DNA of 32,670 nucleotides, taken from NCBI GenBank assembly GCA_025062195.1, contig JANXAS010000037.1, positions 1 to 32,670 of the forward strand, read 5' to 3'. The stretch comes from Armatimonadota bacterium. GTDB taxonomy: Bacteria; Armatimonadota; Fervidibacteria; Fervidibacterales; Thermosaccharophagaceae. Under the pieces are notes generated by a model. It was not told the origin of the DNA. It saw nothing but the letters and a program-made list of their open reading frames with translations, and did not search any database. The position numbers were made by a program, and so were the translations under genes. Positions 1-32,670 of the stretch are shown in pieces; position 1 is the stretch's first letter, and each line of letters begins with the position of its first letter.

Positions 1-326
1 GTGCAGCCGATGTTAATCGGTCCGAAGGCAACATCCTCAATGACTGTGGGCATAAACAGCTGATCATCAGGGTCTTGAAACACAAGACCAACACGCCTTC
101 TTATGCGCTGCAAATTACTACGATTTACTTCCTCACCGAATATGAGGACTTTGCCATTGCCATGAAGTATGCCGTTCAAGTGGAGCAGCAGCGTCGTCTT
201 GCCAGCACCATTTGGACCGACAATAGCGACTGATTCGCCAACACCGATGCGCAATGAGACATCCTTTAGCGCTTCAGTGCCATCAGGGTAACGATAAGTC
301 AGCCTCTCAATCACTATCGCATCCAT
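1..326 (-). CDS. cbiO: Cobalt/nickel ECF transporter ATP-binding protein CbiO (partial, N-terminal part)
   Basis: ABC ATPase that would power the energy-coupling-factor importer whose membrane parts lie just upstream. The 108 visible residues begin MDAIVIERLTYRYPDGTEAL, followed by the Walker A motif GPNGAGKTT and the Q-loop stretch VFQDPDDQLF, which is typical of CbiO/EcfA. The gene runs off the left edge of the window, so the signature motif and Walker B are not visible. The ATG at 324-326 fits the family N-terminus, but no strong ribosome binding site precedes it. About 270 bp separate it from the PDGLE gene, which is unusually wide for such operons. Family assignment is firm; cobalt rather than nickel is inferred from the CbiM neighbour. 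Confidence 0.88.
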   Translation of the reverse strand, partial: MDAIVIERLTYRYPDGTEALKDVSLRIGVGESVAIVGPNGAGKTTLLLHLNGILHGNGKVLIFGEEVNRSNLQRIRRRVGLVFQDPDDQLFMPTVIEDVAFGPINIGC

Positions 327-387
327 GGCATCATCAACTCTGCGAGGATACAAACGCACAACAAGGTATGGTATTTGCCCTTCAATA

Positions 388-468
388 CAAATGCTGTTGG
401 TAAGTGCGTCTGCCAACCACGATATAGGCTTTAGCCCATATTCGCTGATGCCTTCTTTGAGCGCTGCA
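388..468 (+). repeat. Dispersed ~80-nt repeat, family R1, copy 1
   Basis: This copy lies in the 270-bp spacer between cbiO and the PDGLE gene. It shares an ordered series of blocks with copies at 5288-5370 and 8138-8212: AATGCTGTT at the start, a central small palindrome GGCTTTAGCC (427-436), and a TTTGAGCGC-like end. The alignment was made by eye. No open reading frame covers the spacer. The element could be a REP-like structured repeat. Confidence 0.6.
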
Positions 469-596
469 TTTAGGCAGTGAAAAACTTTCGCCGGACGAAT
501 TCAGCGCTAAGAAAACTCATCATTAACTGCTGGCTAAAGACAGCGGCATGGATAACTGAGCGCAAACAAACTCTTGAGTAAATAGCGGGCACACTT

Positions 597-899
597 TCAC
601 TCCGTCAATTTTGAACGCCACTTTGCAAGCGCCCTTGCAACGATATAAGTTGCCACAGAAACAACGAGCACACCGATGAGCGCGGACAAAACAGTGCCTA
701 TAAATCCCTGAATTGATGGTATGGAGTAATCCGAAAATGGTGCTTTGAACAACTGTCGCTCAAACTCCTTGAAGCTGAGCCGCTCAGCCATCCATTCAAG
801 CCCGTCAGGAAGATCTGATGATAGCGGGACAAGTATAGCAGCTATGAGCCCAATCAAGATGGCGCCATGCCACCATTTTATTCGTTCCAATACGCGCAT
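597..899 (-). CDS. PDGLE domain protein, CbiN-like component of the cobalt/nickel importer
   Basis: Small membrane protein of 100 residues from the ATG at 897-899; an upstream in-frame TTG at 905 would overlap the cbiM stop. It has an N-terminal membrane segment (GAILIGLIAAILVPL), the diagnostic PDGLEW motif, a short extracytoplasmic middle and a C-terminal membrane segment (VLSALIGVLVVSVATYIVA). PDGLE proteins take the place of CbiN and work beside CbiM in substrate capture (known for the family). The gene starts 2 nt after the cbiM stop, with GGTGG upstream, so the two are almost certainly cotranscribed and translationally coupled. Confidence 0.85.
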   Translation of the reverse strand: MRVLERIKWWHGAILIGLIAAILVPLSSDLPDGLEWMAERLSFKEFERQLFKAPFSDYSIPSIQGFIGTVLSALIGVLVVSVATYIVARALAKWRSKLTE

Positions 900-901
900 G
901 C

Positions 902-1525
902 TCAACCACCTGTGGAGATAATTTGTGGACGGATTCGCTTCACAAAAACAACTGCAGCGGAGGTGACGAGCGCTTCACCAATGCCTATGATAGCATGAAT
1001 GCCAGCCATCAATGGTAGCACCAATTTTAAAGGGGCACTCCCGGAGAGCCAAAGCTCTACTGCGCATGCTGAAGAGGAAAGCACAACCGAAAGCCATGCA
1101 GCAACGCCAATTGCGATGCCGTCATTACGCAAAAGCCATACAAGCAATTTGAAAATGGCAAAAGCACACCACGAACCTATGAGCGCCATGTTGAGCACAT
1201 TTGCGCCAAGCGCTGTAAGACCACCGTCACCAAACAACAACGCTTGAAATATGAGCACTATGCTCATCACAAGCACTGCTGCCTCAGGTCCGACAATAAT
1301 GGCTGCGAGCAATCCGCCAAGGACATGACCTGAGACGCCGAAAGCTATCGGGAAGTTAAGCATTTGAGCTGCAAAGACAAAGGCTGCGATTACGCCCATA
1401 GTCGGCACTTTAGCATCTTCAATACCAACCTTCAATCTTCTTATGGCTAAAGCTAATCCACAAATGGAGACTAATCCACAAACAGCCGTTACAGGCACAC
1501 TCAAATAGCCATCGGGAATATGCAT
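902..1525 (-). CDS. cbiM: Energy-coupling factor transporter substrate-specific protein CbiM
   Basis: Integral membrane substrate-binding subunit for Co2+ or Ni2+. The protein opens with MHIPDGYL; in this family the free N-terminus and the His at position 2 form part of the metal site. A further conserved block, FGVSGHVLGG, and several hydrophobic helices follow. At 207 residues it is of normal length for the short form without a fused CbiN. The ATG at 1523-1525 is preceded by AAAGGCGGTG. It is the first gene of the block cbiM-PDGLE-(gap)-cbiO. No cobalamin or NiCo riboswitch was recognised in the 244 bp upstream. Metal specificity cannot be told from the sequence. Confidence 0.92.
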   Translation of the reverse strand: MHIPDGYLSVPVTAVCGLVSICGLALAIRRLKVGIEDAKVPTMGVIAAFVFAAQMLNFPIAFGVSGHVLGGLLAAIIVGPEAAVLVMSIVLIFQALLFGDGGLTALGANVLNMALIGSWCAFAIFKLLVWLLRNDGIAIGVAAWLSVVLSSSACAVELWLSGSAPLKLVLPLMAGIHAIIGIGEALVTSAAVVFVKRIRPQIISTGG

Positions 1526-1769
1526 CTAAAACACCGCCTTTAGTTTCACACTCATTTCACAATTGTAACACAGAAACGAGTGGGCTAAATTGAGTGTGCC
1601 TCAATATCATTTTCGCAAACCAAGGTGACAGTCAATCTCTTTAGTGCCGTGGCATGTCCCCGACTGTCTTTTAACTTCCGTTGCGCACAGTGGACATCGC
1701 TAAAATGACGAGGGTTCTTTCTCGGGTAAAATTGCTTCCCCCTTAGTATGGCGATGTTATTGGAGTTAG

Positions 1770-2624
1770 TTAACCACCGCTGCGATATGAAAGGGCGAGC
1801 ACAATCACAGACACAGCAAAGCAATAAGGTGCAAACCAAGAAAACCTTCCGAAGTTTACAGCGCGCACAACAATTCCGATCGCTGCATATCCAACAATCG
1901 CTGCAATTGTGCATCCAATGATTATGTGAGAGATGTTTATGTGGGCATTTGGTAACAAGTCCCTCAACTCAAGCATGGTTGCTGCTATAACTGCTGGCAC
2001 TGAGACAAGAAATGCAAACCTCACTGCCACATCCTTTTCCAAACCAACCATCAATCCAGCTGCAATGGTCGCACCAGAGCGTGACAACCCGGGAAGGACA
2101 GCAAGCCCTTGAATACAGCCGACGAATATGGCACGCCAAAAACATAATCCCACTCCCACAGACCTTTTAGCCATCCGTTCGCTCAGGATCAACAGGATGC
2201 CGGTTAAAGCTAACAGGCTTCCAACAGCAAGCATTGAAGCCGTTGCCAACTCGGCAACTCCGCTGCGCTCCAGCATCAAGCCGATAATGCCGGTTGGTAT
2301 ATTGGCAGCGAGTATGAGAAGAAGCCAACTTCTATCAGCTCGGCACGAGCATATCCTCTCGCTATCATTTTGAGCGAGATTACCAGGCGAGATCGTTTTA
2401 CCCATCAACATAGCGAGCAAGTCGGCACGGAAGTATGCGATGATTGATAGGAGCGTCCCAAAGTGCAAAACGGCATTAAACGGTAACATTGCAGCTTGCA
2501 AGCCTTCATCCCTTGTCCAGCCAAGCAAATTCTCAAGCAGTGCAAGGTGTCCAGAGCTGCTTATCGGCAGAAACTCAGTTAAGCCCTGTAGAGTTGCAAG
2601 CAGCACAACATGCCAGATGGACAT
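1770..2624 (-). CDS. uppP: Undecaprenyl-diphosphatase UppP (BacA family)
   Basis: Membrane phosphatase that converts undecaprenyl diphosphate to undecaprenyl phosphate, recycling the lipid carrier for peptidoglycan and polysaccharide synthesis; it can also confer bacitracin resistance. Both family signatures are present: LTEFLPISSSGHL at residues 15-27, with the catalytic-region Glu17 and Ser/His, and PGLSRSGATIAAGL near residue 180. Length 284 is normal for the family, with about eight hydrophobic helices. The ATG at 2622-2624 follows GGGTG. It reads in the same direction as the wall protein gene upstream (83 bp apart), which fits a cell-envelope role for both. No terminator was recognised after it. 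Confidence 0.94.
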   Translation of the reverse strand: MSIWHVVLLATLQGLTEFLPISSSGHLALLENLLGWTRDEGLQAAMLPFNAVLHFGTLLSIIAYFRADLLAMLMGKTISPGNLAQNDSERICSCRADRSWLLLILAANIPTGIIGLMLERSGVAELATASMLAVGSLLALTGILLILSERMAKRSVGVGLCFWRAIFVGCIQGLAVLPGLSRSGATIAAGLMVGLEKDVAVRFAFLVSVPAVIAATMLELRDLLPNAHINISHIIIGCTIAAIVGYAAIGIVVRAVNFGRFSWFAPYCFAVSVIVLALSYRSGG

Positions 2625-2707
2625 AACATGACACCCACAGCCACTTTTAAGGATTCAAACATAAAACCAAATGCGAGAGGATGGCATTCATCTCCCATGT
2701 TGCATTC

Positions 2708-3658
2708 TTAACGCTCTTCGGCTCTTTCGCTATTGGGCAGGGAAAGTATTAGCACCCTAACTTGACGAATGCCCCATTTTATCGCTTCCTCGTATGTGTT
2801 GAAGCAAAGGTCAATTTTGTTGCCCTTGATTGCACCGCCAGTATCTGCTGCTATCGCATACCCATACCCTTCAATATAAAGCCTTGTGCCAAGTGGGATG
2901 ACCCTGGGGTCAACAGCAACTACACCTCTCCTTGCTTTAATCCCGGTTGCAGTTAATCCATCCGCATATTTGCCACAACTTTTTGGACCAGGGTAATATC
3001 CGGTTGCAACCATCGTTAGGACACGAATACCAACTGGCATACCACGAGAGGGAAGCACCCCTCTGTGAGAAAGCTGCACTGGTGCACGCTTAACTCCGAC
3101 TGCGATTATTGCTGGGACTGGTTCTCTAACGATGTTCTTTGAAAGCACTTTTTTCAATGTCACTTTACCGTCTTTGCGATAAACCTTGACAACCACCTCA
3201 GCAAGCCCGACTTTGCCTGAGCTTACAATTTTCATCCTACCACTTTGAAGTGAAGTGTCAAAACGGTAAAGCACCGTTGGGTGGATAAACTCCCATTGCC
3301 TCTCCTCGGTTATCTGGACACGCTCAACCACTATGTCCATCCCATTCTTTAGCTTTGTGTTGAGTGAAGGTTTAACTCTGTCATAAGGTGCTAAGGTCAC
3401 ATTCGCAGCATCAAGGGCATCCTTTACTGTTCCATTAGGGAGCCATACAAATTGGCGCTCACCATCGGCACGTATGGAGACTATGACCCCTTCTTCAACA
3501 ATTGTTTGAGGTGACTCATTGGTGGCTCTTTGCTTCGTTAAGGCTTTGGTAGTGGCAAGCCCACTGCCTCGGTCATTGCTGGCATCCTTTGCGGCGAGCA
3601 CCGAGAACAACCACACAACAACCATCACAACCGCACAACTCGCCGCACGCCACTTCAA
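2708..3658 (-). CDS. Exported DUF348-G5-3D domain protein (YabE/RpfB-like cell wall protein)
   Basis: Secreted protein of about 316 residues. Domains in order: a signal peptide/membrane segment (about 6-25); a DUF348 unit (about 57-110, around NGTVKDALDAANVTL); a G5 domain (about 115-190); and a C-terminal 3D domain (about 212-305), named for three Asp residues, which are visible in VAVDP, AADTGG and IDLCF. The 3D domain shares the lytic-transglycosylase (MltA-like) fold, so peptidoglycan cleavage is a likely role. No ATG start exists: the TTG at 3656-3658 is favoured because a GGGGGG run sits 6 nt upstream; another TTG lies at 3682. Its position next to uppP suits envelope turnover. Confidence 0.85.
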   Translation of the reverse strand: MKWRAASCAVVMVVVWLFSVLAAKDASNDRGSGLATTKALTKQRATNESPQTIVEEGVIVSIRADGERQFVWLPNGTVKDALDAANVTLAPYDRVKPSLNTKLKNGMDIVVERVQITEERQWEFIHPTVLYRFDTSLQSGRMKIVSSGKVGLAEVVVKVYRKDGKVTLKKVLSKNIVREPVPAIIAVGVKRAPVQLSHRGVLPSRGMPVGIRVLTMVATGYYPGPKSCGKYADGLTATGIKARRGVVAVDPRVIPLGTRLYIEGYGYAIAADTGGAIKGNKIDLCFNTYEEAIKWGIRQVRVLILSLPNSERAEER

Positions 3659-4079
3659 AACAATCCCCCCTATATTTGTCAATTTAAATCAATCCCTCAA
3701 AGTGCAACCCCTAAAATTTGCTACCCATATGGTAACGCAGTTTTTTGTGTTGTAAAGTGATTTTGATTATTGGCACAATATTTGATATTTTGTCAATAAA
3801 GGGGAAACCGCCCAACACATAGGTGCATTGTAAGCTCGGTTAAAAGCGTCGGGCAGGCAAGGTTTTTAAGCCACCACTATGATCGTCACTGTAAACTCCT
3901 TTCAAAGGTTTGTGAGATAGCTCCCTTAGCTGCCGAAAACGAATCAGCAGCGAACTGGCATTGCTTCGTCCATTTTCCTTTTCGCTCTCCACCACCGAAC
4001 TTCGCTGGTTAGGTTCGTAGTTAGCCATGAGGTGAAAGAGAACATGTATGGATTATGACCACCCAGCTTAATGACAACT
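3659..4079. other. Intergenic spacer, AT-rich in its left part
   Basis: 421 bp between the 3D wall protein and the PfkB kinase gene, both on the minus strand. The part at about 3683-3800 is AT-rich and probably carries the promoter of the wall protein. A TTGACA is present on the minus strand at 3791-3796, but no convincing -10 lies 17 nt from it. A 62-codon minus-strand frame at 3840-4028 has no ribosome binding site and no recognisable features, so I do not call it a gene. Confidence 0.5.
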
Positions 4080-5072
4080 TTACGGTAGACACAAATTGGT
4101 GCGGCGCTCTTCAAGGAAGGAATTCAACTCCTCTTTCTTTGGCAAAGCTGGTATGACGCCCATGCGTGTGCATGTGAGTGCACCAGCAGCATTGGCTATG
4201 CGAACTATTTTGTAAAGTTCGTCGCCTGTTATCTCCTCCGCCTTTCTATTGACCAACTGTGCCAGCAGTGCCGCAACAAAACCATCACCAGCGCCAAGCG
4301 GGTCAACAACATCTACCTCAAACGGCTCAACCAAACTTGATATGCTGCCGTTGGTAAACCATGCTCCTTTCTCACCCATTGTTACTACAACAAACTTAGC
4401 ACCGACATCCAGAATTTTCCTTGCACCATCCTCAAGGCTTTCCGTGCCAGTTACGAATTCCCATTCCTCTTCGGCTAATTTAACGATATCGGCAAAACGC
4501 ATTGCGTGCCATATCATTCGCTTCGCATCCTCATAATCGTCCCAAAGCGGCGGTCGCCAGTTAGGATCGTAAGAAACAAGCAATCCCAACTCCTTTGCTA
4601 ACTCGGCTGCGTATAGAGTTGCCTCACGGCTTGGGGAGTGGCTTAGGCTTACAGAACCGAAATGGAAAAGCTTTGCCGTGCTCAAATAGTCGCGATCAAC
4701 ATCCTCCGGCGTTAGCATTTGGTCAGCACCTGGGTTGCGATGAAATGTAATCTCCTTTCGCCCATCACTCCTATTTGCTACGAAAGCAAGCGTAGTGCGC
4801 GCTTTCTTATCAAGCTTCAAGTGCGATGTATCCACGCCCTCACGGGAGAGAATGCGCATAAGGAAATGCCCAAATGGATCATCACCAACCTTGCCTATAA
4901 ACCCAGCACTGATGCCAAGTTTGGCTAATCCGACAGCCACATTTGCTGGTGCACCACCTGGGGCTTTAACGAATGCTGGGCAATCACCAAGTGGCACATC
5001 AATTGTGGTGGAAACGAAATCAATCAAAAGCTCACCAAGTGTTATTGCATCCGGCACTGTGCTCACCCCCAT
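4080..5072 (-). CDS. PfkB-family carbohydrate kinase, probable fructokinase
   Basis: Cytoplasmic ATP-dependent sugar kinase of the ribokinase fold. N-terminal GELLIDF (13-19) and the glycine-rich substrate-binding block GGAPANVAVGLAKLG (39-53) are typical of bacterial fructokinases, as is DPNWRPPLW (169-177). The C-terminal signature DPLGAGDGF (257-265) holds the anion hole and the catalytic base Asp263. Length 330 is usual. The ATG at 5070-5072 is the assumed start; a GTG six codons later (the codon for residue 6), preceded by GGGGGTGAG, is a serious alternative. The likely product is fructose 6-phosphate, but 2-keto-3-deoxygluconate or another ketose cannot be excluded. It stands alone, with repeat-rich DNA upstream. 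Confidence 0.88.
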   Translation of the reverse strand: MGVSTVPDAITLGELLIDFVSTTIDVPLGDCPAFVKAPGGAPANVAVGLAKLGISAGFIGKVGDDPFGHFLMRILSREGVDTSHLKLDKKARTTLAFVANRSDGRKEITFHRNPGADQMLTPEDVDRDYLSTAKLFHFGSVSLSHSPSREATLYAAELAKELGLLVSYDPNWRPPLWDDYEDAKRMIWHAMRFADIVKLAEEEWEFVTGTESLEDGARKILDVGAKFVVVTMGEKGAWFTNGSISSLVEPFEVDVVDPLGAGDGFVAALLAQLVNRKAEEITGDELYKIVRIANAAGALTCTRMGVIPALPKKEELNSFLEERRTNLCLP

Positions 5073-5111
5073 TATTCAAGTCGCCTTTACCCTCACAGGT
5101 TCATTATTATT

Positions 5112-5165
5112 AGAGCTTACGCAATTGAATGTAGAGGCAGCTGTTAATCTGTCCGAACATTCATT
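5112..5165 (+). repeat. Dispersed repeat, family R3, copy 1
   Basis: Shares the ordered blocks TTACGCAATTGAAT, then GCAGCTGTTAA, then CTGTCCG, with a minus-strand copy at 12462-12517 and a plus-strand copy at 16717-16760. Between this copy and the 12462 copy similarity extends about 20 nt further through a T-rich tract. Alignment by eye. No function known. Confidence 0.5.
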
Positions 5166-5287
5166 TTCTGGCGAGCTTTATCCAAACTTTTTCAGTGGGC
5201 TTCACCCACTCCTACATTAGCCCGCCTGTTTTTCGGGCGCATTTTATGCAACTCCACCTGCCGGATAATCAGTTTCGCCCTTTGTTT

Positions 5288-5370
5288 CAAATGCTGTTAG
5301 TATGCGCTTTTCCAAAACCATGCTATGGGCTTTAGCCCATAGTCAATGACGAATTTTTTGAGTGTCGTCT
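5288..5370 (+). repeat. Dispersed ~80-nt repeat, family R1, copy 2, with perfect palindrome
   Basis: Begins CAAATGCTGTTAGTATGCGC and contains the perfect hairpin CTATGGGCTTTAGCCCATAG at 5323-5342 (8-bp arms, TTTA loop), followed by TGACGAATTTTTTGAGTG. The same order of blocks occurs at 388-468 and 8138-8212. The hairpin core is the best conserved part. No T-run follows on either strand, so it is not a simple terminator. Confidence 0.65.
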
Positions 5371-5395
5371 TCAGAGCGCGAAGAAAATTCTTTTC

Positions 5396-5420
5396 GGCTC
5401 GGCATAGCCTCGCCCTACGA
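5396..5420 (+). repeat. Hairpin repeat, family R2, copy 1
   Basis: Sequence GGCTCGGCATAGCCTCGCCC followed by TACGA. GGCT and AGCC pair into a small hairpin. Matches copies at 5446, 21257 and 21450. Confidence 0.6.
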
Positions 5421-5445
5421 AAAAATGAACCTTGCACTCATTTTG

Positions 5446-5471
5446 GGCTTGGTGGTAGCCTCGCCCTCTGA
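5446..5471 (+). repeat. Hairpin repeat, family R2, copy 2
   Basis: Variant GGCTTGGTGGTAGCCTCGCC followed by CTCTGA, 50 nt after copy 1 (start to start). It keeps the GGCT/AGCC pairing and the following TCGCCCT block. Confidence 0.55.
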
Positions 5472-5601
5472 AACAAACTTTGAATTCGGAGCCTTGCACT
5501 AAAAACCAAACTTGACTTGGTGGTGCAAAAAGTGAAACTGATTATCTGGTAGCACCATTACAGGTTGCGCTGAGCTAACTTGGCACCCATCTGTTTTGCC
5601 A

Positions 5602-6855
5602 TCAATCTTCAGCTCGGCAAGAGCCAACTTTTCCAAAGCTTGTGATCAGCCACTGCAGTCCACCAGCTACAAGCGTTCCATTAAGCATGTGCGTGCCAAA
5701 TGAAGGGATGTAGAAGTAGTGCGGACTCCACAACCTTACTGACATAAGCGGGAGCGACGAGACAGCAATCCACGCCAGTGAGAATAAGAGCATCATCTTG
5801 GTATGACGCCACGAAAGCAAAATCAACGCAGTCAGGACTGAAAGCTCAAGCACGAGGCTAATTGTCATCTTTGTCGGTATGGAATATGGAAGGCCAACAA
5901 GCCAATTGCAAAGAGTGGCTACCTGAGGCAATACCCTCAGTATGATAAGGTATGACTGCGAAAGCAACCTTTCGTGCTTTAGTGCCAAAGAGCCATATTT
6001 CGCCATTGTATTTGGCAGTATGTGCAGGTATGCGATGAACCATACGAAGACAATAAAGGCAAAGCAAAAGAAAGCTATAATGCATCTTGTGTGGTTAATT
6101 TTGTGCTCTTTTGAAGCTATACTGAGCATAGCACATACTGCCATCAGAAATGGAAGTATCCATGCACTTTCCTTAGCCCATAGCGCAAGGAGTGAAAAGA
6201 AACACGCAACAATTAGCCATATCCAACTTTTTCCATCACACCAATTGAATGCAGCTAATAGCGCACACATTAGCAGCGGTGCACTCAAAACATCGGGGCG
6301 GGTTGACATGAAACTTAGGGTCACAACATTTGGCGGATACCAGACAAGGGAAAATGACAAAGCACCAAGCAAAGCGGCTTGTGCGTTATAAGTCACCCTC
6401 GTAAATAGAAGGACAGCCAAATATATTGCAAGAATTTGAAGCAACCAGGCTGTGAAGAGGTAACCTCTACGCTTGTTGTGCCATATCCAATAGTCCAAAA
6501 GGAGCGAAATGCTTGACAGCGGTCTGTAAAATCCGTTTTGACCAACCCAATCACCAACAAACCAACCAGCCACATCGTTAAATTGGCACACCTTCCTAAG
6601 GTTGGAGTAAAGTAGCCACTCATCGCCGTAATGCCATTGTGGTATGCCAGTCCAATTCAGCATGCGTGTGGTGTATTTCAAGTTCGGCGATGGAGTAAAC
6701 TGCCTCGGTTGCGAAGTTAGGACAAGCCACAACTTTGGCGTATTAATGAGGGCTAAGAGAGTTAGAAGCCTAAATGGGTGCCTGAATGGGTGAAAAAGTG
6801 GGAAAAATTTCCAAGCAGCATCTGCGACACTTTTAAGCGCGCCCATTGCCTTCAT
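5602..6855 (-). CDS. Polytopic membrane protein, probable GT-C-type glycosyltransferase
   Basis: A 417-residue protein with roughly ten hydrophobic segments. The N-terminal part contains GFYRPLSSISLLLDYWIW followed by a helix, and later STRPDVLSAPLLMCALL and WAKESAWILPFL. This pattern (RPL...LDY.IW, then RPD, then KE.AW.LP) is what I associate with PMT/TMTC-like GT-C proteins, which use lipid-linked sugars as donors. The classical early DxD/ExD is not certain; HYGDEW near residue 76 is a candidate acidic site. The start is the ATG at 6855 or the in-frame ATG at 6846. It lies downstream of the sugar-binding protein with a 160-bp gap. Substrate unknown; a broader polytopic family is possible. 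Confidence 0.6.
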   Translation of the reverse strand: MKAMGALKSVADAAWKFFPLFHPFRHPFRLLTLLALINTPKLWLVLTSQPRQFTPSPNLKYTTRMLNWTGIPQWHYGDEWLLYSNLRKVCQFNDVAGWFVGDWVGQNGFYRPLSSISLLLDYWIWHNKRRGYLFTAWLLQILAIYLAVLLFTRVTYNAQAALLGALSFSLVWYPPNVVTLSFMSTRPDVLSAPLLMCALLAAFNWCDGKSWIWLIVACFFSLLALWAKESAWILPFLMAVCAMLSIASKEHKINHTRCIIAFFCFAFIVFVWFIAYLHILPNTMAKYGSLALKHERLLSQSYLIILRVLPQVATLCNWLVGLPYSIPTKMTISLVLELSVLTALILLSWRHTKMMLLFSLAWIAVSSLPLMSVRLWSPHYFYIPSFGTHMLNGTLVAGGLQWLITSFGKVGSCRAED

Positions 6856-7015
6856 TATAGCAATTGGATTTGGATTAAATGCGCCACAATTTCCATTTTT
6901 GTGGCGATTTTCCTGGTGGCAGCCCTTTGCCCACGCAAAACAACCTCAAATGCACAAGCCCTATAACCTTTTTTCACCCCCGTAGATTTTTCAAATTCAG
7001 CCAAAATACTCTCCC

Positions 7016-8011
7016 CTACTTTCTTAACAACTTCTTTGCCTCCGATGGCGTAATGACATCAACGCCTGTGTCAACCACTCTCGGTATCTTCTTGCCTTCA
7101 ATTGCGTCCTTGAGCAGCTTAACAGCTAAGTAGCCCATTCTGTATGGACGCTGCTCAACTATTGCCTGCACAACTCCATCGGCACAGAACTTGAGAGTGT
7201 CCGGCATCGCATCAAACCCAACTATCTTGACCTTACCAGCTAAGCCACGAGATTCTACAGCCTGAGCGGCTCCTGGCGCACCAAAGGCATTCACTCCAAA
7301 GATGCCAGCCAAGTCTTTGTCAGCTGTTAGGGCATTCTCAGCTATATTGAGCGCTAACACTTGATCGCTCTGGCAAGCCTGCTCAGAAATTATTTTGATA
7401 CCGGGATGCTTGCTCACGACTTCTTTGAATCCAGCAACCCTTTCCATCAGGTTTTGGGCGCCGGGAACACCGGTTATTATGAGCACCTTCCCCTTGCCAC
7501 CAAGCAACTTAACCATTTGCTCACCTGCTACTCTGCCAGCCTTCCTGTTATCTGTGCCAATGTAACAGAGCCTTTTGTCGGTATTGGCATCCGAATCAAC
7601 TGTCACCACTGGTATGCCTTTCGCTATTGCCTTCTCAATGACTGGCACAAGCGCATCGCCATCACAAGGCGATATGCCAATACCGTCAACACCCCTGCTA
7701 ATCAAGTTCTCAACTATCTCAACCTGCTTATCCACATCAACTTCACTTGGTGGACCGATGAAATCAACACGCACGCCAAGTTCCTCTTGAGCTTTCATAA
7801 CGCCCCGTTTGCACCTTGCCCAATACTCGCCAGTTAGCGCCTTTGGAACAATAGCAATTGATATTACACTGTCGGTCTTTTTCCCCGTGGCGCTTTTTGA
7901 GCCTGTTTTGATGTTTCGTTCAGCTGCCCTTTGGCAGCCAAAAATGAAGATGGACGAAGCAAAGAACATCAAAGCCAATGCAATAGCACGCTTTAAAATT
8001 ATACTGCGCAT
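7016..8011 (-). CDS. Ribose-type sugar ABC transporter substrate-binding lipoprotein
   Basis: Periplasmic-binding-protein-like family I (RbsB-like) protein of 331 residues. A lipoprotein signal ends in IFIFGC with Cys26 as the lipidation site. Core motifs include IVENLISRGVDGIGISPCD, GIPVVTVDSDA, a long alternation of strands and helices, and GKVKIVGFDAMPDTL near the C-terminal lobe. An in-frame extension to 8098 is rejected because GGAGGTGAG stands 4 nt before the ATG at 8009-8011, and the extension has no signal features. It follows the permease gene on the same strand after 302 bp. No ATPase gene is adjacent. The sugar cannot be named from the sequence. Confidence 0.9.
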   Translation of the reverse strand: MRSIILKRAIALALMFFASSIFIFGCQRAAERNIKTGSKSATGKKTDSVISIAIVPKALTGEYWARCKRGVMKAQEELGVRVDFIGPPSEVDVDKQVEIVENLISRGVDGIGISPCDGDALVPVIEKAIAKGIPVVTVDSDANTDKRLCYIGTDNRKAGRVAGEQMVKLLGGKGKVLIITGVPGAQNLMERVAGFKEVVSKHPGIKIISEQACQSDQVLALNIAENALTADKDLAGIFGVNAFGAPGAAQAVESRGLAGKVKIVGFDAMPDTLKFCADGVVQAIVEQRPYRMGYLAVKLLKDAIEGKKIPRVVDTGVDVITPSEAKKLLRK

Positions 8012-8313
8012 GATACTCACCTCCAACAAACCTGGTGTAATAAACGCTATGAGCGATACGAAACAGGGTAAAGCATAGCTTCCCAAATTTTCGGGCAAGC
8101 TTCTTGCGCCCTTGCCCTAAAAACCTCACTATTTACTCAAAAATGTTGTCGGCGCTCATTTAACATGCCCCTGGCTTCAGCCACTTTTTGATGACGAGTT
8201 TATGAGCGCCGGATTTACTCGGCGTGGGATTTTTATACCAGTTTTTCTGGTGCGTCCTATAAAACATAACCTTTAAAATTTTTTTTCTCATTCAACTTGC
8301 ACCGCACAAGCTA
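8012..8313. other. Spacer between sugar permease and binding-protein genes
   Basis: 302 bp without a gene. Contains R1 repeat copy 3 (8138-8212), a small hairpin ACCAG-TTTTT-CTGGT (8237-8251) and an AT-rich stretch near 8260-8295. The binding-protein gene may have its own promoter here, but none is clear. The hairpin plus repeat could act to set different expression of permease and binding protein (inference). Confidence 0.5.
8138..8212 (+). repeat. Dispersed ~80-nt repeat, family R1, copy 3
   Basis: Contains AAAATGTTGTCGG, the core GGCTTCAGCC (8173-8182) and then TGATGACGAGTTTATGAGCG, in the same order as copies at 388 and 5288. The core differs by one transition that keeps the hairpin arms. 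Confidence 0.6.
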
Positions 8314-9306
8314 TCAACGCTTCCTTACAAGCCTATCAAACATGACTGCAAGTATGATGACGCATCCTATGACAACCTGTTGCCAAAACGCCGAGACTCT
8401 AAGGAGCACCAAACCGTTGCGCAAAATTGCTATCAGAGCCGCTCCAAATAATGTGCCAATAACTGACCCCCTGCCACCCATTAAGCTTGTCCCGCCGATA
8501 ACCACCGCTGCAATTGCGTCTAACTCCCACATCTGCCCATCTGTTGGACGAACAGAGCGCACACGCCCACTTAAAAGCACGCCTGATAAACCGGCAAGAG
8601 TGCTACAAATGCAATATACGGTAAGCTTTACGCCAACCACATTTACCCCCGAAAGCCTTGCAGCCTCCTCGTTTCCACCAATGGCATATACATAACGCCC
8701 AAAGCGAGTGTATGTGAGCATAGTATAACCGAAGACAACAACAGCGCCGGCAATTAGCACCGGCATAGGAAAGTAGCCAACTAACGGCACAGGAAGCCTT
8801 TCAACAAGCAACCCGTCTCCCAACCAATGAAACAGGTCAATACCTTCCGCTTGAAGCAACGATATGCTGAAGCCACCAGTTAAAACAAGCGCTAACCCTC
8901 TTGCTATGCTCATCATGCCAAGTGATGCTATGAACGGTGGCAATCTAACGAATGCCACGAGTGAACCGTTTATCAATCCACAAAGCAATGCTACAGCTAA
9001 TCCGGCTGGCACGCCAATAAGCAAGCCCTTGTCAAGCTTAACGGCGATGTGCGCAAGAACACATTCGCATAATGCCATCACAGAGCCAACAGAAAGATCT
9101 ATGCCGGCTGTTATTATGACCATCGTCATTCCGACGCTGACGATAGTGTTGAAGGACATCTGCCTGAGCAGGTTTTGCCAGTTTTCAGCTGTAGCGAAGT
9201 CAGGCGCAACAAGGGCGAGCACAATACAGACAATCCCAGTTGCAACTCCGGGACCAAACTGTGCCCACCCACTTAGTAGCCATCTCCATAGTTTCTCCTT
9301 ACGCAT
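8314..9306 (-). CDS. Ribose-type sugar ABC transporter permease
   Basis: Inner-membrane permease of the RbsC/branched-chain permease superfamily, 330 residues and about eight to ten helices. Diagnostic stretches are ITAGIDLSVGSVMAL, VRLPPFIASLGMMSIARGLAL, YAIGGNEEAARLSGVNV and DAIAAVVIGGTSLMGGRGSV, all classical for this family. The start is set at the ATG 9304-9306; the longer frame to 9399 would overlap the MBL-fold gene by 71 nt and adds a basic, non-family N-terminus. It begins 22 bp after the hydrolase stop, so the two are likely cotranscribed. Its partner is the lipoprotein at 7016-8011. The required ATPase (RbsA-like) is not in the window. Confidence 0.92.
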   Translation of the reverse strand: MRKEKLWRWLLSGWAQFGPGVATGIVCIVLALVAPDFATAENWQNLLRQMSFNTIVSVGMTMVIITAGIDLSVGSVMALCECVLAHIAVKLDKGLLIGVPAGLAVALLCGLINGSLVAFVRLPPFIASLGMMSIARGLALVLTGGFSISLLQAEGIDLFHWLGDGLLVERLPVPLVGYFPMPVLIAGAVVVFGYTMLTYTRFGRYVYAIGGNEEAARLSGVNVVGVKLTVYCICSTLAGLSGVLLSGRVRSVRPTDGQMWELDAIAAVVIGGTSLMGGRGSVIGTLFGAALIAILRNGLVLLRVSAFWQQVVIGCVIILAVMFDRLVRKR

Positions 9307-9328
9307 CGCTATAGCAGCCCTATTCGTG

Positions 9329-9970
9329 TTATAGAGTCGGCTCAAGTATTTCAACTTGCGTAATCTTCTCAGCATACTCCTTGAATTGGAGCGCGTCACT
9401 CTTGCTGCCGACTATTTCTCCATAATGCATCGGAACAGCTATGCGAGGCTTAAACGCCTTCACAGCATTGGCTGCTTCCTTCGCATCCATGACATAAGTC
9501 CCGCTCACCGGCAATAGCGCAACATCAATCCCAACCAAGCCCTCCATTTCAGTTATATGGTCTGTATCGCCGGCATGGTAAATCTTCACACCGGACAAAG
9601 TGATGACATACCCAACGCCGCCCACTTTCTTCGGGTGAAATGTCCTGATGATATTGTATGCCGGGACGACTCTCAGGTTCATTGCACCAATGTCGTGAAC
9701 CTGCCCGGGTGCCACTTGAAGCCTCTTTCCGGGGACGGCGCCAAGCTTAGCCATTACGGATGCAGGTCCAACAATTGTGGTCTGGTTCGTTGATAAGGCA
9801 TTCAGAGATGAGAGATCGCAATGGTCAAAGTGCTCATGAGTCACAAGTATCACATCGGCTGGATCGCCACCTTTGACACCATATGGGTCTATGTATACCA
9901 CCATACCGCCGCCCTTTATTTTGAACCCGGCATGCTTCAACCATATTATCTCAACATCGCCAACCCTCAT
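9329..9970 (-). CDS. Metallo-beta-lactamase-fold metal-dependent hydrolase (UPF0173-like)
   Basis: Cytoplasmic MBL-fold protein of 213 residues. Metal-binding motifs are visible: THEHFDHCD (the HxHxDH box), then YHAGDTDH supplying an Asp, and VPMHYG supplying a late His. The start at 9968-9970 is favoured because AAGGGGTGAAAGG lies directly before the ATG; the longer frame to 10093 has a Cys-rich, unconserved lead. This compact group (COG2220 type) includes UlaG-like lactonases and enzymes of unknown substrate. Its place as first gene before a sugar permease suggests a sugar-lactone or phosphosugar substrate, but that is only inference from context. Confidence 0.87.
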   Translation of the reverse strand: MRVGDVEIIWLKHAGFKIKGGGMVVYIDPYGVKGGDPADVILVTHEHFDHCDLSSLNALSTNQTTIVGPASVMAKLGAVPGKRLQVAPGQVHDIGAMNLRVVPAYNIIRTFHPKKVGGVGYVITLSGVKIYHAGDTDHITEMEGLVGIDVALLPVSGTYVMDAKEAANAVKAFKPRIAVPMHYGEIVGSKSDALQFKEYAEKITQVEILEPTL

Positions 9971-10205
9971 CCCTTTCACCCCTTTACACGGATGAACTTC
10001 TGTGTGCGAGCAGCAAAGCACCAATTGCAATTTTAAAGCGATACTGTGGATGTGATAACCAACACAAGTCGCTAAGGCACAACCACAATGCATCCAGACT
10101 CATAAGCCTACAACCCCATTTTCAGCCACAGTTAGCGCAGCAACCCCTGACAGGCTTTGGAGCGCGTTAAAATTATGACGATGGCGATTAACGGAGGTGT
10201 AAACA

Positions 10206-10580
10206 ATGCAGCAATACATTTTTTGCGACAGATGCGGCAGCACGATCTCGCTAAGGGACATAAAGCAAATTGGAATTCGGGTGCACAGCAGCGGTGAGGT
10301 AAAGGTGGCAGTCAAATATCTATGCCCGAGATGCAAACGGACTGGGGAGGAGTTCATTGAAACGAATGTCCATCTCACCATGAATGTGGGTTTGATCACC
10401 GAGATGCTACCTCATGAGAGGGAAAGATTCTCCAAGATGAACCCGATCACATCTGACGAGCTGATTGAGTTTTATCGTTACTTGCGCAAGTTGCGCACTC
10501 TACCCAAGAGAAAACTTAAAGAGGGTCAAGGTAGCGAGCGAGCCGAACGGACGCGCCGTTCAACACATCGCCTTACTTAA
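10206..10580 (+). CDS. Small zinc-ribbon protein of unknown function
   Basis: A 124-residue protein with an N-terminal CDRCGS and a second CPRCKR about 34 residues later, which together make a four-Cys zinc ribbon. The rest is charged and helical (HERERFSKMNPITSDELIEFYRYLRKLR), ending in a basic tail. A strong ribosome binding site, GGAGGTG, stands 7 nt before the ATG. It is divergent from the MBL-fold gene with 235 bp between them, so promoters for both should lie there. I do not recognise the family; a nucleic-acid-binding or regulatory role is conceivable but unproven. Confidence 0.72.
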   Translation: MQQYIFCDRCGSTISLRDIKQIGIRVHSSGEVKVAVKYLCPRCKRTGEEFIETNVHLTMNVGLITEMLPHERERFSKMNPITSDELIEFYRYLRKLRTLPKRKLKEGQGSERAERTRRSTHRLT

Positions 10581-10734
10581 TCAACTCGCACAGGATACCA
10601 TAATTGTCTAACCTAAACGATCGGGCAGCCGAGTATATTTGGGCGCTGCCAACTCAAGGGCGAAATTTTTGGCAAAACGCCGTTGCCAACCAAAACAGTG
10701 GGCGAATACAAAAGGTAGCAACCTACTAAATGCA

Positions 10735-10766
10735 CAATAAAAAAGGGCGGACTATCGTCCGCCCAA
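10735..10766 (-). terminator. Rho-independent terminator of tuf
   Basis: GGGCGGAC and GTCCGCCC form a perfect 8-bp stem with a 4-nt loop at 10745-10764. Read on the minus strand it is followed by TTTTTTATTG. It lies about 75 nt after the tuf stop, in the right orientation. Confidence 0.93.
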
Positions 10767-10840
10767 ATTGCATCTCCTACGGTATCGCTACCAATTGCAG
10801 TGCAACTCACCACTTAGTTTGGCTTCCAAATCAACGGGCA

Positions 10841-12043
10841 TCATTCATAGATATGTGTAACGACGCCAGCTCCAACTGTCTTTCCACCCTCTCGTATGGC
10901 GAAGCGCAATCCCTCTTCAATAGCCACAGGGTAAATGAGCTCAACATCAAATTCGGCGTTGTCACCCGGCATGACCATCTCAACGCCTTCTGGCAGGAAA
11001 ATTGTGCCAGTGACATCGGTTGTGCGGAAGTAAAACTGTGGACGATAACCAGTGTGGAATGGCGTGTGTCTTCCACCCTCTTCACGGCTAAGGACATAGA
11101 CTTGTGCTCTGAACTTTGTATGAGGCTTTATTGAGCCAACTGCTGCAACGACATGCCCGCGCCTTATTGCCTCCTTCTCAACTCCACGCAACAGCAATCC
11201 AACATTGTCACCCGGTATTGCTTGGTCAAGCTGCTTACGGAACATTTCAATGCTTGTGCAAACAGTCCGAAGCGGCTCATAGCTGAAGCCAACCACTTCA
11301 ACTTCATCTCCGGGACGCAATACACCCCTTTCAACTCGCCCTGTTGCTACAGTTCCGCGCCCGGAGATGCTAAAAACATCTTCAACCGGCATTAGGAACG
11401 GCATGTCAGCTGGGCGAACTGGCTGCGGAATGTATTCATCAACAGCGTTCATAAGCTTCCATATTGCCCCACACCACTCGCAATCTTCATTGCCACAGCC
11501 GCATTCAAGCACCTTCAATGCGCTTCCGGCAATGACCGGCACCTTATCTCCGGGGAAGCCATACTTGGCCAAAAGCTCTCGCACCTCAAGCTCAACGAGC
11601 TCAATCAACTCTGGGTCTGGCATCTGGTCTGTCTTGTTTAGGAAGACGACGATGTATGGCACACCAACCTGCCTTGCAAGCAGGACATGTTCTCTTGTTT
11701 GTGGCATCGGACCATCAGCAGCGCTGACTACCAATATTGCTCCATCCATTTGAGCTGCCCCTGTAATCATGTTTTTGATGTAGTCGGCATGCCCGGGGCA
11801 GTCAATATGCGCGTAGTGACGCTTCTCCGTCTCAAACTCAATGTGAGCTATTTGTATGGTTAACCCGCGAGCCTTCTCCTCGGGCGCCTTGTCTATCTCC
11901 TCATACTTTACGAAACGAGCCAAGCCGCGCTTTGAAAGAACAAGCGTTATAGCAGATGTAAGGGTTGTCTTGCCATGGTCAACATGCCCAATGGTGCCTA
12001 TGTTGACATGGGGCTTTACACGCTCAAACTTCGGACGAGCCAT
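10841..12043 (-). CDS. tuf: Translation elongation factor Tu
   Basis: GTPase that delivers aminoacyl-tRNA to the ribosome. All G motifs are readable: GHVDHGKT (19-26), RGLTI (59-63, usually RGITI), DCPGH (81-85), NKTD (136-139, usually NKxD) and GSAL (173-176). Domains 2 and 3 are complete, ending [10 protein letters not shown]; 400 residues is normal. An insert-like stretch at 181-191, [11 protein letters not shown], has four Cys and may bind zinc. The ATG at 12041-12043 follows a GGGGGAT box. A consensus promoter lies 65 nt upstream and a strong terminator downstream, so it is a single-gene transcript, apart from the usual str operon partners (rpsL, rpsG, fusA). Confidence 0.98.
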
Positions 12044-12107
12044 CTCATATCATCCCCCTCATTTCATTGTTCGGCTGTTACTCAATGCTCTCGCAGTTGC
12101 GTCATCA

Positions 12108-12136
12108 ATTATAGCGACCGAGCAATATACTGTCAA
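12108..12136 (-). promoter_or_regulatory. Consensus sigma-70 promoter of tuf
   Basis: On the minus strand TTGACA (12131-12136) is followed by exactly 17 nt and TATAAT (12108-12113). Both hexamers match the consensus perfectly. The -10 lies 64 nt before the tuf ATG, as expected for a highly expressed gene. Confidence 0.93.
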
Positions 12137-12461
12137 CCTCATTCTGTCACACCGCATTGATGCCACCTAATCCCAATTCAATATTTGAAAGCTTACGCTC
12201 CCGCCTTCGCAGAAGCAAATCAAACACAACAAGTGCTGGCTCATTGGAGTGAGCCTAAAGTTATACGAGCTACACAGTTAACACCTTCTGAAAGGCTGGA
12301 TACAACCAACCCAAAATGAGCAAGTGGACAATTGTTACCTCCCACATGTTCAAGTGCATCCATCCCTACAGGCTCTTTCGCTAAGCCAGCCACTAAAAGG
12401 AGTCTCACAGTTAGTGTCGCTCTATAGAGCAGACTATAGTCCACCCAATGAACGCTGACAA

Positions 12462-12517
12462 AAAGGAACGATGCGAACAGCTTAACAGCTGTCCTTGAAT
12501 TCAACTGCGTAACTCCC
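12462..12517 (-). repeat. Dispersed repeat, family R3, copy 2
   Basis: On the minus strand: GGGAGTTACGCAGTTGAAT, then GACAGCTGTTAAGCTGTTCG, then a T-rich tract. Matches 5112-5165 and 16717-16760 in block order. It lies about 330 nt upstream of the tuf promoter, in the same direction. Confidence 0.5.
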
Positions 12518-12580
12518 ACTGCCAATTCATGCGCTCCAGCTTATACCATCACTCTGTATCGCGATGAGGATTTAACAAAT

Positions 12581-12656
12581 TGGCTCCGCGGGCAGGACTC
12601 GAACCTGCAACCTACGGGTTAACAGCCCGCCGCTCTGCCAGTTGAGCTACCGCGGA
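12581..12656 (-). tRNA. tRNA-Asn (anticodon GTT)
   Basis: The cloverleaf folds by eye. The acceptor TCCGCGG pairs with CCGCGGA over 7 bp; the D-arm contains TAGCTCAACTGGCAGAGC; the anticodon stem-loop GCGGG-CTGTTAA-CCCGT gives GTT; and the T-arm contains GCAGGTTCGAGTCCTGC. The discriminator G and the CCA end are encoded. It lies 85 nt downstream of the 5S rRNA gene on the same strand. Confidence 0.97.
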
Positions 12657-12741
12657 GCCTCATTATCACTTCCAATCCGAATATTCAGTATAGCGCGTTG
12701 ATAGCCTCTTAAGCGCCACACTCACACAAATGGCGGCGGAG

Positions 12742-12859
<118 letters not shown>

Positions 12860-13179
12860 CCCCACCATCTTGAGCAATTCAAATTTGAGTCACAAAAGAT
12901 TTTAGCGCGTTAAAGCACTCTGTAAAGCCGACCGCAAGTGGAATGCCCCAATGAAGAGCATACAGATGATGAACGAATTGCAAGTGGCACATGAAATTAG
13001 CCCGTAGAAAATATGGCAAACTATCGCCTATACACTTTTCGGTAGGAGCAGCTTTGGTCACAATAAAATCCGGTTGGGAAATCCGGCTTAAAGCTCATTT
13101 GCACCCGCTGCTTTGTATCGCTCACAGCTACGACATTTGCTCCGCCAACAATTATCGCAAGCTGCATTTAGTAGCAACT
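12860..13179. other. Spacer upstream of 5S rRNA
   Basis: 320 bp between the AmrS gene end and the 5S rRNA. No 23S rRNA 3' end, no gene and no convincing consensus promoter was found, although the 5S gene must be transcribed from here or from further upstream. Confidence 0.5.
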
Positions 13180-14211
13180 TCAAGTGGGAAGCGAAGCCCA
13201 ACTTAAACCAACTCCGGCAATCGTTGCGCCACACTTTGGGCAGCAATTATCCGTCACAATGTTGCGCGCTACATAATAGCCCGAGCGCCTTATGAGCAAC
13301 TCCTGACAGTTATAGCAGTGCGTATTCTCCTCATGAGGCACATTGCCGAGATAAACATAACGCAAACCCTCCTCTTTGCCTATCTCGTAAGCGCGTCTTA
13401 GCTTTTCAATCGGTGTGGGTGGAAGCATGTTCATCCTGTATGCCGGAAAGAAACGACTTATGTGCCACGGAGTATCAACACCGAGCTCCGTCGCTATGAA
13501 ACTCGCTATGTCACGCAACTCAGACGGATCGTCATTTATGGTCGGTATTATGAGCGTGGTCACCTCAACCCATATTCCGAGCTGTTTCATCAATTTGAGC
13601 GCCTTCAGCACCGGTTCAAGCCTTGCACCCATGTATCGGCGATATGTCTCATCTCTGAACGCCTTCAAGTCAACATTAGCTGCATCAAGAAATGGATGAA
13701 ACTCGCTCAGCATCTCCTCGGTCATGTAACCATTGGTGACATACACATTTGCTATGCCGTGTTCGTGAGCCAGCTTTGAGATGTCATAGGTGTATTCAAA
13801 GAATACCGTTGGCTCGGTGTATGTGTATGCAATGCTTTTACATCGTGTGCGCATTGCTAAATCCACGATCCTTTCAGGTGGTTTCTCATCACCGATGATG
13901 ATATGCCTATCTCTCGGCATGTGAGCTATTTCCCAGTTCTGGCACCATGGGCATTTGAAGTTGCATCCAACCGTGGCAATTGAGTATGCTCCTGAGCCGG
14001 GATAAAAATGAAACAACGGCTTTTTCTCAACGGGATCAACATGCTCGGCTATAACCCGACCATAGACAAGCGATAAGAGTTTGCCACCTTGATTCTCCCG
14101 CACATGGCATATCCCACGACCACCATCTGCAATGACACACCGATGTGCACACAGATTACACCTCACTTTGCCATTGGTCATCCTTTCGTATAGCATTGCT
14201 TCACGCATCAT
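13180..14211 (-). CDS. amrS: AmmeMemoRadiSam-system radical SAM enzyme (AmrS family)
   Basis: Radical SAM protein of about 343 residues, earlier often annotated as pyruvate formate-lyase activating enzyme homologue. An N-terminal Cys cluster (CNLCAHRC...GICHVR) precedes the SAM iron-sulfur motif CNFKCPWCQNW (residues 83-93, CxxxCxxC). GSGAYSIATVGC and TEPTVFFEYTYD are characteristic of this family. Near the C-terminus CYNCQ and CPKCG form a zinc ribbon, as in other AmrS proteins. The ATG at 14209-14211 is chosen because GGTGAT lies just upstream; a TTG at 14220 is possible. The usual partners AMMECR1 and MEMO1 are not in the window. The substrate is unknown; it may modify a protein or RNA. 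Confidence 0.88.
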   Translation of the reverse strand: MMREAMLYERMTNGKVRCNLCAHRCVIADGGRGICHVRENQGGKLLSLVYGRVIAEHVDPVEKKPLFHFYPGSGAYSIATVGCNFKCPWCQNWEIAHMPRDRHIIIGDEKPPERIVDLAMRTRCKSIAYTYTEPTVFFEYTYDISKLAHEHGIANVYVTNGYMTEEMLSEFHPFLDAANVDLKAFRDETYRRYMGARLEPVLKALKLMKQLGIWVEVTTLIIPTINDDPSELRDIASFIATELGVDTPWHISRFFPAYRMNMLPPTPIEKLRRAYEIGKEEGLRYVYLGNVPHEENTHCYNCQELLIRRSGYYVARNIVTDNCCPKCGATIAGVGLSWASLPT

Positions 14212-14407
14212 TATCACCAACCCGCAGTTCTACCGCCTTTAATCTCGTGCCATAACTTAGCGCCTGCCTGCTTAAGCAAACTTAGCCAAACTCAATTGTG
14301 GCGACTGCCATGATAATACGATAACGACTTGACAATCAATATGAAGACCCGCAAGCTTGTTTTCATGGCGGCTTGAAACAACAGCCTTAAGCCTTGGAGC
14401 GATTGTG

Positions 14408-15175
14408 ATGCCAACAAGAAAGACGCAATTTGGAATGCTGAAGCGCGCAATGGGAAGGGTCATAAAAGAACTTGAACCGGAATTCATATTGCTCTTCGGC
14501 TCGCAAGCATACGGGGAGCCATCAAAGGGAAGCGACATTGACATCCTCATAGTCCTAAGAAAGCCCCCAAAGAAAGATGGCTTCTTTGAAAGGATTGAAC
14601 TTGTCAGCAAGCTGATTGAGCCAAGCTGCAAGCTGCCAAGACTTGAAATCCACATCATGACAGCTGATGAGCTTTCAAATGAGCTTTCAAGGCGCAATGT
14701 GTTTTTGGCTGATGTGATTATGAGGGGAATACCAATATTCAGCCGAAGGGAATGGGATGAGGTTTTGAAAGAGGTGGAAAAGCTGATGGAACTCGGAAAC
14801 TCTCTATACCCTCTTGACTGGCTGTCTTGGGCGCAGATGGATTTGCGATGTGCGAAGTTGCTCCTTGCTCATCAGGATATCTACAACGCAGCCTATCACA
14901 TGCATCAGGCTATAGAGAAGTTGCTCAAGGCATACCTTCTGAGCAGGGGATGGAATCTTGAAAGGACTCATGACTTAGTCCACCTTCTCAATGTCGCATC
15001 ATCACATTCAAGAGAGCTTTCAAAGTTCAAAGTGCTCTGCGAGATGGCTAACTCATTTCACTTGGCGAGGTATCCGAGGGCGATAAAGCCACCAACCGTT
15101 CAGGAGTTGGAAGAGTTGCTTGCAATGCTTGATGAGTTGCACGGAATTGTATCAAACGAACTTTTGAGACAGTAG
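14408..15175 (+). CDS. Fused MNT nucleotidyltransferase-HEPN domain protein
   Basis: A 255-residue protein. Residues 1 to about 110 are a minimal nucleotidyltransferase: LLFGSQAYGEPSKGSDIDIL gives the GS box and the two catalytic Asp (about 43 and 45), with a third acidic residue in RLEIHIM (about 80). Residues from about 135 to the end are a HEPN domain: AYHMHQAIEKLLKAYLL, RTHDLVHLL and ARYPRAIKPP are typical. MNT and HEPN are commonly two separate genes of the MntA-HepT toxin-antitoxin type; here one chain carries both. The ATG at 14408 is favoured (GGAG 8 nt upstream); a TTG at 14357 is the long alternative. Toxin, RNase or AMP-transfer activity is inferred only. Confidence 0.85.
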   Translation: MPTRKTQFGMLKRAMGRVIKELEPEFILLFGSQAYGEPSKGSDIDILIVLRKPPKKDGFFERIELVSKLIEPSCKLPRLEIHIMTADELSNELSRRNVFLADVIMRGIPIFSRREWDEVLKEVEKLMELGNSLYPLDWLSWAQMDLRCAKLLLAHQDIYNAAYHMHQAIEKLLKAYLLSRGWNLERTHDLVHLLNVASSHSRELSKFKVLCEMANSFHLARYPRAIKPPTVQELEELLAMLDELHGIVSNELLRQ

Positions 15176-15236
15176 ATGCGGTGTTAAAACTTTCAGTTGA
15201 TGTTACCAACCAATCTATTCAATGGGGGCGATCCGG

Positions 15237-16640
15237 ATGACGCGGCACAGTCGGCGCTCATTCCTCAAGGCTGCATTTGCAAGTGGATTGGCAATGATGC
15301 TTGAAGGGACGAGCGGAAGCAAAGTGTTTTGTGAGAGCACGACAGCTTTAAGACCGAAGATAATGTGTGCGTTCATTCGTTTCAAAGAGCGCTTCCGAAT
15401 GGGTTGGCCTGGCGCAGACTATGATGTTGACCTTCACCAAAAGCACTATATGCAAATGTTGCTCTCCGTCGCTGGTGAGCTAAAGATAGATATTGTCACC
15501 CATGAAATGCCCATCTCAGATGCTGCATCTGCTGATGCATTGATCAAACGAATTAAGTCAGACGCACCGGATGGAGTTGTGCTCATCAACCTCACACGCT
15601 ACCTTTGGGATTTGATTAACAAGCTCTCTGGTGCTGCCTCACCAACGATCATTTTCTCACCCATTGGAACTTCATTTGCTCCGCAGGCGCTTCCACTCGC
15701 AAACAAAACCGGCGTAGTTGTTCTCTCCACCGTTGAGTTTGAATCAATCAAGCGCCCATTAACTGCGATTAAAGCTGCATGGCTCTTGCGCAATAGTCGA
15801 ATGCTCGTCATCAGGGGAGAAAAACAACACGAAGCCAAGTTGAGTAAGTGGGGCACAGTCATCCTAAACGAAATATGGGAACGATATCCAAATGAGATTG
15901 AACGAACACCCATTGACAGCACAATCTACAAGCTTGCAGACGCATACAGGCGAACTGCCAAAGAGCTCGTTGAGCCATCTGTTGGTGACCTTATTGAGGC
16001 TGCGCGTGTCTGCGTTGCGTGCGAGAGAATGCTCAAAGAAGCGAATGCGAATGCCATTACAATGGACTGCCTGCCACATGTTAGGGGGCGCACAACTCCA
16101 CCACCGTGTGTGGCATGGTCACGCTTCCTTGATATGGGCATCCCTGCAGGGTGTGAAGCTGACATAATGGCAACGCTCACGCTCATGTTAACACAGCACT
16201 TCCTTGGGAGACCAGGCTTCATAGGCAACCCTGTAGCCGAGACAGAACGAAATTGGTTTATAGTCGCTCACTGCACAGCACCAACTAAGTTGTATGGCAC
16301 ACAAATGCACCGTGCGAGCTTTCTGCTCAGGAGTCATGCCGAATCAGGCAGAGGTGTGGCTATACAAACCCTCTTTCCACAGGGTGAGCCAGTCACCATT
16401 CTACGATTCCTGCGTGAAGATCAGTTGCTACTTGGCACTGGTTCACTTACGGCAAATCTGCCGCACCCACCAGCAGGTGGATGCAGGACAATGATTGCGA
16501 TTGCGCTTGATGAGCCAAAGGACATACGCATGTTGCGCGATTTTCACCACCCAGTTGTTGTTGTAGGCAACTTCAAAAGGGAGCTTGAAATGTTCTGCCA
16601 GATGTTTAGCATAACGCCAGTGCCATTGCAAAAGGTATGA
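15237..16640 (+). CDS. Tat-exported L-fucose/L-arabinose isomerase-like protein
   Basis: A 467-residue protein with a clear twin-arginine signal, HSRRSFLKAAFASGLAMML. The body resembles the sugar isomerases of the FucI/AraA fold (COG2407): an N-terminal Rossmann-like part (DGVVLINLTRYLWDLI), a middle part with ITMDCLPHVRGR, then GIPAGCEADIMATLTLML, where the Glu and Asp would bind Mn2+, and WFIVAHCTAPTKLYG with a conserved His. Export of such a fold is unusual, since the classical enzymes are cytoplasmic. The start at ATG 15237 follows GGGGGCG by 6 nt and places the RR motif correctly; ATG 15222 is also in frame. A sugar-binding or oxidoreductase-like role is possible; substrate unknown. Confidence 0.68.
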   Translation: MTRHSRRSFLKAAFASGLAMMLEGTSGSKVFCESTTALRPKIMCAFIRFKERFRMGWPGADYDVDLHQKHYMQMLLSVAGELKIDIVTHEMPISDAASADALIKRIKSDAPDGVVLINLTRYLWDLINKLSGAASPTIIFSPIGTSFAPQALPLANKTGVVVLSTVEFESIKRPLTAIKAAWLLRNSRMLVIRGEKQHEAKLSKWGTVILNEIWERYPNEIERTPIDSTIYKLADAYRRTAKELVEPSVGDLIEAARVCVACERMLKEANANAITMDCLPHVRGRTTPPPCVAWSRFLDMGIPAGCEADIMATLTLMLTQHFLGRPGFIGNPVAETERNWFIVAHCTAPTKLYGTQMHRASFLLRSHAESGRGVAIQTLFPQGEPVTILRFLREDQLLLGTGSLTANLPHPPAGGCRTMIAIALDEPKDIRMLRDFHHPVVVVGNFKRELEMFCQMFSITPVPLQKV

Positions 16641-16716
16641 AACTCTGAACGAGAGGGCGCAATAAAAACAACAATGTTGAGTGAACTACAAAATAGCCCT
16701 CTCATTGCAAATGAGG

Positions 16717-16760
16717 CGGGAGTCACGCAGTTGAATATGTTGGCTGTTAAGCCGCTTCAT
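16717..16760 (+). repeat. Dispersed repeat, family R3, copy 3
   Basis: GGGAGTCACGCAGTTGAAT followed by GGCTGTTAAGCCGCTTC. Same block order as 5112-5165 (+) and 12462-12517 (-), with a shorter middle. Confidence 0.5.
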
Positions 16761-16802
16761 TTCGTGCTGCATAATATGCCTTATGCTCATCATGAGATGT
16801 TT

Positions 16803-16881
16803 GGTTGACAAACGACCCGCTTTCTACTATATTGAATAATGGCGATTCATTAGAAGGGGCTTCAGCCGAGAATAAAAACAA
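16803..16881 (+). promoter_or_regulatory. Promoter-hairpin module copy 1 (upstream of first DUF1559 gene)
   Basis: TTGACA (16805-16810), 17 nt, TATATT (16828-16833): a strong sigma-70 promoter. Then GGCGATTCAT, the hairpin GGCTTCAGCC and AATAAAAACAAG. The same ordered module occurs at 18171-18250 before the second DUF1559 gene, and a weaker one at 16902-16981. Conservation of the sequence after the -10 suggests a conserved start of the untranslated leader. Confidence 0.8.
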
Positions 16882-16901
16882 GTCCTTGTCGCACGGAGAC
16901 G

Positions 16902-16981
16902 GATTGACAGACGATTCTTTTCCTGGCAGAGTTAAATAGTGATGATTCATGTAAGAGGGGCTTGGCTCTGAGGGAGAAACT
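16902..16981 (+). promoter_or_regulatory. Promoter-hairpin module copy 2 (degenerate)
   Basis: Begins GGATTGACAGACGATTCTTT and keeps TTGACA (16904-16909), GATGATTCAT and a GGGGCTTGGCTCTG remnant of the hairpin. The -10 position reads CAGAGT, so promoter activity is doubtful. It follows copy 1 after 20 nt, as a tandem duplicate. Confidence 0.5.
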
Positions 16982-17030
16982 TAAATGTGCTCTAATGGCT
17001 GAGACTAATCCCACCTGTTGTGCCATTATC

Positions 17031-17065
17031 ATGTAGGCATCTCTCAGGAACAAAGGTGGTGATGA
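17031..17065 (+). promoter_or_regulatory. Conserved leader block upstream of first DUF1559 gene
   Basis: ATGTAGGCATCTCT, then AAAGGTGGTGATGA. The same two blocks recur at 18331-18362 before the second DUF1559 gene with only small differences between them. The second block looks like a ribosome binding site plus ATG. Could be a regulatory RNA element or a leader-peptide initiation site. Confidence 0.55.
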
Positions 17066-17175
17066 ATGGCGCAAAGGACTGTAAGCATTTGACATATAAA
17101 TTTTCCATTGCGCTGTGCAAGGCAACATTAATGCGTGTTAGTTTCAAATCAAAACTAAGGGAGGTTGATGGGTGA
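17062..17175 (+). CDS. Possible 37-residue leader peptide
   Basis: The ATG at 17062 is preceded by AAAGGTGGTG and opens a frame of 37 codons ([20 protein letters not shown] at its start). Its TGA stop overlaps the ATG at 17175 of the DUF1559 gene, so translation could be coupled. The equivalent position before the second DUF1559 gene has the same ribosome-binding block but a frame of only 7 codons, so the peptide itself is not conserved. Low confidence that it is translated for function. Confidence 0.3.
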
Positions 17176-17999
17176 TGCACAACAAGAGAGCGTCGATTTC
17201 AAACAGACGCAGTGTAATTGGTTTTACGCTGATAGAGCTGCTGGTGGTGATTGCCATAATCGCCATCTTGGCGGCGATACTGTTTCCGGTGTTTGCAAGG
17301 GCAAGAGAAAAGGCTCGCCGCTCAACTTGCCTTAACAATCTTAAACAAATTGGGAATGCACTGATGATGTATGTGCAAGACTATGATGAGACTTGGGTTG
17401 TTGCGTTCGCCGAAGCAGACCCAAGCTATTTTAACTCCGCTTGCCTCCACAACAGGGATGTCTATGTTTCTGTGGTTGGTGGACCTGCTCACAACGATCC
17501 ACCGGGTGACTGCACAAAGTTTCTACCATGGCTGTTGCAACCTTATATAAAGAGCTTTGGGCTTTTTATATGCCCATCGCTGCTTAACATTCCCAGATAT
17601 GAAGACAGCAGGGGATGGGACAATGTAGTTGGTTCTTCCAGCGTTCGCAGAAGCAATGGGGGCTCTTACGCTTGGTTCTGCATGCACTATCGGACAGATG
17701 TCTCTGACTTGATTAGCTTTATGGCAACTGCAAGAGGAATAAGCACCGCTGTGGCGCTTCGCGACACAAATGTTTGTGGCAGACATCTCGCAGCTGCTCG
17801 AAACCCAGCAATGAAACCGGTGGCATTTTGCAACTCATTAGTTGCTCATGCAGCAACAACGGAATCCCGGGTATATCCACCACCCTACGGCACTGCTCAG
17901 GATGCAGGTTGTGTCATAGCCCTATTTGCTGACGGTCATGCGAAGGTGATGATGGGAGACTGGTCCAGAATTCTCAGCTGGGGGTTGGAAAGTTACTGA
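17172..17999 (+). CDS. DUF1559 pseudopilin-like protein (prepilin N-methylation signal)
   Basis: Exported pilin-like protein of about 275 residues. The N-terminal prepilin motif is [20 protein letters not shown]: cleavage after Gly by prepilin peptidase, Phe methylation, Glu at +5 and a long hydrophobic helix. The following [20 protein letters not shown] is the standard DUF1559 continuation. The C-terminus has [13 protein letters not shown], the end of the H-X9-DG motif, but the expected His is replaced (Asp in the [12 protein letters not shown] context). The start is GTG 17172 (GGGAGG 7 nt upstream) or ATG 17175. Many paralogues are typical in Planctomycetota and Armatimonadota. The role in the surface or a secretion filament is unknown. 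Confidence 0.9.
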
Positions 18000-18033
18000 G
18001 AATCATTTGCTATGTAAAACTGTAAAGGATTGT

Positions 18034-18074
18034 TGTGGCTGAAGCCATTCATAAAACTTCTTGCGTGTGATAAC
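18034..18074 (+). repeat. Direct repeat unit a (GTGGCTGAAGCC type)
   Basis: GTGGCTGAAGCCATTCATAA, then CTTCTTGCGTGTGATAAC. It recurs at 18293-18332 as GTGGGGTGAAGCCATTCATA, then TTTTGCGCTGCGTGATATG. The GGCTGAAGCC core is the reverse complement of the GGCTTCAGCC core of the other elements. Confidence 0.6.
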
Positions 18075-18170
18075 TCAGCCTTTGCGTGTTTGAACAAGTT
18101 TTGCACCCTAAAGTTCTACAAAGCGCTTTCGTTGTGTTCAAATTAAGCCTAATAAAGTTGAACAATGTTG

Positions 18171-18250
18171 GGTTGACAGACAATCTGCCTTCTGCCACAC
18201 TAAACAACGGCGATTCATGGAGGGAGCTTTAGCCACGAATAAAAACAAGC
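18171..18250 (+). promoter_or_regulatory. Promoter-hairpin module copy 3 (upstream of second DUF1559 gene)
   Basis: GGTTGACAGACAATCTGCC: TTGACA (18173-18178), 17 nt, then CACACT (18196-18201) at the -10 place. Then GGCGATTCAT, GGAGCTTTAGCCACG and AATAAAAACAAG, matching module copy 1 block for block. The -10 hexamer is much weaker than TATATT in copy 1, which may mean lower or activator-dependent expression. Confidence 0.65.
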
Positions 18251-18292
18251 CCACAAAGAGCAAGCGCTGAAAAGGCTTGAACTTAAGTTTTC

Positions 18293-18332
18293 GTGGGGTG
18301 AAGCCATTCATACATTTTGCGCTGCGTGATAT
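18293..18332 (+). repeat. Direct repeat unit b (GTGG.TGAAGCC type)
   Basis: Second copy of the unit at 18034-18074, directly joined to the ATGTAGGCATCTCT leader block. Confidence 0.55.
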
Positions 18333-18362
18333 GTAGGCATCTCTAAGAGCAAGGTGGTGATG
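18331..18362 (+). promoter_or_regulatory. Conserved leader block upstream of second DUF1559 gene
   Basis: ATGTAGGCATCTCT, then GCAAGGTGGTGATGA. Counterpart of 17031-17065. Here the ATG at 18360 opens only 7 codons before TAA. Confidence 0.55.
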
Positions 18363-18458
18363 AGAAACACGGATCAACAATAAGCATCGGAGGCGCAGTT
18401 GTGGTGTGCAGGTAATGGCAACGCAGGTTGGCGTTCAAACCAAAGGAGGTGATGGACT

Positions 18459-19217
18459 GTGCATAGCAATGCAAGGGGGCAAAAAGCGATTGGTTTCACA
18501 TTGATAGAGTTGCTGGTGGTGATTGCCATAATCGCCATCTTGGCAGCGATACTGTTTCCGGTGTTTGCAAGGGCAAGGGAAAAGGCAAGGCAAACTTCGT
18601 GCTTAAATAATTGCCGTCAGATAGGGCTTGCAATCGCTCAATATCGCCAGGACTATGATGGCTTTATGCCAATTGATGCAAATCCATATGACGACTCCAC
18701 CTTAAGAGCTACAAGGTGCCTTGAAGAATGGCATTACTTAATCCTACCCTACATGCGCAACACACAACTTTTCATATGCCCGTCTGATTCCGGTGCCCGC
18801 TCTCGTGACCCAGATCGTGAGATGGCTGGGAGTGTCCCGCCACCAAACCCATGCTATCCACCAAGATGGTTCAGTTATGCTATTCACACGGGCATATGCT
18901 GTATTTCTGGGTGCAGTGGAGTTGTGGGCGCTCATGAAGCTTATGTGCGCTTCCCATCAGACTTGGTCATGGTATTGGAATCAAACGAAGCCAGAGTTGA
19001 GGGGAACTGCGACCTACCGCTCGCAAACGAAGATTCATGTGATGCGCCCTCTGGAGGATGCGGTAGCCCACCATGCACAGGGCGCAATGTGGATGCCGTT
19101 GATTTTCCATTCAAGCGCCACATGGATGGCTTTGTAGCTATCTTCTTTGACGGGCACGCAAAATGGGTGAAGTATCCGATCCCGGGAAACCAAATAAGCC
19201 TGCGATTCTGCCGCTAA
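18459..19217 (+). CDS. DUF1559 pseudopilin-like protein with H-X9-DG motif
   Basis: Exported pilin-like protein of 252 residues, paralogous to the gene at 17172. The prepilin signal [20 protein letters not shown] is at about residues 13-32, followed by [19 protein letters not shown]. The C-terminal H-X9-DG motif is intact: [17 protein letters not shown]. The start is GTG 18459 with AAAGGAGG 9 nt upstream; no better start exists. Several Cys in the second half ([23 protein letters not shown]) may form disulfides outside the membrane. It lies in tandem with its own promoter-leader module, so it is probably expressed independently of the first gene. Function unknown. Confidence 0.9.
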
Positions 19218-19336
19218 ACAGCTCCACTGCACAACTTACCAACCAGCAAGATGCCCATACTGCCAGTGAAATCTACCGTGGCAGGGTTCATGCCATAAGT
19301 TATAACGGTGCTTTGATGATTAAAGCGAAATGCCGC

Positions 19337-20962
19337 TCAATATTGAGTGGGTTGAATGCGCATACCACCGTCAACCAAAGCTGTTACAGGTGTAAACTCT
19401 GCCGATGTCATCACCTCAACCCTGTTCTTGCCAGCAGCTTTTGCTCTGAGAAGAGCCTCATCCGCAGCTCGCACTAAGTCATGAGGTTCAAAAACAGTTG
19501 GACCAAGTGCAGCGATACCCGCGCTGATTGTAACTTTGTGTTCAACCGGCGGGTTGCCAAACGAAAAGGTTAATTGCTCTACCAACTTCCTTATTCGCTC
19601 GGCAGCAACCTTAGCACCAGTCAAAGGTGTATGTGGCAAGATGACAGCAAACTCTTCACCACCATAGCGCGCCGGGATGTCTGAGTCCCTCAAGTTCTTC
19701 CGAAGGACCTCCCCAACCTTCGCCAGAATCTCATCCCCAGCAGCATGCCCAAAACGGTCATTGCATTGCTTGAAGTTATCAAGGTCAAACATGATTAGGC
19801 TAAGCGGGTAGCTATATCTCAAAGCTCTGTTATACTCGCGCTGCAGCATCAAGTCAAAGTAACGCCTGTTATACACGCCTGTCAGTTGGTCAGTCTGAGC
19901 CATCTGCTGTAGTTCCTGAAGCAAGCGTGTATTCTCAATGGCAGATGCTATGTGAGCTGCAATGAGTGACATCAACCTCAAATCCTCATGCGTGAATGGG
20001 TCTCTACTCCTTGAGCCATACACTGCGAGCACTCCGACAATGTTTCCACCGGCTCTCACTGGCACTGCCATAAATGTATGATATGCCGAAGCCTGCTGAG
20101 TTAAGTCATCGGATGCCATGCCCGGTGTGCCCACTGCAAGCTCTCCAAACAGCAATGGCGCTCCGGTTTGAAACACATGACCAACAACACCTTGCCCCGC
20201 TGATATGCTCAGCGGAAACTCATCTGCTGCATCCGACGGTTGGAAATGGCGCAGCTCAAGCAGCTTTGATGTCGGGCTGTAAATGTAAAGCAGCGTGTGA
20301 GAGGCTTCAAGCTGCACATGCGCTGTATCAACCGCCATCTGTAATGCAGCGCCAAGCCTCTCGGGAAACAGCAGTTCTCCGCCAAGCTGATAAAGCTCTT
20401 CAATACGCCTGAACAACTCATCAATAGCACGAACGCGATGTAAGAATGGCGTCATAAAAACAGTCCCGAAGGCTGAAAAGAAGAAGAGCGACACCCATGC
20501 ACCGTAGATTGGAATGAGCAACTGGTTGGCAAGGAAGTAACGAGCTACCCATAGCATGATGGATGCGAAGCCTGTGACCATCAACCCCCATGCGAGTTTA
20601 AACGATGCGCATGTGTTGACTATCGGGAGCAAGTAGAACGCCGTCAAAATCTCAACATTGGGTGTTGGCACCGAGACTGCTGCAGTTACAGCGAGAAGGT
20701 CAATTGCTGGCACACCAACGATTACAATCCTGTGCCAGCGCCTATATCGCCTTGGGCTGGCAGTGAGTAGCACGATGGCAAGGTTGTATAACGCAAAGCA
20801 CATGACAGCACCGGTAAGCAAGTTTGGTTCAACAGCACCGGTCAAAGTGAACACCGCTAAGCCAAGTCCAATCCAACGGGCATGCGTTGACCAAAGCATC
20901 ACCCTGTATGACCTTTCAAGCACACCTATAACCTGCTCAAGTTGCTTTGAGGCAAGTCCCAC
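19337..20962 (-). CDS. Membrane-bound GAF-GGDEF diguanylate cyclase
   Basis: Makes cyclic di-GMP from two GTP. About 541 residues. Six or so N-terminal membrane helices (about 28-180) form a sensor region of no named family. A GAF domain follows (about 200-350) and then a GGDEF domain with DQLTGVYNRRYFD at its start and the active site RYGGEEF (434-438). RDSD lies five residues before it and is a complete RxxD inhibitory site, so product feedback is likely. The GTG at 20960-20962 follows GAGGTG by 6 nt; a GTG three codons earlier is possible. Convergent with the pseudopilin genes. The signal sensed is unknown. Confidence 0.92.
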   Translation of the reverse strand: MGLASKQLEQVIGVLERSYRVMLWSTHARWIGLGLAVFTLTGAVEPNLLTGAVMCFALYNLAIVLLTASPRRYRRWHRIVIVGVPAIDLLAVTAAVSVPTPNVEILTAFYLLPIVNTCASFKLAWGLMVTGFASIMLWVARYFLANQLLIPIYGAWVSLFFFSAFGTVFMTPFLHRVRAIDELFRRIEELYQLGGELLFPERLGAALQMAVDTAHVQLEASHTLLYIYSPTSKLLELRHFQPSDAADEFPLSISAGQGVVGHVFQTGAPLLFGELAVGTPGMASDDLTQQASAYHTFMAVPVRAGGNIVGVLAVYGSRSRDPFTHEDLRLMSLIAAHIASAIENTRLLQELQQMAQTDQLTGVYNRRYFDLMLQREYNRALRYSYPLSLIMFDLDNFKQCNDRFGHAAGDEILAKVGEVLRKNLRDSDIPARYGGEEFAVILPHTPLTGAKVAAERIRKLVEQLTFSFGNPPVEHKVTISAGIAALGPTVFEPHDLVRAADEALLRAKAAGKNRVEVMTSAEFTPVTALVDGGMRIQPTQY

Positions 20963-21256
20963 TAACTTCACCTCTGCGCTTTGTTATTTCAGTAAACGCT
21001 TGACTGAAAGCCGGGTGCGCCTCACATTCAATTTTGCCATCCATACACTAAGCACCACGAAAAGCGCAGCAAAGCTTTTTCAGGCGTCACAGATGAAGCA
21101 ACAGCCTTTCAAATTGCAGCTTTTATAACAAGCCATCGTAAAAGGACACCTGCTTTGCATATCCATCTCATAAATCGGCAAACTCGTTTGTGCACTTTAA
21201 TCATTCGTTCTTTGCCCAAAAGTTTGTTTGTTCGTAGTGAGGCACGAATAAGCTTT

Positions 21257-21281
21257 GGCTCGGCATTAGCCTTGCCCTACA
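21257..21281 (+). repeat. Hairpin repeat, family R2, copy 3
   Basis: GGCTCGGCATTAGCCTTGCC followed by CTACA. It is flanked by CACGAATAAGCTT and AAGTTTCGTG, which are themselves near-inverted, giving a nested hairpin. Confidence 0.6.
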
Positions 21282-21411
21282 AGTTTCGTGGCTAACTGTG
21301 AGCATTGTCGTCAAGGTAGTTCGTAGTAAGGCACGAAGCGAAGCGTAGTGCCGTCAGGAACAGGATGAGGAACAAAAGTCAAGTAACAAATTTGGACGCC
21401 ACTTCGCTAAC

Positions 21412-21451
21412 GCTTCGTGGCTAACTATGAACCTAACAAACGAAGCTTTGG
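21412..21451 (+). repeat. 40-bp direct repeat, unit a
   Basis: GCTTCGTGGCTAACTATGAA, then CCTAACAAACGAAGCTTTGG. It recurs 63 bp later at 21475-21514 with few changes; a partial third copy, TTTCGTGGCTAACTGTGA, is at 21284-21301. Confidence 0.7.
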
Positions 21452-21473
21452 TTCGGCGGAGCCTTGCCCTCCC
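21450..21473 (+). repeat. Hairpin repeat, family R2, copy 4
   Basis: GGTTCGGCGGAGCCTTGCCC followed by TCCC. It sits inside the inverted pair ACGAAGCT (21440-21447) and AGCTTCGT (21474-21481), an 8-bp perfect outer stem. Confidence 0.65.
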
Positions 21474-21474
21474 A

Positions 21475-21514
21475 GCTTCGTGGCTAACTGCGAACCTGAC
21501 AAACGAAGTTTGTG
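21475..21514 (+). repeat. 40-bp direct repeat, unit b
   Basis: GCTTCGTGGCTAACTGCGAA, then CCTGACAAACGAAGTTTGTG. Ends 41 bp before the chosen permease start. Confidence 0.7.
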
Positions 21515-21555
21515 GTAAAGAGCGTAATCATTTATTCAAGCAGGGTGATGAGCGA

Positions 21556-22476
21556 ATGCGCGAGCGCATACTCCTTGTCCTGATAGCCATCATGATATGC
21601 GTGAATATCTTGATTGAGCGCTCTATCAACCCATTAGGTTTGCTTGAGATGACAAGGCATTTCCTTGAAGTGTGGCTGCTTGCGTTACCAATGACGCTTT
21701 TGATCATAAGTGGTGGGATTGACTTGTCCGTTGGTTCAATGGTTGGATTGGGCGTTGTCACTATCGGCATATCGTGGGGTGACCTTAAACTCAATATCTG
21801 GAGCGGGGTCATATTGACCATCATAGTAGGAACTTTCTCTGGCATGCTGAATGGGGCTGTTGTCGCTTACATTCGTGTCCCACCGCTAATAGTGACTCTT
21901 GCAACGATGGCTGTCTATCGCGGCTTGGCATATGGGTTCAGCCAAGCAAAACCATATAGCGGCTTTCCAAGCTCATTTGAGATTATCGGGCAGGGCTACA
22001 TCCTCGGCATACCGACGCAACTCATCATCTTCGCTATATTGGCATTGCTCACATCATTCATCGCCTCAAAAACAGTATGGGGAAGGTATGTATATGCCAT
22101 TGGGCAAAATGAAACTGCGGCTCGCTTCTCCGGAATACCAGTTGAGGCGATCAAACTTTGCCTTTACACATACAGCGGCTTTTGTGCGGCGCTCGCAGCG
22201 CTCATACTTGTCTCAAGGACAAACACTGCAAGAGCTGATGCCGGATTAGGATACGAACTTGATGTCATAGCTTCGGTGCTGCTTGGTGGAGCGAGCATCT
22301 CTGGTGGCGAAGGAAGCATCCTTGGGACAGTGTTGGGGTTGATTGTGATAGCACTTGTGCGAAGAGCATTGACATTGCAACTTGTGCGCACCGAGGGGCA
22401 AACTATGGTCATAGGCGCTTTGCTCATCGCAAGCGTAGTAGCAGATCAACTGCTCCGCAGGAGGGAGAAGCGATGA
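21556..22476 (+). CDS. Ribose-type sugar ABC transporter permease (second system)
   Basis: RbsC-family inner-membrane permease of 306 residues. Diagnostic stretches are ISGGIDLSVGSMVGL, YIRVPPLIVTLATMAVYRGLAYG, YAIGQNETAARFSGIPV and DVIASVLLGGASISGGEGS. The open frame starts at 21427, but its first 43 codons are repeat DNA; the ATG at 21556 is chosen because AGGGTGATG lies upstream and MRERILLVLIAIMICVNI starts the first helix. The stop overlaps the start of the binding-protein gene by 4 nt (ATGA), so the two are translationally coupled. Similar in type to the permease at 8314-9306, but only distantly so. No ATPase gene is adjacent. Confidence 0.93.
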   Translation: MRERILLVLIAIMICVNILIERSINPLGLLEMTRHFLEVWLLALPMTLLIISGGIDLSVGSMVGLGVVTIGISWGDLKLNIWSGVILTIIVGTFSGMLNGAVVAYIRVPPLIVTLATMAVYRGLAYGFSQAKPYSGFPSSFEIIGQGYILGIPTQLIIFAILALLTSFIASKTVWGRYVYAIGQNETAARFSGIPVEAIKLCLYTYSGFCAALAALILVSRTNTARADAGLGYELDVIASVLLGGASISGGEGSILGTVLGLIVIALVRRALTLQLVRTEGQTMVIGALLIASVVADQLLRRREKR

Positions 22477-23537
22477 ACGGGATCAAAGTTCCTCACAGGC
22501 TGATAAAGCCTTGTCTCGCAATGCTGCTCATAGCTATGCCAGCTACACTTTTCATAAGCTATGCTTTGTTCGGGTGCACTAAAGCGCGTGGCTCTAAGGA
22601 AGGTTATTCGGGTTCTAAGCGCGCAATCACTGTGCTCATGGTTCCGAAGATAAAAGGCATTGATTACTTCAACGCGTGCGAGCGCGGCGCAAAGGAAGCC
22701 GTCAAGGAACTCGGCGGCATAAAGCTAATCTATGAGGGGCCAACGGAAGCAAGAGTTGAGGCTCAAATACAACTGATTGAAACATGGACTCTAAGGAAGC
22801 CGGATGTCATCGCTGTATCGTGCAATGACCCAGTTGCAATCTCAGCGTCGCTAAAGAAAGCACGCCAAGCAGGTATAAGGGTGCTCACTTGGGATGCAGA
22901 CGCAGATGCAAAGCGCTCCCGCCGCGAATTCTTCTGCAACCAAGCCACATTTCAAGATGTCGGCTACTCGTTGGTTGATGAAATGGTAAAGCAAGTCGGA
23001 GTGAATGCTCAAGTTGCAATAGTCACAAGCTCACTTACCGCTCCAAACCAAAACGAGTGGATGAAATGGATGAAGAGGCGCATGCAAGCAAAGTATCCAA
23101 AGATGAAGTTGGTGACGATACAACCATCCGAGGAGGATCAACAACTCGCCTACCAAAAGACGCAGGAGATAATACGAGCTTACCCGAATGTGAAAGGGAT
23201 ATTCGCAATCTCATCGGTGGCATTTCCTGGCGCCGCACAAGCTGTCAGGGACTTGGGCAAAAGCGGAAAGATAGCGGTCGTTGGTCTTTCAACACCGAAT
23301 GTCATGCGCCCGTTTGTAAAAGACGGGACTGTTAAAACTGTGATACTTTGGAACCCGGTTGACTTAGGCTACCTTGTCATCTATGCAGCGAGGGCACTTG
23401 TTGATGGCGAATTGAAACCGGGGATGAAAAAGCTTAAGGCTGGCAGGCTCGGAGAGGTTGAAGTGCGTGGCGACGAGATAATACTTGGACCGCCAATGAA
23501 GTTTACGAGGGATAACATTGACAAGTTCAACTTCTGA
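22473..23537 (+). CDS. Ribose-type sugar ABC transporter substrate-binding lipoprotein (second system)
   Basis: Family I periplasmic binding protein, 354 residues. The lipoprotein signal ends in YALFGC with Cys35 as the lipidation site. Core features include ACERGAKEAVKELGGIKLIYEGP, RVLTWDADADAKRSR (hinge-like Asp cluster), VAIVTSSLTAPNQNEWMKWM and GKIAVVGLSTPNVMRPFV. GGAGGGAGAAGCG precedes the ATG, which overlaps the permease stop. It differs from the first system's binding protein in the specificity loops (TWDAD against TVDSD), so a different sugar is likely. The gene order permease, binding protein, DUF2961 enzyme suggests a fructose- or arabinofuranose-type ligand; this is inference. Confidence 0.92.
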   Translation: MNGIKVPHRLIKPCLAMLLIAMPATLFISYALFGCTKARGSKEGYSGSKRAITVLMVPKIKGIDYFNACERGAKEAVKELGGIKLIYEGPTEARVEAQIQLIETWTLRKPDVIAVSCNDPVAISASLKKARQAGIRVLTWDADADAKRSRREFFCNQATFQDVGYSLVDEMVKQVGVNAQVAIVTSSLTAPNQNEWMKWMKRRMQAKYPKMKLVTIQPSEEDQQLAYQKTQEIIRAYPNVKGIFAISSVAFPGAAQAVRDLGKSGKIAVVGLSTPNVMRPFVKDGTVKTVILWNPVDLGYLVIYAARALVDGELKPGMKKLKAGRLGEVEVRGDEIILGPPMKFTRDNIDKFNF

Positions 23538-23575
23538 GCGATGGAGCATGTTCATAAGGAGTCGGCAGGACAGCT

Positions 23576-26446
23576 ATGCTTGCAGGCTCAACAAACATTT
23601 GGAGCGCACTTATGACATGCGCCTTGCTCCTGTTGCCTTTCACATGCGCAAACGCAGCACATAGTTCAATTGGAGAGCCGTTTGGATGGGCTGCTTTTGA
23701 TCCTTTGCTTCTGCCGCTACTTCGCAGCGCAACAGCTTTTCAAGCCTCCTCAAGCGACCCAACTGGCGGGAATGATGATAAAGGGCACTTTATAGAGATG
23801 AGGGCGAATGTGGCAACCCTTTTAAAGGTCAAAGGGAGCGGATGCATCTATCGCATTTGGTCGGCTAACCCGATGGGTGAATTGCGCGTCTACATTGACG
23901 ACGAATCAAAGCCAAAAATCAAAATGCCTTTCCGGAAGTTGTTTGCGCAGCGCCAATTGCCCTATACCCAACCGCTTGTCGGGAAGGAAGGTGGCGGCGG
24001 ATATTGTTATGTGCCTCTGCCATTCAGAAGGTTGGCGCTAATTGAAGTTATAAACCCCTCCTCGCTCTATTACCAGATCACCTACCACCTTGCGCCCGGC
24101 TTGGAAATCGCCCACGAATTTCAAGCGCAAAACAAATTGAGGGCTTTGGAAAGATGGATGAGCACGCCCGGAGAAAACAACCTGTTGGCTAAGCATTCAG
24201 AAGTTAGCGTTCCGCCAAGAGAGGAAAGGGTGCTCCTTGAACTTCACAGTCCGGCAACGATCACTCATTTAGCATTGCAAGTCAAGCCTACAACGCTCAG
24301 GGCTTTGCATTCTGCCCGCATGAGAGCATTCTGGGACGGAGAAACAAATCCAAGCATTGATGTTCCCATTGCTGATTTGATGTGCATCCCTTTTGGATGG
24401 GCAAGATTTAAATCGGCATTTGTTGACACAGATGGCTATTGGCTCATGCTGCGCATACCAATGCCTTTTTCACGCTCAGCCAAACTTACAATCGTAAACG
24501 ACGGGGATGAGACTGTTACTGTGACATGCAATGCTCAGGTTGGGGCATTGCGCATGAAAGCGGGGTCATTTGGCACACTGCATGCGTGGTTCAACTGTGA
24601 GAAGACAAAGCCGGGCATACCACATATGCTGCTTCGTTCAAGCGGCTTAGGACAATTCGTTGGTTTTTCGCTTGCCATAGTGGGTGACTCGCTTGAATGT
24701 TATGAGGGTGACTTGAACATAAAAGTGGATGACGATACCGTCCCTTCAATTCGTGGCACGGGCACGGAGGACGAAGTCAACGGAGGGTGGTATTTCATCA
24801 GCGGAGAATATGCAACGCCATTTGCCGGAGCACCATTGCTGCTCTCGGCTAAGAGAAGGGCATCACTTTACAGGTGGATGCTCACAGATTGTGTTCCCTT
24901 TAGGAAACGCATTGAGGCTTCAATTGAGCACGGTCCAAACAACAATTGCGCCGGGTGCATTTACAGGAGCGTTGCCCTCTGGTATCAGTTAGAGCCGCAC
25001 TCAATCCTATCCTCACCACCCTCACTTGAACTGCGCCTGCCGCCGCCATTCAAGGAACCAGATGTGCATGAAGCTGAGGACGCAATGCCCAAACCACCCA
25101 AACTAATCAAGCGTTGGATAAAAGTGATTGACGACAGCAGCTTACCAGCACAACTGAGTAACGGTAAAGGAATCGCCATCGCTGCTGTGTCGCAAGCGTC
25201 ACTTACAATGCCGTTCACTGTCGCAAAAGAGGGTGTCTACGACATCATGCTGCGCTTTTTTGCAACAACTGATTTAGTGGTTGCAAGCTCTCTGAACGGT
25301 TGCAGAGCTTCAAAGTTGGAGCTTAAAAGAGGGCTTAACAAAGTGAGGTTGCTTAGATGCAAGCTCAACGAAGGGGAAAGCAATATCAAGTTGACATTGC
25401 GCCCGCAAGCCAGAAGGGATACCTCCACCGCCATTGCTGTCATTGACTACTTGCAAATTGCGCAGCTTGAGCGAGCCAAGGGCGCAACAGAGGCTGAGGA
25501 GTTGAAAGCCGTTGAAGGCGGTTTTGAAGTTGAGTGGCAAGGCAGTGATGATATCGCACCATACAGAATCTCGCCGATATGGGAAGGTGAATGGAGAGAG
25601 CTAATTGACTTAAGCGGCGGTGGCTGCATATCATTTGACCCATCTCGGCACGGCAGACGCCTCTCACTTGAATTTGATGCTCCGATTGACAGCTCTTACG
25701 AGTTTGCGCTCGGTTTACTTGCTCACCCAAGATGCGGACGATTTAAGGCATCCATTGACGGGCGCGCAATCGGAGGAGCATTTAGTGGGAGCGCCACAGC
25801 AGAGTATGCATGGCATCAAGTTGGATTGGGTGCTTCGCAACCTTTGCGCTCCGGCAAGCATAGGATAACTATTGAATCGCTTGATGGGAAGCCGCTCCTT
25901 ATTGACTATATCGTCATACAGCCAGCCATGGCTGGCTACCAAGCTGAACGCATGTTCATCATCTCATCGTCACGACAAACAAAGATACGAAAGCGCTTCG
26001 GCGCGGAGCCGCCATGGCGCGGCGGTGCATACCTTAAATTTGAGGCACAGTCACCGGACGAGCATGTGAAGCTGCTTCTCCCAGTCTATAAGTCCGGCAT
26101 TTACAGCATGTCCATGACAATTGCATGCATGCCGAGCGGGGGAATTTTTGAGGTGTCAGTTGATGGCTCAAAGGTTGGAAAGGCAATAGACTCTTATGCC
26201 CGTGCTGAAATGCAAAAGGATGTCACAGTGGGAAGCGTAAAGCTGCGGCGCGGTTTGCACGAAATGATGCTGCGAGTCATCGGCAAGAATGAGGCTTCGG
26301 GAGGCTATACAATCGGATGGGATGAGCTTGGGTTGGAGCTTTTGAGGGCATCCCTTGAAGTTGAGCACAAATTGATTGCACTGTTGGTTTGCGCTCTTAT
26401 CCTTGCGGGCATTTTCCTTACAACCCGGCGCCTTAAATCGCGCTAA
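23576..26446 (+). CDS. Exported, C-terminally anchored DUF2961 (GH172-like) protein
   Basis: A 956-residue protein with an N-terminal signal (about 10-28, ALLLLPFTCANA) and a C-terminal membrane helix (LIALLVCALILAGIFL) with a basic tail, so it is held on the outer face. Residues about 35-490 are a DUF2961 domain: GHFIEMRANVATLLKVKG, then RGTGTEDEVNGGWYF (from 393), with Glu398 in the motif that carries the catalytic Glu of GH172. The family includes difructose-dianhydride and D-arabinofuranoside enzymes. About 500 further residues look like beta-rich accessory (carbohydrate-binding) domains, with KGVYDIMLRF-like repeats near 545 and 825. It begins 38 bp after the binding-protein stop, probably in one operon. 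The exact substrate is unknown. Confidence 0.85.
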   Translation: MLAGSTNIWSALMTCALLLLPFTCANAAHSSIGEPFGWAAFDPLLLPLLRSATAFQASSSDPTGGNDDKGHFIEMRANVATLLKVKGSGCIYRIWSANPMGELRVYIDDESKPKIKMPFRKLFAQRQLPYTQPLVGKEGGGGYCYVPLPFRRLALIEVINPSSLYYQITYHLAPGLEIAHEFQAQNKLRALERWMSTPGENNLLAKHSEVSVPPREERVLLELHSPATITHLALQVKPTTLRALHSARMRAFWDGETNPSIDVPIADLMCIPFGWARFKSAFVDTDGYWLMLRIPMPFSRSAKLTIVNDGDETVTVTCNAQVGALRMKAGSFGTLHAWFNCEKTKPGIPHMLLRSSGLGQFVGFSLAIVGDSLECYEGDLNIKVDDDTVPSIRGTGTEDEVNGGWYFISGEYATPFAGAPLLLSAKRRASLYRWMLTDCVPFRKRIEASIEHGPNNNCAGCIYRSVALWYQLEPHSILSSPPSLELRLPPPFKEPDVHEAEDAMPKPPKLIKRWIKVIDDSSLPAQLSNGKGIAIAAVSQASLTMPFTVAKEGVYDIMLRFFATTDLVVASSLNGCRASKLELKRGLNKVRLLRCKLNEGESNIKLTLRPQARRDTSTAIAVIDYLQIAQLERAKGATEAEELKAVEGGFEVEWQGSDDIAPYRISPIWEGEWRELIDLSGGGCISFDPSRHGRRLSLEFDAPIDSSYEFALGLLAHPRCGRFKASIDGRAIGGAFSGSATAEYAWHQVGLGASQPLRSGKHRITIESLDGKPLLIDYIVIQPAMAGYQAERMFIISSSRQTKIRKRFGAEPPWRGGAYLKFEAQSPDEHVKLLLPVYKSGIYSMSMTIACMPSGGIFEVSVDGSKVGKAIDSYARAEMQKDVTVGSVKLRRGLHEMMLRVIGKNEASGGYTIGWDELGLELLRASLEVEHKLIALLVCALILAGIFLTTRRLKSR

Positions 26447-26485
26447 GGTGTGGCGGATTGTATGACCCTTGCGGATTATTCTCGC

Positions 26486-29479
26486 CTACACTTCCACAAA
26501 GCCGCTCACAATTGAAGGGATAATGCTCTCTACAGGGTGCTTCATAACCATGCTGATGAACGCCTTCACAATTTCAGCATCAAGCTGCTTGCCAGCTTGC
26601 TCCTTGAGTTGCGCCAGTGCCTCGTCATGATTAAATGCCGGTCTATGTGGGCGTGGACACACCAATGCATCGTAAACATCGCAAACAGCTATGACCATAG
26701 CCAGCCTCGGTATTTGCCCGCCAACAAGCCTGTCGGGATAGCCGCTTCCATCAAGCCTCTCAGCATGATGCCTGATGGCTGGTGCAAACTCGCTCAATTG
26801 CGGTATGAGCTTTATGAACTGCTCGGAGTAAATTGGGAACCGTTCAAGCAATTGCCTCTCAGCCTTAGTGAGCTTACCCTGCTTATTGAGGACGGTATCT
26901 GGGACAGTTATCAAGCCTATTTCATGCCCGAGGACAGCCATGCTGAAGCGTTGCGCATACGAAGCATCGTATCCAAGCTCAATAAGCAACTGTTTGCAGA
27001 GCCGCGAGACCCTTGCAGCATGCCCGCGCCTGCCGATGAGGCGTTGCTCATTCTGTGAAACAATCGTCGTCACAACCTTCTCAAGCTGTTCCTGACCGGA
27101 GACGGCGTAGAGCTTTGAATTGTCAATGGCAATCGCCGCATAGCTTGCGAGTGCAAAGGCGAGTTTCAAATCTTCCTCGTCAAACATCTTTTCGGTTGAA
27201 AGGCTGTTAATGCATAAAACTCCAAGAACCTTCCCACGGGCTTGCAGCGGAACAGCTATTGACGAGACGATCTGTTCGCGGTGAAGCAAACCCTTTATGT
27301 CTGGGTCAACCCTTGTAGGGGTGACAATTATAGCCCTTCCCTCCTTTGCGACCTTCCCAGCGATGCCCTCGCCGAGCTTCAAACTTGTTGAAGCCACAAT
27401 ATCTTCATCAAGCCCACGATGTGTCGCTATACGCAAAGTGCCTGTGGCTTCATCAAGCAGCATGATCGAACCACTGTCAGCACCAATTAAGGTTATTGCG
27501 GCATTCATCACCATATTGAGGATGACATTGATGTCAACCTCTGAGGTGACAGCAAGCCCAACCTTGTATAGCCTGTCAAGCTGTTGAAGCCTCTTATCCA
27601 CTTCCTCAAAGAGGCGCTCATGCATTGGTTCAATGCCGCTGCCACAGTATGGACATACATCCCAATCAACGCTCAGCTTGCGCTCGCATCTTGAACACAC
27701 ATTCATAAGCTGTAAATGGCACTTAGGGCAGTAAATGAAATCCCTCTCAAGAATCGGATAGCCACAACGCTTGCACCTTCTCTTCTCCTCCTCCGGGACT
27801 GCCAATACGGCAAATACCTCTTCAACCGTCGTCCTACCTTCAGCGAGCAACCTGAAACAGCTTTCACGCAGAGTCATCATGCCCTCACTCACTGCGGCAG
27901 ATTCAATTTCCCCCTCCGGTGCATCACGCATTATTAGCGTTCGTATGGTTGAAGTAACAGGCAGTATCTCAAACAGGGCAGTCCTTCCATAGTATCCGGT
28001 CATGTCACAATACGCGCACCCCTGCCCGCGCATGAAATTGAACTTGCTCGCTTCGGCAAGCGTCAATCCAAGCGCTTTCAGTTCCGCATCGTGTGGAGTA
28101 TACGGCTGTGAACAGCGCGGGCAGTTCAACCTGACAAGGCGCTGTGAAACAACACCGAGGAGCGAAGAGGCAAGCAAGAATGCCTGAACACCCAAATCCC
28201 TCATCCTCGGGATGGCTGCTGCAGCGGTGTTTGCGTGAAGTGTTGAGAGAACTAAATGACCAGTCATGGCAGCCCTAATAGCGAGTTCGGCTGTCTCGGT
28301 ATCCCTTATTTCGCCAACAAGGATTATATCCGGATCCTGCCTAAGCACATTCCTCAATGCCGATGCAAATGTCAAGCCTATTTCTGGGTGCATTTGGATT
28401 TGAGATATGCCGGGTATCTCCTGCTCAACTGGCTCCTCAAGGGTGACGATGTTTTTTCTGCCATCGTTCAACCAAATGACGCTCGCATACAGCGTTGTTG
28501 TCTTCCCGCTGCCTGTCGGTCCGACGACAAGGATGATGCCATGAGGGTGACGAAGGAGATTCAAGTAAACATTAAGCTGCTGCTGTGTCATGCCCAGCAA
28601 CTCAAGAGAAAACAGCTCCTCTTCTGGGCGAAGGAAACGCAAGACAGCCTTCTCACCATGCACTGTCGGCGATGTCGCCACACGCACATGATGCTGCCTC
28701 TCTTTCACCCTGAACCTAAAATGCCCATCCTGCGGCAGGCGCCTCTCGGCAACATTCATTTGTGAAAGGACTTTTATCCGCCCGATTAGCGATGCCTCCA
28801 CGCCTTTAGGTAGCTCTGCCACTGTATGCAACACACCATCAATGCGCATCCTGACGAGCACTTTATCCCTCTGAGGCTCAATGTGAATATCACTCGCATG
28901 TCTCTCAACTGCTCTCAAGAGCAAGTTATTAAGAAGTCTGACTGTAGGGGCTTCCCTTGCTTCCTTCGTAACATCCACAACCGGAACTTCAGCGAGTGTT
29001 TCAAGATCCTCTGTCACTGCTGTTGCTATCTCGCTGCTCAATGGATAGTAGCGTGAGATGAGCTGAGATAGAACAGCATATGAAACCACAACAGGTTCAA
29101 CATCCATCCCTGTAGCTGAGCGCACATCATCTATGGCGACGATGTTCCCTGGGTCTGCCATCGCCAAAACGAGCTTATTGCCGCGCCTGCTTATCGGCAT
29201 GACGAGATGCTTCCTTGCTATCTCAGGTGTGAGCAACTTTACAGCTTCAACATCAATTGGAAACTTCGCAAGGTCAACCTTGCGCACGCCGTAGTAGCGG
29301 CTCAAGATATCAAGGATGACCTCCTCATCCTTAATAAACCCAAGCTCGTAAAGGACTGTCCCAAGCGGACGGTTTGAAATCCTTTGCTCCTCAAGAGCTA
29401 TCTCAAGCTGCTCAGGCGTTATGACCCTCCCATCAACAAGCAGCTCACCGAGCCTCGGTTTAACTTTTGGAGCGCTCAC
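26486..29479 (-). CDS. PilB/GspE ATPase fused to zinc ribbons, GAF and HD-GYP domain
   Basis: A 997-residue cytoplasmic protein. Residues 5-145: MshEN domain (RLGELLVDGRVITPEQLEIA), a c-di-GMP-binding type. Residues 165-560: assembly ATPase with Walker A GPTGSGKTT (320-328), DPDIILVGEIRD (382-393), GHLVLSTLHAN and the zinc motif CPRC...CAYC. Residues 569-612: four CxxC pairs forming a double zinc ribbon. Residues 640-790: GAF. Residues 815-985: HD-GYP with HHAERLDGSGYP (904-915) and VCDVYDAL; the HD pair reads HE (852-853) in GHEIGLI, so phosphodiesterase activity is uncertain. Start GTG 29479, preceded by GGGGTGATATAG. PilB proteins normally end near residue 560, so the rest is a large fusion. 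Confidence 0.93.
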   Translation of the reverse strand: MSAPKVKPRLGELLVDGRVITPEQLEIALEEQRISNRPLGTVLYELGFIKDEEVILDILSRYYGVRKVDLAKFPIDVEAVKLLTPEIARKHLVMPISRRGNKLVLAMADPGNIVAIDDVRSATGMDVEPVVVSYAVLSQLISRYYPLSSEIATAVTEDLETLAEVPVVDVTKEAREAPTVRLLNNLLLRAVERHASDIHIEPQRDKVLVRMRIDGVLHTVAELPKGVEASLIGRIKVLSQMNVAERRLPQDGHFRFRVKERQHHVRVATSPTVHGEKAVLRFLRPEEELFSLELLGMTQQQLNVYLNLLRHPHGIILVVGPTGSGKTTTLYASVIWLNDGRKNIVTLEEPVEQEIPGISQIQMHPEIGLTFASALRNVLRQDPDIILVGEIRDTETAELAIRAAMTGHLVLSTLHANTAAAAIPRMRDLGVQAFLLASSLLGVVSQRLVRLNCPRCSQPYTPHDAELKALGLTLAEASKFNFMRGQGCAYCDMTGYYGRTALFEILPVTSTIRTLIMRDAPEGEIESAAVSEGMMTLRESCFRLLAEGRTTVEEVFAVLAVPEEEKRRCKRCGYPILERDFIYCPKCHLQLMNVCSRCERKLSVDWDVCPYCGSGIEPMHERLFEEVDKRLQQLDRLYKVGLAVTSEVDINVILNMVMNAAITLIGADSGSIMLLDEATGTLRIATHRGLDEDIVASTSLKLGEGIAGKVAKEGRAIIVTPTRVDPDIKGLLHREQIVSSIAVPLQARGKVLGVLCINSLSTEKMFDEEDLKLAFALASYAAIAIDNSKLYAVSGQEQLEKVVTTIVSQNEQRLIGRRGHAARVSRLCKQLLIELGYDASYAQRFSMAVLGHEIGLITVPDTVLNKQGKLTKAERQLLERFPIYSEQFIKLIPQLSEFAPAIRHHAERLDGSGYPDRLVGGQIPRLAMVIAVCDVYDALVCPRPHRPAFNHDEALAQLKEQAGKQLDAEIVKAFISMVMKHPVESIIPSIVSGFVEV

Positions 29480-30061
29480 CTATATCACCCCTTCACACAC
29501 GAACGCCAATTTCAGATTGAAAATATCTGCGCCTTTACGCCCCTGAATGGAAGCGAACCAATACTATTTTCAAACTTCACATCTGGTTTAATCCCCCATG
29601 ATATTAAGGGCGGGTGAAAGCACTTTGACAAAAGTTTTCATGGGCATGGCTCAAAGGTGTTTGTGGCAAGGCTCATAACGAAGTAGGGTGCCGCAAAGGA
29701 ATTAAAGATATCACTCACCTACTCTTCGCGGCGGATTATGAACCATGCCTTCCAGACGCCCCTGCCACATTTTCAGCCCTCGGGTTTTAGACCGCAACCG
29801 ACAGCATTGCTTTCAGCGTGCTCAAAAGCGAGTTTAGTAGATTATAATTCACAAGCCGAATTTCGGTGACTTTAGAGAGCCACCTTCCCATTCATTCTAA
29901 CTTTTTAACTCAACAGTCACTCACCCATTGACTCAATCCAGTGTCGTGAGCAAGGGAAGGCTAATCGCAAAACTTAGCGAGCCAAATTATTTGACGGTTC
30001 GCCAAATTGACCGTTGTTCACCCTTAACTTTTAACTGCTATCTGCAAAGGTCGCATAACCA
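29480..30061. other. Spacer without a recognised gene
   Basis: 582 bp between the PilB-like fusion and the transglutaminase-like gene, both on the minus strand. No supported frame on either strand. A minus-strand TTGTCA near 29625 with TAATAT 19 nt later is a weak promoter candidate for the fusion gene. Near 29968-30012 a short block (CCAAATT..TTGACGGTT) is partly repeated. No terminator hairpin was found. Confidence 0.45.
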
Positions 30062-32218
30062 CTACCTGTTACGGCGCATTGCCTCTTTAAGCTCGTTCAG
30101 GAACAATTGCATTAATGAGGTATTGTGTTGCCTCCCATTGCTATAAATAGCTTCCGTAAAAAGCTCCGCCAAACGCATCAATGCTTTTTGAGCTTCATCC
30201 GGCAGTATCCCATTAGTGCTCATCGCATATTCAATTGCTGTCTCACACATCCTTCTACGGCGGTGATGTTTTGCGACAATCCTCAATGCCTTCTCAAACA
30301 GTTTTACAGCCTCACCGCGAATTAGCCTTCGCCTGCCTGTCAGCGGTCTAATTTTGACCGGAGTATGCATTAGGACAAAGACGGAAAACGCTAAAAGTGA
30401 CAGCGCTATTAGAGCGATTGAAATGGGCACATCATATTGCTCCCAAATGAGCATGAAATTTTCTTTGAAGCTCTCAAACCAATCCCTTTCCTCTTGCTCA
30501 ACCAACGAACTTAATCTCCTTGGTGGCGGTATTGAGTATCCCGGCGTAGCTTCTATAGCCACCCAACCAACTGGCGGGATATAAACTTCAGCCCATGCAT
30601 GTGCATCCCTTTCCCTGACAGTGAACGAGCGCTTTGAATCATCCCATTCGCCTATAGCGAACCCGGTGACAAAGCGCGCCGGTATTCCAACAACCCTGCA
30701 GAGTAAGACCATAGCTGATGCAAAGTGAGTGCATATTCCCCTCCTTGAGATGGTGAGGAAATAAATCACCGGGTCATACTCGTATGGTGCCAAAGGCGCT
30801 TTATCGTCGTATGTGAAGGTTCGCTTAAGATACCTTCTTATGGCTTGCGCTTTATCCCAAGGAGTTGCAGCGCCAGCTATCACTCGTTCGGCTATTCGCC
30901 TCAGCTGCGGCTTTATCTTCTCCGGCACCTGCAAGTATTGCGAGAGCCTTTTGATCTCCTCCTTCGTGTGAGTCCTCCAGGAGATTTTGTGTGCGCTAAA
31001 GGGCTTTACCTTTGACCACACATCATATGAGAAGCCCTGCGTGACAAGTCTCCTTGAGCGTATAGTCCCGGATGGGTCAAACCCAATCCACTCAAGGGCA
31101 GCATCAACTCGCACCGGCTCAAACAATGCCGGAAGATATGTTAGCGTGCACCGCTCAATATAGATCGTCTGCTTTACCTCCTCAGCTTGCACAGAGTCGT
31201 CCCAGCGGTCATCCGTCAAATCCAAGATCAACTCTTCTCCTTTCTCCAACCGCCTCATGTGCCACCTTGCCTTTCTTCGCCATGAACCGTCCTTGTAATA
31301 CTCATAGGCGCAGAGTCTCCAATAGCCCGGCATATCGCACTTAACCCTCATAACAATCGTGTCGGAAAGTTCGCTCATCGGGTGGCGAAGCGAGATTGAA
31401 AACCCATAAAACGAGAGAATGCTGTGGGCTTTAATGAGGTATTTTGACAGACGCTCTGATATGGAAAGCTCAAATTTTGAAAGCTGAGACAACAACTCAA
31501 GTGGTCGCACAAACGAAGTAAGGGCATATGAGAGAATGACAGAAAGCACTATCACCCAACCACTCAATGAAAGCACGGTGCGAAGTAGCGACCTATGAAA
31601 TGCTTTCTCCCAACCCGTTAACTCAACTACTGGTGCAACAAAGCGCAGGTGAGCAGTCTGAAGGAGCAAGAGCGCCCCAACAGCCAAAATACCATAAGGG
31701 ATGAAGAAGAGCACGAACGAAAGGGAGCGGTAAATAGGCAGCATAAGCGTGTAGATGCACAGTTCAAGCAGGAGCACAAGCGAAAAGTCAATTGGATCAA
31801 GCAGCTGCATGTGTTTTAATGCAGCGAGCGTAAGTATAAACGCCATCAGGAACGACATTGCTTCTTGAGCCGATGTGGAAATTAAGCTGTGTGGACGGGC
31901 GAAAAAATGCAATGCTGTGAAACCCAATTCCCTCTTCATGTCAAAGAGCAAAATGACAACTGCGTAGAACAAGATGACACCACTTAGCAGCCTCCTTGGA
32001 AGGACATTTATGTGTGTGAGGTAAAAGCTTACACCGATCCCGAGGACAGCCAATGTGAGTGAGCGCAATACAACGCCCTCGGAAAGAAAACCATGCCACA
32101 AGGCGGTGAACGCAGATATCGCGAAGGTAAAGAACATTATTATGTAAAGGGCGAGGCGCTCAGTGATACTCAAGGTCTGTATAAGTGATTTTACCTTCAC
32201 CTTCGCCGCATCAGGCAT
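30062..32218 (-). CDS. Membrane transglutaminase-like (TgpA/COG1305) protein
   Basis: A 718-residue protein. Six or more N-terminal helices (about 15-235) form a DUF3488-like membrane part; an extracytoplasmic segment leads to a transglutaminase-like domain (about 435-565). The catalytic Cys496 is in RRGICTHFASA, His540 in RERDAHAWAEVY, and the third residue is Glu556 in WVAIEATPGY. One more helix (about 585-605) and a cytoplasmic DUF4129-like tail follow. The ATG at 32216-32218 has GGAGTG 7 nt upstream and overlaps the DUF58 stop by 8 nt; a longer in-frame start at 32257 is less likely. DUF58 plus transglutaminase is a classical operon, often with MoxR. The substrate and exact role are unknown. 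Confidence 0.9.
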   Translation of the reverse strand: MPDAAKVKVKSLIQTLSITERLALYIIMFFTFAISAFTALWHGFLSEGVVLRSLTLAVLGIGVSFYLTHINVLPRRLLSGVILFYAVVILLFDMKRELGFTALHFFARPHSLISTSAQEAMSFLMAFILTLAALKHMQLLDPIDFSLVLLLELCIYTLMLPIYRSLSFVLFFIPYGILAVGALLLLQTAHLRFVAPVVELTGWEKAFHRSLLRTVLSLSGWVIVLSVILSYALTSFVRPLELLSQLSKFELSISERLSKYLIKAHSILSFYGFSISLRHPMSELSDTIVMRVKCDMPGYWRLCAYEYYKDGSWRRKARWHMRRLEKGEELILDLTDDRWDDSVQAEEVKQTIYIERCTLTYLPALFEPVRVDAALEWIGFDPSGTIRSRRLVTQGFSYDVWSKVKPFSAHKISWRTHTKEEIKRLSQYLQVPEKIKPQLRRIAERVIAGAATPWDKAQAIRRYLKRTFTYDDKAPLAPYEYDPVIYFLTISRRGICTHFASAMVLLCRVVGIPARFVTGFAIGEWDDSKRSFTVRERDAHAWAEVYIPPVGWVAIEATPGYSIPPPRRLSSLVEQEERDWFESFKENFMLIWEQYDVPISIALIALSLLAFSVFVLMHTPVKIRPLTGRRRLIRGEAVKLFEKALRIVAKHHRRRRMCETAIEYAMSTNGILPDEAQKALMRLAELFTEAIYSNGRQHNTSLMQLFLNELKEAMRRNR

Positions 32219-32669
32219 GGTTATGCACTCCGTGAGCCAACAGCATTGAGTTAACACTCGCTTCCAATGCGTGCAGAAGTTCCTTTGAGCTGCGCACGGG
32301 AAGATATCTTATGCCGTGAATTTCGGTGCGTATGGGTGAACATCCATTTGCGCCGCAAGCGCAAAAGTGCACAACAATACATCCGTGTGCGCTCAAACGA
32401 GCATTGCGCGCTGATGCGAGCGCATTTAGCGCTTCAGAAACTGCACTGCATGTAATGAGCGAAGCAATGAAGCCAGCTGAATGATTTAAGTAGCAAGCTG
32501 GGTCTATCGGCATTGAGGCTTCAGAATATTTCAACCTTGCCAACAGCTCAAGGAGCATAATCGCATCGTCGTTTCTTTTGCCCCTCAACTGTGCTGTCCA
32601 TGCGCCGGTGATCAAATTCACATTGCAGCCGACTTTGTTCAGTGTGATCGCAAGTGTGGCTGCAAATCT
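32211..32669 (-). CDS. DUF58 domain protein (partial, C-terminal part)
   Basis: The frame stays open to the right edge of the window, so the true start lies outside. The visible 152 residues begin RFAATLAITLNKVGCNVNLI, which matches the end of the von Willebrand-A-like DUF58 domain (helix, then a strand with VNLITGA). The rest is less conserved and contains several Cys (CSAVSEAL, HFCACGANGC). The stop overlaps the start of the transglutaminase-like gene by 8 nt, so the two are cotranscribed. An in-frame GTG at 32621 could be mistaken for the start. The assignment comes from this fragment and from the neighbour. Confidence 0.7.
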   Translation of the reverse strand, partial: RFAATLAITLNKVGCNVNLITGAWTAQLRGKRNDDAIMLLELLARLKYSEASMPIDPACYLNHSAGFIASLITCSAVSEALNALASARNARLSAHGCIVVHFCACGANGCSPIRTEIHGIRYLPVRSSKELLHALEASVNSMLLAHGVHNHA

Positions 32670-32670
32670 T

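Follow-up and report, generated by a model that had tools for sequence, protein, structure and literature searches.

The locus raises the question of whether a pilus or secretion motor and a GAF/HD-GYP module are truly carried on a single chain and, if so, whether that chain could bind and modulate cyclic di-GMP (c-di-GMP) at the motor itself, as was proposed in an earlier note on this DNA. The window referred to throughout is the whole 32,670-nucleotide stretch that was analysed, contig JANXAS010000037.1 of an Armatimonadota draft genome.

The fused gene and its orthologue

The gene is an open frame of 997 codons on the reverse strand, beginning with a GTG at 29479 and ending with a stop at 26486-26488, with no internal stops (Table 1). 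Searches with Pfam and NCBIfam profiles confirmed that MshEN, PilB/GspE ATPase, zinc ribbon, GAF and HD-GYP domains are present on this one uninterrupted frame, and the Pfam matches for MshEN, T2SSE, DZR, GAF_2 and HD_5 each exceed the curated cut-off. The NCBIfam model c-di-GMP_motif (NF053729) matches residues 9-54 (57 bits, cut-off 38), which is the MshEN_N half and lies outside the reach of the Pfam MshEN model. The four CxxC pairs noticed earlier (C569/C572, C584/C587, C595/C598 and C609/C612) proved to be the eight cysteines of the double zinc ribbon, and the further tetracysteine inside the ATPase brings the pairs in the whole chain to six.

Table 1. Features of the fused gene in window coordinates
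Feature	Coordinates	Strand	Basis
Whole fused gene, 997 aa: MshEN - T2SSE ATPase - double zinc ribbon - GAF - predicted pseudo-HD-GYP	26486-29479	-	Open frame; full-length orthologue in SKYB58
Shine-Dalgarno-like AAGGGG, 8 nt upstream of GTG	29488-29493	-	Sequence
MshEN motif I, residues 9-32, RLGELLVDGRVITPEQLEIALEEQ; 10/11 consensus positions, Gly18 to Arg	29384-29455	-	Consensus of PMC5013675
MshEN motif II, residues 38-61, PLGTVLYELGFIKDEEVILDILSR; 5/11 consensus positions, changes including Arg38 to Pro, Leu54 to Val, Leu58 to Ile, Gln61 to Arg	29297-29368	-	Consensus comparison
MshEN (PF05157), residues 63-148, 85 bits	29036-29293	-	Pfam
T2SSE ATPase (PF00437), residues 174-556, 415 bits; with Walker A, GEIRD and His box	27812-28960	-	Pfam
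Walker A GPTGSGKT, residues 320-327	28499-28522	-	Sequence
ATPase zinc tetracysteine, C453/C456-C488/C491	28007-28123	-	Sequence; invariant in both orthologues
Double zinc ribbon (DZR, PF12773), residues 569-613, 36 bits; 8/8 Cys also in orthologue	27641-27775	-	Pfam
GAF domain (GAF_2), residues 648-786, 78 bits	27122-27538	-	Pfam
HD-GYP (HD_5, PF13487), residues 802-970, 115 bits; catalytic/metal residues lost, nucleotide-contact residues retained	26570-27076	-	Pfam; active-site alignment

Such a frame could in principle have been produced by an assembly or sequencing error joining a pilB gene to a GAF-HD-GYP gene near residue 565, and the window does come from a draft of 170 contigs. This explanation is almost certainly wrong, because a full-length orthologue with the identical, nearly gap-free junction is present in an independent genome, Armatimonadetes MAG SKYB58 (G004 in our set; JANXCD010000010.1, contig C11). 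It is a 992-aa frame of the same architecture, 77% identical over 978 aa, and was the one other full-length match among the 61 relatives searched. The surroundings are unrelated: the window locus is flanked by sugar transport, DUF2961 and transglutaminase genes and the SKYB58 locus by a mur-ddl-ftsA cluster and a GH32 gene, with no neighbour in common.

The fusion is present in 2 of the 291 genomes of the phylum, namely these two. They belong to an order of five genomes, and it is absent from two other members with 90-96% estimated completeness. Beyond the phylum, genome contigs were scanned once with zinc-ribbon patterns, a search that reaches close relatives only; among the best 5000 matches in plasmid records, none covers 80% of the fusion protein. 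No PilB-GAF-HD-GYP fusion was found in the literature searched; the main text of Wang et al. 2016 mentions MshEN together with HD-GYP and gives no details. Other long PilB frames of the phylum (in G019, G028, G064, G018, G020, G039, G043 and G222) were inspected by eye as candidate parallel fusions and none carries GAF or HD-GYP, their length being explained by frame overruns, N-terminal low-complexity extensions or, in G020, another C-terminal extension.

Identity between the two orthologues is 89% for MshEN_C, 82% for the ATPase, 66% for the zinc ribbons, 72% for GAF and 71% for HD-GYP. Across the folded domains dN is 0.06-0.19 and dS, where estimable, 1.1-2.1 and so near saturation (NG86), with values of 0.17 and 2.1 for HD-GYP. 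All domains are under purifying selection, and the low dN relative to dS indicates that the C-terminal module is maintained and is not decaying. For the same pair of genomes the regular PilB is 62%, PilC 65% and PilT 73-76% identical; as the fusion exceeds the first two and is close to the third, it may be under unusual constraint or may have been transferred horizontally. The fusion is a real, rare and conserved new combination of known domains. A separate observation concerns the regular pilB-pilT-pilC cluster on contig C11 of G000, in which pilT (L079:9077-10194) is split over two frames by a frameshift or sequencing error; in relatives it is one frame of about 400-430 aa.

Motor core and MshEN domain

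PilB structures of the Geobacter type (5zfr, 6olj, 5tsg) match residues 4-558 from end to end (E about 1e-138), and the T2SSE match is complete (profile positions 3-369 of 370). Walker A, the GEIRD Walker B, the His box, the tetracysteine zinc site and MshEN_C are all retained, as in PilB, MshE and PilF (PF00437 plus PF05157). Together with the uninterrupted frame, the domain matches and the orthologue, this supports the reading of the chain as a PilB/GspE-family, pilus/secretion-type motor joined to a GAF/HD-GYP module, as had been claimed.

The fusion differs from those motors in the additional segment of about 430 residues (DZR, GAF and pseudo-HD-GYP), in the absence of an adjacent pilC, and in falling below the equivalog cut-offs for PilB (TIGR02538, 575 of 676 bits) and GspE (TIGR02533, 542 of 630). 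Deviations at otherwise conserved positions are confined to V319, E349, Q353, A416 and two Ile-to-Val changes. Among 68 related ATPases, a set that takes in retraction-type enzymes, position 319 is Thr in all 68, position 353 is Tyr in all 68 and position 416 is Thr in 65, so motor function might be altered. In the ATPase tree the fusion clade is set apart by a long branch (0.95), and no PilB groups close to it.

The earlier note had taken the MshEN domain as a c-di-GMP receptor. The domain itself is clearly present (PF05157 and NF053729), but it does not carry two intact copies of the 24-residue binding motif separated by a spacer of 5 residues: the spacer is of that length and motif I lacks only one consensus position, while motif II keeps 5 of 11 (6 of 11 in SKYB58) when compared with the consensus of Wang et al. 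(PMC5013675). Of the three such domains in Thermus thermophilus PilF, GSPII-A, whose motif I is almost perfect and whose motif II reaches 45%, does not bind the messenger, and GSPII-C tolerates Pro at position one of motif II (PMC11731258), which makes weak binding by the fusion's MshEN possible. Family membership thus makes a receptor role plausible, while the individual residues make it doubtful. A gene at 19337-20971 on the reverse strand, some 5.5 kb away from that of the fused motor, encodes a GAF-GGDEF protein with GGEEF and, five residues upstream, an RxxD I-site. From these motifs its product is probably an active diguanylate cyclase, so c-di-GMP is probably made in the same cell.

The GAF/HD-GYP module

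The C-terminal half resembles PmGH, the GAF-HD-GYP phosphodiesterase of Persephonella marina (PDB 4mcw/4mdz/4me4). Chain 4mcw aligns with residues 640-976 (337 residues, E 6e-33) in the same GAF then HD-GYP order. PmGH is an active enzyme, whereas six metal or catalytic positions are altered in the fusion, in both orthologues. These were read from an alignment of PmGH with 32 HD-GYP domains of relatives, chosen from the best-scoring matches. D183 is replaced by Leu (Asp in 22/32 relatives), D222 by Glu (Asp in 28/32, Glu in none), K225 by Leu (Lys in 25/32, Leu in 5/32) and H250 by Phe (His in 30/32). E185 is Gly, which is weak evidence since this position is Tyr in 17/32 relatives. H277 is Ala in the window and Thr in SKYB58 (His in 29/32), an assignment based on the HHHERxDG form of the relatives, the pairwise 4mcw alignment placing a one-residue insertion there.

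Four of the eight metal ligands of PmGH (E185, D222, H250 and H277) are accordingly changed, in addition to D183 and K225. In PmGH, single Ala changes at D183, D222, K225, H250 or H277 essentially abolish activity (PMC4159591); even when H277 is set aside, D183, D222, K225 and H250 are still lost, each of them required for PmGH activity. Judged by these residues, phosphodiesterase catalysis by the fusion is very unlikely. The earlier suspicion of a sensor in place of an enzyme, which rested on HE for HD and Leu for Lys (here H852-E853 and L856), is thus borne out and extended by the further changes, and the idea of a chain that adjusts c-di-GMP at the motor itself finds no support, given the same six positions.

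It follows that a self-contained motor in which MshEN binds the messenger and HD-GYP degrades it is highly improbable. Both domains are present, the NCBIfam motif exceeds its cut-off and a candidate source of c-di-GMP is encoded in the window; however, the active site is lost in both orthologues and motif II resembles that of the non-binding PilF domain.

Retained in both proteins are H189, H221, H276, D305, D308, the GYP residues (G284, Y285, P286), I294, R314 and an Arg at K317, which are the residues by which PmGH contacts c-di-GMP. Because most members of the fold conserve these residues too, finding them here is compatible with ligand binding and does not prove it. An AlphaFold model of the C-terminal half built from two sequences had a pLDDT of 39 and was discarded, and the pocket is therefore argued from sequence alone. 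A tentative and rather unlikely reading is that the dead HD-GYP has become the nucleotide receptor of the motor, the MshEN site having decayed and the pseudo-phosphodiesterase having taken over control by c-di-GMP or a related dinucleotide at the C-terminus.

By analogy with RpfG, and with about the same low likelihood, the pseudo-HD-GYP may be a protein-docking site whose GYP brings in a GGDEF or PilZ partner to control the motor, fused here instead of working through adaptors. The GYP is intact although catalysis is lost, and in Xanthomonas RpfG needs its GYP for contact with GGDEF proteins; these in turn bring in PilZ and affect PilT/PilU, an influence on pilus motors by protein contacts and without catalysis (PMC3749722). 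The Xanthomonas components are separate proteins whereas here they would be covalently fused, and the retained I294, R314 and K317-type Arg are nucleotide contacts that docking alone would not need. Another non-catalytic HD-GYP with a retained fold, Bdellovibrio Bd1817, differs in lacking the Tyr of GYP and in having a di-iron centre; in the fusion GYP is intact and the metal ligands are lost.

In the HD-domain tree the fusion groups most closely with REC-GAF-HD-GYP regulators from its own order, L104/L086 and L106 (support 96/87), which also have Leu at K225 but are stand-alone, carry a receiver domain and retain D222, H250 and H277. The likely origin, as far as the tree and domain order indicate, is the addition of a regulator's GAF-HD-GYP portion to a divergent PilB paralogue, the zinc ribbon taking the place of the receiver domain. 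Degenerate active sites (QDLGL, YQVGL) were also seen in the stand-alone REC-GAF-HD-GYP regulators L006 (G000, C106), L104 (G003, C252) and L106 (G004, C261), and by their residues dead or altered HD-GYP domains recur in the order of the window genome.

Genomic setting and proposed function

Upstream of the fused gene are 582 bp of intergenic DNA, and a convergent gene lies 39 bp from its end, so it is probably transcribed alone. No riboswitch or structured RNA near the gene was matched in Rfam, and scans for sigma-70 promoters and terminators gave numbers at chance level. An apparent hairpin at 29630-29780 was rejected, as it folds no better than shuffled sequence (z -0.64) and a short dispersed repeat makes up part of the stretch. 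The short dispersed repeats of this intergenic region (29640-29790) occur also on contigs C91, C87 and C55. Elsewhere in the window, tRNA and 5S rRNA genes (12584-12858, reverse strand) adjoin an EF-Tu-like gene (10841-12043).

Neither genome has a platform protein, pilin operon or PilM/N/O beside the fused gene, which leaves the description of the motor as self-contained unproven. The forward-strand genes at 17172-17999 and 18459-19217 each encode a DUF1559 protein whose N-methylation motif resembles that of type IV pilins. DUF1559/N-methyl pseudopilin-like genes and the GAF-GGDEF gene lie 5-12 kb from the fused gene, but such genes are frequent in the phylum and their proximity is weak evidence. 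The window genome has other ATPase-platform pairs on contigs C11, C91, C81 and C82. At least two of its T2SSF platform genes have no ATPase next to them, one lying between HPPK and glycosyltransferase genes (C123) and one between creatininase and amidohydrolase genes (C137). T2SSF genes that lack a nearby ATPase gene, at L091:3417-4613 and L092:4007-5029, are candidates for partners of orphan motors. An orphan T2SSF platform or a regular pilus could be what the fused motor serves.

The orphan locus in both genomes, the long branch and the substitutions at otherwise invariant positions would also fit a signalling ATPase that is no longer a filament motor and whose ring is the output. This has a precedent in Myxococcus xanthus, where PilB has been proposed as a signalling protein in exopolysaccharide control (PMC5544727). 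We consider it unlikely here, given the retained Walker A, GEIRD, His box, tetracysteine and MshEN_C, the conservation of the ATPase between the orthologues and the presence of orphan platform genes.

The preferred reading, to which we give a probability of roughly 0.55, is of a putative PilB/GspE-family assembly motor with an acquired C-terminal regulatory module of zinc ribbon, GAF and dead HD-GYP. Such motors are hexameric traffic ATPases. The double zinc ribbon would act as a zinc-stabilised linker between the motor and the GAF/pseudo-HD-GYP pair, which would bind either a GGDEF/PilZ partner or a small ligand, c-di-GMP or some other dinucleotide being possible candidates. The signal might then pass through dimerisation and the zinc ribbon to the ATPase ring, altering its conformation, its oligomer state or its docking, and filament extension would be switched on or off. 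As the gene stands alone, the motor would act in trans, with its platform protein encoded at another locus. Against this assembly-motor reading are the substitutions at V319, Q353 and A416, the absence of adjacent pilus genes and the finding of just two orthologues.

Pilus motors are usually tuned through an N-terminal MshEN domain or through adaptors (FimX-PilZ, RpfG-GGDEF-PilZ), and degenerate EAL domains serve as receptors in FimX and LapD. FimX acts on PilB through PilZ (PMC10333796); if the receptor reading is true, the dead HD-GYP of the fusion would be the HD-GYP counterpart of these proteins, covalently attached to the motor. With a regulator fused at the end opposite MshEN and using a non-catalytic HD-GYP, the coupling between a second messenger and the ATPase ring would become directly testable on one purified protein, and it would allow one to ask whether dead HD-GYP domains serve as receptors as dead EAL domains do. 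The fusion also hints at physical partners: in related bacteria, PilB may be contacted by GAF-HD-GYP proteins that are encoded separately.
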